NCBI GenBank assembly: GCA_029263415.1
Contig: JAJCXN010000015.1
Span: 1-64,000, forward strand
Source: Acidobacteriota bacterium
GTDB lineage: Bacteria > Acidobacteriota > Thermoanaerobaculia > Multivoradales > Multivoraceae
Reading direction: 5' to 3'
Length of the DNA stretch: 64,000 nt
In this document: in pieces, positions 1 to 64,000 of the stretch
Layout: each line of letters begins with the position of its first letter
Numbering within the stretch: position 1 is the first letter of the stretch
The notes under the pieces: generated by a model
What the model saw: the letters and a program-made list of their open reading frames with translations, nothing else
The model's database searches: none
What the model was told of the DNA's origin: nothing
Made by a program: the position numbers and the translations under genes

Positions 1-138
1 GCGCTCCAAGGAAGAAGGGAGGCAGCAAGAACAACTGACCAATGGTTTGGGAATCGAAAGGAAGACTTCAACTAACCAGCTGCGGAAACCGGCCAAAGTA
101 ATTGTCGCCAAACCGGACAAAGTAATTGACGCGGGACA
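1..138. mobile_element. End of an insertion sequence (IS21-like), rest lies left of the window
   Basis: Read on the minus strand, a sequence beginning TGTCCCGCGTCAATTACTTT starts at 138 and interrupts the permease gene. It is followed by two imperfect 24-bp tandem copies (88-111 and 112-135) sharing the core CAATTACTTTG and CCGGTTT. A terminal TG followed by multiple imperfect terminal repeats is typical of IS21-family ends; the family assignment is inference. No transposase is visible because only about 138 bases of the element are present. The other end and any target-site duplication are outside the window. Confidence 0.55.
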
Positions 139-2201
139 CGCAGGTCGAGAATCGGGAGAGCTTCATCGACCTCACGGGCCGCTCCTCGAAGGCTTCCTAC
201 AAGATCAGACGTTGGCACAGCGGTGGTCGCGATATGAAGTTGAGTGTTGTAGACGATGAATCGGCTGGAAGGTAAGTAGAGGTGCGCATTGCGCTCCTGT
301 TCAAAGATCGAGTCGCGAATCGTGGCCACCACACCAACCACCTCGACGGCCTCATCTAGAAAGCTCGAGTTGACCAACGCGACCCGCCGGCCAATCGGAT
401 TGTCTTCACCGAACAGCTGTTCAGCGAGAAGCTCGTCGATGATGCCAACCTGCTGGGTTTCGTTGTCCCGAAATTCTCGACCCGCGAGCAATGGAATCTC
501 GAGCACGTCGAAATACCCGTCGGACACGGTGTACAAAGCCACCCCGCGTCCCGGGCGATCCCCTTGAGCATCAGTCTCGAGGAGGGGAAGATCCGCATCG
601 ATGGCTCGTCCACCGCGCGAGCTAATGCCAAACGGAGTGGTGCCAGCCAGAGCCACTTCTCTAACGCCCGGAACTGAACGCAACCGCTCCCGCATGCGCC
701 GTTGCACTGACCGGGTCTGCACCTCGTCATAGCCGGCCAGAGCAGGGTCAACTTCCATGATGACCTGTCGATTCACCTCAAAGCCGGGATCGATATTGAG
801 GCCTTGAATCGCACTCTTTAAGAACAGCCCGGCACTCACCAGCAAGACCATCGAAAGAGCCAGCTGAAAGAGAACCGGGAGGTCACCTCTCGAAAACCCA
901 AACTTCGAGCGTCCCTTACCGGACTTCTCATTGCCTGCCTTGAGGTCGCTCACCAGATCGGCTCGACTCGCTCGAATAGCCGGCAGCAAGCCCACGAAAA
1001 GCGAGGCGAGCACGGAGAAGCTCAGCGTCGCCACGAGAATTCGCCAATCGAGGCTGCCATCAAGAAAGATGTCGAACGGAGCAATGTGAGCGAGCGATGC
1101 CGCAAGCAACCTCGGCGCAACCATGGAAATGCCCAGCCCTAAGATTGCTCCGCCTAGAGACAGAAGAAGTGCCTCAACGACCAGCCTCCGCACCAGTTGA
1201 ATTCTGCCACTACCCAGAGCCAACCGGACTCCAAGCTCCCGACGGCGGCTCAGGTTTCGGGCGTCCTGCAAGGCGGCCAAGTTGAAGCCCGCAATGAGCA
1301 AGACAATCAGCGACATGGCCATCAAGATAATGCCGACCACGGCCAGTTCGTCATCCTCTTGCGGCGAGGTGGAGACCGAAATTCGCGAAGGAGGGTGCGC
1401 CTCGTAGACAATGTGCTCGTTCGAGGCCGGGTACTCTTCTGAAAGGCCGGCCGAGACCCGCGCGAGGTCTGAGTTTGCGGCTGCGCGACTAACTCCATCG
1501 CGCAGCCGGCCGATGAGCATCAGCTGCAGGTTGTCGCGCAACGACATGGATCGACGGTTTCCACCGCTCAAGCTATCCGACAGGCGAGCCTGCATGCCTA
1601 GCGGCACGTAGAGTTCCGGTGCCAGCAACGCGGAGGTTCCTGAGAAACCCTTTCGAGCGACGCCGATGATGGTCGTCGCCACTCCGTTGACAACAAGCGT
1701 GCTGTCTAGGACATCCTCGGTACCGCCCAGCCTTTGCCAGCCGCGGTAGCTGACGATCGCCACTGGGATCTCGGCACCCGGGAGCTCTTCTTCAATGGAG
1801 AACGATCGACCGTAGGCCAACGGGGCAGCAAACGTGTCGAAGTAGTTTGACGACACGATGTCCACGAAACCACGTCGAACATCGGCACCTTCACCAATCC
1901 CAACCATCGAGATGTTATGCGCGGTTAAGTTCTCGAAGGTTTGGAGGCCGGCCCGTAGATCGACGTAGTCCGGGTACGAGATGAGTCGATAGTCGTGGTT
2001 CTCTTGGTCGTTGCGCAGAACCAGCGTCAACCGATCCGGCTCAGGTACGGCCAGCGGCCGCAGAACAAGAGTATTGACCAGACTAAACATCGAGCTGTTC
2101 GCGCCGATAGCAAGTCCTAGGACCACGATGGCGATTGCGGTCGTGGCTTTTGACCTAAAGAGCGAGCGAACGGCGGTCTTGACGTCGTCGGTGAGAGGCA
2201 T
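72..2201 (-). pseudogene. MacB/FtsX-type ADOP ABC permease, C-terminus lost to IS insertion
   Basis: An inner-membrane permease of the acidobacterial duplicated orphan permease (ADOP) type, related to MacB but without its own ATPase. Visible parts are an N-terminal membrane segment (about residues 18-45), a first periplasmic MacB core, a group of membrane helices (about 285-420), a long cytoplasmic or linker stretch and a second periplasmic core. The final three-helix FtsX block is missing. Native sequence ends near position 139 at the residues LPILDLR; the last 22 codons are read from the IS end. ADOP proteins are usually about 800 residues, so about 100 are lost. The start at 2201 has a good ribosome site (AGGAAGGAA, about 8 bases upstream). 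It is probably non-functional because half of the transmembrane scaffold is absent. Confidence 0.8.
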
Positions 2202-2512
2202 TGTGCGTTCCTTCCTGAGGATAGATGCAGGCGAGCTAGAGATCGAAAAGGACTACGATCGGCAGACCGTTCATGTTTCTGCTGATGTCACCCGCTATCG
2301 CTGCGCATCCGTTCGATGGAGCGGTCGGAGGCGAAGGCACAAGCATCGGCGAGACCGATGGCTAGAAGGCTAAAGGGCGCAGTCTCCGCCAACTGCCACC
2401 ACTGAGTAGTTGCAGGAGCGCCTCAGTTCCACGTTGTGCGCGTGCATGGGACTCAGATGATCACTCGAAGGTTGACACTCCTTCTGCCACTCTTGGTCTG
2501 CCGAGATTGACC
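2202..2512. other. Intergenic region, no gene recognised
   Basis: About 310 bases lie between the permease start and the HAAS-domain gene. Apart from the Shine-Dalgarno sequence of the permease at its left edge I see no convincing coding frame, terminator with a T-run, or RNA. Confidence 0.5.
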
Positions 2513-3301
2513 TCAGGACAGGTAGAGGTAGCCCGCACCAAAGACAACCAAAACCGCACCAGCTGCCATGAGAGCTAGAGCGTGACCACGTCTATAGCTA
2601 TTTGCCAGCGGCAGAATCAATGCAGCCAGGGATCGGCGGAGAGGAATCGACAGAGGCGCTGCCAAGAGCCACCAGAAGCCCACGGCAATTGCCATAACGC
2701 TTGCGACTGTCGCTGCATGGGTGATCGGCGGCAACTCCCACAACGCCCCATCGACCAGTCGATCGAGGTAACCCGTTTCAACCCCAGCGACCGCTGGATA
2801 GACGAATGGTCCGGCCAACAGCAACATGGTTAGGGTCAAAGAGAAGAGCACGATTGGCGGATAGACCAACCAGCGACGCGCTCCGAGCGGTTCGTCGCGT
2901 TCCACTGCGGCGGCGACAGCGGCTCGACCAAGGAAGTAGGCAGGTATCCACAGCAGCGGACCACCTATTGGGGCAGTCACAATGCCGAGCATGGTTAGAC
3001 CGAAGCAGAGATATGCCAACCGCCAATCTTCGGGGCCAGCTTGGATTCGATGGATGAGGCGCCGCAAGTAGGGAATCTCGTCTTCAGGGACCCACTGGCT
3101 CGGGCTACCCAGTTCTTTGAGAACCCCCTCGAGGTCACTCTTGGATACCGGATGGGCTTGGTCCATCAAGGCCTGTTCGATGTGGTCGCGGACGTCGGTC
3201 TCGATCTCGCTCACATCAACCGAGGTACCCCGGAGTGTGAGCCGAAGCTGTTTCAGATACCGATCAAGCGATCGGTCCGCGGCCGGCGTGAGAGGGTTCA
3301 T
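2513..3301 (-). CDS. HAAS-domain membrane protein of a PadR/permease unit
   Basis: About 262 residues. The first roughly 80 residues form a soluble helical domain with the pattern RYLKQLR...DVRDHIEQAL...LGSPSQW, as in HAAS/DUF1700-like proteins encoded next to PadR regulators. About five hydrophobic segments follow. Such proteins are thought to couple PadR-controlled loci to membrane transporters; the precise role is unknown. The ATG at 3301 was chosen because it overlaps the stop of the upstream PadR gene in an ATGA arrangement, implying translational coupling. A longer reading from 3367 would run far into padR and is unlikely. It probably serves the adjacent truncated permease, which has no fused prefix domain of its own. 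Confidence 0.75.
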   Translation of the reverse strand: MNPLTPAADRSLDRYLKQLRLTLRGTSVDVSEIETDVRDHIEQALMDQAHPVSKSDLEGVLKELGSPSQWVPEDEIPYLRRLIHRIQAGPEDWRLAYLCFGLTMLGIVTAPIGGPLLWIPAYFLGRAAVAAAVERDEPLGARRWLVYPPIVLFSLTLTMLLLAGPFVYPAVAGVETGYLDRLVDGALWELPPITHAATVASVMAIAVGFWWLLAAPLSIPLRRSLAALILPLANSYRRGHALALMAAGAVLVVFGAGYLYLS

Positions 3302-3645
3302 GGCGTCGCCTCCGTACGTAGCCCCTCTACCCCCAGCAGTAGCCGTTGCCAATATTCGTTCATCCATTGCGTTTGCTCCCGTCCTTTATCGGTTAGCTCG
3401 TAGTACTTGCGCGGTGGCCCACCACTTGACTCTTCGAAACTTGTGCTGACCAACAGGTCTCGCTTGAGCCGATTGAGTAGAGGGTAGATCGTGCCTTCGC
3501 TGATCACCAAGCCATCGATCGCACTCAAGGAGCGCACAATCTCGTAGCCATACTGCCGCTCACGGCTGAGAGTGTTGAGAATGCACAGTTCCAAAATGCC
3601 CTTGCGCAGTTGGGTCGTCCAGTTGGTGCTGAAATCGCTGTTCAT
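3298..3645 (-). CDS. PadR family transcriptional regulator
   Basis: 115 residues, the usual length of short PadR (AcrR-subclass) repressors. The winged-helix core is visible: GILELCILNTLSRERQYGYE, then EGTIYPLLNRLKRDLLV as recognition helix and wing, and the PPRKYYELTDKG beta hairpin. It is first in an operon with the HAAS gene, overlapping it by four bases. A near-consensus promoter with an overlapping inverted repeat lies directly upstream, so autoregulation is likely. The inducer is unknown. It starts at 3645, the only ATG consistent with that promoter. Confidence 0.9.
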   Translation of the reverse strand: MNSDFSTNWTTQLRKGILELCILNTLSRERQYGYEIVRSLSAIDGLVISEGTIYPLLNRLKRDLLVSTSFEESSGGPPRKYYELTDKGREQTQWMNEYWQRLLLGVEGLRTEATP

Positions 3646-3651
3646 GAAGCC

Positions 3652-3680
3652 ACTATATTGTTTTGCATAGTACCTGTCAA
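3652..3680 (-). promoter_or_regulatory. Sigma70-type promoter of padR with overlapping inverted repeat; near-leaderless
   Basis: On the minus strand there is TTGACA (3675-3680), a 17-base spacer and TATAGT (3652-3657). The padR ATG begins only six bases after the -10 box, so transcription should start at or next to the start codon and the message would be leaderless. ACTAT (3652-3656) and ATAGT (3667-3671) form an inverted repeat with a 10-base gap that overlaps the -10, a plausible PadR operator. The promoter match is seen directly; regulation is inference. Confidence 0.65.
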
Positions 3681-4008
3681 TACACAGTACAAAGAAGCTC
3701 AGGCGCGCAGAAGCGTCTTCTGCTCGAACGGTTCTGGGAGCTTAGGAGCAGCGAGCAAGCGCGGAACCGCGTTGAGGCGCGCAGCACCAGCTCCGCCCTG
3801 GGTATTGGCCAACGCCAATACTCAACTGCTCTGCTCCGGACCACCGGGCAATCCCTTGCGATCCAAGCTCAACTTCGAATCAGCTTGGTCCTCGCAGTGA
3901 ACGCTGGCTTGCGATCGCCGGGAATGCGGGATTCGAAACGCGGTGCTCCGCCACCAATTCCACGGTGGCCGGCAGCGCAACCAGGAAAGATTCTTCTATC
4001 TCTGATCT

Positions 4009-4035
4009 GCGGCCCTAAGGTCGAAAGCGGGCCGC
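4009..4035 (-). terminator. Candidate terminator hairpin after the second ADOP permease
   Basis: A perfect 7-bp stem GCGGCCC (4009-4015) / GGGCCGC (4029-4035) with a 13-base loop begins 28 bases after the permease stop codon. There is no run of T after it on the minus strand, so it is at best a weak or Rho-assisted terminator. Confidence 0.35.
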
Positions 4036-4063
4036 GTAAACGCAGCGATATGCCGCGAGTCGC

Positions 4064-6703
4064 CTACTCTTCCTTCAACGCCCTCGCCGGAGCCACCCGG
4101 CCTGCACGCATGGCCGGACCCAATACCGCAGTCATAGCGACAAGGACCATAGCTAGACAAACCAACACGTACGTTGAAGGGTCGAACGGGTCGACCTCGT
4201 ACAGCAACGACGCCAATAGCCGCGAGCCCAGCAGCGAGATTCCAACCCCAACGCCAACACCGATAGCCACCAGCTTGAGACCCTGGCCCACAAAGTGCCC
4301 AACGACATCAGCGGAGTTCGCTCCCACAGCTAGCCGGATGGCGATCTCTCGCGTTCGACGTGACACGAGGTAAGAGATCACGCCATAAAGACCGATCGCA
4401 GCAAGGAAGACAGCGATGGCGGCGAAGGTGCCGAGCAGCACTAGATAGAAACGTGCTGGCCCGCGATCCTCGTCGATCGCCTCCGTCATCGCGACTTTGC
4501 GACGCAGCGGGATGTTGGGATCCACTCGTCTCACCGCCTCGGTGACCGCGGTCCAAGACAATGGCCCCTTCGCCCGCATCGCGACACTCAACCAGGGTGC
4601 AGCCATCTGAGCCTGGGGCACGAACGTCTCGGGCTGGGTTTCTTCTTGTGGAATCGCCGACAGGTTGTTTTCGACCACTCCAACGATTATCCGCGGCGGT
4701 TCATCGTCGTAGCCCAAAGCGATGCTCAACTCGATCTCCTTACCGATCACATCCTGACCATCCAGATAGCGGTCGACGAATTCCTGATTTACCACAGCCA
4801 CCCCTTGACCGTCTCGGCGATCGGTGGGCTCAAGGCCTCGCCCGGCAACACCGGAGATTCCCAGAGTGTCGAGGTAGCCCGAGGTGACCACCCGGATGAC
4901 GGTATTACGCTCATGCTCAGGCGGCACCGGTGGTTCGCCCACAAACTCCACTGACGTGCTCAGGCGATTGCGACCAAAAGGGAGACCAAGCACACTACCC
5001 ACCGACTCAATCCCGGGTAGAGACTGCAGCTCTCGCTCCAGCGATTCGAAGAAGGCGACTGTCTTTTCCGGGTCCTCGTACGGCTGTTCTGGCAAGGCAA
5101 CGAAAAAGGAGTGCACGCCTGCAGGATCAAAACCAACGTCCACTTGTAGTAGCCGATCGTAGGTCTTGAACAAGAGTCCAGCAGCGACCAACAGAACCAG
5201 AGAAAGCGCCACTTCACCAACCATCAAGAGGTTACGGGTGCGCACATCTGCGCGATCGTCGGTGGATCTGCCGGTGCGGCTTGAAGCCCCAACGAGCCTC
5301 CAGGTTGGCCACAGCGCAAATAGCAAGGAGACGCCCAGAGAAGTTGCTAAGCCAAACAGCAGGACCGGCAGGTCTAGCGACGCTTCGCTTAGGCGCGGCA
5401 CATCGGCTGGCGCCAGAGCAACCACGATCCGGGTCACAGCGGTTCCTAGCGCCACACCAAGCGCTCCGCCGCCAACAGCAAGCAACAACGTTTCCAACAG
5501 AACCAGCCTGCTCAGCCGCAGCCGGTTCGCTCCAAGGGCCGAGCGCACGGCGATCTCGGCCTTGCGACCGGTGCCACGAGCCACCTGCAAGCTGGCCAGG
5601 TTCGCCGCTGCAATCAGGAGAACCAAACCAACCGCCCCAAGCAAGATGAAGAGGCCCGACCTGGTTTGCCCCAACAAACTGTGTTTGAGATCGGTGGCGA
5701 CGAACCTGATGTTGGTGTTGTCCCCGGGAAAGTCCACCTCGAGCCGCTTGGATACAACCTCCATGGAACTAGCCAAGCTCTCAGGGTCTTCACCATCAGC
5801 AATCCTTCCGATACCCGTGAGCAGCCGGCAACCCCGCCCACAGCCTTCGGTGTCGTTGTACAACGGAATCCACAACACGGCATCCCGGAAAGCGAAGTCT
5901 GGCGGTGCCACACCGACAATCTCAACGTTCTCGCCGTCGAGAAACAGGGTCTTGCCCACCGCCTGCGGATCACCCCCCAGATGAGACTGAAGCAGCGCGT
6001 CACTGATCATTGCCACTCGTGGGGCTTTAGGGAGGTTGTCTTGAGCGACCAAGTCACGCCCTTGAGCTGGAGCAGCTCTGAACACGCGCAAAAGTCCACT
6101 GGTGACTGCCTGCGCGCGGAGCACCTCCGGCTCATTCTCACCAGTGAGCGTGACCGACGTACTCTGGTATCCCACTAAGTCAGCGAATGACTCCACATCG
6201 CGCGCAAGATCCTCAAGATCGACCTGCGACGTTGAGTGCAGGTCACCAGGCTGAGTAGTGTTCTCACGCCTCACCTGCACCAGCGAATCGGGCTGTGGAT
6301 ACGGAAGTGGTCGCAGAACCACCGCGTTGACGACGCTGAAGATCGCAGTATTGGCACCCACACCAACTGCAAGTGTTAGCAGCGCGATCGCGGTGAAGCC
6401 CGGTCGCTTGGCCAGTGCACGCACCGAGTAGCGAGCGTCTTGAAGGAAGAGATCCATGGTGGAAGCCTGCTTTCCTGGTTGCGCAAGAGTCCGGCGGGCG
6501 ACCGTCGGGCTGAACCGCTCTTGAAGATTTGTTCGTAGTAGAAACCATGTAGCCGCTAGCCACTGAGGAGGCATCCGTGAGCGCGATGGATCACGTCGCC
6601 AGTCCTGCAGTGCCAGCAAGAGATCGTCGCCATACTCGGCGCGGAAGCGAGCAGGCAACAATCGCACCAGCAAGCGTAGCCACGCATTGGAGTGCACGCT
6701 CAC
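4064..6703 (-). CDS. ADOP-type MacB-like ABC permease with N-terminal prefix domain
   Basis: 879 residues, full length for the family. Residues 1-65 form a soluble prefix ([18 protein letters not shown]), followed by the first membrane helix after [20 protein letters not shown], a MacB periplasmic core (residues about 115-330), helices with the FtsX pattern, a second MacB core (about 530-730) and a terminal FtsX block ending PFDPSTYVL...[11 protein letters not shown]. It has no ATP-binding motif, so an ATPase must come from elsewhere or the protein works by another mechanism. It overlaps the upstream padR gene by ATGA. Unlike the damaged copy at 72-2201, this one carries the prefix domain fused and an intact C-terminus. 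Confidence 0.88.
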
Positions 6704-7080
6704 AATCTTGAACCTTTGCCAGACAAGGCACCTTCGGCTCTTAAGCCCAAGCGCGCGCCAGCAAGATCAAGAACATGTTCCAAGCGAGCCACTTCAGCGA
6801 CCAATGTCTTACGGCCACCCGCAGTCAAACCGAAGTAGCGGCGCTTCTGTCCCGGGGCCGGGGCTTGGTCGTTCGGGGCTTTCGCTTCACGCACCATGCC
6901 GGCGGTCGTCAACCGAGCCAAGGCCCGATACAGCGCCCCCAGATCTGGGCGCACATGCCCGTTTGACTCCTCCTCCACTGCCTTGAGAATTGCGTAGCCG
7001 TAGAGCTCTCGTTCTGCGAGAACGAGCAGCACGTGCAGATCAGCGGGGGAGAGAGGGAGCGGATCATTAGATTTGGCCAT
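6700..7080 (-). CDS. PadR family transcriptional regulator (second)
   Basis: About 126 residues with the PadR winged helix: [38 protein letters not shown] and [10 protein letters not shown]. It is first gene of a two-gene operon with the ADOP permease, coupled by an ATGA overlap. The ATG at 7080 gives a typical N-terminus; an alternative ATG at 7110 would add ten residues and would place the start inside the palindrome at 7105-7114. Two perfect palindromes just upstream suggest an operator for this protein. Confidence 0.85.
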
Positions 7081-7104
7081 GAGCGTCACTACGCGGCTTC
7101 GCCT

Positions 7105-7127
7105 AAACATGTTTCACGCATATATGC
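7105..7127. promoter_or_regulatory. Paired 10-bp palindromes upstream of the second padR
   Basis: AAACATGTTT (7105-7114) and GCATATATGC (7118-7127) are both perfect palindromes separated by three bases, 25 bases upstream of the padR start. PadR proteins bind dyads built from ATGT/ACAT-like half-sites, so this is a good autoregulatory operator candidate. The 7128-7411 stretch beyond it shows no other recognisable feature. Confidence 0.5.
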
Positions 7128-7411
7128 ACGAGGTCTGTTTTGATTCCGCTCTGAGACCGGTTCGGCAAATGGAACATGACATGATTGCAAAATGGACAAG
7201 CGCTCAAGCAGATCGGTCTTAAAGGTTTTCATGCCTTCGAGAAACAACTCTCTTCGACACCTGGTACGTCTAGACGACTCCCAACAGATATGACGACTCC
7301 GAACAGAAGGCCGCATCGAATCGGACCAAGTTGGAGTCGACATTGAGGCCACTTGATGCCTATGGCGTCCACGCAGTTCAGACACGCTGGTGGCTGATCG
7401 TCAGACCCGCC

Positions 7412-7909
7412 ATGCTCGCGCTCATCATCGCGACGGCCGCTCTAGGATGCGACTCCTCCTCGAGCTCCCCTACGAGCCCATCGCCGCTCGCTCCGTTCAC
7501 AGGTCAGTGGGCAGGCACGACCGCCCAGGGCGAGCCTCTCAGCTTCTCGGTTGTAGCGAGCGGAGACCAACTACTTCTGGCGAGCGCCGAGTTGGCTATG
7601 CAGTTGCCAACTCGAATCACCCCGGACATCACCTGTGTGGTACTTGGCGGCGAGAACCGCCTAGACCTCTCTTTGAGCGAAGGCCTGAGCCACCCTTTCG
7701 AAGGCACCCGTTTCTCGCTTCAGCTCCCCGCGGACCTTCCTCTCACCGACGTTATTCTCGGCTCCGGATTTCTGATTTTTGAAGGGCAACTGGACGCTCA
7801 GGGTAATGCTTCCGGGCGTATCGTGACCGAAGCTCCTCTCCGCTTCCTATTCGTTACGCTCCCCTGCTTGTTCGGAGGGGAAACTACCTGGACAGCGAGG
7901 CGTCAGTAG
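7412..7909 (+). CDS. Small predicted lipoprotein of unknown function
   Basis: About 165 residues if started at the ATG at 7412. The hydrophobic stretch LALIIATAALGC followed by D-S-S-S-S-S is a lipobox with the lipidated Cys and a Ser/Pro-rich tether. The mature part looks beta-rich (PFTGQWAGTT...). The ATG at 7412 leaves no basic residue in the signal peptide. In-frame TTG codons at 7331 and 7340 would add the TRWWLIVRPA stretch with arginines, so the true start is unclear. I do not recognise the family. It stands alone on the plus strand. Confidence 0.6.
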   Translation: MLALIIATAALGCDSSSSSPTSPSPLAPFTGQWAGTTAQGEPLSFSVVASGDQLLLASAELAMQLPTRITPDITCVVLGGENRLDLSLSEGLSHPFEGTRFSLQLPADLPLTDVILGSGFLIFEGQLDAQGNASGRIVTEAPLRFLFVTLPCLFGGETTWTARRQ

Positions 7910-7925
7910 CGCCGGTCCGGGCATC

Positions 7926-7963
7926 TCATCTGTGAGACTGCGGGTCATCTGTGAGACCGCGGG
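7926..7963. repeat. 19-bp tandem duplication
   Basis: Two adjacent 19-base copies (7926-7944 and 7945-7963) of TCATCTGTGAGACTGCGGG differ at one base (T/C). The pair lies in the short gap between two convergent genes, 16 bases after the lipoprotein stop. It could be a replication-slippage duplication or a relic of an IS end with repeated subunits; no transposase is nearby. Confidence 0.7.
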
Positions 7964-8108
7964 CAGTCCGTAGAGTTGTCTTCGTAGGACGCCCTGACCG
8001 ATGCGACAACAGCCAAGTGTCACCGTCGCGGCGCGTTGCCCAGAACGGCAAACAGACCGCACGGTTGAGAACAAGCACACACCACCGTCACGTCCCCCAC
8101 CGCCCTTC

Positions 8109-9119
8109 TCAGCGCTCGGAGGACTCGAGTGCGGCCTCTTCTAAGCGAGCGCCCTTGAGAATGCCGGGCATCGCGTAGTTGCCCTCGTGGCACGCGTACT
8201 CGTACACCTTGTCGCTGACCGCGGTGAAGCTCATTTCACCGCGCATCGGAGCCGTGTAGTTGGTTGCGTCTTGGATCGAGAACTCATAGTGAATCACGGT
8301 GTCCGACGTTCGGGTCAGGCGCTCTTCGACCACTGCATCGTTCGAGTAGTAGAGCGGTCCGTAGATTCCGCGACCAGGATGAAAGTCGGTGGTCTCGACC
8401 ACCAGAGTGTCCCCCTCCCAGCGAGCTATCGAATCGCCCAACCACAGCGGCGCGCCGGGCTCCGCGTGGGCTTGATCAATCTTGATGATGCGAGCGTCGT
8501 GCACCATCTCCACCAAAATCGACAGATGGTCCGCGGTCTGGACGATTCGGTAGTAGTTGTTGTACAAGACGTTGAGCATCGGCGGCCCCACTGTGCCACC
8601 AAAGCCCAGCATGCACCGCTCGCCCAAGGACATCGTTTCAGGATCGTCTGGGGTGGTGCGCAGTGCGCGCCTTGATCCGAGCCACTCGCGGAGCGCGGGG
8701 GCATAGGGCACCTTGCCGTCCGCAGGCTCAATCAACCACGACGATCGGATCTCACCATTAACCACGCCATAGTCAGTTCCAGGATCCACCCAACCAGCGT
8801 TGTAGTTGCCCACTGGTGGCAAAGACTTCACAACATCCGGCGCGGTCCGATCCGGATCGCTAGGCAACAGGTCCTTTGCCGCGCGCACGTTGTGAAAGTG
8901 CTTTCCCGAGAGTTCCGCGGCGGTCTCGGGTGAGAGCACCAGGGTGTCGATGTTTCCGGGTCGCGACAATCGCGTCAACGATGCATTGCTCCACACACCG
9001 GAAAAGTCCGGCTTGCCGTCTGCCGTGCGCGGCGGATCGTAGTCCTGCTGAGCGATCAATGGCGAGCAGCACATCGTCAGAAGGAAGAGGCCAACGGTTA
9101 GAGGCAAACGGTGGATCAT
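8109..9119 (-). CDS. Secreted conserved protein of unknown function
   Basis: About 336 residues with a Sec signal peptide (MIHRLPLTVGLFLLTMCC... ending near QQDYD). The mature start PRTADGKPDFSGVWSN and the tail YEYACHEGNYAM are hallmarks of a widespread exported family of unknown function in Acidobacteriota and Proteobacteria. The start at 9119 was chosen over longer readings because GGAG lies nine bases upstream and the signal peptide begins there. It is divergently transcribed from the PQQ dehydrogenase at 9259 and shares a roughly 140-base promoter region with it, which suggests, without proving, a shared pathway. Confidence 0.8.
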   Translation of the reverse strand: MIHRLPLTVGLFLLTMCCSPLIAQQDYDPPRTADGKPDFSGVWSNASLTRLSRPGNIDTLVLSPETAAELSGKHFHNVRAAKDLLPSDPDRTAPDVVKSLPPVGNYNAGWVDPGTDYGVVNGEIRSSWLIEPADGKVPYAPALREWLGSRRALRTTPDDPETMSLGERCMLGFGGTVGPPMLNVLYNNYYRIVQTADHLSILVEMVHDARIIKIDQAHAEPGAPLWLGDSIARWEGDTLVVETTDFHPGRGIYGPLYYSNDAVVEERLTRTSDTVIHYEFSIQDATNYTAPMRGEMSFTAVSDKVYEYACHEGNYAMPGILKGARLEEAALESSER

Positions 9120-9258
9120 CGTCGCAAGCTCCGTAGAGGTATCAAGCATCTCACTGGGGGACGGGAGCCCGTAGTCTACCGCTACGCGCGAATCGCAGAC
9201 GCGAAGATGAAATACTGAGCGCTCCACACTTTCCTGATTCGCAGCGGCAAGAGGTCCT

Positions 9259-11313
9259 ATGTATCTGAGATTCCTGCAACTCGCCCTACTGCATTTCGCT
9301 CTGTCAAGCGTCGCTCTGAGTCAAACAAAGACAGGTGAATGGCGTCACTATGGTGGCGACTCGGCCAGCACCAAGTACTCACCACTCGCTCAAATCGACG
9401 CCAGCAACTTCGCCGAACTCGAAACACTGTGGGAGTGGTCGTCAGTCGACGGTTGGGTGAGCCGCTCGGAGTCGGGCGGCGAATGGTGGGGAAAAGCCAA
9501 GGACGTGTTCGCTGCCATCAAGGACGACGAGCCAGAGCTTTGGCGCGGCGGCCTTGCGCCGCGAACACGCAGCCTCAAGGTCACCCCGCTCAAGGTTGGC
9601 GACCAACTATTCGTTGTGACACCGATCTACCAAGCTGCTGCGATCGATGCTCGAACCGGTGCAACGCAATGGGTCTATAACCCCAAGAGCTACGAAGCCG
9701 GCACCCCGACCATGAGCTTGTTGTGGAACCACCGAGGCCCTGCCTACTGGGAACCGGCGGATGATTCGACCGCCTTGGAGAAGCTCGAACCGCGGATCAT
9801 CTGGGGCACTGGAGACGGCTGGCTGATCGCTGTAAACGCTGAGACCGGTCGCCCCATCCAGAGCTTTGGAAGCAACGGCCGGATCGACCTGATGGAAGGC
9901 CTGCTGCGCGCCGAACGCGGTGATCGCGACTATCTCAACGCGCTGCGCTATTCCCTCTCCTCACCGCCCTTGGTAGTCGGCAATGTCGTTGTCACCGGGT
10001 CTTCAATCGCAGATCGACGGATCACCAAGGAAGCGATTCCAGGTGACGTCAGGGGCTGGGACGCGCGCACAGGCGAGTTGCTCTGGACCTTCCACACCAT
10101 TCCCCACGCGGGAGAGTTCGGTCACGACACGTGGCTCGAGGGTTCAGCCGAGTACACCGGCAACGTCAACGTGTGGACCATGATGAGTGCCGATGTCGAA
10201 CGAGGCATCGTCTATCTCCCGATCGGCACGCCCACCAACGATTTCTACGGCGGCCATCGACCGGGTGACAATCTCTTTGCCGAAAGTCTAGTCGCGGTCG
10301 AAGCGGCAAACGGCAAACGGCTATGGCACTTCCAAACGGTGCACCACGGCGTTTGGGACTACGACCTTCCAGCCGCGCCCAACTTGATCGATCTTGAGAT
10401 CGACGGCACCATCGTTCCCGCCGTCGCACAGATCACCAAGCAGGGATTCACCTTCGTCTTCAACCGCGTCACCGGTGAACCGCTGTGGCCGATCGAGGAG
10501 CGTGCGGTTCCGTCGTCGACCATGCCGGGCGAGTTGCTATCTGAGACTCAACCACACCCAACCAAACCACCTCCCTTCGAAGCGCAGGGCGTAACGGAAT
10601 CAGATCTCATCGACTTCACTCCAGAGATCAAAGCCGAAGCGCTCGAGATCGCCAAAGGATTCCAACTCGGCCCGCTGTTCACTCCTCCGTCGCTCAAAGC
10701 GAACGGCACCAAGGCAACTCTGCAACGCCCAGGTCTAGGAGGTGGCGCCAACTGGCACGGAGCCGCTGTCGATCCCGAAACCGGCCTGCTCTATGTACCC
10801 TCGAGAAACAGCATCACCGCCGTTACCTTCTACACCCCCGACCCAGAAGAAGGCGGCTCGCTCCGCTACACCCATCGCTCGGCAGGAGGTTCAGCTGGGC
10901 CGCGCAATCTCCCCTTGTTCAAGCCGCCCTACTCGCGCATGACCGCGATCGATCTCACCACCGGCGAACACGCCTGGATGCAACCCCTCGGTACGGGCGA
11001 CCACATCCGCAACCACCCGGACCTCGCTCACCTCGATCTGCCCCCACTCGGCGGCGATCGCTACACCGGCCCGCTCCTGACCAAAACCCTGCTGATCCAA
11101 GGGCAGGCTCAAATCGAAGCAGGCGACGGACCGCCCGGCTGGCTAGTGGCGCGCAACAAGACCAACGGAATAGAAGTCGGCCGCTTCCCTCTGCCCGGGA
11201 TTCCAATTGGCAGCCCCATGACCTACACCAATGGTGACCGACAGGTCATCGCGATCACCGTCAGTGGTAATCCACCGCGCCTGATCGCCGTCGGCCTTCC
11301 GTCCGAACCCTAA
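9259..11313 (+). CDS. PQQ-dependent (quinoprotein) dehydrogenase, periplasmic
   Basis: 684 residues with a signal peptide (MYLRFLQLALLHFALSSVALS). Eight-bladed propeller motifs recur: GEWRHYGGDSASTKYSPL near the N-terminus, GDGWLIAVNAETGRP, RGWDARTGELLWTFHTIP, the LWHFQTVHHGVWDYDLP signature and GGANWHGAAVDPETGLLYVP. This is the pattern of membrane-associated quinoprotein glucose dehydrogenase-like enzymes, which oxidise sugars or alcohols in the periplasm and pass electrons to the respiratory chain. There is no fused cytochrome c domain and no N-terminal membrane domain. The substrate cannot be read from sequence. The start is supported by AAGAGGT six bases upstream. The 3' end overlaps that of the convergent DUF2911 gene. 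Confidence 0.88.
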   Translation: MYLRFLQLALLHFALSSVALSQTKTGEWRHYGGDSASTKYSPLAQIDASNFAELETLWEWSSVDGWVSRSESGGEWWGKAKDVFAAIKDDEPELWRGGLAPRTRSLKVTPLKVGDQLFVVTPIYQAAAIDARTGATQWVYNPKSYEAGTPTMSLLWNHRGPAYWEPADDSTALEKLEPRIIWGTGDGWLIAVNAETGRPIQSFGSNGRIDLMEGLLRAERGDRDYLNALRYSLSSPPLVVGNVVVTGSSIADRRITKEAIPGDVRGWDARTGELLWTFHTIPHAGEFGHDTWLEGSAEYTGNVNVWTMMSADVERGIVYLPIGTPTNDFYGGHRPGDNLFAESLVAVEAANGKRLWHFQTVHHGVWDYDLPAAPNLIDLEIDGTIVPAVAQITKQGFTFVFNRVTGEPLWPIEERAVPSSTMPGELLSETQPHPTKPPPFEAQGVTESDLIDFTPEIKAEALEIAKGFQLGPLFTPPSLKANGTKATLQRPGLGGGANWHGAAVDPETGLLYVPSRNSITAVTFYTPDPEEGGSLRYTHRSAGGSAGPRNLPLFKPPYSRMTAIDLTTGEHAWMQPLGTGDHIRNHPDLAHLDLPPLGGDRYTGPLLTKTLLIQGQAQIEAGDGPPGWLVARNKTNGIEVGRFPLPGIPIGSPMTYTNGDRQVIAITVSGNPPRLIAVGLPSEP

Positions 11314-11954
11314 GGCGATGCTGACGCGGCGCGGAAGCCGGCGTGCCAGCGATGCTCACCCCATTCGATCTCAAGTCGGCCCTCGTCGCCCTCTGCTGTG
11401 AGCTCGAAGCTCAACTGCTCCGGGCTATGCAAAGAGCCTTCGTCGACTTCATGAACCAGCCCCACAACCGCGCGATCAGCGTCGCTGTTGTATTGGGTCC
11501 CCCAGACATCGCCTTCATCGTTGAAGCACAGTTCCCATCCATTTTGGCTCTTGCGTAGCCACACTGAATAGATGCCCGGGTAGTTCGGCGCGACGTTGCC
11601 GGTGGGGACTCGAACGTCTCCAAACTCAAGGGCTATCTCGGCGCGCATTCTGATCGCAGGCGAGGACAGCAGCCGTAGCACTGAACCCGGCTCAAGACGT
11701 TGAAGTTCCGCAAACTCGGGGCCACCGACGGTCGGCAACCCGTAGCTGATATCGACTTTCTTGCCGTCGAACCTGGCAGTGGCTGTCTTGCGCGTCACCG
11801 GACGACGGCTGCGCTGTTGACTCGCCTGGCTTGACGGTTCTTGTGCTGCCTTCGGTTCAACTGCGAACGCAGATGCGTTCGCAGTTGAGACGCCCAGCGA
11901 GGAGGTGATTATGAGCGCACTCGCGCCCAGCACGAAAATCATGATTCGACACAC
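11310..11954 (-). CDS. DUF2911 family exported protein
   Basis: 214 residues. An N-terminal hydrophobic signal and an Ala/Gln/Ser/Arg-rich linker precede a DUF2911 domain: DGKKVDISYGLP, then PGIYSVWLRKSQNGWELCFN and WGTQYNSDAD. The function of the family is unknown. The gene lies 11 bases after the heme/copper protein gene and is probably its operon partner. The GTG at 11954 gives the signal peptide a basic residue; an ATG at 11942 is the alternative. Its stop codon overlaps the stop of the convergent PQQ dehydrogenase, so the two genes leave no room for terminators between them. Confidence 0.8.
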   Translation of the reverse strand: MCRIMIFVLGASALIITSSLGVSTANASAFAVEPKAAQEPSSQASQQRSRRPVTRKTATARFDGKKVDISYGLPTVGGPEFAELQRLEPGSVLRLLSSPAIRMRAEIALEFGDVRVPTGNVAPNYPGIYSVWLRKSQNGWELCFNDEGDVWGTQYNSDADRAVVGLVHEVDEGSLHSPEQLSFELTAEGDEGRLEIEWGEHRWHAGFRAASASP

Positions 11955-11965
11955 GGTGTACGGCT

Positions 11966-13354
11966 CTATTCGTCGGAGCCGGAGGCGGCGCCTGCCGAAA
12001 CAGCTGCCGCTTCTTCTTCAGACACCTCTTCTTCGAAACCATCGCTGGATACGCCGAAGTGGTCGGCCAGCACCTGCTTAACGGTGAGCTGCTTTGCTTC
12101 GGTGTGGGAGTAGGTCACGTAACCGAGCATCATCTCGTCCCAAGTCTCAGGGCCCCAGTCGATCGACACGGTTGGATCTGGGTTAGCGGGATTGGCTTCC
12201 GAGTTATCGAAGAACGCCGTGTACTCGACCAGGGTCCCAGCAGGCAGTCGCTTGGGCTCGTTGAACGAGTAATCCGTTTGCCAGTTGAAGTCCCAAGCGG
12301 GAACGCTGAGCAGCGTCTCTTTGGTGCCATCTGGATAGTGCGCTACATAGGCCGCATCACGGCCGCGCAGGTGCATGTGTGGATGGAGCGCAATCAAGGA
12401 GGTGTCTTGCTCGAAGACACGCCCTGCGCCGACCTTCCACGCCGGGTGTCCCGGTGGAATATCGAAGTAGCGGTTGCCGATCGCATTGTGATCAACGAAG
12501 TGGTTGAGCTTGGCGTCCTTGGGGTAGAACTTAAACGCCACTTGCGACTGATCCCAGGAGCCCGTCCCTTCGCCCTTTTCCTTGTGGTAGTGCATGGAAA
12601 AGGCGATGGTGGTGTCCTTGATCAGGAGCTTGGCGTAGCCATCGGGAAACTCCATCGGCTCCTCGCCTGGAGCGATCGAACCGAGACCGTAGCCCGTGCC
12701 AGGCACGCTACCTGCTCCTGGAAGAAAGCCGTAGCCAACGATGTGGTGCACTACGGGCCCGCCACGCCATTCGATCGCCTTGACGAAACGGCTCTCGGGC
12801 AGGATCGAAGCATCCAGCGTCACTTTGTGAGTGACGTAGTGGGTGTCAGCGTCGTCAGGAACGAAGTAGCGGGGTGCGTCAACTACGAGATCAGGCTCGC
12901 CAATGCGCCAGCCATTGGTGGGAAATTCCACGGGTTCTGGTGCGACTGCAGGGTCCCCTTGAGGCGCACCGCTGTTGACCCAGCTCACGATGGTGTCAAT
13001 CTCGGTATCGCTCAAGGTTCGTTCGTTCTCGAACACACCATGGAATTTGGGGTCCGCGTACCAGGGCGGCATCTTGCGCGACTGCACGTTGCGCGCGATC
13101 GACTTCGCCCAAGGTCTTGCTTCCTGGTAGGAGGTGAGTGACATTGGCGCCACCATGCCCGTGTAGTTGTCGCCTCCCTCGCGGTGGCAGGACTGGCAGT
13201 TCTGCTGGAGGATGGGCAAAACATCGCCGGTGAAGGTGACCGTCTTGTCAACGCTATTCGCCGAGGCGCTGCCCGGTTCGGCGAGTGTCGGCTGGCCAAG
13301 GCTCGCTAGAAGCAACAGTGAACCGGCGGCTACTTTGAAGGGTACTGCGCTCAT
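11966..13354 (-). CDS. Exported heme c / PHM-type copper monooxygenase-like protein
   Basis: 462 residues with a signal peptide. The N-terminal part is a cytochrome c-like module (FTGDVLPILQQNCQSCH gives the CxxCH heme site; RKMPPWYADP supplies the downstream Met region). The rest follows the two-domain fold of copper type II ascorbate-dependent monooxygenases: VVHHIVGY as the His-His site, FSMHYH, and HPHMHLRG matching the HxHxxG copper motif, with WDEMM near the end as the Met-ligand region. Such proteins are annotated as ascorbate-dependent monooxygenases of unknown substrate in Acidobacteriota and Planctomycetes. The start has GAGGAT about eight bases upstream. It is first in an operon with the DUF2911 gene. 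The C-terminus is a Glu/Ala/Ser-rich tail. Confidence 0.85.
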   Translation of the reverse strand: MSAVPFKVAAGSLLLLASLGQPTLAEPGSASANSVDKTVTFTGDVLPILQQNCQSCHREGGDNYTGMVAPMSLTSYQEARPWAKSIARNVQSRKMPPWYADPKFHGVFENERTLSDTEIDTIVSWVNSGAPQGDPAVAPEPVEFPTNGWRIGEPDLVVDAPRYFVPDDADTHYVTHKVTLDASILPESRFVKAIEWRGGPVVHHIVGYGFLPGAGSVPGTGYGLGSIAPGEEPMEFPDGYAKLLIKDTTIAFSMHYHKEKGEGTGSWDQSQVAFKFYPKDAKLNHFVDHNAIGNRYFDIPPGHPAWKVGAGRVFEQDTSLIALHPHMHLRGRDAAYVAHYPDGTKETLLSVPAWDFNWQTDYSFNEPKRLPAGTLVEYTAFFDNSEANPANPDPTVSIDWGPETWDEMMLGYVTYSHTEAKQLTVKQVLADHFGVSSDGFEEEVSEEEAAAVSAGAASGSDE

Positions 13355-13553
13355 GGGATCAATCCTCGATTGCGGTTTTGCTCTCTAGCGTCGATGTCAC
13401 CATCTACGTCTGGAGCGCTGGCGGCGAGACTCAAAAGGGGCGCGACTAGTCTACACAAAGGCCAGCAGCATCGTGCGCGGCAAAAAAGGCACGTCGCGGC
13501 CACAGGGGCCCACAAACGACGTCCTCGTGCGCCCACGCACCCTCTATTGCCGC

Positions 13554-15200
13554 CTACCGCTCCCGTTTCGTGCTCTGCATCAAGACCTCAACCCGAGGAT
13601 CGAGTACCACCTCGAGCGGCTCGCTCGCTAAGTCGCTTACCGTGAACTCAACAAAGCGCGCATCGCTCCAGATCACCGGTGTGGTGATCGACGTTTCACC
13701 GGTCGAGTCACGCGATACGACCCGGATTGGAATGCGGACTCGGTAGGGCTCTTCCTTCTGGGTCTGTTCGATCCTGATGTGAAGCGCGCCAGCCTGCCCG
13801 TCATAGCGGGTGCTCCACTCCGCAACCAGAGCGCCGCCACGCCTGAGCCACTGATCGAAAAACCATTGCAGCTCCTGACCTGAGGCGCGCTCCATGACCC
13901 GCCTGAAATCGGCCGTAGTCGCATTCCGGTCTTGATAGAGCGTGTAGTACTCGCGGATACCTCGCCAGAAAGCCTCGTCACCCATCATCGAGCGCAGCAT
14001 GTGCAGCGTCCATGCACCCTTCTGGTAGGTATTGCCAGTGGTCACCTTGCTCATGTCACCTAGATTGTCGTGAACAATGCGTTCTGAAGGATTATCTTGA
14101 TACGACCTAAAGATCCGTTCTCGGCTCTGCTCTAACCCGGCGACGAACTCGTCTCGACCGTACGCATGCTCGATGAACAACAGCGTGAAGTAGGTCGCGA
14201 AACCCTCGCTCAACCACACGTCATCCCAATCCGCTGCGGTCACGGCATTGCCGAACCACTGGTGGGCGATCTCGTGAATCACGACATTGCGCCAGCGCTT
14301 GCTACGCGTGCCGGTCACCGAACGGTCGTCGTACATGATCGCAGTGGCAGCCTCCATGCCACCCTTGGTTCGGGCCGACTGCACATTTGCAAGCTTCTCG
14401 TACGAGTAGGGCCCCACATGCTCGGAGTAGAAGTCCAGGACATGGTGAGTGGGTTCTGAGAAATCGTCAAAGCCCGCATCGCGATCCTGTGCAAAAACCC
14501 AGGTTTGGACCGGCTTGCCGCGAAACGGCCGCAGGTGTTGTACAGCGAACTCGGTGACGCCCAGGGTGTAGAGCCAAGTGGCGATGGGCACTGACTCTTG
14601 CCAATGGGTCAAGCGCTTGCCGCCCAAGAGATCACGTTCTTCCACCAAGGCCCCGTTTGAGATCACTTGGTAGCGCGAGGGCGCTGTGACGATCATGTCG
14701 CTAGTGGCCTTGTCGCCGGGATGATCGACCGTGGCCAGCCAGTGGCGCGCCTTGTTGGGCCAGTTGTCGCTGAACCAGCTCCAGGTGCCGTGCTTATTGG
14801 GGCCGATGCCAAGCGCGTCTTTGGGCACTCCTTGGTACTCGATCTCCACCACCAATTTGGAGCCGGACTGCACGTTCTTCGCGAGTGCGATCTTAAGGCG
14901 GGACTCTTGGTGTTCGAACTGCGCCACCTCCCCTCCGACGCGGACCCCACTCACCGTCATGCCGGCATCATCAGTTGCATTGACAAGATCGAAGGCGAGC
15001 TCGTCCACTCCATCGTCGATCACCGCGATAGAGACTGTGGTCGTGACCTCAATGCGACGTTCGCCCTCGAACAGCTCGATCTCAAAACGGTAGTTCTCGA
15101 CGTCAAGCGCCGGGTTCTTGGGGTACGTGTCTGCTGAGAGGGTCCCCGCGGCAGCCAGCATCACCAAGGCAGCAGCGGTCGTTAATTGACGCATGCTCAT
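13554..15200 (-). CDS. M1 family zinc aminopeptidase, exported
   Basis: 548 residues with a signal peptide (MSMRQLTTAAALVMLAAAG). The catalytic motif HEIAHQWFG with the second-shell ligand in LSEGFATYF gives HExxH-18-E. The exopeptidase motif reads GGMEAA instead of the textbook GAMEN, a common variant in bacterial members. It removes N-terminal residues from peptides, here in the periplasm or outside the cell. Its ATG overlaps the stop of the upstream M24 peptidase gene by one base (TAATG), so the two peptidases are co-translated and probably degrade peptides together. Confidence 0.92.
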   Translation of the reverse strand: MSMRQLTTAAALVMLAAAGTLSADTYPKNPALDVENYRFEIELFEGERRIEVTTTVSIAVIDDGVDELAFDLVNATDDAGMTVSGVRVGGEVAQFEHQESRLKIALAKNVQSGSKLVVEIEYQGVPKDALGIGPNKHGTWSWFSDNWPNKARHWLATVDHPGDKATSDMIVTAPSRYQVISNGALVEERDLLGGKRLTHWQESVPIATWLYTLGVTEFAVQHLRPFRGKPVQTWVFAQDRDAGFDDFSEPTHHVLDFYSEHVGPYSYEKLANVQSARTKGGMEAATAIMYDDRSVTGTRSKRWRNVVIHEIAHQWFGNAVTAADWDDVWLSEGFATYFTLLFIEHAYGRDEFVAGLEQSRERIFRSYQDNPSERIVHDNLGDMSKVTTGNTYQKGAWTLHMLRSMMGDEAFWRGIREYYTLYQDRNATTADFRRVMERASGQELQWFFDQWLRRGGALVAEWSTRYDGQAGALHIRIEQTQKEEPYRVRIPIRVVSRDSTGETSITTPVIWSDARFVEFTVSDLASEPLEVVLDPRVEVLMQSTKRER

Positions 15201-16678
15201 TAGCGCTGCTCCCGAACAAATGTCGCGGGGCCTGGCGGCACCTTCTGCAACACCCCAGGCTCCGCCATCAACGCCTCAATCCCTTCGATGGAACGCGGCA
15301 CGAACCAGGTAAAGTTCTCCACACCGTCCTCAGTTACGACCACCACATCTTCGATACGCACGTACAACTTCTCGTCGTGCACCCACAGCATCGGATCGAG
15401 CGCGAACACCACTCCTGGCCGAAGCGGCTGCGATCGATAGTTACCCACGTCGTGCACCGCGAGTCCGACCGGGTGAGAAAGGTGTCCGCGAAAGGTGAGC
15501 ATCTCTTCTGCGGCGGTGCGGTAGCTCGGCTTGGACCACTGGGTGACCTCGAACACCGGACGCATGCGCGCCGCAGCCTCATCCATCACCTGATCGGCAC
15601 TAACTCCGGGCCTGACCACATCCATCAGCACGTCGAAGTACTGCACCACGAAGCCATACAACTCGCGTTGCCCTGGTGAGAAGCGACCGTTAACCGGAAA
15701 CACTCGGGCAACGTCGCTGGTGTAATACCGATAGTCGGGCGCGTAGTCCATCAGTACCAGTTGGCCGTCCTGCAGCTCACTTTCACTCCGGTAGTAGTGC
15801 CCGAAGTACGCATTGCTGCCGGTTCCGGTGATCGGCCGATAGCCCTCGCCTTGAGAGCCATTCAATAGGTAGACATAGCGCGCAGCTGCGTCCAGCTGGT
15901 ACTCCCAAACCCCTGCCTCGGCAGAGCGCATAGCCTCCATCAGGCCCAGCCCTGCGATCTCACTGGCGCGTTTAACCAGACCGATCTCGCGTTCGCTCTT
16001 CTGAATGCGCATCGCATCCAAGATCGGCGTCAGGTCGCGAGTTTCAAACTGCGGATAGCGCTGCTTCAACTGTGAGACGAAGTGTCCCTCGCGCGACGCG
16101 CGGCCACCCCACGGATCGGCTAGCTCGGACGACATCCCAATCAAGAGTTCGTCACGACTCTGCGCACCCAGTTCCGCAGGACTGAACATCGTGTAGAGCA
16201 AAGGAGCAGGCGGCCGCAGCGCCAGCCCCACGAAGTCACGGCCCATTCGCTCTAGAGGCTCAACGCGATCGACACCGGTCAACTCGATCACCAGTTCAGC
16301 ATCCTCAGCCGAGAGCACTTTGCCCTCGCTTCGCTCCCGGCGTGCATCGCGGTGCGGCAGATAGAGCGTTGTGCGGTCGCTGCGGCCATCCAGGAGCAAG
16401 TACGCATGAGGAACTTCAACACCGCTTAGGTAGTAGAAGCTGTTGGTCTGGCGAAAGCGCAAGAAACCGCGCACATTCGCAGCACCCTGCAAGAGAGCCA
16501 TCGCTTCATCACCGATCGCCTCGAAGACACGAGCGCGCCGTTCCTTGAACTCTTCCGGAGGAAAGTCCACCTGATGACGATAGGTGTCCTGCGCGCACAG
16601 AGCGGGCGCCAGCGCGAACGGAATGGACAGCTGCAATAACCAGTGGCCAAAGCGCGGGCGCCTCGTAGTTTGCTTCAT
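15200..16678 (-). CDS. M24 family Xaa-Pro aminopeptidase-like metallopeptidase, exported
   Basis: About 492 residues. The ATG at 16678 opens a signal peptide (MKQTTRRPRFGHWLLQLSIP) and has GGAG nine bases upstream; the longer reading from 16786 lacks this. An N-terminal APP-type domain starts at FPPEEFKERRARV and the pita-bread domain follows. Metal ligands are visible: LVLMDYAPDY and TSDVARVFPV (two Asp), GHLSHPVGLAVHDVG (His) and VRIEDVVVV (Glu). The fourth ligand, normally Glu in a TIEPG-type motif, is Asp here (FALDPMLWV). It cleaves X-Pro bonds in related enzymes. It is coupled to the M1 gene by TAATG. A second M24 protein with the same PPEEF-ERRAR start lies at 48348. Confidence 0.88.
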   Translation of the reverse strand: MKQTTRRPRFGHWLLQLSIPFALAPALCAQDTYRHQVDFPPEEFKERRARVFEAIGDEAMALLQGAANVRGFLRFRQTNSFYYLSGVEVPHAYLLLDGRSDRTTLYLPHRDARRERSEGKVLSAEDAELVIELTGVDRVEPLERMGRDFVGLALRPPAPLLYTMFSPAELGAQSRDELLIGMSSELADPWGGRASREGHFVSQLKQRYPQFETRDLTPILDAMRIQKSEREIGLVKRASEIAGLGLMEAMRSAEAGVWEYQLDAAARYVYLLNGSQGEGYRPITGTGSNAYFGHYYRSESELQDGQLVLMDYAPDYRYYTSDVARVFPVNGRFSPGQRELYGFVVQYFDVLMDVVRPGVSADQVMDEAAARMRPVFEVTQWSKPSYRTAAEEMLTFRGHLSHPVGLAVHDVGNYRSQPLRPGVVFALDPMLWVHDEKLYVRIEDVVVVTEDGVENFTWFVPRSIEGIEALMAEPGVLQKVPPGPATFVREQR

Positions 16679-17093
16679 GATCACTTCTCCGGGGTCCACG
16701 GTTGTTGACTTCAGATCGAGTCGCCAGTGTAGCGCCAGTGATTGTTCTGCGATCCGCCCTTGGCAAAGTCTCTCACCGACGCTCACTGGGAGCTCCGTGC
16801 TAGTTCGGCAGAGGCCCTCGGCAGAATCGAAGGGCTACCGACACAGCAAATCCAATCGGTCGTTGAGGCTTGCAAGCTGCAGTCAGACAAGGGCGTGCCG
16901 AACCCGCGGCAGAAGCCCTGAGCGGCCTGCTGGACTTCTAACTTGCCACAGCCGAAACGTGCTGCCGGTTCAGATTCGCGCTATCCCCACCCCCAAAATT
17001 CCTCGATTGCCTTGCAGGTTGGCTCCTCCTGTCGCAGACTCAGGGTTCGCTCGCCGTCATCCCACGGCGCGAATGGCGACAGAAGGGCCAACC
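16679..17093. other. Divergent intergenic region
   Basis: About 415 bases separate the M24-M1 operon (minus) from the desaturase gene (plus). It must hold both promoters, but I see no strong -35/-10 pair, palindrome or RNA structure. Open frames here are extensions of the flanking genes without protein-like content. Confidence 0.5.
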
Positions 17094-18131
17094 ATGCAGC
17101 CGACCCAGCCTCAAGCAGAATCAGCCGCAAGCTATTGGAACCGCTTGCTTGCCCCCTACATGGAAAGGAGCCCTAAACGAGCGCTCTTCCAACTGGTGAC
17201 CACCAGCGCATTGTTCATCCTTAGCTGGGCAGCAATGGTATGGAGTCTGGACGTCTCGTACTGGCTGACGCTCGCGTTGTTGCTGCCGACGTCAGGATTC
17301 TTGATCCGCCTGTTTATTTTCCAGCACGATTGCGGCCACGGCGCGTTCTTCAAGAGCCAGCGCATCAACAACTGGGTCGGGTTCTTCATCGGCATCCTTA
17401 TGCTCACGCCCTACCAGTACTGGCGCCGCACCCACGCCTCTCATCACGCCTCCTCAGGCGATCTAGATCGTCGCGGCTACGGCGACGTCAACACCCTCAC
17501 TGTCGACGAATATCTGGCGCTGAGCAAGAGAGGGCGGCTTCGCTACCGCATCTACCGCAGCATCACGGTGCTATTGCTGGTCGGCCCGATCTATCAGTTT
17601 GTGGTCAAGCACCGCTTCCCGCTTGACGCGCCGCGCAGCTGGAAACGCGAGTGGTCCAGCATCATGTGGACAAATGTTGGCATCATCGTTCTGCTTGTGC
17701 TCGGGTGGCAGACCATTGGCATCACCAAGCTTTTGTTGGTGCAAGTTCCGCTGGTGATGACCTCCACCGCTATTGGCATCTGGTTGTTCTACGTACAGCA
17801 CCAGTTCGAGGACACGTACTGGCGCAACACACCCGAGTGGGATTTTCATCGCGCCGGCCTTGAAGGTAGCTCGTACTACGAACTTCCCGCCGTGCTCCAC
17901 TGGTTCACCGGCAACATCGGCTACCATCACATCCACCATCTTTCGAGCCGTATTCCCAACTATCACCTGAGGCGGTGCTTCCGAGAACAGCCTGAGATGC
18001 AGAAGGTCACAAGGCTCACGATCTGGGAAAGCGTCAAGTGTGCGCGTCTCAAACTGTGGGACCAAGCCAGTGGCAAGTTGGTCGGCTTCTCTGAAATTCG
18101 GCAGAGGCCTAGCCTTCGAACAGATCACTGA
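17094..18131 (+). CDS. Membrane fatty acid desaturase
   Basis: About 345 residues. Three histidine clusters for the di-iron site are present: HDCGH (residues 78-82), HASHH (114-118) and HHIHH (about residue 285). Four or more membrane helices surround them (for example FILSWAAMVW, LTLALLLPTSGFLI, NNWVGFFIGILML). It introduces a double bond into acyl chains of membrane lipids using molecular oxygen. The start at 17094 was chosen for AGAAGGG six bases upstream; an in-frame ATG at 17073 lacks a ribosome site. The longer frame back to 16584 is non-coding. It stands as a single gene followed by the HEAT gene 31 bases later. Confidence 0.9.
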   Translation: MQPTQPQAESAASYWNRLLAPYMERSPKRALFQLVTTSALFILSWAAMVWSLDVSYWLTLALLLPTSGFLIRLFIFQHDCGHGAFFKSQRINNWVGFFIGILMLTPYQYWRRTHASHHASSGDLDRRGYGDVNTLTVDEYLALSKRGRLRYRIYRSITVLLLVGPIYQFVVKHRFPLDAPRSWKREWSSIMWTNVGIIVLLVLGWQTIGITKLLLVQVPLVMTSTAIGIWLFYVQHQFEDTYWRNTPEWDFHRAGLEGSSYYELPAVLHWFTGNIGYHHIHHLSSRIPNYHLRRCFREQPEMQKVTRLTIWESVKCARLKLWDQASGKLVGFSEIRQRPSLRTDH

Positions 18132-18162
18132 AGTTACAGTCAGCCTTCGACGTTGACGGCAG

Positions 18163-20346
18163 ATGATGAGTACCCCCCAAACCACTGAGGACTTCGTCAA
18201 GGCGCTCACTCTGGCTTGGAAGCGGTTGGGGCTCTATCCAGAGAATCACCCGGCTCGCGCCGGGGCCATGAACGCCCCGCTCTCGATGCTGCACGAGCTC
18301 CTGAGAACCGCGGAGCCACTCAGTCTCGCTGCAACTGAAGGCGCGTTGCTGTCTGCCGACGATCGCCTAGAATCGCTGCCCGCGATCGAACTCGCCAAGG
18401 CGTTGTATGCACACAATGTCGGTGTTGTTCGATTCTTTCGCGCGGTGACCGCATCGAGCCTCGAGCGCTTCTCGAGTCAGCTCCGGTCCGCTGATCGCAA
18501 ACACGCTTCCTTTGCGGCGGCGCTCACGGCCAATTTCGGCGAATCGGGTGTTCCCGGCATCGAGGTCGAGGAGGTCGATTACTCGAGCTTAGTGAGCCAG
18601 CTCGACAACGCTGAAGAGCCGGAGGCCAGGCTTACTCTGCTCGAACGCCTATTGCGCTTGCAGCTCGATGAGCAGTCTTTCGTCGAAGCAGGCGCACTGA
18701 CGCAGCCCGACTTCGAACAGTTTACGACCGCCCTTAGACGCCATCTTTCAGTGCAGAAAGAACAGAGCGCCTTGCTCGGCACGCTCGCCGTCGACTTCAA
18801 GCAGCAACTGGTCTCAGCACTCGAACAGCACTTCACGGACGGGGTCGGGGCCGGCTTCCATATCCTTGATCTCGACCACATGCGAAAGCTGTTCGCGGAA
18901 CTCCCCGGCGAGCTCCGGATCGGCGTCATCTCGGAACTGCTCGGCCGATTGCTCGGAGTTGCAGACGCAGACGCTGCAGTTGCGGCACTCGAGACCACAA
19001 CAAACTCCTCGGACTTGCTCAACTCCGTCAGACAGCTTCGGCGAGAGGGTGTACCTTTTTCGCGCAAGGCCCAGCGCATGGCCGAACAGCTCATCGACCA
19101 GATTCGAAGCCAGCAGACGGACGAGTTTCAATTCTCGTTCGCGGATTTCGGCCAACGGCTGCGTCCGACCATCAGCACTATTGCCCCGGCGACGCTGGAC
19201 GATCCAACCCAAACCATCCTTGGCGCGATCCCGCCGTCTTCAGGACCTCTCAGCGCGTCCCTAGAGGAGCAACTCGACACCCTCACTCCTGATCGGCTGC
19301 GTCAAGCGCTGTTGTCGACATTGCTGGAGCTGGTTGCTCAAGCCAAGGACGGCGAAGTCCTACCACCTGAACAAGTGGAGGGGGTTCTGCTTCGCCTCGC
19401 CGACACTTTTCATGAACTGATTCTGACCGGCCACACCAACGCCGCAATCGCTGTCTTCCGCTTCTTGCAGAAGCACTACGGCCGACAACTGAGTGCGAAC
19501 CACTCTGCTACTACAGCGGCGTTGCAGGAATTCTCGGGGGTTCGCACCAGCAACAGCGTGGTTGAAAGGATCAGCCTCGCCTCCTCGCCTGAGTCCTATT
19601 CAGCGCTCCACGACCTGGTCAGATCGGGGCCCAAGGAGGTCGCAACGCGGCTGGTGGGACAGCTCTCCGATTGTGATGATCGTCGCACCCGCAGACGGTT
19701 GTTCAGCTTCCTGCTCCCACTGAAGCCGCTGATCCTTGAGGAGGTCCGCGGACTACTGCAGCGCCGCGAGTGGTTCCACGTTCGTAATGGCATCTCCTTG
19801 CTCGATGGCATGGAAGACCTGCCCTCCATCGGCACGGTCCGCGCCCTCTCCTTGAACGACCATCACCAGGTCCGCGACGCTGCGATCCGGTTTCTAGCGC
19901 GGCTCGACACGCAGATTCCAGTCGAGATCATCGCTCAGTGGTTCGACTCAGATGACCCACAGTTCGCCCGTCGCACCATTCAGCTGCTCGGACGCCGGCG
20001 ACAACGGAACGCTGTGGCCCCACTCTTGGACCTGCTCTCAGGAGTCGACACATTCCGGCGGCAACGTGAGGCGCGAGCGGCTGCAATCGTCGCTCTGGCC
20101 CAGATCGGTGACAGCGAAGTAGGTGCAAAGCTGGCCGAACAGTTCGATAACACCTTGCGCCTCCAGCATCCTGAAGAGAAGCGCCTGTTCTACGAGACCC
20201 TAGGCGGCTACAGCGCGGCGGATCGGCGCGGCATTCTCGAGCGTGGCGTCAGCTCGAGAGATCCAGCTATCCGGCAAGTGTGCGAGCAACAGCTGTCAGT
20301 CGATCAGCAAGCTCTGGGTGACACAAGTCCGGGGGCCTCATCGTGA
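18163..20346 (+). CDS. Large HEAT-repeat protein, partner of an HD-GYP protein
   Basis: 727 residues, no signal peptide or membrane segment, so probably cytoplasmic. An N-terminal helical domain (about residues 8-105, with LYPENHP) resembles the N-terminus of the next gene product. A long helical middle follows. From about residue 500 to 680 there are HEAT-like repeats (for example VRALSLNDHHQVRDAAIRFL, AVAPLLDLL, AAAIVALAQIGD). It overlaps the next gene by GTGA, so the two are translationally coupled. No enzymatic motif is visible. A role as scaffold or regulator for the HD-GYP protein is inference. Confidence 0.75.
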   Translation: MMSTPQTTEDFVKALTLAWKRLGLYPENHPARAGAMNAPLSMLHELLRTAEPLSLAATEGALLSADDRLESLPAIELAKALYAHNVGVVRFFRAVTASSLERFSSQLRSADRKHASFAAALTANFGESGVPGIEVEEVDYSSLVSQLDNAEEPEARLTLLERLLRLQLDEQSFVEAGALTQPDFEQFTTALRRHLSVQKEQSALLGTLAVDFKQQLVSALEQHFTDGVGAGFHILDLDHMRKLFAELPGELRIGVISELLGRLLGVADADAAVAALETTTNSSDLLNSVRQLRREGVPFSRKAQRMAEQLIDQIRSQQTDEFQFSFADFGQRLRPTISTIAPATLDDPTQTILGAIPPSSGPLSASLEEQLDTLTPDRLRQALLSTLLELVAQAKDGEVLPPEQVEGVLLRLADTFHELILTGHTNAAIAVFRFLQKHYGRQLSANHSATTAALQEFSGVRTSNSVVERISLASSPESYSALHDLVRSGPKEVATRLVGQLSDCDDRRTRRRLFSFLLPLKPLILEEVRGLLQRREWFHVRNGISLLDGMEDLPSIGTVRALSLNDHHQVRDAAIRFLARLDTQIPVEIIAQWFDSDDPQFARRTIQLLGRRRQRNAVAPLLDLLSGVDTFRRQREARAAAIVALAQIGDSEVGAKLAEQFDNTLRLQHPEEKRLFYETLGGYSAADRRGILERGVSSRDPAIRQVCEQQLSVDQQALGDTSPGASS

Positions 20347-21533
20347 GCGGGTCAGACTCGCACAGCGGACCCGTTAGCGAGACCTTCCAGACCGGCGCCT
20401 TACTCGCAGGTGGCTTGGACCAGGGTACCGAGCCCGTCGACGAGCTGGTTGCGCACCTCAACGTCGCGGTGACCGCGTGCTCGATCTATCCAGCAACGCA
20501 CCCCAAGGCCGCCCAAGCGGTCTCAGACCTCCAACAAATGTTGGCACGCTACATCGCAAGCGAGGCTCGTGGCGGTGCCGGCGTTGGCTTCAACCTGTTG
20601 GTTGTCGACGCCGAGCTCGCCATTGACGGCAAACCGTGGCGACGCTCGCAGGTGCTATGTGCAAACCTGCTGCGCGCGCTCGAGCACCATAGCGTGCAGC
20701 GGCTGACAGCTCAGCCTGGCATCGACGCAAGCGAGATCACCGACGCCATCGTGGCGCTCGCTACTGAGACCAGCCCAGTCTCGACACCAAGCCTAGAGAT
20801 CGGCAAGCTGGAACTGCTCGAAGAGGGTGACGGCGACCCAACCGTTGGACGCTTCTCTTTAGAAAACCGAATCGACGCTCTCCGGCACAGCTGGGACGAA
20901 TTTGTCACCGGCGCACAGCCGTCCTACAAGAGGCTTGCGGGCGTCACTCGCAGCCTGCTCGACACCACTGGCCAAACGAGTCAGCAGGAGCTCATCAACC
21001 CACAACTGTTGACGGACGGCGACCGGCTCTGGCGTCATTCGATGGGAGTAGCGCTAAGTGCTTCTGCACTCGCAAGTAGTCTCGGTATCCACGGCGACGT
21101 ACTGATCGAGATCACGGTCGGCGCTTTACTCCACGACATAGGCCTCATGGAACCGCACGAGCATGCGGGCCAAGGGCTCTGGTCGGAATGGGAAGAGCGA
21201 ACCGCAGTGCACCCACTCAGCGGCGCCGGCCAACTAGCGCTGGCTAAAGACGTGCCTGCGCTGGTTCTTCTGATCGTCTATCAGCACCATCGGCACCACG
21301 ACGGTTCGGGTTTCCCAGCGTCCCAAGCGCAACTCAATCTTGGCAGCGCGATCGTCGCGGTCGCCGACGCTTGGCAGGTTCTGTTCAACGTAGCCGGGAC
21401 CATGCCTCACGCGGTCCGCTGGCGCTTCGCTCAAGAGCAGCTGGCGGAGATGGCCGGGAGCGTGCTCCACCCAGACCTAGTCGCCTTGTTCCTGCAGATG
21501 ATCCAATCGCGGCCACAGTCCCGGAGCGACTGA
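20343..21533 (+). CDS. HD-GYP-type phosphohydrolase domain protein
   Basis: 396 residues starting at a GTG that overlaps the previous stop. Residues about 35-150 form a domain with IYPATHP also seen at the N-terminus of the HEAT protein. The C-terminal half carries HD-GYP landmarks: RHSMGVA, LLHDIG (H264, D265), VHPLSGAGQL, and YQHHRHHDGSGFP in place of the classic HHE-DG-GYP. Most metal-binding His and Asp residues are kept, but the Lys after HDIG is Leu and GYP is GFP. HD-GYP proteins hydrolyse cyclic di-GMP; whether this one still does is uncertain. It is cytoplasmic by sequence. Confidence 0.8.
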   Translation: MSGSDSHSGPVSETFQTGALLAGGLDQGTEPVDELVAHLNVAVTACSIYPATHPKAAQAVSDLQQMLARYIASEARGGAGVGFNLLVVDAELAIDGKPWRRSQVLCANLLRALEHHSVQRLTAQPGIDASEITDAIVALATETSPVSTPSLEIGKLELLEEGDGDPTVGRFSLENRIDALRHSWDEFVTGAQPSYKRLAGVTRSLLDTTGQTSQQELINPQLLTDGDRLWRHSMGVALSASALASSLGIHGDVLIEITVGALLHDIGLMEPHEHAGQGLWSEWEERTAVHPLSGAGQLALAKDVPALVLLIVYQHHRHHDGSGFPASQAQLNLGSAIVAVADAWQVLFNVAGTMPHAVRWRFAQEQLAEMAGSVLHPDLVALFLQMIQSRPQSRSD

Positions 21534-21753
21534 GTCACTCTGAACTAGAGCCCACGGGCTCGGACCGTCAAACGCGCACCCGACCAAGAGCTGCGCTACG
21601 CTTTACTCCGCGCCTCCCGCAACACTGTTCGGCGATGGCTTCGAGTCGGACGGTACTGGCAGCTGGAGTTCCGCCTGCGCCTTCGGCGGCTCGGCCCCCA
21701 GCACTCCTCCCCTCAAAGCACCCCAGAAGAACATCCACCAATGGAGACATTCC

Positions 21754-24321
21754 ATGCTTCGACCACTTATCGCTAGCAGCAGCTTGGCAGCGAGCGCAGC
21801 CCTCTTCGTCGCCCTGCTACCGGCTGCACCGGTGTTCAGTCAAACCGAGCCGGTGATCATCCAACCCGGCGCTCCAGGAGAGCCCAGTCGACGCATCTCG
21901 GCCGAAGAAGCCTCCGATCTAGCGGGCATCGAGTACACCCAGGCTGACGTTGAGTTCATGCAAGGCATGATCGCGCACCACGCACAAGCAGTGATCATGA
22001 CCGACATGCTCGCCACCCGTAGCGAGCGCGAAGACATGCACACCTTGGCAAAGCGCATCTCGCTCTCCCAAGAAGACGAGATCAAGATGATGCAGGAGTG
22101 GCTTAAAGCGAACCGGCAAGACACCACGGCCATGGGTGACCATCACGACCACGACGGCATGTTGATGCCTGGCATGCTCACGCCAGAGCAGCTGAGCCAG
22201 CTCGAGAACACCAGCGCTCGGGACTTCGACCGACTGTTCTTGGAGCTGATGATCGCGCACCACCAAGGTGCACTAGTGATGGTTGACGACCTCCTGTCGA
22301 AATCTGGAGCAGCTCAAGAGTCGACGATCTTCGCTTTCACCGCCGACATCACTTCTGATCAAAGCGCAGAGATCGATCGCATGGGAGCCCTGCTTGCAGG
22401 ACTCTCCAACGACCCACGGGTTCATCTCACCGCGGGCTTCATGGATGCTGGCCAGGCGGTGGTCAACATGGAGTTGGTCTCAGCATTGCCCAAACCAACC
22501 GGCTTCTTTGCTCCTGACGCACCGCAAGGCGTAGCGATTCCTGCCGAGCGTAAGGCTGCGGCTGAGCAACCCGAAGAATCGGAAGAGGCCGAACAAGACG
22601 ATGTCCCAGCCGATGCCCCAACCGATAGCGATGCCGCCGGCGATCACACGGAACAATCGGACGAAGACAAGACGGCAGAAGAAGCGGCAGCAGAGAAAGC
22701 TGAGGAAGAGCAAGCCCAGGCCTCTAGACGTCGCATGGCGGCGATCCTCAATTTCGCAAACTCCGATATCGCGTTCGACGGCAACATCCTGTACGAAGGT
22801 AACTTCCACGGCTTCAACACCTACAACATCGAAGACCCCACGGCTCCTCGACTTCAAGGATCGGTGGTCTGTCCCGGCGGTCAAGGCGATGTCTCGGTGG
22901 TCGGCAATCTCTTGATCATGTCGGTCGAACAGACCCGAGGTCGCCTCGACTGCGGTCTTCAAGGTGTTTCAGAACCGAGCAGTGCCGAGCGCTTTCGCGG
23001 CATTCGCATCTTCGACATCAGCAATCGCGAGGTGCCCCAGCAAGTGGCCGCGGTACAAACCTGCCGCGGCTCGCACACCCACACCGTGGTCACCGACCCT
23101 GATGACCAAGGCAATATCTATGTATTTGGTTCGGGCACCAGCTCGGTTCGTCCAGGCGACGAGCTCGAGGGCTGTTCGGATGCGCCGCCGGGAGAAGACG
23201 AGAACACGGCGCTGTTTAGCATCGACGTCATCCAGATTCCGGTGCTCAAGCCGCAGGACGCCAAAGTGGTAAATCGACCGCGCATCTTCGCGGACTCTGA
23301 AACCGGCAAGATTGCGGGTTTGTGGAAGGGCGGAACCCACGGCACCGGCAAACAGCGCACCGCTCAGACCAACCAGTGCCACGACATCACGGTCTTCCCG
23401 GAACTAGGCCTAGCGGCAGGAGCCTGCTCGGGCAACGGAATTCTTCTGGACATCTCAGATCCCGAGCACCCAAAGAGACTCGACCAGGTGATCGACGAAG
23501 GCTTCGCTTACTGGCACTCGGCGACCTTCAACAACCAGGGAACCAAAGTGATCTTCACCGACGAATGGGGTGGCGGCATGCGACCGCGCTGTCGCGCTTC
23601 TGATCCCAAGCAGTGGGGCGCTGATGCGATCTTCGACATCGTCGATCGCAAGCTCGAATTCCGCGGCTACTACAAGCTTCCAGCACCCCAAACCGAGAAC
23701 GAGAACTGCGTAGCGCACAACGGCTCGCTGATTCCGGTTCCTGGGCGCGACATCATGGTCCAGGCTTGGTACCAAGGCGGTATCTCGATCTTCGATTTCA
23801 CTGACTCGTCAGCGCCTTTCGAGATCGCCTTCTTCGACCGAGGCCCGATCGATGCGAACCAACTGATGATGGGCGGCCACTGGTCTGCCTATTGGCACAA
23901 CGGCTATATCTACGGCACCGAAATCGCGCGTGGACTCGACGTCTTGAAATTGGTGCCAAGCGAATACCTGTCGCCCAACGAGATCGCAGCTGCCGAGCTC
24001 ATCGAGGTCGGCGTGAACAACGCGCAGCAGCAGCAACGCATCAGTTGGCCTGCCAGCCCGGTGGTCGCGCGCGCCTACCTCGATCAGTTGACCCGCAGTG
24101 GCTCGCTCAGCGAGCAGCGGATCGCTAGCCTGAACGCAGTCCTTCGGTCTGCCGATAAGGCGCTGGGAAACTCCGGTCGCTCAAATGGGCGTGTGGCTCA
24201 ACAACTGCAAGGCCTGGCTGCAGACCTCGAGAACGACGCGGCCAGCGCAAGCCAAAGCAACCGCGACCGGATCGAGCGGCTCGCCGATACAGTGAAGGAG
24301 CTAGCAACTAGCCTTCGTTGA
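21754..24321 (+). CDS. Exported DUF305 - acidic linker - LVIVD beta-propeller fusion protein
   Basis: 855 residues. A signal peptide (SLAASAALFVALLPAAPVFS) is followed by a DUF305 domain of the ferritin-like four-helix type with its two His-rich motifs, FMQGMIAHHAQAVIM and ELMIAHHQGALVM, and HHDHDGMLMPGM between them. These His and Met residues suggest metal (copper) binding as in CopM. Residues about 265-325 form a Glu/Asp/Ala-rich linker. The C-terminal roughly 500 residues repeat the pattern ILYEGNFHGFNTYNIEDPT, RIFDISN, ISIFDFTDSS typical of LVIVD propeller blades. The start has GGAGA eight bases upstream. The function of the whole protein is unknown; periplasmic or surface location is inferred. 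Confidence 0.85.
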   Translation: MLRPLIASSSLAASAALFVALLPAAPVFSQTEPVIIQPGAPGEPSRRISAEEASDLAGIEYTQADVEFMQGMIAHHAQAVIMTDMLATRSEREDMHTLAKRISLSQEDEIKMMQEWLKANRQDTTAMGDHHDHDGMLMPGMLTPEQLSQLENTSARDFDRLFLELMIAHHQGALVMVDDLLSKSGAAQESTIFAFTADITSDQSAEIDRMGALLAGLSNDPRVHLTAGFMDAGQAVVNMELVSALPKPTGFFAPDAPQGVAIPAERKAAAEQPEESEEAEQDDVPADAPTDSDAAGDHTEQSDEDKTAEEAAAEKAEEEQAQASRRRMAAILNFANSDIAFDGNILYEGNFHGFNTYNIEDPTAPRLQGSVVCPGGQGDVSVVGNLLIMSVEQTRGRLDCGLQGVSEPSSAERFRGIRIFDISNREVPQQVAAVQTCRGSHTHTVVTDPDDQGNIYVFGSGTSSVRPGDELEGCSDAPPGEDENTALFSIDVIQIPVLKPQDAKVVNRPRIFADSETGKIAGLWKGGTHGTGKQRTAQTNQCHDITVFPELGLAAGACSGNGILLDISDPEHPKRLDQVIDEGFAYWHSATFNNQGTKVIFTDEWGGGMRPRCRASDPKQWGADAIFDIVDRKLEFRGYYKLPAPQTENENCVAHNGSLIPVPGRDIMVQAWYQGGISIFDFTDSSAPFEIAFFDRGPIDANQLMMGGHWSAYWHNGYIYGTEIARGLDVLKLVPSEYLSPNEIAAAELIEVGVNNAQQQQRISWPASPVVARAYLDQLTRSGSLSEQRIASLNAVLRSADKALGNSGRSNGRVAQQLQGLAADLENDAASASQSNRDRIERLADTVKELATSLR

Positions 24322-24456
24322 TCCTGAAGGGGCGTACGGTAAGCGGCAGAAAGGTTGATGCTGCTTAAAGATCAAAAGGAGGTCAGTGAAGGGTCGGGAA
24401 AGCGCAGCCTGGCTGGAACGGCCCAGCGCCACGGAAGGCAAGGCCCACAGACACTT

Positions 24457-24471
24457 CTTCCCTTCGGGAAG
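24457..24471 (-). terminator. Short hairpin after the DUF1573 gene
   Basis: CTTCCC (24457-24462) and GGGAAG (24466-24471) can pair around a TTC loop, seven bases beyond the stop of the minus-strand DUF1573 gene. No T-run follows, so this is only a weak terminator candidate. Confidence 0.25.
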
Positions 24472-24478
24472 TCAGGGT

Positions 24479-25624
24479 TCAGAGGCGATCCAGCGCTCCG
24501 TGTCCACCAAGTCTGGCTTCATCGCTTTCAAGAGCAACAACCACAGAGCCACGGATGTCGATCGGGATCGTCTTCCGCTTTGCCAAATCGGTGTGCACAA
24601 CCACCTGGCCAGCGAACTCCCCAGGGGCCACCTTGGCGGGATCAAAGTGCACAAAGACGTCGAACGTGTGGCCTTCGACGCGCTCGACCACCGACGTCGA
24701 TACGCCCTCGACACCCTCCATCTCCACTCGCTTGATCTTCATCGGTGCACTGCCAAAGTTTCGAATCTCATAGTGAGCTCGGCGTGGTTTGTCGCTGAGC
24801 GTGATTCGACCGAGATCAGCAACGTCTGGCGCCACGTAGATCAGCGGGCGAACGAACCCGGAGACCGGGATGAACCCCAGCTTTTGCTTCTCATGGTCGA
24901 TAACGACAGAGGCAAAACCCTCGATTGCGCCAATAGTGGGAGCATCATCGAGGGTGAGTTCGATGCGCCATTGATCTCCGGGATAGCGAGCGATCCGCTC
25001 GAGGTCGGTCGCCGGTCGGAAGGTCGCGCTGATATCTGGGTTAGAGAGTTCGACGTCAGTGACGATGAACGGTTTCGCGTCCAGGGCAAATAGGGTCGTA
25101 CCGACGGTACCGACAGTCTCAGTTTCGACCGTGTCCCATCGCGCTCGCGGCGGGTGCACTCCAATTGAGGTCTGAACATCAATCTTCATAACCAGATGCA
25201 GTTCTGGGTTCTCGGAGTCGTTGGTCTGTACCAGCACATTCGTTTGAGCTGGACCGTTGACCGTGCGCGTGTCGATCCTTGCTCGCACTCGTCCGCTCGA
25301 CTTGGGCGCGATCTCTCTGTCGAAATCGAGTACCGTGCAACCGCAAGTGGACCTCGAGTCGGTGAGGAGGAGCGGAGCATCACCTTCGTTGGAGATCTCG
25401 AAGAAGTGATCAATCACCGCTCCCTTCGCAATCGACCCAAGATCGACGGTGGCAGTGTGAACGACCGCACGAGGCCCAGCGACCGAAGCGGATGGGAGAA
25501 CCGCCGCAGACAATGCGAGGAACAGAACGGCAAGTCCGCAGACCGTCGCGCTCGGTCGCGAGCGCTCAGGCGCTGTGGGCGATTCGGATGATTCGGATGA
25601 GGTCGTGGCACGCATCGGTATCAT
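24479..25624 (-). CDS. DUF1573 (ASH/HYDIN-like) repeat protein, exported
   Basis: About 381 residues. After a Ser/Glu-rich N-terminus comes a hydrophobic segment (VCGLAVLFLALSAAVLPSASVAG) acting as signal or anchor. The mature part contains DUF1573-type immunoglobulin-like repeats: TATVDLGSIAKGAVIDHFFE ... STCGCTV, repeated as APDVADLGRITLSDKP. The Cys pair CGC is the usual signature of the first repeat. Function in the family is unknown; structural or periplasmic adhesion roles have been suggested. The ATG at 25624 was preferred to a TTG at 25675; an ATG at 25615 is also possible. It is convergent with the DUF305-LVIVD gene. Confidence 0.78.
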   Translation of the reverse strand: MIPMRATTSSESSESPTAPERSRPSATVCGLAVLFLALSAAVLPSASVAGPRAVVHTATVDLGSIAKGAVIDHFFEISNEGDAPLLLTDSRSTCGCTVLDFDREIAPKSSGRVRARIDTRTVNGPAQTNVLVQTNDSENPELHLVMKIDVQTSIGVHPPRARWDTVETETVGTVGTTLFALDAKPFIVTDVELSNPDISATFRPATDLERIARYPGDQWRIELTLDDAPTIGAIEGFASVVIDHEKQKLGFIPVSGFVRPLIYVAPDVADLGRITLSDKPRRAHYEIRNFGSAPMKIKRVEMEGVEGVSTSVVERVEGHTFDVFVHFDPAKVAPGEFAGQVVVHTDLAKRKTIPIDIRGSVVVALESDEARLGGHGALDRL

Positions 25625-25849
25625 GAAGCCTAGCAATAGCTCACGCCGGCGTCGCGCCGGAATCCACGAGTTCAAACTCTTTTACCCTTGTGCGCGACCG
25701 AACCCAATATGATCGGGGCGCAGTGATCACCTGTGCCCGCTCGGCCTTGCACTCACTCACTTTGCCAAACGGACTCGTCACGGGTCGAAGCTTGAATGCT
25801 GCCCGCTCCCCTGACCACAGCCCCCTTCCGAACTAGGAGCCGGATATCC

Positions 25850-27202
25850 ATGCGCAAGCTCGCCCCTCTCGTCATAGCAGTGACTCTCCTCATCGCAGTG
25901 CCCGCGTCAGCCGAACTGTGCACCATCGACGCAGTCCCTGCAGCAACCCTGTTGCTCCCATACTTTGAAGTGGATCTCGATGACCCGTGGGGTGCAAACA
26001 CGCTGTTCTCGGTCAACAACGCCTCTCCTGTGCCAACGGTTGCCCACGTCACCTTATGGGGCGACTTCTCACAGCCGAGCATCGACTTCGACATCTTCTT
26101 AACTGGCTACGATGTGCAAACCGTCAATCTGCGAGACGTGTTCAACGGGATCTTGCCGATCACCTCCCACGCCTTCAACGACGACGACGACATCATCAGC
26201 CCACACGGCGGCGCGTTCTCCAACAACCCGCAGTGGGACTCGCAACCAGACGACATCATGAATTCGCGATTCCCTGGCTGCGACACCATCTTGCCGTTTC
26301 CAGAGGAAGAACTCAGCGAGTTCTTCCTCACTCGACTACGCAGCGGTCACACCGGAGGCCCTCTAAGCGCAGGCGGTGACCAGTGCATTGGCCAAGACCA
26401 CGGCGACAACATCGCACGCGGCTACATAACCATCGACAACGTCGAGGATTGCAACCTCCTGTTTCCCGGCCAGACCGGATACTTCGACGGTGGCATCGAC
26501 AGCAAGGTCAATCAACTCTGGGGTGACTACTTCATCGTGCACGAGGTCGGTGCCCGGGCAATGGGCGACAACTTGGTGCACATCGAAGCAAGCGAAGACG
26601 CGTTCGTTCCCGGCGACTACACCTTCTACGGCCGATACGTCGATGGGCTCGCCACCGATCAACGAGAGCCCCTCGCTAGTACCTGGGCGAGCCGCTATCT
26701 CAACGGTGGCCTGTTCGACGGTGGTAGCGACCTACTGGTCTGGCGTGACTCGAAATGCCAGGTTCAAACCAACGGCTTCACCTGCGGCACCGACCCCCCG
26801 TGGTATCCGCTGAACGAGACTCAGGTCGTCGCGTTCAACGAGTCAGAGGACGCTGTCGAGCTCTGCGGCGTCGTGGGCGGTCAGAGCGGCGTCTCTCCAG
26901 CGATCCCCGGTATCGATCAAACGTGTTTCCCACTCGAGACCCAGCGCACTCGAGTGGGCGAAGGAACTGTCGCACCACCATTCGATTTCGGCTGGATGTT
27001 CTTGAACCTCAACCAGACTCTCGCGACAGGCAGCTGCACAACCGACGGAATCTTCGGGGATATCTCTCAAAGTTGGGTCACCACCAATCTGGACGCTGAC
27101 GGCGCCAGGTTGAGTGTCGGCTACGCAGCAACTCAACTGAGTTCGGCGTGCAGTCCTGCTAACCCGATCGTCGATGGCGACCTCCATCCGTTCGATCCCT
27201 AG
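25850..27202 (+). CDS. Exported protein of an uncharacterised acidobacterial family
   Basis: About 450 residues with a clear signal peptide (MRKLAPLVIAVTLLIAVPASA). The mature start CTIDAVPAATLLLPYFEVDL, then LFSVNNASPVPTVAHVTLWG and YDVQTVNLRDVFNGILPIT, match a family I have seen repeatedly in Thermoanaerobaculia-type genomes; the function is unknown. It has an even number of Cys, a beta-rich composition and an acidic patch NDDDDIIS. The ATG at 25850 is preceded by AGGAG at about ten bases and directly opens the signal peptide; the upstream in-frame codons are not protein-like. It is followed by another exported protein gene after about 115 bases. Confidence 0.75.
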   Translation: MRKLAPLVIAVTLLIAVPASAELCTIDAVPAATLLLPYFEVDLDDPWGANTLFSVNNASPVPTVAHVTLWGDFSQPSIDFDIFLTGYDVQTVNLRDVFNGILPITSHAFNDDDDIISPHGGAFSNNPQWDSQPDDIMNSRFPGCDTILPFPEEELSEFFLTRLRSGHTGGPLSAGGDQCIGQDHGDNIARGYITIDNVEDCNLLFPGQTGYFDGGIDSKVNQLWGDYFIVHEVGARAMGDNLVHIEASEDAFVPGDYTFYGRYVDGLATDQREPLASTWASRYLNGGLFDGGSDLLVWRDSKCQVQTNGFTCGTDPPWYPLNETQVVAFNESEDAVELCGVVGGQSGVSPAIPGIDQTCFPLETQRTRVGEGTVAPPFDFGWMFLNLNQTLATGSCTTDGIFGDISQSWVTTNLDADGARLSVGYAATQLSSACSPANPIVDGDLHPFDP

Positions 27203-27316
27203 GAAGGCTGGGGAGAATTCTAGAAGGCGCTGCACAGTCCCGTGGTGTCGTTTCTCCAACCCGGGCCGCTCACGCTCATCGCTCCAGTGCACTCATCGCA
27301 GCTAGAATCAGCTGCG

Positions 27317-28936
27317 ATGAGTGTTCGAGTTCACCATAGGCAAGAGTCGAACGGACTGCGCTTACCACCAACGCTCGCGATTGCGCTTTTGGCATTGGTC
27401 GCGCCGATGCTTGCTGCGCAAGGTACGCCCGATTGCTTCACCGGCTCACCGGCTCGCCCGGTCAACGCGCTGGGTCCCAGCAACGAACTCATTTTTCCGC
27501 GCAGTACCGCCGGCGATCTGATTTTGCAACCTGCGGACGCCCCGGGCCTTGCTTTCCCATCGTCAAGAGACAGCACTGGCTTCAACGGCCAGCAACTGCC
27601 AAGCGTTGTCACTGGTCTCGAGCTGTTCACCGCAGTGGATATCGAGGAGAGCGATTCAACGCCGTATATATATGTGGCCTACACCGTTGGATTTCAAATC
27701 TGGGATCTGAGCGATCCGTCCCTGCCCAGCAACAGCGCACTGCTAAGCCAACGCGACGGCTTCAGAGGGGACTTCCACTCGTTCGAACCACCAGGGGAGC
27801 ACTCTTACCTCAAAATTTTCGACATCGACGCCCTCGACGCTCCCGACCACCAAGCCGTTATCGCCGTCCCAGCAATCGAGCCGGTCGGCTTCTCGCTCTG
27901 GAACGTGGACAACAAGACCGCACCTGTGCAGATCTATCAGGACATCGGTAAGCCCGCAGAGAGCGTGGCACTCGGACTGATCGACGGAACCGTCTACGCG
28001 TTTCTCGCCACCACCGGTCCCAGTGGTATCGATGTCTACGACGTCAGTCGTGCCCAAGCCTTGGGCACCTGCTTCGAAGACACCGCGAGTGGAGGTTCCC
28101 TCTGCAGCCCCGGCGACCCGGTTCATCTCGGCGCTCTTGCCAGGCCGACCTCGACCAATCGGACGCTTCATCTCGATCTAATGAAACGCGCAGCAGACGG
28201 CCAGCACTACCTGGCCTACTCCGACGGCTACTTATTCAATCCGCTAGGCGTGGAAGTACGGCGCATCAACGATCCCTCTGATCCCGGCAATCTAGATGGC
28301 GATGGGCTCGACAACCCAATCTTGATCAGCCTTCTCGGCCCCAGAGTGAGCGGCGTTGATCTGTTCGAGCATGAGAGCAATAGCTATCTCGCCGCCGTCC
28401 ACGACGAAGGGGGCAGTACCTACATCGACGTCTACGACATCAACGCTTGCCTCAATGGCACGAGCGCCGCTTGCGCCGCTCCGCCGAGGATCTACCGCCG
28501 GGAGGTCCTGGACGCGATGGTACAGCGTCCCCTGGTAAGTGCGTTCCACCTCGATTTAACTCCCATGCTCTACGTTGGATCGTGGGTCCTGTGCTCGAGC
28601 CCCGCCCCTGTTGGGCAACCCAAGCGAGATGCGCTAATCAATCTCACCGGTCTGCCGGGTGCTGTGCCTCAAGATGGAAGCGAACTCGTAGTTGGCGAGA
28701 GTTACACCGAGACGGTCGGCACCGAAACTCTGGAGATCGACTATTGGACGTCTTACTACGACGGGGTAACTCCAGGACTGAGTGGCTTCTCGGCAACCAA
28801 AGCCGCCGCCAATGGCGGGTACCTCTATCGAGCAGGCGGAACAATTCTCGACATACACCAGTGGTCGAGCCCGATGCCAAGCGACGCGATCTTCGCGGAT
28901 GGATTCGAAAGCGGCAGCACATCGGAGTGGCAATAG
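27317..28936 (+). CDS. Exported propeller-like protein with C-terminal DGFESG tail
   Basis: About 539 residues. The signal peptide (LPPTLAIALLALVAPMLAAQ) follows a basic start. The body has repeated blades ending in phrases such as FQIWDLSDPSLP, FSLWNVDNKTAP, IDVYDVSRAQAL and IDVYDINAC, which resemble LVIVD or choice-of-anchor propellers. The last residues IFADGFESGSTSEWQ match a short conserved tail found on many exported proteins in Xanthomonadales-like and acidobacterial genomes, possibly a sorting or domain-closing motif. The start at 27317 is the ATG before the signal peptide. The function is unknown. Confidence 0.72.
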   Translation: MSVRVHHRQESNGLRLPPTLAIALLALVAPMLAAQGTPDCFTGSPARPVNALGPSNELIFPRSTAGDLILQPADAPGLAFPSSRDSTGFNGQQLPSVVTGLELFTAVDIEESDSTPYIYVAYTVGFQIWDLSDPSLPSNSALLSQRDGFRGDFHSFEPPGEHSYLKIFDIDALDAPDHQAVIAVPAIEPVGFSLWNVDNKTAPVQIYQDIGKPAESVALGLIDGTVYAFLATTGPSGIDVYDVSRAQALGTCFEDTASGGSLCSPGDPVHLGALARPTSTNRTLHLDLMKRAADGQHYLAYSDGYLFNPLGVEVRRINDPSDPGNLDGDGLDNPILISLLGPRVSGVDLFEHESNSYLAAVHDEGGSTYIDVYDINACLNGTSAACAAPPRIYRREVLDAMVQRPLVSAFHLDLTPMLYVGSWVLCSSPAPVGQPKRDALINLTGLPGAVPQDGSELVVGESYTETVGTETLEIDYWTSYYDGVTPGLSGFSATKAAANGGYLYRAGGTILDIHQWSSPMPSDAIFADGFESGSTSEWQ

Positions 28937-28959
28937 CTGCCGCAAGCTCCTCCGTGGTC

Positions 28960-30642
28960 CTAGGGCCGCGGCGTGGCCTTGAAAACTCGTACGCTGCCTT
29001 GTCCAAGACAACCAGCGGTCCGATTGAACTCACTCAACCCCGCGGGCTCACCAGCAAACGCTGCAACAACCTCGCTGCGTTGATCCTTGTCTAGGTCACC
29101 GAGCTTCAAACCGTAGACCACACAGCCACTGGCCGGCTGCTGCAGCTCCTCGGAGCGCTCAACGGTGAAGTTGCGCTCGCCTGCTCCGAGCAACACCTCG
29201 ATGCGCCCATCGCCGGTTCCGAATGCCACGTCAAGGTGCTCATCGCCATCCAGACTGCCGACTCCGATGCTGTAGACACCGGCACGCCCGTCGGCGACAA
29301 ACAGCGGCACTCGCTGCCACGACACAGGATCCGTCGAGGATTGACCGAACAATGCGTCCAGGCCTGTGCGGTCCGTGTCCCCTTGGGTGACTATGTAGCC
29401 GAGCAGAAGGTCCTGTGCTCCGTCCTGATCAAGATCGGCAATGGCAACTGAGTAGACAAAAGAGGCAACAGGTTCCACGCTCACCGCGTGCCGCGTCCAA
29501 CGAGGCCCATCACTTTGCACGTGTAGCGTCTGGCGAGCGCCCTGTTGGCGCGTCGCAGTGAAGGCGTCGGGACGACCATCTCCGTTGACATCGGCAACCG
29601 CCACTGAATCACCGAACAGCGCAGACTCATCTTTGAGGGTCGTCCAAGTGCCGTCGCCTTCGTTCAAGAAGACCCGCAGACCGGGGCTGCTCTGCAGACC
29701 CTCTTGGGGACGAGCGCGCTGAATCATGCCTTTCGGCCCTTCCCCAAGCGCAACGATGTCCGGCCACCCATCGCCGTTCCAGTCCGCCACCTCGAGAGCA
29801 CGCGACGAGAACACCGGACCCACTGTCTGGTCAGTCACGCCAAGTGTTTGCGACGCTTCGGTATTGGGCGCAACGAGGCCGATACCGCTTGACCATTCGG
29901 TGTAGCTGCCCCGTCCGTTGCTCACGAGTACAACCACTCCGCTTAGGTGGATGCCGAGAGCAAAGTCGATATGGCCGTCGCGGTTGAAATCAGCGGCGGC
30001 AGCGTCACCGTAGTCGTAGGGAAGATCGGGATAGCCCCCAGGCCAACGACGCCAGTTGCCAGCTCCGTCCGAGAGAAACACGTTCGGTTCGCGGCGCGAC
30101 TTGCGAGCGGGCCCGAAGATCAGATCTACGTGCCCGTCTTCGTCCATATCAGCAAGGTCAAAGCCATTGCGCCATTGTCCAGTCTTTGGCAATCCCGAAT
30201 CGAAGGCAGTGAACTCGAGTCGGTCGGACGGCTCGAACGCAATCGACGCCGGGTCAAGAGGCGAGGTGATCGCGACCGCAACCTTCGCAGAGGCCGCCTT
30301 GCGGGTGGGCCGAGTACGGGGCCCAGCGACAGGCTCATACTGCCTCACCCAGAAGTGCTCAGCGCCTTCGCTATCCACGTCGAGCTGAATGCCATTGCGC
30401 ACTTGGATCCGGCCGTCATCGAGCCGGATGAAGTCGACGCCTTCCTTGCCCTTGCGGATCTCGATCAAACGGTACTTGCGCCCCTTCTCATCCGCTAGTG
30501 CTTGCTCTTCAGCCGGGACCTTCTCCTGGAGCCGTGCCGCTTCAGCCCCCTGCGCGGACACAGCACCTGAAGCGAGGAGTAGGGCAGTAAGCGACCACTG
30601 GAAAAGCCGGCCTATGTCAAGATTTCTCTGAGGTCGAAGCAC
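28960..30642 (-). CDS. Exported FG-GAP/VCBS repeat (integrin-like propeller) protein
   Basis: About 560 residues. The GTG at 30642 is favoured over a GTG at 30669 because GGAGAGAG lies seven bases upstream and it opens the signal peptide (FQWSLTALLLASGAVSAQ). The mature protein has at least six FG-GAP repeats with calcium-type DxDxDG loops: DLADMDEDGHVDLIFG, DFNRDGHIDFALG, DWNGDGWPDIVALG, DVNGDGRPDAF, DLDQDGAQDLLLG and LDGDEHLDVAFG. This indicates a seven-bladed calcium-binding propeller at the cell surface or outside. The partner or ligand is unknown. It is convergent with the 27317 gene, with only about 23 bases between stops. Confidence 0.88.
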   Translation of the reverse strand: MLRPQRNLDIGRLFQWSLTALLLASGAVSAQGAEAARLQEKVPAEEQALADEKGRKYRLIEIRKGKEGVDFIRLDDGRIQVRNGIQLDVDSEGAEHFWVRQYEPVAGPRTRPTRKAASAKVAVAITSPLDPASIAFEPSDRLEFTAFDSGLPKTGQWRNGFDLADMDEDGHVDLIFGPARKSRREPNVFLSDGAGNWRRWPGGYPDLPYDYGDAAAADFNRDGHIDFALGIHLSGVVVLVSNGRGSYTEWSSGIGLVAPNTEASQTLGVTDQTVGPVFSSRALEVADWNGDGWPDIVALGEGPKGMIQRARPQEGLQSSPGLRVFLNEGDGTWTTLKDESALFGDSVAVADVNGDGRPDAFTATRQQGARQTLHVQSDGPRWTRHAVSVEPVASFVYSVAIADLDQDGAQDLLLGYIVTQGDTDRTGLDALFGQSSTDPVSWQRVPLFVADGRAGVYSIGVGSLDGDEHLDVAFGTGDGRIEVLLGAGERNFTVERSEELQQPASGCVVYGLKLGDLDKDQRSEVVAAFAGEPAGLSEFNRTAGCLGQGSVRVFKATPRP

Positions 30643-30879
30643 TGAGTCTCTCTCCGTGCGAAGGATCACTCAAAGCAAAAAGCGGCGTCATCGACGGACC
30701 TAAGACAAGGTTCCTCGATGGGTGAGTAATGGGCGGTTGAACTGAGCGTAATCCAGGCTAGCACGCAGCGGGGCCGTCTCCCGCACCGGCCATGCATGGG
30801 CTCGAACCGATAGTCTCTTGAGCATCCGAACCAACGAAGCTAGAGCGACTCTTCAACCGACAATGGATGAAAGAAGACG

Positions 30880-32550
30880 ATGAACAAATCTAGACTGCAC
30901 TCGCTGCAACAGCCAATGCGATCCGGCGCGCTTTCGCGCACACTGCTAGCAACGAGCGCGATTCTGGTGCTTGCCAATAGCTCCTTCGCCCAGCCCAGCG
31001 AGCAGAAGCTCAAGCGTCTCAAATCCGAGCTCATCGCCTCGGTTGAGAGCCGATCCAAGTTGACCCAGGAGATGGTCGACTCCATCTTCTCGTTTGGCGA
31101 ACTCGGCTTCCAAGAGTTCGAGACCTCCAAGTACGTCACTGGCATTCTCGAAGAGAACGGTTTTGCCATTGAACGCGGAGTGAGCGGCATGCCCACTGCG
31201 TGGGTCGCTCGCTGGGGATCGGGCAAGCCTGTGATCTCGTTCGGCACCGACATCGATGGCATTCCGAAGGCTTCGCAGAAGCCGGGCGTTGCCTATCACG
31301 ACCCCATCGTTGCGGGAGCCCCAGGTCATGGCGAAGGGCACAATTCGGGACAGGCGGTCAATGTGGTCGCGGCGCTTGCATTGAAAGACCTGATGGAGCG
31401 CGAGAAGATGCCCGGCACACTTATGCTTTGGCCGGGCGTCGCCGAGGAGCAACTCGGCAGCAAAGCGTTCTTTGTGCGCGCTGGCCTGTTCGAGGATGTG
31501 GACATGGTGTTCTTCACCCATGTTGCAGATCGACTGGCGGTGTCGTGGGGTGACGCCTACGGTAGCGGTTTGGTGTCAGTGGAGTACACCTTCAACGGCA
31601 AAGCGGCTCACGGTGCTGGCGCTCCGTGGCTAGGCAAGAGCGCGCTCGACGCAGTTGAGCTCATGAACACAGCCTGGAACTTCCGCCGAGAGCATCTGCG
31701 CTTGCCCTACCGACTGCACTACGTGATCACCAACGGCGGCGACCAACCGAATGTGGTGCCGTCTCTCGCCTCGGTTTGGTACTACTACCGAGAGCTCGAC
31801 TACGACCACATCAAGCGCCTGTTCGACATTGGCGAAGTGATGGCGTCCTCCGCCGCCGCGATGACCGACACCCAAGTCAGCTCGCGCATTCTTGGCGCTG
31901 CCTGGCCGCGTCACTTCAACAAGGTGATCGCGCAGACCATGCACAACAACATCGAGCAAGTCGGCCTACCGAAATGGAGTAGCGACGACGTAGCGCTCGC
32001 GGTGGGTCTGCAAAAAGAAATGGACTTCAAACCCGACCCCAATCGCGGCCCGTACAGCGGAGTGGTCGGCCTCAGAACAGACCTGGGGCCGCTCCAAGGC
32101 CCAATTCAAGGGCCACGCTTGGGCGGCGGTTCGGACGACATCGGCGACGTCGCCTGGAATGTTCCCACCGTCACTCTCGGTTTCCCCGCCAACTTTTCCA
32201 CCGGCGGTGGCGGCCACCATTGGTCAAGTGCGGTTGCCATGGCGACACCGATCGCACACAAAGGATCGGCGGCTGGAGCCAAAGTAATAGCGATGACCGC
32301 TCTTGATTTCTTGCTCGACCCGACCAAGGTGCAAGCCTCGTGGGACTATTTCAACAAGGAACAGACCGCCGACGTCACCTACACCAACTTCGTGAGAGAG
32401 ACGGACGAGCCTGCGATCCACCTCAACAAGAGGATCATGTCCGAGTACCGCGAGGAGATGCGCAAGTTCTACTACGACCCCTCCAAGTACGACACCTACT
32501 TGGAGCAGTTAGGCATCGACTACCCAACGGTGCGGGCCGAGAACCCCTAA
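30880..32550 (+). CDS. M20 family amidohydrolase (AbgB-like), exported
   Basis: 556 residues. The N-terminus has a long signal peptide (LLATSAILVLANSSFA). M20D features follow: FGTDIDGIP, GHGEGHNSG with metal-binding His, VAEEQLGSKAFF with the catalytic Glu pair, the lid domain from about residue 225 (YTFNGKAAHGAGAPW) and HHWSSAVAMATP near the end. The closest pattern is p-aminobenzoyl-glutamate hydrolase subunit B (AbgB), about 480 residues in E. coli. Substrate specificity cannot be read. Its 3' end is 21 bases from the convergent xdhB gene; a role in purine breakdown is conceivable, but the M20 lineage is not that of allantoate amidohydrolase. AAAGAAG precedes the ATG. Confidence 0.88.
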   Translation: MNKSRLHSLQQPMRSGALSRTLLATSAILVLANSSFAQPSEQKLKRLKSELIASVESRSKLTQEMVDSIFSFGELGFQEFETSKYVTGILEENGFAIERGVSGMPTAWVARWGSGKPVISFGTDIDGIPKASQKPGVAYHDPIVAGAPGHGEGHNSGQAVNVVAALALKDLMEREKMPGTLMLWPGVAEEQLGSKAFFVRAGLFEDVDMVFFTHVADRLAVSWGDAYGSGLVSVEYTFNGKAAHGAGAPWLGKSALDAVELMNTAWNFRREHLRLPYRLHYVITNGGDQPNVVPSLASVWYYYRELDYDHIKRLFDIGEVMASSAAAMTDTQVSSRILGAAWPRHFNKVIAQTMHNNIEQVGLPKWSSDDVALAVGLQKEMDFKPDPNRGPYSGVVGLRTDLGPLQGPIQGPRLGGGSDDIGDVAWNVPTVTLGFPANFSTGGGGHHWSSAVAMATPIAHKGSAAGAKVIAMTALDFLLDPTKVQASWDYFNKEQTADVTYTNFVRETDEPAIHLNKRIMSEYREEMRKFYYDPSKYDTYLEQLGIDYPTVRAENP

Positions 32551-32571
32551 AGGCGGTTGCTGAGAAAGTCC

Positions 32572-34923
32572 TTAGACCCAATCCGCGCGGCTTATCCCGG
32601 CTGCATACCGCGCGATCTCCTCGTGAGTCGCCGGGATGCGTAGCGCATCGGTTGCACTTGCACCGGGAGTATCGTCTGCTGTGGCCAGCGCATCCTTCAC
32701 TGCAGTCCAGACCGCGATCGCCAACATCAACGGCGGCTCTCCAACCGCCTTGGTGCTGCGCACGTTGTGTGAGTTGAGATCGTTGTCGATGAAGCCAACG
32801 CGGAAGTCCTGAGGCAAATCTGAGGCGGCTGGAATCTTGTAGGTGGTTGGCGACAGCGTCAACAACGCGCCGCGGCTGTCGTAGACCAGTTCCTCGGCCG
32901 TGACCCAACCGATGCCTTGCACAAGACCACCTATCACCTGACCGAGTTCGATTCCAACGTTGATGGGCTTGCCAATATCCATCAGCACGTCGAGGCGTTT
33001 GATCTCGAGCGTGCCGATCAAACGGTCGACCTCGACCTCGGCCGCGCACCAGCCTGTTGTGAAGTACGCGAACGGTTTTCCTTGCCCAGTCTCGCGGTTG
33101 AAATCGACTCCGGGCGTGGCGAAGAAGCCGCGAGCGCCTAGATCAACGCGATCGATGTAGGCCTGTTTGCACAGTTCGGGGAACGCGATGCGATTGGTCT
33201 GCGACGCGCGCTCGTCCCACACCATGCCGTGCTCAAACCGCACGTGCTCGGCTGAGCACACCAGGCCCGCAGCTGGATCAGCAAAACGCAGGGCTGCAAA
33301 GCGGCTGAGGCGTTCGCGAATGGTGCGACAGGCATTGACGGTGGCAGCACCGTTGATGTCGGTGCTCGCCGAGGCGGCCGTCGGTGAAGTGTTGTTGTTC
33401 TTCTCAGTCGACGTCTTCATGACCGCTACGCGTTCAGGCTCAATGCCGAACTCAGCGGCAGCGATCATCGCGAGCTTGGTGTAGACCCCCTGCCCCATCT
33501 CGGTGGCACCAGTGCTCACTTGCACACTGCCGTCGGTGTAGACATTGACCAAAGCGTTGCCTTGGTTGAGGGTCTTGTTGGTGAACGAGATACCGAACTT
33601 GACCGGCACCATCGACAGGCCTCGGCATCGCGATGCTGATTGAGCGTTGAAGTCTGCAACCTGCGAACGGCGATCTCGATAAGACGAACTCTCCTCCAGC
33701 AGTTCCGCGATTTCGGGTAAGAGGTTGCCACGAACCGTCTGCCCATAAGGTGTGACCGATCGCGAACTGCTCTCATCATCGCTATAGAGGTTGGCGCGGC
33801 GCACGTCGAGCGCATCGCGACCCAAGCTTTGGGCAATCTCCTCCATGATGTTCTCGATCGCCGCCATGCCCTGAGGGCCGCCAAAGCCACGGAATGCTGT
33901 ATTGGGCGGCAAGTTAGTTCGACAGACCCGCGCGTTGATCTCGACATTCTCGAGGTAGTAGCTGTTGTCCAGATGCAACATGCAGCGCTCGAGCACGGCC
34001 GTCGACAGGTCGGCATAAGCGCCGCCGTTCGAGCGCACTTCAAACGCTGCTGCTGTGATCTCGCCTGAGCCATTGAAGCCAACGCGATAGCGCGTCTCGA
34101 AGGCGTGCCGTTTGCCGGTCAACAGCATGTCGTCGTCTTTGGTGTAGATCACTCGAACCGGGCGATGGGTATGAAAGCACACCAATGCTGCAAATGCGGC
34201 CGGCAGAGCTGCTTGGGTCTCCTTGCCTCCGAAGGCGCCTCCCATCCGGAGGACCTCGCACACCACTTGGTTCTGCCGCCAGCCCAGCAACTCCGCCACC
34301 ACACCCTGGATCTCGGTTGGCGCCTGAGTGGACGACTGCACAATGAGTCTTGAACCCTCTTGCGGAATGACCAAGGCCGCTTGTGATTCGAGGTAGAACT
34401 GCTCCTGCCCTTGACTGACGAAAACACCTTCGAGCGTGTGCTTAGACACTGTCCATGCCTGGGCAAAATCGCCACGCCGGATGCAACGTTCGACACCGAG
34501 GTACTCATCCGCCGCCTCGGCCTCGGCAATGTTCAGCACCGGTTTCTCTTCGCTCACTCGAACCTCAGCTAAGGCTGCGGCTGCATGCGCTTGCTCTAGG
34601 GTCTCTGCTGCGACCACTGCGATCGGCTGCCCCAAGTAGCGAAGCTCCTCGCACGCAAGAAACGGCTCGTCTTCAAAGATCGCCCCAAAGTGGTTGACGC
34701 CGGGAATATCGGCTGCCGTATAGACGCCAACGACACCACTCGCACGGCGCACCGCATCGACATCGAGTTCTAAGAGAGAACCACGAGCGCATGGCGAGCC
34801 GATCGTGGTGATCGCAAGCTCTGATTCTTGGCGTGGCAGATCGTCGATGTAGTCGGCACTGCCTTGCACGTGGGCGAAGGCGGAGTCATGCAGCGGCTCA
34901 GCGTTCCTTCGTGGTGCGCTCAT
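32572..34923 (-). CDS. xdhB: Xanthine dehydrogenase, molybdopterin-binding large subunit
   Basis: About 783 residues, normal for XdhB. Molybdenum-site motifs are present: MGGAFGGKETQAAL, TAFRGFGGPQGM, STGATEMGQGVYTK and the C-terminal VGEPPLMLA with the catalytic Glu region. The enzyme hydroxylates hypoxanthine and xanthine to urate in the cytoplasm with the small subunit carrying FeS and FAD. The ATG at 34923 was chosen because it makes an ATGA overlap with the xdhA stop and has GAGGAA eight bases upstream; an ATG three codons earlier sits too close to that site. It is last gene of the uox-xdhA-xdhB operon. No xdhC insertion factor is seen in the window. Confidence 0.95.
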   Translation of the reverse strand: MSAPRRNAEPLHDSAFAHVQGSADYIDDLPRQESELAITTIGSPCARGSLLELDVDAVRRASGVVGVYTAADIPGVNHFGAIFEDEPFLACEELRYLGQPIAVVAAETLEQAHAAAALAEVRVSEEKPVLNIAEAEAADEYLGVERCIRRGDFAQAWTVSKHTLEGVFVSQGQEQFYLESQAALVIPQEGSRLIVQSSTQAPTEIQGVVAELLGWRQNQVVCEVLRMGGAFGGKETQAALPAAFAALVCFHTHRPVRVIYTKDDDMLLTGKRHAFETRYRVGFNGSGEITAAAFEVRSNGGAYADLSTAVLERCMLHLDNSYYLENVEINARVCRTNLPPNTAFRGFGGPQGMAAIENIMEEIAQSLGRDALDVRRANLYSDDESSSRSVTPYGQTVRGNLLPEIAELLEESSSYRDRRSQVADFNAQSASRCRGLSMVPVKFGISFTNKTLNQGNALVNVYTDGSVQVSTGATEMGQGVYTKLAMIAAAEFGIEPERVAVMKTSTEKNNNTSPTAASASTDINGAATVNACRTIRERLSRFAALRFADPAAGLVCSAEHVRFEHGMVWDERASQTNRIAFPELCKQAYIDRVDLGARGFFATPGVDFNRETGQGKPFAYFTTGWCAAEVEVDRLIGTLEIKRLDVLMDIGKPINVGIELGQVIGGLVQGIGWVTAEELVYDSRGALLTLSPTTYKIPAASDLPQDFRVGFIDNDLNSHNVRSTKAVGEPPLMLAIAVWTAVKDALATADDTPGASATDALRIPATHEEIARYAAGISRADWV

Positions 34924-36479
34924 TGCGCACATTCCTCAGCTGCCTTCAGTTCGCTTTCTAGCTGCTCATAGAAACGCAGGGTGGTGTTACGGGCCAGCAG
35001 CTCGCGATAGGCAGCCGCACCGCGCACATCCGAGATGGGAGTGATCTCAGTAGCGGCGATTGCCCCCACTTGCTCGAACAGGCTGCGATCGACCGATTGA
35101 CCACGCAATGCAGCTTCGCTCCTGGGCAACCGCAGCACAACCGGACCAACACCACCGTAGGCCATGCGGGCTTGGACGATGAGTGAACCCTCAAGTTGCA
35201 GCCACAGCGCGCCGGTGAAGGTCGAGATGTCGAGATCACGCCTGCGCGAGGCCTTGAGCAAGAACACGCGCTCGCCCTTGGCTGCAACCGGTGCGCTCAA
35301 GCGGACCGACCTCAACAGTTCGTTCGGTGCCAAGTCGAACGTCTTGTAACCGAGGTAAAAGTCCTCGACCGCCACTTCGCGCGATCCAGTCTCTGAAACC
35401 AACTCCACGTGCGCATCTGCGACATGAAAGAAGGGCAACGCATCCGCGATCGGTGACGCGTTCATCACGTTGCCACCAACGGTCCCCATGTTGCGGATCT
35501 GCGGCCCGCCAAAGCGCCGCAAAACGCCGGCAAACTCTGGGCAGCGTCGGTCGAAGTGATCGAGCGCATCGCGCCATCTCACCGTTGCACCGAGCACCAT
35601 CTGGCCTGTTTCCTCATCCCAAGACGTGCCAGCGAAACCCTCAAGGTCGCGGCCGAGATGCAGCCAGTCGCTCTTGGTCAACTGCCCCTTGTTGAAACGG
35701 ACACCCAAGTCGGTCGCCCCTGCCACCACTCGCGCTTGAGGGTGCGCTGCACGCTGGGCTAGAGCCTGCTCAGCAGTGGCCGGAACCAGCACGCTGCATC
35801 CGTCGTGTTCGATTCTCAGCGACTGAGCTCGTGCCTCGCGAAACGCGACGGCGACCTTAAGCTCATCGAACAATTCGTTGGGAGCCGGCACTTCCTCCAA
35901 GTCGATCGAAGCGACGGCATCGAGGATCTGAACATAGCCGGTGCACCGACAAAGGTTGCCGCTGAGTGCGGTCCGCACCTCCTGGTCCTTCAGAGCGCGA
36001 CCTTCTCGACGAGCATCATCGACCAAGTCGGTGATCGCCACCACGAACCCCGGAGTACAGAAGCCGCACTGTGAGCCGTAGTTCTCTGCCATCGCGCGCT
36101 GTACCGGATGGAGGTGGTCACTCCGCTGCGCATGCTTGACCTGCGCCAAGCCATCGACGGTGATGATGTGGCAGCAATCAAATTGGTACACGAAGCCGAT
36201 GCAAGAGTCGATCGCGCGATACTGGAACGAGGCGGAGCTTTGTCCTGTCCCCTTCTGGGTCAACTCACCTGCGAGCACGCTGCACGCGCCACAGTCACCT
36301 TCGGAGCACACAATCTTGGTGCCAGTGAGCCGTAGCTGATCCCGCAAAAGACCGGAGAGCGTTCCGAAGGCGTGGGCCCCACAAACCTCATGAACGACTC
36401 CGTTGACCGCCAGCAACACCGTGTCCCGGACGTCAGCCCCAACGACAGCAGGACTGGACGCTTCGGTCCGACCACTCAC
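34920..36479 (-). CDS. xdhA: Xanthine dehydrogenase, FeS/FAD small subunit
   Basis: 519 residues. The N-terminal plant-type ferredoxin domain has CSEGDCGACSVL (first 2Fe-2S cluster), followed by the second cluster motif with CGFCTPGF and NLCRCTGY. From about residue 215 comes the FAD-binding domain (ARVVAGATDLGVRFNKG, GGPQIRNMGTVGGNVMNASP IAD). A CO_deh_flav C-terminal domain ends the protein. It passes electrons from the molybdenum subunit to NAD+. The start is a GTG whose G overlaps the stop of uox (TAGTG), and the 3' end overlaps xdhB by ATGA, so all three genes are translationally chained. Confidence 0.95.
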   Translation of the reverse strand: MSGRTEASSPAVVGADVRDTVLLAVNGVVHEVCGAHAFGTLSGLLRDQLRLTGTKIVCSEGDCGACSVLAGELTQKGTGQSSASFQYRAIDSCIGFVYQFDCCHIITVDGLAQVKHAQRSDHLHPVQRAMAENYGSQCGFCTPGFVVAITDLVDDARREGRALKDQEVRTALSGNLCRCTGYVQILDAVASIDLEEVPAPNELFDELKVAVAFREARAQSLRIEHDGCSVLVPATAEQALAQRAAHPQARVVAGATDLGVRFNKGQLTKSDWLHLGRDLEGFAGTSWDEETGQMVLGATVRWRDALDHFDRRCPEFAGVLRRFGGPQIRNMGTVGGNVMNASPIADALPFFHVADAHVELVSETGSREVAVEDFYLGYKTFDLAPNELLRSVRLSAPVAAKGERVFLLKASRRRDLDISTFTGALWLQLEGSLIVQARMAYGGVGPVVLRLPRSEAALRGQSVDRSLFEQVGAIAATEITPISDVRGAAAYRELLARNTTLRFYEQLESELKAAEECAQ

Positions 36480-37330
36480 TACGAGCTCCGACTGAGAGTC
36501 GCTTCGATGTTGCCGAACGGCTCGTCGGTCCCAACAAAGACCTGATTCTCGTTGTCGAGACCGAAGGGCTCTAGGTTTGCCAGGAGATGATGTTGGTTTG
36601 GCAGCTGCAGGTTGATCTCGGCGACCTCGGCAATCGATTCGAGCACGGCGGTGCCCATCGCGTGCAGGGTCTCTTGGACCGAGCGCGAGTTGTGAGTTGC
36701 GAAAACTTCAAGCAACGTCGACCGAACTCGATGTCTGAACTCTTGGTCTTGAGTCGCGTCGACATCTGCGCGAGCCAAGGTCCACTCGACGCGCAAGGTG
36801 GTCGCGAACAAACGATCGTCGGTGTCCTTGAGGGTGGCAAACCGGTCTCGGTGAAAGTCGCTGAACCCGGAGTCGGCGGTCTTGATCACCTGCAAGAGAT
36901 CGATGCCCGACGAGAGCGCCCCGCTGGTACCGTCGTGATGGGCGGACGCGAGGTAAAGCTCGGTACTCGCTCGCATCAACGCCGCAGCGTGCTGCGCATC
37001 CTGACCCTCAATCGGGCGCCAAACCTCTTGTTCGATATCGACGCTTGCGCTACTCACAGCCGAATAAGTTTCGGCGAAGTGAGTCGCCAGCAAGAGCGCA
37101 AACCGTTCAATCGATGTAACTCCGTGCTCGCGGGCCAACACGTACACGGTGTTCTTCATCGAATCAGTCGCCACCACATTGCGATTGTCACCGTCAGTGA
37201 AGCTGGGCTCGAACGAGCCCTCCAGGCTAATGCCCACAGCGCACACAACCAGTCGGTGTGGTGAGACTGAGCGGTCCAGGGTCGTTAGGCGAACGCGTTC
37301 TTTTCCGTAGCGATGATCGACAATGTGCAT
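36479..37330 (-). CDS. uox: Urate oxidase (factor-independent uricase)
   Basis: 283 residues, close to the usual 290-300. Catalytic residues of the cofactor-free T-fold enzyme are visible: K10 in YGKERVR, T55 in VVATDSMKNTVYVLA, and the His in LPNQHHLLANLEPFG (H247/H248), with the active-site tail LDNENQVFVGTDEPFG. It oxidises urate with O2 to 5-hydroxyisourate. It is first gene of the minus-strand operon and is divergent from the ring-opening genes at 37750. The ATG at 37330 has no clear Shine-Dalgarno sequence. Confidence 0.95.
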   Translation of the reverse strand: MHIVDHRYGKERVRLTTLDRSVSPHRLVVCAVGISLEGSFEPSFTDGDNRNVVATDSMKNTVYVLAREHGVTSIERFALLLATHFAETYSAVSSASVDIEQEVWRPIEGQDAQHAAALMRASTELYLASAHHDGTSGALSSGIDLLQVIKTADSGFSDFHRDRFATLKDTDDRLFATTLRVEWTLARADVDATQDQEFRHRVRSTLLEVFATHNSRSVQETLHAMGTAVLESIAEVAEINLQLPNQHHLLANLEPFGLDNENQVFVGTDEPFGNIEATLSRSS

Positions 37331-37749
37331 GAAGCGATTGTGTCATCAGCTGAGGGGCTAGAGCTTGCTGAAGAATTCCCGCGGTGCTCTCGCAGGCATC
37401 TGCGGCCTCTGGCGAGGCGCCGCCGAGGCAGGCAATGCACCCGAGCAAGCTCGACACAGGCCGGCGCATTGTTGAGGAGGCGCAACGATTCCCAGGGGCC
37501 GCAAACCCCAGCGCCAAATGGGGTTTCGCCGTCCTTTGCGCCCTTTCGCACCCCAGCCGCTCGAGCACAAGCACGTCGCTCGGTCAACGATGACAGTGCA
37601 CCAGCCTCCCGTGGGACCGCATTGCCTCCCTCGCGATAGCCACGCCTGTGCTCGAGCTTGGTCGGGTGCAAAGTGGCATCCAAGGATTGACGAAACGAGC
37701 ACCGCTGGACTTCTTCAGCAAGCTCCTAGAGGTGCGAAGATCTATTCCC
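37331..37749. promoter_or_regulatory. Divergent control region of the purine-degradation locus
   Basis: About 420 bases separate uox (minus) and the allB-uraD fusion (plus) and must carry both promoters. I find no consensus promoter pair. One clear structure is a perfect 8-bp inverted repeat AAACCCCA (37503-37510) / TGGGGTTT (37519-37526) with an 8-base gap near the middle. It could be an operator dyad or a hairpin; no T-run follows. No regulator gene sits in this gap. Confidence 0.45.
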
Positions 37750-39750
37750 ATGACTACCGATACCCACAACCCGTCTGCCGCCTGCAATCGAGGTCATCAA
37801 AAACGCCTCCTTCGCAGTCGCCGCGTCGTCACACCCCAAGGCTTGGTGGCCGCAGACATCTTGATCGAGAATGGCACGATCGCCCAAGTGGCCGACATTG
37901 GCTCGACCAACGCCGAAGCGCTTGACCTGGAGGCCGCGGTTGTTGGCCCTGGTGTGATCGATGTCCATTGCCACATCAACGAGCCTGGTCGCGCCGACTG
38001 GGAGGGGTTTCGCACAGCGACCCGAGCAGCCGCAGCTGGAGGCATCACCCTGCTCTGTGACATGCCACTCAACAGTGAACCGGTCACCTCCACTGCGCAG
38101 GCCTTCGAACGCAAGGTTGCAGCAGCGAGTGGGCAACTCCATATCGACGTCGCGCTCTACGGCGGCGTCATCCCTAGCAACGCAGCTGATGAGCAGGCCC
38201 TTGCTGAACTGTCGCGAGCAGGCGCAGCTGCGTTCAAGTGCTTCTTGTGCGACTCAGGATTGAAGAGCTTCCCGGCAGTCGCTCGCGAGCACCTCGCATC
38301 GGCCATGCCTCAAATCGCTCAGCTCGGGAAACGCCTCTTGGCGCACGCCGAACTCTTCGACGCGCAGCCCCCGTCCTCCGTAGATCTGTCAACACCTCGG
38401 TCCTATGAGGAGACACTCGCAGCCCGTCCCAGCGACATGGAACTTCGCGCAATCGACCTGCTCTCCGAACTCTGTGAAGCAACCGGCTGCGCTGTCCACA
38501 TCGTGCACCTCAGCGCGGCAGCTGCCCTGCCACGTCTTCAGGCGTTGCGCGCCGCAGGTCTTCCAATTACGGTGGAGACCTGCCCTCACTACCTCACGTT
38601 TTGCGCCGAGGAGCTAGAGCTCGATCCAGTGTTTAAGTGCACACCACCCATCCGCGACCGATGCAATCGCGAAGCACTGTGGCAAGGGCTCAAGGATGGG
38701 ATCATCGACTTCGTGGCCACCGATCATTCACCCTGCCCGGCGGATCTCAAGTTCCCGGCCGGCCCCGACTCACCAGCCTCTCAGCAAGCCGCCGCGTGGA
38801 CAAGAGCGTGGGGCGGCATCGCCTCGCTGCAACTGCTGCTGCCAGCTCTGTGGACTCAAGCGCAGAGCAGGGGTTTCAGCGTCGAGGACGTATCCTCTTG
38901 GCTCGCCTCGCGACCAGCAAGTTGGCTGGGCTGCCACGACCGCGGCTCGATAGAGCCAGGCAAGCGCGCCGACCTAGTGGTCTGGGATCCCGATCGCAGC
39001 TTTGTGGTTGATGCTTACAGGCTTCTCCACCGCCACCCGATCACGCCCTACCATGGTCGAACGCTCTCCGGCATCGTCGACACCACCATCGCAGCGGGCC
39101 AGACCGTCTTTGATCGAAACAGCGAGCCACCGCTTGCGGGTGCTCAAGGACGGATCCTTCGCCTCCGGGGCCCGAACACCGGATCCGCAAACGGATCCGC
39201 ATCCGATACGGCAGAACTCGATCGGCTAAGCGTCAGCAAACAGCGCCTCGCTCTCGAACATTGCTGCGGCTCCAGTCAGTGGGTGAAGCTCGTGGGCGCG
39301 CAAGCCCCATTTCGGACCGTCGAGCACCTGCACCGCACAGCAGAGCATGCGTTTGATCAACTCGCCGACGCCGACTGGCTCGAGGCCTTCGCGGCTCACC
39401 CACGCATTGGCAATATCGATTCGCTGAAGAAGAAGTACGCGGCGACCAAACTGAGGGCCTCCCAGGAACAAGCCGGCACTGTTACCGCTAGCGAACGCAC
39501 TCTGGCACAGCTCGCCAAAGCCAACCATGCCTACGAAACGAAGTTCGGCCACGTTTTTCTTGTGTGTGCAACCGGGCGTACTGCTGAGGCGATGCTCACT
39601 AATCTCGAGACTCGACTGAGCAATGAAGCAGCTCGGGAGTTCGCGATTGCAGCCGAGGAGCAACGCAAGATCACCTTCCTTCGCCTACAGAGCCTTGTTG
39701 AAGAAGCTCCTGCACCGTCGCAAGACGCCACCAGTACAATGACCACATGA
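37750..39750 (+). CDS. allB-uraD: Allantoinase (AllB type) fused to OHCU decarboxylase (UraD)
   Basis: About 666 residues. Residues about 20-460 form a cyclic amidohydrolase like E. coli AllB: zinc His pair in DVHCHINEPGRADWEGF, the carboxylated Lys in AAFKCFLCDSG, LLAHAEL, VHIVHLS, ETCPHYLTF, CTPPIRD and FVATDHSPCP. After a Gly/Ser/Ala linker near 39190, residues about 488-650 form an OHCU decarboxylase: AAHPRIGN, SQEQAG and FGHVFLVCATGRT. The C-terminal domain makes S-allantoin from OHCU and the N-terminal domain opens allantoin to allantoate, so two consecutive steps are joined with the later enzyme first. The start at 37750 is the ATG nearest the domain; a longer frame to 37648 exists. 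It is coupled by ATGA to uraH. Confidence 0.93.
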   Translation: MTTDTHNPSAACNRGHQKRLLRSRRVVTPQGLVAADILIENGTIAQVADIGSTNAEALDLEAAVVGPGVIDVHCHINEPGRADWEGFRTATRAAAAGGITLLCDMPLNSEPVTSTAQAFERKVAAASGQLHIDVALYGGVIPSNAADEQALAELSRAGAAAFKCFLCDSGLKSFPAVAREHLASAMPQIAQLGKRLLAHAELFDAQPPSSVDLSTPRSYEETLAARPSDMELRAIDLLSELCEATGCAVHIVHLSAAAALPRLQALRAAGLPITVETCPHYLTFCAEELELDPVFKCTPPIRDRCNREALWQGLKDGIIDFVATDHSPCPADLKFPAGPDSPASQQAAAWTRAWGGIASLQLLLPALWTQAQSRGFSVEDVSSWLASRPASWLGCHDRGSIEPGKRADLVVWDPDRSFVVDAYRLLHRHPITPYHGRTLSGIVDTTIAAGQTVFDRNSEPPLAGAQGRILRLRGPNTGSANGSASDTAELDRLSVSKQRLALEHCCGSSQWVKLVGAQAPFRTVEHLHRTAEHAFDQLADADWLEAFAAHPRIGNIDSLKKKYAATKLRASQEQAGTVTASERTLAQLAKANHAYETKFGHVFLVCATGRTAEAMLTNLETRLSNEAAREFAIAAEEQRKITFLRLQSLVEEAPAPSQDATSTMTT

Positions 39751-40073
39751 GCCACGTCACAACCCACGTCCTCGACACCGCCAGCGGCCGTCCAGCCGCG
39801 GCGATCGCCGTCGTCTTGGAATCGGCAACCGGAGAACCGATCGCCCACGGCACCACCGATGCCGACGGCAGGGTTGGCGATTTGGGCCCCGAGCGACTCA
39901 GCGCGGGAACCTATCGACTGCGCTTTGCAACCGGGGCCTACACTCAGCAAACCAGTGAAGCAGCGTTTTATCCAGAAGTGATCATCACTTTCGCCATCGA
40001 CGACAGCGGCGAGCACTACCACGTGCCGCTCTTGCTCTCGCCCTTTGGCTATTCCACCTATCGGGGCAGCTGA
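39747..40073 (+). CDS. uraH: 5-Hydroxyisourate hydrolase (transthyretin-like)
   Basis: 108 residues, the normal size. The N-terminal VTTHVLDTASGRPA carries a catalytic His, TDADGRVGDL follows, and the protein ends in the family's YRGS tetrapeptide with HYHVPLLLSPFGYSTYRGS-type context. It hydrolyses 5-hydroxyisourate from uricase to OHCU, the substrate of the UraD domain encoded immediately upstream. The start overlaps the upstream stop by ATGA and the stop overlaps the next ATG by one base (TGATG). Confidence 0.95.
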   Translation: MSHVTTHVLDTASGRPAAAIAVVLESATGEPIAHGTTDADGRVGDLGPERLSAGTYRLRFATGAYTQQTSEAAFYPEVIITFAIDDSGEHYHVPLLLSPFGYSTYRGS

Positions 40074-41092
40074 TGGCCGACTGCTGGCCGTTCTGGCGGC
40101 GCTACTTGAACCTCGCTCAGCCAAGGCTCGGCGCGAGCATCTCCAGCGTCAGCGACGAATTCTTTGGCGCAGCCGAGCGTTTGATCGATCCTGCAGAACC
40201 GGTTTTCGTCCCGGGCAAGTACGACGAGCACGGCAAGTGGATGGACGGCTGGGAATCCCGTCGCAGACGCGATGACGGCCACGATTGGGTCGTTGTTGAG
40301 CTAGACGCTCCTTCAAGGCTGTTTGGGTTCGACATCGACACCAGCCATTTCAACGGCAACCACCCTCAAGCGGTTGCGATCGAGGCAGCGACCTCTGCGG
40401 CGCCCGACAACTGGTTCGAGTTCTTGCCCCGAGTGGAAACAGGACCGGACCAACAACATCTCCATGAGGTCCAGCACACCGAACCGGTGACTCGACTCAG
40501 GCTCAACATCTTTCCCGATGGCGGCGTCGCTCGTCTGCGCGCTTACGGCGTGGTGGAGCACGATTGGACTGTCCGTGCTGCCCAACAAGAGGCAGAAGGC
40601 GCTGGCGAGCTGATCGACCTCGCCGCGGTCGGCAACGGCGGCTGCGTTCTTGCCGCTAGCGACGAACACTTCGGCATCGCCTCCAACCTTCTCCTTCCCG
40701 GCCGAGGCATTCATATGGGTGACGGTTGGGAAACTGCGCGCAGGCGCGGCCCCGGACACGACTGGGCGGTCATTGCTCTTGGCTGTCCTGGTTCAGTCGA
40801 GCAGATCGAGATCGATACCGCGCACTTCAAGGGCAACTTTCCGCACGAGTGCGCCCTCGAAGCGGGGTTCTTTCCCACCGGAGCAGATCCGTTGTCAGCC
40901 GGTGACAGCGGCTGGGTCGAAACAGTGGCAAGAAGCCGCTTGTCTGCCGATCTTCAACACCACTTCATTGCAGGGCTCGCGCCCGACGCGACCTTCAGCC
41001 ACGTCCGCCTCTGCACGTTCCCTGATGGCGGCGTCAGTCGCCTGCGCATCCTTGGGCAACCAAGGCCGATGCTGCCTGCGCCAACCACCTAG
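40073..41092 (+). CDS. alc: Allantoicase
   Basis: 339 residues, matching the family. The two tandem jelly-roll repeats are obvious: GKWMDGWESRRRRDDGHDW with IDTSHFNGNHP in the first half, and HMGDGWETARRRGPGHDW with IDTAHFKGNFP in the second. It hydrolyses allantoate to ureidoglycolate and urea. Use of allantoicase rather than allantoate amidohydrolase means urea, not ammonia, is released at this step. The start overlaps the uraH stop. Confidence 0.95.
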   Translation: MADCWPFWRRYLNLAQPRLGASISSVSDEFFGAAERLIDPAEPVFVPGKYDEHGKWMDGWESRRRRDDGHDWVVVELDAPSRLFGFDIDTSHFNGNHPQAVAIEAATSAAPDNWFEFLPRVETGPDQQHLHEVQHTEPVTRLRLNIFPDGGVARLRAYGVVEHDWTVRAAQQEAEGAGELIDLAAVGNGGCVLAASDEHFGIASNLLLPGRGIHMGDGWETARRRGPGHDWAVIALGCPGSVEQIEIDTAHFKGNFPHECALEAGFFPTGADPLSAGDSGWVETVARSRLSADLQHHFIAGLAPDATFSHVRLCTFPDGGVSRLRILGQPRPMLPAPTT

Positions 41093-41116
41093 TGCCCCAC
41101 TGACCACCAGACCCCG

Positions 41117-41620
41117 ATGCCACAACTCCTGATCCAACCACTAGCTGCGACGAGCTTCGCACCGTATGGCACGGTGATCGAACCCGGTGACGCTAGCGTC
41201 CCGATCAACTCAGGTACCACCCAAAAGTTCTCAGACGTAGCAGAGGTCGAGCTGGACGCCGACGCGCGCGCCACCATGCACATCTATCGACCCGAGACGA
41301 TTGACCTGCCCTACCGCGCTCACATGCTTGAGCGCCATCCACTGGCCTCACAAGCGTTTGTGCCGTTGGGCCGCTTCCGATTCGTGGTGGTGGTCGCGGG
41401 CAGAGCTAATCGACCGACTCAGGACGACCTGCGCGCGTTCATCGGTAGCGGCACTCAGGGAGTTCAGTTCGCCACCGGCATCTGGCACCACCCGTTCCTG
41501 GCAATCGATCGCGGTGATTTCCTCATCATCGACCGACTCTGCGTCGATGAGCGCGAGGCGGACCGCAACCTTGACCTGATCGATATTGCTGACTGGGACT
41601 GCACGCTGATCATCAGCTGA
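41117..41620 (+). CDS. allA: Ureidoglycolate lyase
   Basis: 167 residues, typical AllA length. Motifs: FAPYGTVIEPG near the N-terminus, FVPLGRFRFVVVVA in the middle, and GVQFATGIWHHPFLAI with the conserved His pair of the cupin fold. It splits ureidoglycolate to glyoxylate and urea, completing the pathway. It lies 24 bases after the allantoicase gene on the same strand, so it is the last gene of the operon. No urease genes are present in the window. Confidence 0.93.
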   Translation: MPQLLIQPLAATSFAPYGTVIEPGDASVPINSGTTQKFSDVAEVELDADARATMHIYRPETIDLPYRAHMLERHPLASQAFVPLGRFRFVVVVAGRANRPTQDDLRAFIGSGTQGVQFATGIWHHPFLAIDRGDFLIIDRLCVDEREADRNLDLIDIADWDCTLIIS

Positions 41621-41701
41621 CACCTGAGGCCTCCGGTCGCGAACAGCGACCAGCCGTTCGGAACAGTTGTTCGACGAAGCATTTCAGAACGAGTTAGTGT
41701 G

Positions 41702-41735
41702 CTAGTTGACTAGTTCAATCGTATTTCAGTACACT
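41702..41735 (+). promoter_or_regulatory. Promoter and operator candidate of the GntR-slipin operon; near-leaderless
   Basis: TTGACT (41706-41711), an 18-base spacer and TACACT (41730-41735) form a plausible sigma70 promoter. The gntR ATG follows the -10 by only six bases, so the transcript should begin at or beside the start codon. The dyad CTAG-TTGA-CTAG (41702-41713), with flanking TG/CA matches, overlaps the -35 and could be a GntR operator. Confidence 0.5.
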
Positions 41736-41741
41736 CACTCA

Positions 41742-42149
41742 ATGCCAAGCCGCTTCCACATCGACCGCTCCAGCCCACGCCCCGTGTACGTGCAGCTACA
41801 GGATCAAATCCAACTGCTGATTCACCGCGGCGTGCTGTCTCAGGGCGATCCAATGCCAACAGTCCGCGCTCTGGCTGTGGAGCTGGGCGTCAACGCCAAC
41901 ACGGTGACCCGCGTCTACCGCGATCTTCAAGCCCAAGGTGTCTTGAGACTCGAACGCGGCGTCGGCACATTCGTTGATGAGCCCAAGGAAGCGCAAACGC
42001 TCACCACCCGGGAGTATCAATCGATCAGTAAGCGAGTCGAAGAACTCGTCACCCTCTGCCAACGCTCCGGGCTCACTTCTCGGGAGCTGATTCAACTTGT
42101 TGGTAGCACTTGGAAAGAGTCGCAGAGCGACTCGAAAGGACGGAAATAA
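41742..42149 (+). CDS. GntR family regulator, YtrA subfamily
   Basis: About 135 residues. The wHTH domain is clear: PRPVYVQLQDQIQLLI, LSQGDPMPTVRALAVELGVN and ANTVTRVYRDLQAQGVL with the GVGTFV wing. Only a short helical C-terminus of about 55 residues follows, which is the YtrA subfamily layout. Members usually repress an adjacent transport operon; here the next gene encodes a slipin instead. The ATG at 41742 fits both the domain start and the promoter spacing. Its stop overlaps the slipin ATG by one base (TAATG). Confidence 0.88.
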   Translation: MPSRFHIDRSSPRPVYVQLQDQIQLLIHRGVLSQGDPMPTVRALAVELGVNANTVTRVYRDLQAQGVLRLERGVGTFVDEPKEAQTLTTREYQSISKRVEELVTLCQRSGLTSRELIQLVGSTWKESQSDSKGRK

Positions 42150-43042
42150 TGAAAGGGAGATTTAATCCCATCGCCAACCTCATCCTCTTGGGCACTGCGA
42201 TCATCGCCGGCTTGCTAGCTCTCGCCGGCCAGTTCGTGCCGGCAGGCATCGCAGCCTTTCTGGGGATCTACGCCAGCCTTTCGCCGCGCATGATGCGCGA
42301 GTGGGAGCGTGGTGTCTTGCTTCGTCTCGGTCGGTTCTCGAAGATCCTCGGGCCCGGCATTAACTGGACTTTCCCTGGTTTCGATCGCCTCACCAAGACC
42401 GTAGATATGCGCATCCGCTCCACACCATTCTCAGCGGAGAAGACGCTGACCAAGGACACGGTTCCGGTCAACGTCGATGCGGTCCTGTTCTGGGTAGCCA
42501 CCGACGCCAAGAAGGCAGTCGTCGAGGTCGAAAACTACGAGTCCACGGTCAGTTGGGCAGCGCAAACCACCCTGCGTGATGTGATCGGTCAAACCGAACT
42601 TTCGCGCATGATCTCGGATCGCGAGACCATCGATACAGAACTGCAAGAGATCATCGACGCCAAGACTTCTGATTGGGGCATTACGGTCCAATCGGTAGAG
42701 ATTCGCGACATGCGCATCCCCTCCGCCCTCGAAGACTCCATGAGCCGCAAAGCACAGGCCGACCGAGAGCGTGAATCGCGCATCATCCTTGCCGAATCAG
42801 AACTGCAAGTCGCAGACGAGATGCACCGCGCTGCTCAGATCTACAACCGTGACCCGATCGCACTACAGTTGCGCGCCATGAACATGACCTATGAATCCAT
42901 CAAGGAACGAGGAGCGCTCATGGTGATCCCAAGCGACATGAACTCGTCAATGAGCGGCTTCGTCGGCATGGCCTCGGCAGGCTTTGAAGGGCCTCACCGC
43001 TCGATGGCCGAAGCAACGTCTGAAGGGGAGTCGGCCGACTGA
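42149..43042 (+). CDS. Slipin (SPFH/stomatin-like membrane protein)
   Basis: About 297 residues. Two hydrophobic segments at residues 8-45 anchor the protein. The SPFH domain then reads REWERGVLLRLGRFSKILGPG, DMRIRSTPFSAEKTLTKD, VPVNVDAVLFWVATDAKKAV and LSRMISDRETIDTELQ. A coiled-coil stretch rich in Arg/Glu (SRKAQADRERESRIILAE) follows. Slipins organise membrane microdomains; they often pair with NfeD, but no NfeD gene is present here. It is translationally coupled to the GntR gene before it and to the small gene after it. Confidence 0.9.
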   Translation: MKGRFNPIANLILLGTAIIAGLLALAGQFVPAGIAAFLGIYASLSPRMMREWERGVLLRLGRFSKILGPGINWTFPGFDRLTKTVDMRIRSTPFSAEKTLTKDTVPVNVDAVLFWVATDAKKAVVEVENYESTVSWAAQTTLRDVIGQTELSRMISDRETIDTELQEIIDAKTSDWGITVQSVEIRDMRIPSALEDSMSRKAQADRERESRIILAESELQVADEMHRAAQIYNRDPIALQLRAMNMTYESIKERGALMVIPSDMNSSMSGFVGMASAGFEGPHRSMAEATSEGESAD

Positions 43043-43662
43043 TGGTCGGCGCTCTTAGCCAGAAGGCGCTTCACAACTGTGCGCTAAGGATGCCCGACCA
43101 CGTCGGAGTCGGGTCGGTGTTTCCGCTGTTCAATGACGCCGGCAGAACCAAGGCGTTGATGCTCACGTGGCAGGAGGACGCGCAGCTCTCCGTCATTGAG
43201 TTTTCGCCCAAACTCTTCCCCGGACGCGTGTTGTTTCCTCGAGTTTGGCCTCAGACGCTGAGACTCCGCCGTTCAGACCTGCCCTCCACCGAACATGACT
43301 CCACTGAATTCCTAGCCGACCTCTGGCACTTCGATCCGTGGTGGGAGCTGAAGGACGACCGCTATTCGGGTCATCCGCTCACGCCAGCCCTCAAGTCCTC
43401 CAACCTCCCCGGTTTCGACCAGAGCATTCAAGCAGTTTGGTTCACCCCAGATCTGAGCCGCGTAAAACTCGTCGCCTTCGATGGCGGAAGGGACGAGAGC
43501 GGCAATCCCCAGCAACACGTCAAGCGCTTCAAGCAAGAGCACCTCAAGCGCGCTTCAGGGGAACGAGCAACTAGGGGTTCAGGTCCCCGACCTGTCAGAA
43601 ACGGCCGCTCAGGTGGCCGCCCGACATGGCGCCTACGTCCCTTCTGGGAGTCGAACCCGTAG
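43042..43662 (+). CDS. Hypothetical protein downstream of slipin
   Basis: 206 residues; family not recognised. The ATG overlaps the slipin stop by one base, which supports translation. The first roughly 170 residues look protein-like (WHFDPWWELKDDRYSGHPL, VWFTPDLSRVKLVAFDGG). The last roughly 35 residues are Arg/Gly/Pro-rich and run through a stretch with tRNA T-arm-like sequences (43574-43588, 43646-43658), so the true 3' end may have been altered. No signal peptide or membrane segment is seen. Confidence 0.5.
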   Translation: MVGALSQKALHNCALRMPDHVGVGSVFPLFNDAGRTKALMLTWQEDAQLSVIEFSPKLFPGRVLFPRVWPQTLRLRRSDLPSTEHDSTEFLADLWHFDPWWELKDDRYSGHPLTPALKSSNLPGFDQSIQAVWFTPDLSRVKLVAFDGGRDESGNPQQHVKRFKQEHLKRASGERATRGSGPRPVRNGRSGGRPTWRLRPFWESNP

Positions 43663-43687
43663 ACCCTAGGGGCCCGACGCGAGCGCG

Positions 43688-43719
43688 GCGCAGCTGCACA
43701 GCTGCACAGTCGCACAGCG
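43688..43719. repeat. Four 8-bp tandem repeats
   Basis: Four adjacent 8-mers, GCGCAGCT, GCACAGCT, GCACAGTC and GCACAGCG, occupy 43688-43719 in the gap before guaD. They are imperfect and show no known regulatory signature; probably a slippage repeat. Confidence 0.6.
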
Positions 43720-43920
43720 GGCCCGGCCGAACTACAAACACCCTTCAGGCCGAGAGGCTGCTGAGGGGGCGGGCCGGTGAGTGTTCGTGAGTCGCAAGCG
43801 GTGCGGCAACACTGTAGGTTGCTTTCGGCGAAGCCCCCTCAAACTCGTGCCACGAAGCGGGATGAATCTGCGGTGACATAGGCGCTACATGAATAGTCCG
43901 GGCTAGGATCTCACCCGACC

Positions 43921-44421
43921 ATGACAAACCTCACAAACCCCCCACCCGACGACACCGATCGCGAGCTCCTGTTGCAGGCGGTCGAACTCTCCGAAAGCAG
44001 CATTCTCGACGGCGAGGGTGGCCCCTTCGGCGCAGTGGTTGAGCGCAACGGCGAGATCATCGGCCGCGGCCGCAACGGGGTCACTTCCAACAACGACCCC
44101 ACTGCGCACGCAGAGATCGAGGCCATTCGCGACGCTTGCCAACACCTCGAAACCTTCGAACTGTCCGGTTGCACGATCTACTCGAGCTGCGAACCCTGTC
44201 CCATGTGCCTCGGCGCCATCTACTGGGCACGGCTCGATCGGCTGGTCTATGCCAACACTAGAGATGACGCCGCATCCATCGGTTTCGACGACGCGGCGAT
44301 CTACGAGCAACTGGCGCTTCCGATCGACGAGCAACGACTACGTTCGGCCCATCTGCCTCTCGAAGAGGCGCGCGCTGTGTTCGAACTCTGGCGCGAAGAC
44401 GACGACAAGGTGGAGTACTGA
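43921..44421 (+). CDS. guaD: Guanine deaminase (cytidine-deaminase fold)
   Basis: 166 residues. The zinc site is complete: NDPTAHAEIEAI (His and catalytic Glu) and CEPCPMCLGAIYWA (two Cys). The surrounding residues (GGPFGAVVERNGEIIG, FDDAAIYEQLALP) and the C-terminal tail ending KVEY match Bacillus subtilis-type GuaD closely, including the tail Tyr used in guanine binding. It converts guanine to xanthine, the substrate of XdhAB encoded about 7 kb away, so it belongs functionally to the purine locus. The start at 43921 is the only ATG before the domain. Confidence 0.9.
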   Translation: MTNLTNPPPDDTDRELLLQAVELSESSILDGEGGPFGAVVERNGEIIGRGRNGVTSNNDPTAHAEIEAIRDACQHLETFELSGCTIYSSCEPCPMCLGAIYWARLDRLVYANTRDDAASIGFDDAAIYEQLALPIDEQRLRSAHLPLEEARAVFELWREDDDKVEY

Positions 44422-44560
44422 GTTGAAGGCGGCGACGGCCTTTGACCAATGACTAAACCAAGACGCCTCAAACCAGAGCGGCCGCGGCCCGCCACAAATT
44501 GCTCGGCTAACTCGGGCCGGGACCGACGCTCCATCGGAGATAGCAGCTACGATACGCCCC

Positions 44561-44755
44561 ATGTCAAATGAAGCACGCATCGCGGAGCTAGAGGCTCGCC
44601 TCGCCTTTCAGGACCAATTGTGCGCACAGCTCGACGAAGTGGTGCGTGAGTTCGCGGAACGCGTCGAGAGTCTCGAATTACAGGTGCGCGAGTTGAAGCA
44701 AAGTACTGGGGCACTGCCAGTGGGCCCGGCGCACGACCCACCGCCCCACTACTAA
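44561..44755 (+). CDS. slyX: SlyX family small coiled-coil protein
   Basis: 64 residues. The first 45 form a heptad coiled coil (IAELEARLAFQDQLCAQLDEVV) as in SlyX, followed by a Pro-rich tail ending PPPHY, also typical. The function of SlyX is unknown. It is separated from guaD by about 140 bases and probably has its own promoter. It is better known from Proteobacteria, which is why the taxonomic call is hedged. Confidence 0.85.
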   Translation: MSNEARIAELEARLAFQDQLCAQLDEVVREFAERVESLELQVRELKQSTGALPVGPAHDPPPHY

Positions 44756-44784
44756 CCTTCAACCCGCTACGGTTCACTCAGCGC

Positions 44785-45663
44785 TCACCGGATAGCGCGT
44801 GACAATGCTGCGATATCGCTCGGCCCGATGCCACAGCAACCGCCCACAATCGAGGCTCCCGCGGCCACGCTGCGCCTGCCCCATTGACTGAAGAGTGCAG
44901 CGCTTAGATCGTCCCGGTAGGCAATGCGGATTTCGTTGTCGAGAGTCCACCCTTCAGGCACGCTCTCCATTCGATTGGCATAGCAACCGATGGGGACACC
45001 AGTGACCTTTCGCAAGTCTGAGAGCGCGATCGCAATGCACTCAGGCCGTGCGCAGTTGACCAGGAAGCCCGCGATCTCAAGATCGCTCAAGGCTGCCACC
45101 GCATCAGCGATCGACTCACAACTGCGCAACCCGGTACCGGGTTCATCGTCTAACGTCCAAGACACATAGACCGGCTGCTGCCGGCCGCGAGAACCGGCCT
45201 GAATCGCCGCCGAAGCTGCATTGAACGACTCGCGGGCGCAACTCATGGTCTCGCAAAAGAACAGATCGACGAAGGGCTCAAGTGCCGCAGCAAGTTCGGC
45301 ATATAGCGGTCGCGCCACTTCGTCCTGCGGCACTAGGTCTGGACGATAACTCTCACTCAGAGGCGGCAAAGCCCCCGCAACCAGCACGTCGCTGCCACTC
45401 GCTGCCTCACGTGCAAGACCGGCTGCTTGAGCAGTCAGTTCCGCGAATCGATGAGCAAGCCCGCCCTTCTCCAGATAGCTGGGTACCGTCGAGTAGGTGT
45501 TCGTGGTGATGATGTCCGCACCGGCATCGATGTACTCGCGATGGAGTTGTACCACCGCTGCTGGCGCATCCAACAAGGCCTGCGCAGACCATAGGCCACT
45601 GCGCTGCGCGTGACCCCGCTTGATCAACTCACCGCCCATGCCACCGTCGAGAATCTTCACCAT
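44785..45663 (-). CDS. Homocysteine S-methyltransferase family protein
   Basis: About 292 residues. The family core is visible: LDGGMGGELIKRGH at the N-terminus, DAGADIITTNTYSTVP, and the zinc ligands in GFLVNCARPE and VGGCCGIG. Such enzymes transfer a methyl group from S-methylmethionine or a similar donor to homocysteine, giving methionine. Length fits MmuM (about 310). The ATG at 45663 was chosen; a TTG five codons earlier is the alternative. It is monocistronic and convergent with slyX. Confidence 0.88.
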   Translation of the reverse strand: MVKILDGGMGGELIKRGHAQRSGLWSAQALLDAPAAVVQLHREYIDAGADIITTNTYSTVPSYLEKGGLAHRFAELTAQAAGLAREAASGSDVLVAGALPPLSESYRPDLVPQDEVARPLYAELAAALEPFVDLFFCETMSCARESFNAASAAIQAGSRGRQQPVYVSWTLDDEPGTGLRSCESIADAVAALSDLEIAGFLVNCARPECIAIALSDLRKVTGVPIGCYANRMESVPEGWTLDNEIRIAYRDDLSAALFSQWGRRSVAAGASIVGGCCGIGPSDIAALSRAIR

Positions 45664-45690
45664 GTTCTGCTCGCTCAAACCCCTACTCCT

Positions 45691-46030
45691 TCAGATGTCT
45701 CGCAGTGTCCGCATCAGCGAAACGCCCAACAATACGCCGACCGCAAGCCGCCGCCGGTTCCAGCGGACAACGGCATCGCGAGCAAGCTGGGTCGAAAACT
45801 CGGGCGATCCGCGCCCAGTCGAGAAGCTGCCATGGCGACCGAACGCCAGCCATCCCAAGAAGACCACACAGGCTGTTGACATCATTGGTAGACAAAACCG
45901 AGCGAGGTTGAGAGCCAATCGCTGATCGACTGCACCGCGCCGCAAGCCGCCTCTGGAAATGCGAGAGCGGTAGGCACACCAAGGCTAGTAGAGCGAGGCT
46001 GGCGCCGAAGGTGGCCCAGTCAATTAGCAT
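45691..46030 (-). pseudogene. Decayed LysE-family exporter gene
   Basis: Two overlapping minus-strand frames look like pieces of one gene. From 46030 the frame reads MLIDWATFGASLALLAL, a LysE-type start. In another frame, ending at 45691, comes a C-terminal part: STACVVFLGWLAFGRHGS, then RWNRRRLAVGVLLGVSLM, like the closing helices of LysE translocators. The middle of the protein (PGP motif and the 80-100 residues after it) is missing and the frames are shifted. The identification rests on short stretches only. Confidence 0.45.
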
Positions 46031-46216
46031 GCCGTTCTCCCGTTGTGAGAAGGCATTCTAAACCCACGCGTGAAGCGAAGCTCTTACGGACCGCGCCTTG
46101 ATGAATGCGAGCTGCACGGCACAGAACCGGATCCCTGGTCGCGAGCGACCCGCAAGCGCGTCTCGCTCGCCAGCTCAAATGGCCCGACACCAGAACCCAT
46201 CCTCAAGCCGAGACGT

Positions 46217-46630
46217 CTACCTCGTCTTTCGGACCCCGAACTGGCTAATCAGAAGTGCCGCCCCGGTCATTGCCACACCCTTCAGGAAGAACGATGTCTG
46301 GATCGCTTGCATGGTGGCATCTTCGGTCGTGACCATCTCGTAGCCGTGCACAACGACCGTCACCGGCACCAGAAACAGCACCAGTAACCAGCCACCGAAC
46401 TTGGCGTAGCGATTGAACAAGATCATGGCGGCACCTAGGAGTTCCACCAGACCTGAGATCAAAACCCAGAACGTGCGCCCTGGAATGGCCTCGTGCATGA
46501 GCGACACATAGCCATCGATGTCGGTGAAGTGGGTGATGCCCGAAAGGAAGAAGATCGCAGTGAAGCAGAGACGGCCAACGACGCCGAATGCGGGATGCTG
46601 GAGTGGGTCGACGAATCGATTCTTGTTCAT
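46217..46630 (-). CDS. DoxX family membrane protein
   Basis: 137 residues with four membrane helices (LCFTAIFFLSGITHF, FWVLISGLVELLGAAMIL, GGWLLVLFLVPVTVVVHG, FFLKGVAMTGAALLIS). GITHF after the first helix is a DoxX landmark. The family includes quinol-oxidase-associated proteins and many of unknown role. AAGGA six bases before the ATG at 46630 supports the start. The next gene in the same direction lies about 60 bases upstream, so the two may be co-transcribed. Confidence 0.85.
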   Translation of the reverse strand: MNKNRFVDPLQHPAFGVVGRLCFTAIFFLSGITHFTDIDGYVSLMHEAIPGRTFWVLISGLVELLGAAMILFNRYAKFGGWLLVLFLVPVTVVVHGYEMVTTEDATMQAIQTSFFLKGVAMTGAALLISQFGVRKTR

Positions 46631-46688
46631 GTCAGTCCTTCAGTGTCGTGATTGGCCGTTACCGGCTTGTTCTGCTAGTTCAGGACGC

Positions 46689-47192
46689 TCACCGTGCAGC
46701 GATGCACTCGATCTCCACGACTGCACCAAGCGCGAGCTCGTTGACGCCGATTGTTGCCCTCGCCGGAGGCGCGTCGCCGACGGCGGCCAGCCAGGCCTCG
46801 TTCATCGCGGCGAAGTCGTTCATGTCGGTGAGGTAGACGATGCACTTGGCAAGCTGGGCCATCGACGAACCAGCTTCCTCAAGGATCACCTGGACGTTGT
46901 CCATGATCTGAGTTGTCTGAGGACCGACACCTCCATCTACTAGCTCGATCGACTTTGGCTTGGTGCCTAAGGTTCCTGAAACGAACACCAAGTCGCCAAT
47001 GGTGGTCGCGTGGGAGAACGCAGGTAGTCGTCCAAGAGCATCGACGTTGATGCGCGGGACTTGGGTTGGTTCGCTCACAGCTGCCTCCTCATGCAGGGCC
47101 TGTTCTGTCGGTTCGACGCAGGCAATCGTCAACGCCGCGATCCCAGTAATTACCAACAATCTCGCCTGAGCACGATTCAGTTCTAGCTTCAT
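46689..47192 (-). CDS. RidA/YjgF-like protein with lipoprotein signal
   Basis: About 167 residues. The start at 47192 opens a signal peptide ending in a lipobox (ITGIAALTIAC), then a tether of about 30 residues, then a RidA fold: HATTIGDLVFVSGTLGTKP, TTQIMDNVQVILEEAGSSMAQLAKCIVYLTDMNDFAAMNEA, ARATIGVNELALGAVVEIE. The Arg of ARATIGV is the residue that binds the imine substrate's carboxylate in RidA. RidA proteins are normally cytosolic 2-aminoacrylate deaminases; export to the periplasm as a lipoprotein is unusual. AGGA lies about eight bases before the ATG. Confidence 0.82.
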   Translation of the reverse strand: MKLELNRAQARLLVITGIAALTIACVEPTEQALHEEAAVSEPTQVPRINVDALGRLPAFSHATTIGDLVFVSGTLGTKPKSIELVDGGVGPQTTQIMDNVQVILEEAGSSMAQLAKCIVYLTDMNDFAAMNEAWLAAVGDAPPARATIGVNELALGAVVEIECIAAR

Positions 47193-47301
47193 GAGGGATC
47201 CTGGGAGTAGATTGGGGGTGAGCCCCAAATGTAACGCGGTTTCGCACTTTCGGTTGGGCTCTTCACCCCACAAATCCTAACGACGACCAAAGAGAATCCC
47301 T

Positions 47302-48351
47302 GTGCCGATTGCAGACCTACAACGCCAAACCATCACCGAAGACCCACCAAACCGCGAGACGCCGCTCCCCGCGCTGCTCGAACAGTTCACTCCCAACGAT
47401 CTGTTCTATATCCGCAGCAACTTCTCAGTGCCGCCAATCGACCTCGCAACTCACCGGGTTGCAGTCAGCGGCCGTGTCAATGCGGAACAGTCTTTCAGCC
47501 TCGCGGAGCTCAAGGCGCTCGGTACAGCAACCGAGATCGCCACTTTCGAATGCGCTGGTAACGCGCGCCTGTCGATGGACCCAGTCCCAGCCGGCACCGC
47601 CTGGGGCTGGGGCGCGGCATCAACGGCTCGCTTCACAGGGGTGCCGTTGCGTCATGTCTTGAACGCGGCCGGACCGAATGACGATGTAGTGGAGATCGCT
47701 TTTGAGGGCGCGGATCACGGCACCCTGGACGACGGGCGCAACATTCACTTTGAACGCAGTCTGCCGCTCGAAACTGCACTTCGTCCAGATGTGCTGTTGG
47801 CTTGGCAGATGAATGGAGAGCCGCTGCCTGCTGAGAATGGTGCACCGCTGCGACTCGTGGTCCCTGGCTGGTACGGAGTGGCATCGGTGAAATGGGTGAC
47901 CCATATCCGTGCCTTGAACACCCCGCTAGAAGCTCACTTTCAAACCGAACGGTACGTCTACAGCGGCGAGCAGGGTTTAGCGGATGGCACTCCCGTGCGC
48001 CGCATGCGCGTGCGCTCCTTGATCGCACAACCAACAGACGGAGAGGCGCTGAGTGGCGCTCAGACCACCAAAATTGCCGGCGTAGCTTGGTCGGGCGAAG
48101 GCGAAGTCTCAGCGGTGGAGGTCTCAGTGGATGGCGGCGAGACATGGCAGCCCGCTATCCTCGGCGACCCACCTGGGGAAGGCGTGTCGCGACTGTGGCA
48201 CATCAGCTGGACGCCGAACCAGACCGGTAGCGTCAGCATCCTTGCGCGCGCTCAAGACACCGCTGGCAACCGTCAACCGCGCGACCCAGTGTGGAACGAA
48301 CTAGGTTACGGCAACAATCTGATCCATGAGATCAGGGTGGAGATTCGATGA
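47302..48351 (+). CDS. Sulfite oxidase-family molybdenum-cofactor oxidoreductase
   Basis: 349 residues. The Moco domain holds the ligand Cys in TFECAGNARLSM, preceded by FYIRSNFSVP and followed by LRLVVPGWYGVASVKW, all standard for the SO family. The C-terminal domain is the Mo-co dimerisation Ig fold (IAGVAWSGEGEVSAVEVSVD). No signal peptide or heme domain is present, so it is either cytoplasmic or exported with a partner. The substrate could be sulfite or another oxo compound. The start is a GTG. The stop overlaps the ATG of the M24 gene (ATGA). It is divergent from the RidA gene. Confidence 0.87.
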   Translation: MPIADLQRQTITEDPPNRETPLPALLEQFTPNDLFYIRSNFSVPPIDLATHRVAVSGRVNAEQSFSLAELKALGTATEIATFECAGNARLSMDPVPAGTAWGWGAASTARFTGVPLRHVLNAAGPNDDVVEIAFEGADHGTLDDGRNIHFERSLPLETALRPDVLLAWQMNGEPLPAENGAPLRLVVPGWYGVASVKWVTHIRALNTPLEAHFQTERYVYSGEQGLADGTPVRRMRVRSLIAQPTDGEALSGAQTTKIAGVAWSGEGEVSAVEVSVDGGETWQPAILGDPPGEGVSRLWHISWTPNQTGSVSILARAQDTAGNRQPRDPVWNELGYGNNLIHEIRVEIR

Positions 48352-49754
48352 ATCAAATGACGACCAATCTGTGCCCCGTGCACCGCAAGCTAAAGCGCTT
48401 CGGAATGCAAACGATGCTTCTAGTGATCGCGATCGTCACCGCCAGCGAGGCTGCCTGGGCGCAACGCATGGACTATCCCCCCGAGGAGTTCATCGAGCGC
48501 CGCGCGCGCTTGTGCACCGAACTCAAGGCTAGCCTGTCCGCGAACACCGACCCCGGCACCGTCGTTCTGTTTTCAGCGACCTCACCCAGCATTGGCGTGC
48601 GCTTCCGCCAAGACCATGACTTCTACTACCTCACTGGCAACGAGGACAAAAACGCTGCGCTTGCGATCAACGTCGCCGACTGCGCCGCGTCTTTGTTCCT
48701 GCCACCCCAGACCGCCCGCGAAGCCAGTCGTGACGGTTGGAACTGGCTCGGTCAAGAGGGAGCCGACGAGCGCTGGGGCTTCGCCAAGATCTACGCTCTC
48801 CACTATCTCGACGAGTTCTTCGCGCGTCGCCGCGTCAGCGGCACTCAAACGCTGTGGGCTCGCCTCTCGGAGCGAGATCGCATCGACCAATCCCGCACTG
48901 ACGCTGCGCTCTACTTCGGCCGGCGCCTGGCCAATCCGTGGGGCGCCCAGCCCACGGAAGATTCTTGGCGCGCGAGCCAGCTCCGTCAACGCTATCCACA
49001 CTTCGACCTGCGCGACACAACACCCGCGATCGACGAGCTGCGCATGCACAAGACGCCGCTTGAGATCGAAGCCTTGCGCCGTACCGGACGCATCAGTGCC
49101 AAGGCGATCGAGCGCGCAATTGCTGCCACTGCACCGGGGCGCTTTGAATACGAACTCGAGGCCGAATCAACCCACGAGATGGTGAAGAACGGCGCAGAGC
49201 ATGCGGCCTACCCTGCGATCATCGGCTCAGGGGCCAACGGCAACATCTGGCACTACAACAGCAACGGCAAGCGGCTGGAAGCAGGCGAACTGATCGTCAT
49301 GGACTACGGGGCGTCGCTCGGCTACCAAACCATGGACATCACACGCACCTGGCCGGTCTCCGGCAAGTTCACCGACTTGCAGGCGCGCGCCTATCGCGCT
49401 GTACTCGAAGCGCAGAAGGCAATCATCGCCGCGATGAAGCCGGGCACTCTGCGCGAGGACACACGGCGCATCGCTCGCGAGATTTTCGACAAACACGGAT
49501 TTGAGGGCCACTACCCCGGCGGCGCTGGACACTTCGTCGGCATGGCGGTCCACGACGTTGGCGACTACTCCAGACCACTCGAAGAAGGCATGGTGATCGC
49601 GGTCGAACCGATCATCGAAATCACCGAAGAGAATCTGCACATCCGCATCGAAGACACAGTGCTGATCACCAAGGACGGCACCATCAATCTCAGTGCTTCG
49701 GTTCCCAAGGAGCTCGACGAAGTGCTCGCGCTCGTCGGCCGCGACGTCCGCTAG
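48348..49754 (+). CDS. M24 family Xaa-Pro aminopeptidase, exported
   Basis: 468 residues. A signal peptide (MLLVIAIVTASEAAWAQ) precedes YPPEEFIERRARL, the same mature N-terminus as the M24 protein at 15200. All five dinuclear metal ligands of aminopeptidase P are present: VMDYGAS and MDITRTWPV (two Asp), GHFVGMAVHDVG (His), VIAVEPIIEI (Glu) and HIRIEDTVLI (Glu). It removes an N-terminal residue before proline. The ATG overlaps the stop of the sulfite oxidase-family gene; no functional link between the two is obvious. Confidence 0.9.
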   Translation: MNQMTTNLCPVHRKLKRFGMQTMLLVIAIVTASEAAWAQRMDYPPEEFIERRARLCTELKASLSANTDPGTVVLFSATSPSIGVRFRQDHDFYYLTGNEDKNAALAINVADCAASLFLPPQTAREASRDGWNWLGQEGADERWGFAKIYALHYLDEFFARRRVSGTQTLWARLSERDRIDQSRTDAALYFGRRLANPWGAQPTEDSWRASQLRQRYPHFDLRDTTPAIDELRMHKTPLEIEALRRTGRISAKAIERAIAATAPGRFEYELEAESTHEMVKNGAEHAAYPAIIGSGANGNIWHYNSNGKRLEAGELIVMDYGASLGYQTMDITRTWPVSGKFTDLQARAYRAVLEAQKAIIAAMKPGTLREDTRRIAREIFDKHGFEGHYPGGAGHFVGMAVHDVGDYSRPLEEGMVIAVEPIIEITEENLHIRIEDTVLITKDGTINLSASVPKELDEVLALVGRDVR

Positions 49755-49784
49755 CGGCTAAAGCGTCGCGGCGGCATCGCGCGC

Positions 49785-50300
49785 CTACTCCACCGCCTTC
49801 AGCTCGATCTTGAAGGCCCCGCCCTGCCCGTTCAATACCGAGATGGTGAACTCGTCGTCAGCAGGGCGCGCGTAGGTCAAGCCCGCGATGCCGCCCTCTT
49901 CGGTCGCTTCCCAACTCACACTGCGCTCTTTGATCTCCTTCAAACGAAGAGTCTGCGGTCCCTCAGTCCTTGGCTTGAAGCCCGGATCCCACTGCTGAAC
50001 GCGCAGTACCAGCGTCTCGCCCTCCTCCTCGACCACAATCAACTCGATCATGCCGGTGGCCTCGGCGCTTGTCATCCTGACCAGAGCCGCGATCGAGCCC
50101 GCCTTGGGCTCAGCCCACTGCTCTTCGAGCACGTTGGGGCCCAGGGAACCGGCCCAGTTGCCGGTCATCCAAGCCAAGTCAGCGACCGTTGCCTTGGGTG
50201 AGTCATCAGCTGCGAAAGCAACGGAACCGCACAGTATGAGTGCGATCGAAACAAGACAAAGGCACAGGCAGCGGCGGCCAAAGGGGAACGGTCGTGACAT
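49785..50300 (-). CDS. DUF6265-like exported protein
   Basis: 171 residues with a signal peptide (LCLCLVSIALILCGSVAFA). The mature part VADLAWMTGNWAGSLG ... EEQWAEPKAGSIAALVRMT fits the DUF6265 family of lipocalin-like proteins of unknown function. A strong GGAGG seven bases upstream fixes the ATG at 50300. It is convergent with the M24 gene, with 30 bases between them. Confidence 0.78.
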   Translation of the reverse strand: MSRPFPFGRRCLCLCLVSIALILCGSVAFAADDSPKATVADLAWMTGNWAGSLGPNVLEEQWAEPKAGSIAALVRMTSAEATGMIELIVVEEEGETLVLRVQQWDPGFKPRTEGPQTLRLKEIKERSVSWEATEEGGIAGLTYARPADDEFTISVLNGQGGAFKIELKAVE

Positions 50301-50454
50301 AGCGAGACCTCCTTGATACTGAGGTAAGAGTCTGAATGGCAGTGGACGAGTAGGCCAATCACCATAGCAGCGCGAATCCTTCTGGCGATGTGGCGGCTTG
50401 CTTCAGGAACGGCGTAGTCAGTAGTGAACCAACTTCTTGACAAGGAAACCGCCC

Positions 50455-51438
50455 ATGCTCAAATCTCGACTCGTCCGCTCAACACCACGACGCACAACCG
50501 GGGTCATCCTCCGCGAATCATTAGTCCCCAAGCTCGGCTTCATCGCCACCCTATTGGCTTTCGTGCTCTGCGCGATGCCCTCGAGCGCCGACAACTTGGT
50601 AGATGGCGGCGATTTCGACATCCCGTCCGATGTGTTGGGGTGGGACAACGGGTTCGAGAATCGGGCCGTTGCCAGGGACCCACGCGACGTCCACAGTTCT
50701 TCCGATTCCGGATCTCTCAAATTCACCGACTCGAATCCGGCCGTGACGAGCGGCCTCTTCGCCGTAAGGCGGTGCTTTCTAGTGACTCCCGGCCTCGCCT
50801 ACCGAGTCAGCGCTCAAACGATGGTCCCCGCTGGACAGCCAAAGACCACCGAAGTCGGCATGTTTGCGTGGTACAGCGCGACCAGCAATTGCAGCACTGC
50901 TCACATTCTCAGAGAAGCCCAGAGTAACGATGTGGTGGTGACCGGTACCTGGCAGGATCTGTCGATCGAAGATACCGTCGCGCCCGAGTTCGCCCACTCG
51001 GTGTTGATCTTTATAGGTTCAAGGAAGCAACAAGCTGGCGGTTCGATTGATGTTCTCTTTGACGACATCGCAGTGAATGAGCTCACCGGCGCCTGCGAGG
51101 CGGCACCCGACACCCTCTGCCTGACTGACAACCGCTTCAGTGTCACGGTGGATTGGCTAACCCCCTTCGGTACCTCTGGAGTCGGAACTGCGGTGCCGAT
51201 GACTCTCGACTCGGGACTCTTCTGGTTCTTCGAACCCAGCAACCTGGAGGTGCTGATCAAGGTCCTCGATGTGTGCGCATTTGCACCCGACTTTTGGGTG
51301 TACTTCGCGGCAACCACCGACGTCAACTTCAGATTGACGGTGACGGACACCCAGACGGGAGCAATCCGTCAGTACCTCAATCCTCAAGGAGTTAGGGCCC
51401 AAGCCACTGCGGATAGCAGCGCCTTCCCTTGCCTATAG
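50455..51438 (+). CDS. Exported protein with carbohydrate-binding-like and acidobacterial C-terminal domain
   Basis: About 327 residues. The signal peptide is LGFIATLLAFVLCAMPSSA. The first half resembles a CBM4/9-like beta sandwich (NLVDGGDFD ... VLGWDNGF ... FDDIAVNE). The second half, starting near ALCLTDNRF-type TLCLTDNRFSVTVDW and containing GLFWFFEPSNLEVLIKVLD and FWVYFAATTDVNFRLTVTD, matches a domain I have met at the C-terminus of many exported proteins of Thermoanaerobaculia. Its role is unknown. The ATG at 50455 has AAGGAA eight bases upstream. Confidence 0.75.
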   Translation: MLKSRLVRSTPRRTTGVILRESLVPKLGFIATLLAFVLCAMPSSADNLVDGGDFDIPSDVLGWDNGFENRAVARDPRDVHSSSDSGSLKFTDSNPAVTSGLFAVRRCFLVTPGLAYRVSAQTMVPAGQPKTTEVGMFAWYSATSNCSTAHILREAQSNDVVVTGTWQDLSIEDTVAPEFAHSVLIFIGSRKQQAGGSIDVLFDDIAVNELTGACEAAPDTLCLTDNRFSVTVDWLTPFGTSGVGTAVPMTLDSGLFWFFEPSNLEVLIKVLDVCAFAPDFWVYFAATTDVNFRLTVTDTQTGAIRQYLNPQGVRAQATADSSAFPCL

Positions 51439-51575
51439 CGAGACACTGAGCGATCACACCGAGCGACCAGCCGCGGCACGACACACAGGACGAGTGGCAA
51501 CTTTGAGGGGTCAAGCGGCGTACCTTGACTTGAACCACCTAGAAACAACTCACTTCGCTGAGGCACGCACCAACC

Positions 51576-52568
51576 ATGACTGCTCAGAACCAGCCACGGC
51601 GCCAGCATCTGGCTCGTGTCGTCGTTCACCTATCGCTACCAGTTGCCATCCTCGCAGGCCTTGTCAACGCTGCTCCTGTCACGGCTCAAGACCCGCCGCG
51701 GGTCGTCACCACGATCGCGACCTTCGAGAGCGGCACTGGTGGGCTCACCGTCGCTCCTGACGGCAACCTCTACCATTCTGACTTCGGCAGCATGCTCGGT
51801 GGCCGGGGGACTGGCGGGGATCGAGTTTTCAAGGTCACACCTGAGGGTGAGGTTTCGGTCTTTGCTACCGGGCTCCGGGGCGCCTCGGGAAGCGAATGGG
51901 GACACGACGGCAATCTCTACCAATCCAGTATCGGTGGCAACACGCTGTCGCGAATCGACGCGGCGGGCAAAGTGACCACGGTGACCAGCAGCGGCCTCAC
52001 CAATCCGGTCGGGGTCGCACAGGAGCCGAGTGTTGATGGCAAGCCTGGGGACTTCCTTGTCGCCAACTGCGGCTCAGCCTCGATCCAGCGGGTAAGCCCA
52101 GATGGCACTTCGGCGGAGTGGGTCAAGAGTAGCCTCCTGGCTTGCCCCAATGGCCTTGTGATCGGTGACGCGGGCAACGTCTACGCTGCAAATTTCATGA
52201 ACGGCAACGTGGTGCAGATCACGCCTCAAAGTGAAGCGTCTGTGCTCGCTACGCTTCCAGGCAACAACAACGGACACCTCTTCTACCGCCACGACGCGCT
52301 GTGGGTAGTGGCACGCTCTGCTCATCAGATCTACCGCATTGATCTAGGTGCGGAGTCGCACGGCAAGATCACCCTGGTCGCTGGATCCGGTGAAAAGGGT
52401 GGGACCGATGGCGCAGCACTCAAAGCGAGCTTCTGTTACCCCAACGATCTTGGGTTCTCGCCGGACGGGCGCTACCTCTACGTCAACGAAGTCTCCGATC
52501 CTGCGAGTGACGGGCAACTGCTCTCCCCGAGCCGGATCCGTCGCATTGATCTCGGCGCCAGCCCCTAG
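51576..52568 (+). CDS. Exported SMP-30/NHL-type six-bladed propeller protein
   Basis: 330 residues with a signal peptide (VVVHLSLPVAILAGLVNAAPVTA). NHL/SMP-30 blades are visible: GGLTVAPDGNLYHSDFG, VFKVTPEGEVSVFATGL, LSRIDAAGKVTTV, ASIQRVSPDG, PNGLVIGDAGNVYAANF and PNDLGFSPDGRYLYVNE. Some members hydrolyse lactones; the catalytic metal ligands cannot be assigned with certainty here. It is monocistronic; a gap of about 140 bases separates it from the previous gene, without clear promoter or terminator. Confidence 0.82.
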   Translation: MTAQNQPRRQHLARVVVHLSLPVAILAGLVNAAPVTAQDPPRVVTTIATFESGTGGLTVAPDGNLYHSDFGSMLGGRGTGGDRVFKVTPEGEVSVFATGLRGASGSEWGHDGNLYQSSIGGNTLSRIDAAGKVTTVTSSGLTNPVGVAQEPSVDGKPGDFLVANCGSASIQRVSPDGTSAEWVKSSLLACPNGLVIGDAGNVYAANFMNGNVVQITPQSEASVLATLPGNNNGHLFYRHDALWVVARSAHQIYRIDLGAESHGKITLVAGSGEKGGTDGAALKASFCYPNDLGFSPDGRYLYVNEVSDPASDGQLLSPSRIRRIDLGASP

Positions 52569-52578
52569 AGCGGGGCAA

Positions 52579-52633
52579 CTCGCCAGTCCTGCTCATCACT
52601 CCTGCTTGCCAGTCCCACTCGCCAGCCCTACTC
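52579..52633. repeat. Three imperfect 16-bp repeats at a convergent junction
   Basis: CTCGCCAGTCCTGCTC (52579-52594), CTTGCCAGTCCCACTC (52605-52620) and CTCGCCAGCCCTACTC (52618-52633) are related 16-mers. They fill the gap between the propeller gene and the CnrX-like gene, and the third runs over the latter's stop codon, so the repeat may have arisen by local duplication. Confidence 0.5.
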
Positions 52634-53059
52634 GTCGCTGTCGGTTGGCAGAAAGTGATCACTGTGCTGGTCGCCGGCACCGTGCCTCGTCAGCCAATCG
52701 TGAAATGCCTGTCGTTGCTCGGCGCTCAAAAGGTCAGCGACCTCTCGATGGACCTTCTCCATGGCGATACTGAGTGATGGTCGCATGCTCTCCCAGCTTT
52801 GTTGAACAACGCTTTGGTGCTTCTCGAACACTTGATGGATATGGTCGAGCTGTTCGGGGTCTAGGTGCAAGGAGTCCTCGAGACTAGACATCGCGGCAGC
52901 GTGCACGGCGGCACCCGACAGGCCGAGGTCAGGGACGGTGGGTGAACCTGCGACCGAGTCGGATATTGAGTGGAGTCGCTCGAGGAAGACCCCGGCCACC
53001 ACACCAACCGCAAAGATCGAGACCAGAACAAGTGCTGCTCGAACCACAGAACCTTTCAT
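52628..53059 (-). CDS. CnrX/CpxP-like membrane-anchored periplasmic sensor
   Basis: 143 residues. An N-terminal membrane anchor (ALVLVSIFAVGVVAGVFLERL) is followed by a periplasmic all-helical domain of the heavy-metal resistance/CpxP type: LHLDPEQLDHIHQVFEKHQSVVQQSW and VADLLSAEQRQAFHDWL. The C-terminus is His/Asp-rich (HGAGDQHSDHF). In the cobalt-nickel CnrYXH system the CnrX sensor has this layout and frees an ECF sigma factor from an anti-sigma. The gene overlaps the preceding membrane protein gene by ATGA and is third in the sigma operon. Confidence 0.78.
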   Translation of the reverse strand: MKGSVVRAALVLVSIFAVGVVAGVFLERLHSISDSVAGSPTVPDLGLSGAAVHAAAMSSLEDSLHLDPEQLDHIHQVFEKHQSVVQQSWESMRPSLSIAMEKVHREVADLLSAEQRQAFHDWLTRHGAGDQHSDHFLPTDSDE

Positions 53060-53424
53060 TGGTCTTCCGCTCCATTCGACGGTGAGAACTCGGGCAGCAA
53101 TTCCGCCACGCTGGGAGCCTTAGCGCCCGCCATCAAACCAGCAGCCCGCTCGCCCGGGGTCAAGGACCGCTCCAATAGACCGGCAGATGTACCTTGCAAG
53201 GTTCGCGATTCTGGCAGCGTTGCCAGAAGAGCCACCATGGCGACCACTGACGCCGCGAGCAACCATGGAGCCTGGTGCGACAGTACTGAGAGCCAGTTCG
53301 GCGCTTCGACCATTCGAGTTGCCGCGTACCTAGACAGCGGGGCCGCTGCATCGGCCCGTACCTTCTGCGCGAGATCCTCCCAGAATTCCTCATCAACCGG
53401 CAGCGGCGAGCGTGGAAAGGTCAT
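53056..53424 (-). CDS. Single-pass membrane protein, probable anti-sigma factor
   Basis: 122 residues. A cytoplasmic N-terminal part (EEFWEDLAQKVRADAA) precedes one membrane helix (APWLLAASVVAMVALLATL) and a short periplasmic tail. No zinc-binding anti-sigma motif is visible. The start codon follows the sigma gene stop directly (TAGATG) and the end overlaps the CnrX-like gene by ATGA. Size, topology and position between sigma and sensor make it the candidate anti-sigma, as CnrY is in CnrYXH. This is inference from context. Confidence 0.7.
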   Translation of the reverse strand: MTFPRSPLPVDEEFWEDLAQKVRADAAAPLSRYAATRMVEAPNWLSVLSHQAPWLLAASVVAMVALLATLPESRTLQGTSAGLLERSLTPGERAAGLMAGAKAPSVAELLPEFSPSNGAEDQ

Positions 53425-53991
53425 CTAGCCGGCCTCCGGGGCGACTTGTAACGCACGCTTGATCCCATCGCGGCCGCGATAAAGATGGGTGCGCACTGTT
53501 CCCTCGGCGATGCCCAGCATGTGGCCGGCTTCAGCACTGGTAAAACCCTCGATCTCACATAGCCGGAGACAGGTCTGCTGCATAGGCGCCAGCGCATCGA
53601 TCGCGCCCTCGAGTGCGGTTGTCGTAGCGGCGTCTCTGCATGCGGGTTCTGCGGCAGTTTCTGCCAGCCTCTCGTCTGCCAAGGAATCAGTCGGCACGAG
53701 CGCAGCGCGACGTCTTCTCTTGGACTGCATCGACCGAACCACGTTACGCAAGATAGTGAAGAACCAGGGTTCAAACGGTCGGGCGGCGTCGTAGTCTGGT
53801 AGCGCACGTACTGCGCGATGAAAGGCCTCTTGGACGGCATCCTCAGCATCTGCAACTGAGCGGGTCGACTGCCACGCAAGAGCCATCCCGCGGCGCAAGT
53901 AGCGCCGAGCGAGTCGATCGAACGCGTCCGCATCGCCACCTTGGGCCGCCCGCGCAAGTTGCTCGTCGGTGCTTTCAGTTGCATGGCTCAT
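53425..53991 (-). CDS. ECF-type RNA polymerase sigma factor
   Basis: 188 residues. Region 2 is seen at FDRLARRYLRRGMALAWQST ... DAEDAVQEAFHRAVRALPDY, with RPFEPWFFTILRNVVRS. Region 4 is at LAPMQQTCLRLCEIEGFTSA, then LGIAEGTVRTHLYRGRDGI, the -35-binding helix-turn-helix. It should direct RNA polymerase to stress promoters, released from the membrane protein encoded next. The AGGAG before the ATG at 53991 is only two bases away, which is unusually close, but no better in-frame start exists. Confidence 0.92.
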   Translation of the reverse strand: MSHATESTDEQLARAAQGGDADAFDRLARRYLRRGMALAWQSTRSVADAEDAVQEAFHRAVRALPDYDAARPFEPWFFTILRNVVRSMQSKRRRRAALVPTDSLADERLAETAAEPACRDAATTTALEGAIDALAPMQQTCLRLCEIEGFTSAEAGHMLGIAEGTVRTHLYRGRDGIKRALQVAPEAG

Positions 53992-54103
53992 AGCTCCTAG
54001 TGCCTCGTCTGCCTAGAAAGGTCAGAGGAACTCCTTGAGCTTACCTATTTTGCACAGTTCCCCGTCGGCTCAAAGCGCAACGGGGAACCAGCGCCTAATA
54101 CCC

Positions 54104-54568
54104 CTATTGCTCGATCGACGCATCGTCGTTCTGATGCAGGTGGCCGTGCAGCGAGCCATGGCCACCACGCTTGCCATGGCTGGCACCGTGACCACCGCCG
54201 TGACCGTCGTGCGCCGCGCAGTTGGCGCCGCAACCGTTGGCGCCAAAAGAATCCATCAGCATGGTGTGCATCATGTGGGTCAACGACTCCGCCTGCTCAT
54301 CACTCAGTTCAGCCATGAGGTCCGCATGCAGTTGATGAAACTCGCGCATCAGCTCGTGAGCGCTCTCGATCGTGCCCTCGAGCTTGAAGCGCTGGTCTGT
54401 CGAAAGCTCCAGGTGCTCCGCGATCTGGTCGATATGCTGCTCCATCGTCTCGCTGTCGTGACCTCTTGTTTCGGTTCCGCTAAGTCCGTGTTGCGCAACC
54501 ACGGCACCTGCCGCAACCAAACCAAACGCCATGACCATCAAAAGGCCTCGATGCAGTGTTCTCATCAT
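54104..54568 (-). CDS. His-rich exported CpxP/Spy-like protein
   Basis: 154 residues. A signal peptide (GLLMVMAFGLVAAGAVVAQ) is followed by a helical domain (MEQHIDQIAEHLELSTDQRFKLEG; LMAELSDEQAESLTHMMHTM) of the LTXXQ/Spy type, and then a tail packed with His, Gly and two Cys (CGANCAAHDGHGGGHGASHG ...). The tail should bind transition metals. It lies about 110 bases upstream of the sigma gene on the same strand, so it may be part of the same regulon, as scavenger or chaperone. AGGAG lies ten bases before the first of two tandem ATGs. Confidence 0.78.
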   Translation of the reverse strand: MMRTLHRGLLMVMAFGLVAAGAVVAQHGLSGTETRGHDSETMEQHIDQIAEHLELSTDQRFKLEGTIESAHELMREFHQLHADLMAELSDEQAESLTHMMHTMLMDSFGANGCGANCAAHDGHGGGHGASHGKRGGHGSLHGHLHQNDDASIEQ

Positions 54569-54775
54569 TGGTCGATACTCCTCATTTTTCGGTTCCTATG
54601 AGGCATCACTGTGCCCCTCAACCATCACTTACCCACGAGTGCCCCGTTGCGTTGACACTTCATGGGAGGAAACTTCGATGCATCGGTCGAGCGCGGGCCG
54701 ATGCAAAGTGCGGTTAACCTCACCGGCCAAGCGATTCGTTCATTGTCCACTCCCAAAGCAAGAGGCCTCACTCTC

Positions 54776-55936
54776 ATGATCAGCTCCTTTCACCCGCCAC
54801 AACGCACGCTTCTAGGACCCGGCCCCTCCGACGTCAGCCCACGGGTCCTCGCAGCCATGGCACGCCCAACCATCGGCCATCTCGACCCTGAGTTCATCCG
54901 CATGATGGACGAAACCCGAGTGCTCATACAGCGCACCTTCCGCACCACCAACGAACTGACCTTGCCGATCTCAGCTCCGGGTTCTGCCGGCATGGAGGCC
55001 TGCTTTTCCAACTTGATCGAAGCGGGTGACACGGTGGTGGTCTGCATCAACGGGGTGTTCGGCAATCGCATGGTGGAGAACGTCGAGCGCATGGGTGCCA
55101 CCGCGGTCAAGGTCGAAGACGAATGGGGAACGCCGATTGACCCAGACAAGCTCCGTACCGCACTCGGACAACACCCAGAGACCAAGATCGTCGCCATGGT
55201 GCATGCCGAGACTTCCACCGGCGTTCGCTCCGATGTCGAAGCCTTGGCGGCGATTGCTCGCGAGCACGACTGTCTGACCATCGTCGACGCAGTGACCTCC
55301 TTCGGTGGCATCGAACTCGACGTCGACGGCTGGGGTCTCGACGCGGTCTATTCGGGTTCGCAGAAATGTCTGTCCTGCGCCCCTGGCCTATCGCCGGTGA
55401 CCTTCGGCCCGCGCGCAGTCGAAGTCATCAAGAACCGCACCACCAAGTCCCAAAGCTGGTTCCTCGATTTGAACCTGGTCATGGGCTACTGGGGTGATGG
55501 CTCAGGAGGCGGCCGGTCCTATCACCACACCGCACCTATCAACAGTCTCTATGGTCTGCACGAATCGTTGGTGATCCTGCACGAGGAAGGCCTAGACAAC
55601 GCCATCACCCGCCACTACCGCAACCACCTTGCGTTGCGCACCGGGCTCGAGGCCATCGGCCTCAGCTTGCTGGTGGACGAGCAGTACCGACTGCCCCAAC
55701 TCAATACCGTTGTCATTCCAGACGGCGCCGACGACGCTCTCATCCGTCGTCGCCTGCTCGAGGATCACAACGTCGAAATCGGTGCCGGGCTTGGAGCCCT
55801 AGGAGGCAAGGTCTGGCGAGTTGGCCTGATGGGGCACGGTTCAAATCCCACCAACGTCTACCGCTGCTTGGGCTGCCTAGAGGGTCTACTTGGCGAGAGT
55901 GGGTCAGTCGCAGCGGCCAGAGCCAGCTACGACTGA
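54776..55936 (+). CDS. Class V aminotransferase, alanine/serine-glyoxylate type
   Basis: About 386 residues. The family start LLGPGPSDVSPRVLAAMARP, IGHLDPEF and APGSAGMEA lead to the pyridoxal phosphate Lys in YSGSQKCLSCAPG; SYHHTAPINSLYGLHESL and KVWRVGLMGHGS complete the AGXT pattern. It transfers an amino group to glyoxylate, producing glycine. Glyoxylate is the end product of the purine pathway encoded at 36479-41620, so this enzyme is a plausible sink, although it lies about 13 kb away. PucG (ureidoglycine-glyoxylate aminotransferase) is a close relative and cannot be excluded. The ATG at 54776 with AAGAGG ten bases upstream fits better than the longer frame from 54662. Confidence 0.88.
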   Translation: MISSFHPPQRTLLGPGPSDVSPRVLAAMARPTIGHLDPEFIRMMDETRVLIQRTFRTTNELTLPISAPGSAGMEACFSNLIEAGDTVVVCINGVFGNRMVENVERMGATAVKVEDEWGTPIDPDKLRTALGQHPETKIVAMVHAETSTGVRSDVEALAAIAREHDCLTIVDAVTSFGGIELDVDGWGLDAVYSGSQKCLSCAPGLSPVTFGPRAVEVIKNRTTKSQSWFLDLNLVMGYWGDGSGGGRSYHHTAPINSLYGLHESLVILHEEGLDNAITRHYRNHLALRTGLEAIGLSLLVDEQYRLPQLNTVVIPDGADDALIRRRLLEDHNVEIGAGLGALGGKVWRVGLMGHGSNPTNVYRCLGCLEGLLGESGSVAAARASYD

Positions 55937-55957
55937 CGCGCTGACAAGCCTGCGCTG

Positions 55958-55991
55958 CTACTCAACCAACGCCTGATAGGTCATCTGAAGC
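55958..55991. repeat. Left att-like direct repeat (34 bp)
   Basis: Identical over all 34 bases to 57219-57252, with mismatches on both sides immediately outside. It begins CTACTCAACC and ends TCTGAAGC. It lies 21 bases after the aminotransferase stop codon. Confidence 0.9.
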
Positions 55992-56094
55992 TTTGTCCGG
56001 GGGGAGACCCCCTAGGAATGACTGGCACCAACCGCTAGTATTTACAGGGGTTAGCGGTGTTCGCCACTCGCCCCGAATCCCGCTCCGTCCGCGA

Positions 56095-56116
56095 GAAATC
56101 CCCTAGAAATCCCCTA
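56095..56116 (+). repeat. Tandem 11-bp repeats, possible integrase arm sites
   Basis: GAAATCCCCTA occurs twice in tandem (56095-56105, 56106-56116) just before the integrase start. The same 11-mer recurs at 57172-57182, followed by the variant ACCTCCCCTA, just inside the right repeat. Short repeats near both ends of an integrative element are what arm-type integrase sites look like. Confidence 0.6.
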
Positions 56117-56127
56117 GAAGAGATTCG

Positions 56128-56331
56128 ATGGCCAAGATCAACTTGACCGACAGCGCTGTCGATCGGCTCGCCACAACCAAGACCCAGGAAGACTACTGGC
56201 ACTCCAACTGGCCTTTCAAGGGGAGCTTTGGGGTCCGCGTCAGCAAGACCGGACGCAAGACTTGGGTGTGGCTTGAGACCTGGAAAGAAGACGGAAAGCC
56301 GAAGACGCACTCAGATGGAGTACCGCCTTGA
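56128..56331 (+). pseudogene. Truncated tyrosine integrase, N-terminal arm-binding domain only
   Basis: 67 residues. LTDSAVDRLATTKTQEDYWH followed by GSFGVRVSKTGRKTWVW is the start of the DUF4102 arm-DNA-binding domain of phage P4-like integrases, which normally continue to about 400 residues with a catalytic R-H-R-Y domain. Here the frame stops right after KPKTHS and no catalytic domain is found downstream in any frame, so the gene has lost about 80 percent of its length. AGAAGAG before the ATG is a good ribosome site. Confidence 0.75.
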
Positions 56332-56420
56332 AGCCGCACAGCTGGAGCTGCGGACGACGACCAAGCTACGCTCATCATTGGAGCCACGGTAGCACGGGGC
56401 CGGCTACAACTATCTCGCAT

Positions 56421-57041
56421 TCATGCCGTTGGCGGTCCCATCTCAAGACCAATCTCAATGTCGGCAGCGCAAGCGATCGTTCCCGCAGATGTTCTCACAA
56501 TCACTTCCATACTGCGTGTGGTTTCCGCGAACCCCCCGTGGAACCGAACCGGGCTCCCCGGAATCGGCTCACGATCCGGCTCCCAGCTCCCACCACTATG
56601 GTCGACATAGTTCTGCGGGTACCTAAGCTGGGGAGTCCACGCGGTCTCGTCGCAATGCCGTTTCCCTGTTGAACTCCAGCTTTGGAAGCAGTGGCCGAGC
56701 GGTGCCTTTCTCGAAAACAAAACACGTCCCTCGCTGGACCGGATCTCGACATCAACCGTAGCGTCCCATTGCCAGGGAGGTTCCTCAAGCTCACAACTAG
56801 CCACATTCATGAACACCACCGCGACATCTTTGGACCATCGCTTTATTCGGAAACGGTGCACTTGGCCATCCCCTAGTGAGATGCCGGAGAAGATCGCTTC
56901 GTCGTAGCTGATGGGGCCCAGTCCTATCCGGTAGAACTCACCGTCGCCCGAGGGAGCAGACAGGATCAGGATCACTACAAGCAGTAGCAGGGTGCCGACC
57001 AGTGCCAACAGGAATTTCCAGCAGCCCTGCCTAGTCTTCAC
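56421..57041 (-). CDS. Membrane-anchored hypothetical protein inside the element
   Basis: 206 residues starting at GTG. One N-terminal hydrophobic segment (FLLALVGTLLLLVVILILSA) anchors or exports the protein; the rest is beta-rich with several Cys and Trp residues (ASCELEEPPWQWDATVDVEI). The family is not recognised. It is the only apparently intact gene between the two 34-bp repeats, so it may be cargo of the former island. Confidence 0.6.
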   Translation of the reverse strand: MKTRQGCWKFLLALVGTLLLLVVILILSAPSGDGEFYRIGLGPISYDEAIFSGISLGDGQVHRFRIKRWSKDVAVVFMNVASCELEEPPWQWDATVDVEIRSSEGRVLFSRKAPLGHCFQSWSSTGKRHCDETAWTPQLRYPQNYVDHSGGSWEPDREPIPGSPVRFHGGFAETTRSMEVIVRTSAGTIACAADIEIGLEMGPPTA

Positions 57042-57218
57042 GGTTCTCTCTCAATTCAATCGGCTCAGCCATCACGCTCCACACTTCAAGGATACCCGAC
57101 GACCTCGAGGTCAGCCGCTCGACGCCTTCAACGCTGCATGCAGGAAGCCCATGACCCGACCAACGTAACAGGAAATCCCCTAAACCTCCCCTAAGACAGC
57201 GTCAAACCATTGATTTTA

Positions 57219-57252
57219 CTACTCAACCAACGCCTGATAGGTCATCTGAAGC
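57219..57252. repeat. Right att-like direct repeat (34 bp), 3' end of serine hydrolase gene
   Basis: The perfect second copy of 55958-55991. On the minus strand it encodes the last ten residues of the serine hydrolase (LQMTYQALVE) plus the TAG stop. Together with the inward-facing integrase remnant, it marks this gene end as the integration site. Confidence 0.9.
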
Positions 57253-58595
57253 ATCGACTCTCGAATCGGCTGCGTGCCATCCGGCAACAGCTGGGTGAGC
57301 ACGATGCCAACGATGTCCTTCTCGCGATCGACCCAGAAGTGAGTGGTCGCGGCACCGCCCCAGCCGAAGATGCCCTTGGAGGTAGCGACCCCAGTGAGCG
57401 CTGGATCGATGGTGACCGAGCCGGTCAGACCGAAGCCCACGCCGCCGGTACCGACACCAGGGAAACCGCCCTGCAAACTGGACAGTGGAGACTCACCCAT
57501 GGATGGCGGCAGGTGGTTAGCCGTCATCATCTCGACCGTTGACGGTGCAAGCAAGCGCACGCCGTCGAGTTCGCCGTCGTTGACCAACATTTGTGCGAAG
57601 CGCAGGTAGTCAGCCGCGGTACCGACCAAGCCTGAACCACCCATGTCGAGATTCGATTCGGTGATGTAGGGAGATGTACTCGGCACCTCGAACTGCATGA
57701 TGGTCTTGTCGGGCTTAGGCACGTAGTTGGCGGCGAAACGATTGATCTTGTCGGCGGGCACGTGAAAGCCAGTGTCGACCATGCCGAGCGGATCAAAGAT
57801 GCGTTCCTTCAAGAAGTCGCCAAACGTCTGACCTGAGATCACCTCGACCAGCCGGCCCAAGACGTCCATGCCCACGCTGTAGTTCCACGCAGTGCCCGGT
57901 TGCGCGATCAGCGGAACCTCGGCCAGCGCCTGCGACCAGGTCTCGAGGTTTTCGAACTTCGAGTCCATGCGGGTGCCACCGATGCCGCGCTTTTGGTACT
58001 CGATACCGATCGGATTGGGGAAGAAGTTGTAGGAGAGACCAGAAGTGTGGGTCAACAAGTGATGAATAGTGATCGCTCGCGCAGCTTCCGTTTCCATCGC
58101 ATCACCTGCGCCGCCAGTGCGTACCCTCATGGTCTTGAACTCGGGCAGGTACTTTGAGATCGGATCGCTCAGCAGGAAATGGCCTTCTTCGTAGAGCATC
58201 AAGACGGCAGCACCGGTGATCGGTTTGCTCTGCGAATAGAGGCGGACGATGGTGTCTTTCTCCATTGGCAACTTCTCTGAGACATGACGAGAACCCACCG
58301 CCTCGAAGTGCACAACTTCGCCATGGCGTGCCACCAGCGTGACGGCGCCGGGAATCTGCTGGGCATCGACGTAGCGTTGCATGCGCGCGGTGATTCGATC
58401 GAGGCGTTCGCTTGAGAACCCGTGAGCTTCCGGTTCCGCGGTCGTGGTGTCCGCCGCGTTGTTCACCGCCGCTAGCGGCGGTGCGACCAAAACCACGAGC
58501 AGCACCGTGAGCAACATGGTCCCAGCGGCGGTCGCCCAAGCTGCAGGTGCAGCGCTCAGACTTCTCCGCGTCGGTACTCGTGTTCGGTTCTTCAT
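57219..58595 (-). CDS. Serine hydrolase, class C beta-lactamase/esterase fold, exported
   Basis: 458 residues. A signal peptide (MLLTVLLVVLVAPPLAAV) precedes the domain. The nucleophile motif SxxK reads YSQSKPI, the second motif is WNYSVGMDVLG, and the third region is GWGGAATTHFWVD. This pattern is that of family VIII-like esterases and penicillin-binding-like hydrolases rather than true AmpC. The substrate is unknown. Its 3' end is the integration target of the small element downstream, and the coding sequence itself was kept intact. Confidence 0.87.
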   Translation of the reverse strand: MKNRTRVPTRRSLSAAPAAWATAAGTMLLTVLLVVLVAPPLAAVNNAADTTTAEPEAHGFSSERLDRITARMQRYVDAQQIPGAVTLVARHGEVVHFEAVGSRHVSEKLPMEKDTIVRLYSQSKPITGAAVLMLYEEGHFLLSDPISKYLPEFKTMRVRTGGAGDAMETEAARAITIHHLLTHTSGLSYNFFPNPIGIEYQKRGIGGTRMDSKFENLETWSQALAEVPLIAQPGTAWNYSVGMDVLGRLVEVISGQTFGDFLKERIFDPLGMVDTGFHVPADKINRFAANYVPKPDKTIMQFEVPSTSPYITESNLDMGGSGLVGTAADYLRFAQMLVNDGELDGVRLLAPSTVEMMTANHLPPSMGESPLSSLQGGFPGVGTGGVGFGLTGSVTIDPALTGVATSKGIFGWGGAATTHFWVDREKDIVGIVLTQLLPDGTQPIRESMLQMTYQALVE

Positions 58596-58826
58596 GATCA
58601 GCTTCCTTTCAATGGTTGGACTTCGGCGGCTACATCCTAGCCGTCAAGCACACTGATCACGCTGCGAGCAGCGAGCGCGCTGCTTTCCTCACCCGTAGAA
58701 CCCTGGACCTGTCGGTCGGCGACGGTGGCTCTAGCCTTGGCTTCCCAGAGGTGACAACCTGTCACCAATGCGTGGTCCTCGTGTCGTCTTGAGTAGCGGT
58801 CGATCCAGTGAGGGGGCGTAACCCGT

Positions 58827-59792
58827 CTAGAGCCCTTCGAGAAAAGCCAATAGATGCTCGTTGGTCTCCGCGACTCGTTCCTGCTGCACCCAATGACCGC
58901 AGCCCTCCAAGATCACTGAGTTTGTGAGTTTGGGAAGAGTCTGAGGGAAGCGCGCGATCGCATCGGCGCCCCACATGGTGGGTCCGTCTTTCTGGCCGCC
59001 GATGAACAGTGCTGGGATCTCGATGGGCCTATGGCGGTAGGCGGCAAGATCCGCCCAATCGACATCAACGTTGCGGTAACGATTGAGCGGGCCGCGGAAT
59101 CCGGACCGTTCAAACTCTTCGACATAGAACCGGAAGTCCTTCTCGCGCATCCAGTCCGGGAAAGACTCCCAACGCTTGAACTGATCGCGCATGGTTTTAC
59201 CTGGCGGGATCATCGAGAAGTTCTCTTGCCCTTCAGGTTGATCACCGGCAGCGCCTGCGTAGAAACCCATCAGCCAGCTCTCCACGTCGGTCTCAATCGC
59301 CACTTCGGCTCGACCGGGCTCTTGAAAGTACTCGATGTAGAACTCGTTCTCGCCCGCCATGTGCCTAAAGGCCTCAAGCGGTCGCATGACGCCTGGCGGC
59401 GTGTATGGAACGCTGAGGCCGGCTACACCGCGGAACAGATCAGGGCGCAGCAGCGCCGACATCCACACCATGGGAGCGCCCCAGTCGTGGCCAACCAACA
59501 CCGCTTGTTTCTCGCCTAAGGCATCGACCAAACCCACGATGTCGGCAACCTTGCTCAGCATCCGGTACTCGCCAACCGCGTGCGGCTTCGACGAGCGTCC
59601 ATAGCCGCGCACGTCCATGGCCACTGCCCGATAGCCCGCTTCTGACAGTGCATCCAGCTGATGGCGCCAGGAGTACCACGACTCGGGGAATCCGTGCACC
59701 ATCAGAACGAGTGGACCGCTCCCCTGCTCGACAGCATGGATGCGAATGTTGTTGACGTTGTAGGTGGCGTGCGTGCGAGAGGTACTCATCAT
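58827..59792 (-). CDS. Alpha/beta hydrolase, epoxide hydrolase type
   Basis: 321 residues, cytoplasmic. The oxyanion motif HGFPESWYSW, nucleophile elbow GHDWGAP with Asp103 as nucleophile, cap-domain Tyr residues (FYIEYFQEPG) and the catalytic GCGHWVQQE His near the end are all those of soluble epoxide hydrolases, about 320 residues long. It adds water to epoxides to give diols. Two tandem ATGs at 59792/59789 are possible starts. It is monocistronic, about 230 bases beyond the serine hydrolase start. Confidence 0.9.
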   Translation of the reverse strand: MMSTSRTHATYNVNNIRIHAVEQGSGPLVLMVHGFPESWYSWRHQLDALSEAGYRAVAMDVRGYGRSSKPHAVGEYRMLSKVADIVGLVDALGEKQAVLVGHDWGAPMVWMSALLRPDLFRGVAGLSVPYTPPGVMRPLEAFRHMAGENEFYIEYFQEPGRAEVAIETDVESWLMGFYAGAAGDQPEGQENFSMIPPGKTMRDQFKRWESFPDWMREKDFRFYVEEFERSGFRGPLNRYRNVDVDWADLAAYRHRPIEIPALFIGGQKDGPTMWGADAIARFPQTLPKLTNSVILEGCGHWVQQERVAETNEHLLAFLEGL

Positions 59793-60220
59793 TGTTGTAA
59801 ATCTCAGGTAGTTCGGTTCGGCGGGTTCAACAGCCTATCGTCCCGCAATCGGCGACCTAACCCCCCCTTCGCGGAGATCCAACCCGCACTTACGATTTCA
59901 TAGACGACCGTTCTGAACACCGCACGCTCAACCGCTGCAACCTGAAGATGCAGCCGTTCGAGATCGACGGCGTCGGCAACGCTGGCCGATGCCAAGGACA
60001 CCGAAGACAACACCGACGGCGCGATGTAGTGCCTCGAGGGCGCCTCGAAGAGGCCGCGCACAACTAGTCAAGCCGCGCGGCCGTGCCTTCATGGCAACCC
60101 TCAATGGTTGAAGTCTTGAAGCTAGAACGGGCTGAAGATCGTAGGTGCGGCCGGTCGCTTCGTTTCGACTGGACTAGCGATTCTGATCTCCCTAGCGGTG
60201 TTCAGTAACCCTGACGGTTC
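59793..60220. other. Intergenic region, nothing recognised
   Basis: About 430 bases between the epoxide hydrolase start and the stop of the next serine hydrolase. A minus-strand frame at 59804-60061 exists, but its residues do not resemble a protein family and it lacks a ribosome site. I see no RNA structure or clear promoter. Confidence 0.5.
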
Positions 60221-61522
60221 TTACCAACCGTAGGCCGACCGAATGCGCGCCGGGAGTTCCTCAAACACGATCGGATTTGATCTGTCGCTGTTCGCCATGA
60301 TGATGAAGCCATTGCCACCTTTGAGCGAGCCCTGGAAGTTCGCACGGAACCCCCAGTTGCCACCCGTATGACCGAAGTACAGAGCTTGTTCGCCTGCAGG
60401 TGCAGGCCTATGAGCGGACTCTGAGCCCACTGTGAAGCCCAACGCGTAGTGGTCGACGCCGCTGGGGGTCACCATCTTGCGAATCATGTCCTGACTCAGC
60501 ACCTTGTTGGAACGACCATCCAGCGACAGTTGCACTTCGATCATGAACTTGGCCAAATCACTTGGCGTCGTCCACAGACCCGCTGCATACGACTCTGGGT
60601 AGACGTGCCAACGGACAGCATCTGAACCATGGACGCCGTCGCTCTTTCGAAGGTCGTTCGCCACCGCACCCTTGTGCACCAACGCAGCAGGCAACGGTTG
60701 GCAGACACAGCTATCTGCCATCTTGAGGGGTTCCAGCACCGTCTTGGTCACGATCTCACCAAACGGACGCTTGAACATGTCACTCATGGCGAGCTGAAGG
60801 ATGGTGGAACCACCGCCCGAGTATTGATATTTCGCGCCTGGTTCCCAGCCCACGGTGACCCTCGGCGTGTTGGCTACGCGGTCGGCATCCTCCGCGCTTG
60901 CGCCGACGATCTCGGGGACGGTAGGCAAGGGCGCTCCCGGCTTGTATCCAGGGAACCCGGAGACCGTTGTGCCCGCTGTCATGCTGAGCAGCAACCGCGG
61001 AGTGACCTTGGTCTTCGAGAGAAACTCGGCTTCTTCAACCAGTTGCCAGGATTCGAGCAGTGAGTTGATGTCGTTATCCAAGCCAAAGCGCCCGTCCTGA
61101 ACCGCTCGCAGTACACTCATCGCAGACACCGGTTTGCTGATCGAGGCCGCTTGGAAGCGCGTGCTGGTATCGGCTTTGATGCCTGCAGTCCGGTCAGCGA
61201 GACCCCACGCCTTGGCCCAATGCACTTTGTAGTCCTTGACCACCGCAACACTGATCGCCGTGGTTTTGCGCTCGGCCAACAACTCCGCAAGCGACAGGCC
61301 AGCGTCACCTTCAGCGCCAGCGTCGCGAGCCCCTTCGATCTTTGCGATCACCGCTAAGACGTCGGCCGCGAGCGGCGCTAAGGGGCCCTGTGATGGCGCG
61401 TCCTGGGCGGGAACGGCCGAAGCGACCAGAGTCAAGGTCACCAGCACTATGATGACGTAGCGAAGCGCCTGAGTTCGGGCACCGCGCCTGTCGTCTGTGA
61501 ACGTGGTTGTGCAATTCCTCAT
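60221..61522 (-). CDS. Serine hydrolase, beta-lactamase fold, exported
   Basis: About 433 residues. The ATG at 61522 overlaps the upstream stop (ATGA) and opens a signal segment (YVIIVLVTLTLVASAVPAQ). Motifs: FQAASISKPVSA gives SxxK, YQYSGGGSTILQ gives YxG at the second motif, and FGHTGGNWGF gives HTG at the third. The region between them (LLSMTAGTTVSGFPGY) is typical of large bacterial beta-lactamase-related esterases. It differs in all three motifs from the hydrolase at 57219, so the two are not a recent duplication. It is co-translated with the small membrane protein gene before it. Confidence 0.87.
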   Translation of the reverse strand: MRNCTTTFTDDRRGARTQALRYVIIVLVTLTLVASAVPAQDAPSQGPLAPLAADVLAVIAKIEGARDAGAEGDAGLSLAELLAERKTTAISVAVVKDYKVHWAKAWGLADRTAGIKADTSTRFQAASISKPVSAMSVLRAVQDGRFGLDNDINSLLESWQLVEEAEFLSKTKVTPRLLLSMTAGTTVSGFPGYKPGAPLPTVPEIVGASAEDADRVANTPRVTVGWEPGAKYQYSGGGSTILQLAMSDMFKRPFGEIVTKTVLEPLKMADSCVCQPLPAALVHKGAVANDLRKSDGVHGSDAVRWHVYPESYAAGLWTTPSDLAKFMIEVQLSLDGRSNKVLSQDMIRKMVTPSGVDHYALGFTVGSESAHRPAPAGEQALYFGHTGGNWGFRANFQGSLKGGNGFIIMANSDRSNPIVFEELPARIRSAYGW

Positions 61523-61980
61523 CGGGCCAGAACCTCTTTGTTGCGCACCAACTGCTCTCGGACGAACCCCAACAAGCCCAGCGCTATCCCACACAGCACC
61601 AAGAACTTCGCCACTTCGAGAACAACAAAACCAAGGTGAAGCGAACTCGGCGGAAGGGTCTCGCCGGCAATGACCCGCAGCGTGCGTGCGTCTAAGAACG
61701 GCATGATGCCGAGCCGTTGCACAGCAAGGATTCCAACAGCGAAGAGAGGCCAACGCCAACGCACGCCTCGCAAGGCCACCAGCCCGACCAAGAAAGCGAC
61801 ACCAAGCACAGCTTCGGTCACTCCGAGCCAGAAGAACTGGACTCGGCCGACATCCAGTGCAACAGGCAGTGTCAGTAGAGCCGACTGGAACTTCGCCGGA
61901 GCCGCCACCAACGATCCGCCAAGGGCAACCCCAGCCCAAAGGCCAGCTAGTCCCTGCACCGTCACTGGTCGGATGTTCAT
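61519..61980 (-). CDS. Four-helix membrane protein of unknown function
   Basis: About 153 residues. The ATG at 61980 has a strong AGGAGG six bases upstream, better than the longer frame from 62046. Four hydrophobic helices are seen (LAGLWAGVALGGSLVAA, FFWLGVTEAVLGVAFLVGL, WPLFAVGILAVQRL, VVLEVAKFLVLCGIALGLL). APAKFQSALLTLPVALDVGR between the first two looks conserved, but I cannot name the family. It is first gene of a two-gene operon with the serine hydrolase. Confidence 0.7.
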   Translation of the reverse strand: MNIRPVTVQGLAGLWAGVALGGSLVAAPAKFQSALLTLPVALDVGRVQFFWLGVTEAVLGVAFLVGLVALRGVRWRWPLFAVGILAVQRLGIMPFLDARTLRVIAGETLPPSSLHLGFVVLEVAKFLVLCGIALGLLGFVREQLVRNKEVLAR

Positions 61981-62110
61981 CGCATGCCTCCTAGCGGTTG
62001 GCGATTGGTCTTCATCGGCGCCAATCGAGCCTGTGACCTCAGCCACCGTGAGTTGATGCAGCGTCAGCCAACTCCGATGTTACTCGGCCCGACTCCCGAT
62101 CCCTCACGAT

Positions 62111-62161
62111 CTTTCAGTCGACACGCGCTTTCAGGCGACACAGGCTTTCAGGCGATCTGCT
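62111..62161. repeat. Three 17-bp tandem repeats
   Basis: Units CTTTCAGTCGACACGCG (62111-62127), CTTTCAGGCGACACAGG (62128-62144) and a third starting CTTTCAGGCGA (62145) lie between the TetR gene and the four-helix protein gene. They are imperfect; the role is unknown. Confidence 0.6.
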
Positions 62162-62242
62162 GTGCAACCCCTTCTCGCTGCGGTCGGTGGCATGGCCTCA
62201 GCAGTGCCCACTCGAGTCAACCGGTCGAGCGGCTGGTGCTAA

Positions 62243-62938
62243 TCAGCGGCTCGAATCAGGAGTCGACTCTGCCGACGCGAGAGCTTGCTCGGTTTCTGCG
62301 GACACCGGGCCACGCAAGATCTCCACAATGGCATCGAGCGTAGTCTCGAAGAAGAGATCTGCCTCTGGGCCCTCAAAGGGCTCCTCAGCTCTTGCTCGTT
62401 GCGCTAGCAGTAACGTTGCCATGCGATCGATCAGTTCTAGCCGACGAGCAATGAGCGCCTTCGGCAGATCGAGCTCGGTGCGGATCAGGCGGACGACCTT
62501 GGCAACGGTGTCGAGCTCGTTGCGAACCCTGGACTCACGGAGTCTCTCGTTGGGAACGAACACCAATTCGCCAACCACCTTCAAGAACAGGATGAAGTCT
62601 GGGTCGCGTCGCGCAATCCGTACCGGCGGCATGAGCGCGAGTTCGCACAGGCGTCTCAGCCCGACCGAGTTCTCGGTCTCGAGTTCATCAAACATCGCTT
62701 GCCGTTCTTGATTGACCCTCTGTCCGCGATCAGCATAGAGCGCCTCAACCAAACCGCTACGACTACCAAAGTGGTATTGCAAGGCGGATTCGTTGCGCTG
62801 CTTCGCCTCACGCAGGATGGCGCGGGTCGGCGTAGCACCAATGCCCCGTTCTGCAAACAGTCGCTCTGCGGCTCCGAGCAGCCGAGTGCGGGTCGAGGCC
62901 TTGGGCGATTCGTTCTCGGTATTGCTCGTGGTCGTCAC
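62243..62938 (-). CDS. TetR family transcriptional regulator
   Basis: 231 residues from a GTG with AAGGTGG close upstream. The N-terminal helix-turn-helix is TRTRLLGAAERLFAERGIGATPTRAI ... ALQYHFGSRSGLVEALY, followed by an all-helical ligand domain. It is divergent from the sulfatase gene at 63104. A palindrome in the shared gap is a candidate operator, so the regulator may control the sulfatase and itself. Confidence 0.9.
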   Translation of the reverse strand: MTTTSNTENESPKASTRTRLLGAAERLFAERGIGATPTRAILREAKQRNESALQYHFGSRSGLVEALYADRGQRVNQERQAMFDELETENSVGLRRLCELALMPPVRIARRDPDFILFLKVVGELVFVPNERLRESRVRNELDTVAKVVRLIRTELDLPKALIARRLELIDRMATLLLAQRARAEEPFEGPEADLFFETTLDAIVEILRGPVSAETEQALASAESTPDSSR

Positions 62939-63011
62939 GGTTCCACCTTACTGGTTTAGACGGGGCTTACGAGATACCGCATGTTCGCACAGCGACTGAG
63001 TCGGCTCGACG

Positions 63012-63031
63012 ATATCATCGAATAATGATAT
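63012..63031. promoter_or_regulatory. Palindrome between TetR and sulfatase genes, candidate operator
   Basis: ATATCAT (63012-63018) and ATGATAT (63025-63031) form a perfect 7-bp inverted repeat with a 6-base centre, in the 165-base divergent gap. TetR proteins bind dyads of this size. It is 74 bases from the tetR start and 73 bases from the sulfatase start. Regulation is inference. Confidence 0.5.
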
Positions 63032-63103
63032 ACATTACTCGCTGAAACAGAAGGCCTGGCCGCTCAAGGGAACCCTGAGGGCTCAAGATCGCAAGGACTT
63101 AAG

Positions 63104-64000
63104 ATGAAGATAGACAACCGGCGAGGGCGCCGCCGATCGCCACGGTTCCTATGCGTTGCAGCAGCCTGCTCGACCGCACTGATCAGCCCCGGGCTCATCG
63201 CCCAGGAGCACGGCGTTTCAGCGAGGCGTCCAAACTTCGTGATGATCGTCGCTGACGATGTCAGCTTTACCGACCTGGGCGCATACGGCAGTGAAATCCG
63301 CACACCCAACATCGACGCTCTTGCGTCCCAAGGCGTACGCTTCACCAACTTCCACGCATCACCGATGTGCTCTCCGTCGCGCGCGATGCTGCTCACCGGG
63401 GTCGACTCGCACACCGCTGGAGTGGCAAGCCTCTATGAAGCCACACCACTGCGTCATCGAGGCAAACCCGGTTACGAAGGGCACCTGCGCAGCGACGTGG
63501 TGACCATTGCCACGCGCCTCCAGGCTGCTGGCTACGGGACATACATGACTGGCAAGTGGAACCTGGGACATACCGCAAGCAACCTGCCCAGTGCCCGCGG
63601 CTTTGATCGCACCTTCGCGCTCGACGCCACCGGCGCCGACAACTTTGAGAAGAAGCCGTACCTGCCGCTCTACACCGAAGTGCCGTGGTTCGCTGACGGA
63701 GAACCGACCGACCTCCCAGACGACTTCTACTCCTCGGAGTTCCTAGTCAACAAGATGATTGAGTTCTTGGGCACCCATCCACCGGCCGGAGCTGCCCTGG
63801 ACCCAACACCGTTCTTCGCATATGTCGCGTTCCAGGCAATTCACATCCCGCTGCAAGCGCCGCGCGAGTTCATCGAACGCTACGAAGGGGTCTATGACCG
63901 CGGCTGGGAATGGCTTCGCGGCGAGCGTCGAGAGCGATCAGTCAAGGCGGGCGTGATCCCGGCCGGAGCTCCGGCAGCCACCTCACCCGCCCAGCGTGAT
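63104..64000 (+). CDS. Sulfatase (formylglycine-dependent), 5' part only
   Basis: 299 codons run open to the window edge. A basic, signal-like start (RSPRFLCVAAACSTALISPG) precedes the core: MIVADDVSFTDLGAYG with the metal-binding Asp pair (D51, D52), TPNIDALASQGVRFTNFHAS, and MCSPSRAMLLTG with Cys89 in the CxPxR motif that is converted to formylglycine. YMTGKWNLGH follows as the next conserved block. It removes sulfate esters, probably from sulfated organics in the periplasm. AAGGA lies six bases before the ATG. The C-terminal half is outside the window. An anaerobic or FGE-type maturase gene is not seen here. Confidence 0.9.
   Translation, partial: MKIDNRRGRRRSPRFLCVAAACSTALISPGLIAQEHGVSARRPNFVMIVADDVSFTDLGAYGSEIRTPNIDALASQGVRFTNFHASPMCSPSRAMLLTGVDSHTAGVASLYEATPLRHRGKPGYEGHLRSDVVTIATRLQAAGYGTYMTGKWNLGHTASNLPSARGFDRTFALDATGADNFEKKPYLPLYTEVPWFADGEPTDLPDDFYSSEFLVNKMIEFLGTHPPAGAALDPTPFFAYVAFQAIHIPLQAPREFIERYEGVYDRGWEWLRGERRERSVKAGVIPAGAPAATSPAQRD

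Follow-up and report, generated by a model that had tools for sequence, protein, structure and literature searches.

The 64,000-nucleotide stretch of DNA analysed here (the window) contains a gene for a serine hydrolase whose 3' terminus is duplicated a short distance beyond the end of the gene. The site is located inside a 372-kb contig of a draft genome of 6.89 Mb in 60 contigs, and the space between the two copies is occupied by the beginning of an integrase gene, an orphan open reading frame (ORF) and two pairs of short tandem repeats. The features are listed below by window position.

55958..55991, minus strand: displaced att copy on the integrase side, a duplicate of the last 34 bp of the hydrolase gene and 100% identical to 57219-57252
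56096..56117, plus strand: left tandem pair of 11-bp arm-like sites (AAATCCCCTAG x2), in a position that matches the GTACCTAGACA pairs of relatives
56128..56331, plus strand: truncated tyrosine integrase, N-terminal arm-binding domain only (67-aa ORF, about 64 homologous residues)
56421..57041, minus strand: orphan ORF of 206 aa with a GTG start and an N-terminal membrane anchor, a cargo gene
57173..57193, plus strand: right tandem pair of 11-bp arm-like sites (AAATCCCCTAAACCTCCCCTA), with motif, spacing and orientation as in the left pair
57219..57252, minus strand: att copy at the target, the native hydrolase gene 3' end with C-terminal codons and stop conserved in orthologues
57219..58595, minus strand: target gene, intact beta-lactamase-fold serine hydrolase of 458 aa (PF00144, 4.9e-69)

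The two 34-bp copies are direct repeats that lie 1261 bp apart from start to start, as an earlier note on this DNA had claimed, with 1227 bp between them, and a repeat of this length has a chance expectation of about 3e-11 in 64 kb. When up to three mismatches are allowed the whole genome contains these two copies only, and the reading of the 34-mer as a dispersed motif was rejected on these grounds. The note had also taken the perfect repeats as a sign of recent decay, or of an element that could still be mobilised in trans; their perfection stands but the recency is weakly supported, since 34 bases without a mismatch bound the divergence only to below about 8%. On the minus strand the right copy reads GCTTCAGATGACCTATCAGGCGTTGGTTGAGTAG, which comprises the last ten codons of the hydrolase gene (LQMTYQALVE), the stop codon and one further base. 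Orthologues of the hydrolase in the family are about 54% identical and of the same extent, and most of them likewise end in LTYQAI(V/L)(D/E)-stop, which identifies the right copy as the original end of the gene and the other as the displaced one, and bears out the view that the right repeat is the 3' terminus of an intact protein-coding gene. Another, distinct PF00144 beta-lactamase-fold gene is encoded near the target gene at 60221-61939 on the minus strand.

The truncated integrase matches the Pfam family PF13356 (Arm-DNA-bind_3) with E=5e-4 and 20.5 bits, which is under the 27-bit cut-off because the stub is cut short: it covers 46 of the 83 positions of the arm domain and the last part of the domain is absent. 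Its alignment with the N-termini of full-length integrases, at 37-43% identity, runs to about residue 64 and the G-x-Y-P motif, in agreement with the P4-type assignment made in the earlier note. Beyond this point there is no trace of core-binding or catalytic domains in any frame of the element. As the stub ends before the last part of the arm domain, the usual mode of DNA binding is improbable for it. It had been suggested that a full integrase with the same N-terminus be sought elsewhere in the genome; none is present, and the best other match has an E value of 0.36. The remaining gene between the repeats is the single orphan that had been described. The codon score of its frame is the best among the six and yet weak, and homology searches returned neither a family match nor a convincing homologue. 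In the predicted structure of the protein a helix at residues 4-28 is confident and the remainder consists of low-confidence beta strands, and with a mean pLDDT of 54.5 the fold is too poor for a fold search.

The window contains the motif AAATCCCCTA three times only, at 56096, 56107 and 57173, against an expectation of 0.02, and a fourth 11-bp unit is present in degenerate form (TCCCCTA at 57187). The 11-bp repeats near both ends that had been compared to arm sites thus form a pair at each end, as they do in intact relatives, and the motif has CCTA(G/A) in common with that of the closest relatives. Because pairs are present at both ends they are read as arm sites of the integrase, to which they would have served as binding sites. 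Direct repeats spaced by one helical turn are also the layout of the operators of excisionases, or RDFs (PMC7498355), which would allow the pairs to be bound by an excisionase and not by the arm domain of the integrase. This assignment is rather unlikely: a pair at either end is the pattern that arm sites would give, and the tandem motif differs from one integrase to the next, although neither point is decisive.

Related loci were gathered with full-length integrases rather than with the arm domain alone, which is too variable for a degenerate pattern. Full-length integrases with a related N-terminus are present in the order and the phylum, and two complete islands come from the same order, one of 30.5 kb (G029:C6) and one of 35.2 kb (G026:C19). 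In the former the copies of a tRNA-Arg core are located at 541 and 31064 and the integrase at 773; tandem GTACCTA pairs at 686/697 and 706/717 precede the integrase, and a second pair at 30942/30953 precedes the intact tRNA-Arg. In the latter a distance of 35,197 bp separates the core copies, each side carries a pair, and the right pair reads GTACCTAGGTGGTACCTAAG. The integrase of both islands adjoins the displaced tRNA piece while the intact tRNA is found at the far end, and the order and direction of the parts in the window are those of the complete islands, with the hydrolase gene replacing the tRNA. On the integrase side, both islands and most of the 39 related loci share one order, in which the displaced 3' part of the target is followed by an 11/12-bp tandem pair and then by the integrase. 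In 34 of the 39 a minus-strand, tRNA-like 3' part lies upstream of the integrase, and 23 of the 39 have a tandem repeat of period 11/12 that exceeds all 20 shuffles. ARAGORN found almost no intact tRNA at these loci, which is expected of displaced pieces. The distance from core to arm sites is mostly 115-173 bp in the related loci and about 118 bp in the window. The right arm pair of the window, in contrast, is 58 bp from the core, compared with 122 bp in both complete islands, which was counted against the interpretation as an island.

Across the clade (L035-L049, L073-L096) 11- or 12-bp tandem repeats, often with an ACC(C/T) core, lie between the displaced tRNA piece and the start of the integrase, which is regularly found beside the displaced piece and not beside an intact tRNA. 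At one locus (L038, G033:C198) the integrase ORF that begins at 1495 continues as unrelated sequence after about residue 170 and an intact tRNA-Arg adjoins it; this may be a decayed or chimeric integrase, or a misassembly. The genome that harbours the window encodes two more full-length Arm-DNA-bind_3 integrases, L060 (G000:C34:6578-7666) and L061 (G000:C51:374318-375400), each of which adjoins a tRNA 3' fragment and has its own tandem repeat, of period 12 and 11, respectively. Their core-to-arm distances are 115 and 116 bp, and the two loci are probably further islands.

The 1.26-kb element is very probably the deletion remnant of an island with a P4-like, Arm-DNA-bind_3 tyrosine integrase that inserted where the hydrolase gene ends. 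The intact relatives support the earlier description, in which a relic island bounded by att repeats carries a truncated P4-type integrase, has arm-like sites near either end and uses the 3' terminus of a protein gene as target. The island would have entered the gene end by site-specific recombination, with strands exchanged inside the 34 bp that both copies share, and as this identity spans the last codons and the stop, integration would have restored the gene end and displaced the other copy to the opposite side of the island. An internal deletion would then have taken the integrase from about residue 64 onward together with, probably, most of the cargo, so that both att copies, both pairs of arm sites, the integrase stub and one small gene would be what is left over. 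It counts against this reading that among the relatives compared, a set with no genome of the same genus, neither an empty site nor a full-length copy of the element was found, and that no product of excision is visible. The hydrolase neighbourhoods in the family are not syntenic with the window, as the hydrolase of the relatives has other neighbours.

A duplication of the gene end that did not involve an integrase, for instance a segmental duplication next to which the stub is present by chance, would fit with the lack of an observed empty site. It is hardly credible, however, given that the stub, the arm pairs at both ends and the order and direction of the parts all match intact islands. 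It is also very improbable that the complete island exists and that its interior was collapsed in the assembly; the genome is indeed a draft of 60 contigs, but the site lies inside its 372-kb contig and the absent part of the integrase was sought elsewhere in the genome and not found. The perfect 34-bp copies and the retention of both arm pairs mean that the sites for a cognate integrase should still be present, and from their sequence the ends of the element look competent for recombination. This raises the question of whether the element is a stable, non-autonomous mini-element that is excised and spread in trans by the integrase of a sister element. Such a lifestyle is improbable for an element that is present as a single copy in its genome, and whose arm pattern is absent from the 147 other genomes of the class (148 in all) and has no match in viral contigs. 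L060 and L061 have tRNA cores and arm repeats (TCTGTCCCTTTT and TTGATTGCCAG) unlike those of the window, so neither is an evident helper. The deletion remnant is unable to excise by itself and would need a cognate integrase from elsewhere.

The choice of a protein gene had been called unusual, which applies to this integrase clade, since nearly all relatives use a tRNA gene, but not to genomic islands in general, where protein-gene targets are well documented and common (PMC12884075; PMC4482086). There are no tRNA genes in the window. The 34-mer contains the sequence ATCAGG, which is the 3' side of the anticodon stem in the targets of most relatives, and its distance from the arm pair, about 118 bp, is close to the 115 and 116 bp of L060 and L061. 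This is a weak match of six bases, equalled by 2.4% (6-bp core) or 9.5% (23-bp profile) of random 34-mers drawn from the window, so that the resemblance to a tRNA half-site is suggestive as a lead only. The fuller proposition, that an integrase whose clade usually inserts into tRNA anticodon loops took the 3' end of a protein gene via this tRNA-like half-site at the matching arm distance, and that a cognate integrase acting in trans could still excise the remnant, is improbable.

The remnant is well preserved and, as a fossil of an already known type of element, essentially ordinary. It shares with the complete islands of the same order the succession of displaced gene end, tandem pair, integrase, cargo, tandem pair and intact target as well as a related N-terminal domain, and differs from them in its target, in the loss of the catalytic part of the integrase and in its length of 1.26 kb as opposed to 30-35 kb. 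Formally it may also be classed as similar to CIMEs, cis-mobilizable elements which are decayed ICEs or IMEs that keep attL and attR (PMC5704250). It retains both att sites at the 3' end of an intact gene and lacks functional integration and transfer genes, with no transfer genes left and only a stub and one orphan ORF in their place. Unlike a CIME, however, it still has the integrase stub and there is no sign that its parent was an ICE or IME, nor is there a neighbouring element in accretion, by which a CIME can be mobilised in cis. The dusA islands are likewise tyrosine-integrase islands that restore the protein gene they enter, but they use the 5' end of their target and another integrase family (PMC4482086).

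The remnant leaves general views unchanged. It provides a clean record of the decay of a genomic island with its ends still legible, and suggests a route by which integrases of tRNA genes may come to target protein genes. In phyla that are poorly known, the 11/12-bp tandem pairs beside the integrase can serve as a practical marker when islands of this clade are mapped. Elsewhere in the window, inspection of the translations by eye at 52628-54568 on the minus strand suggests a small set with an RNA-polymerase sigma-factor-like protein (53425-53991) that is flanked by small membrane or exported proteins.
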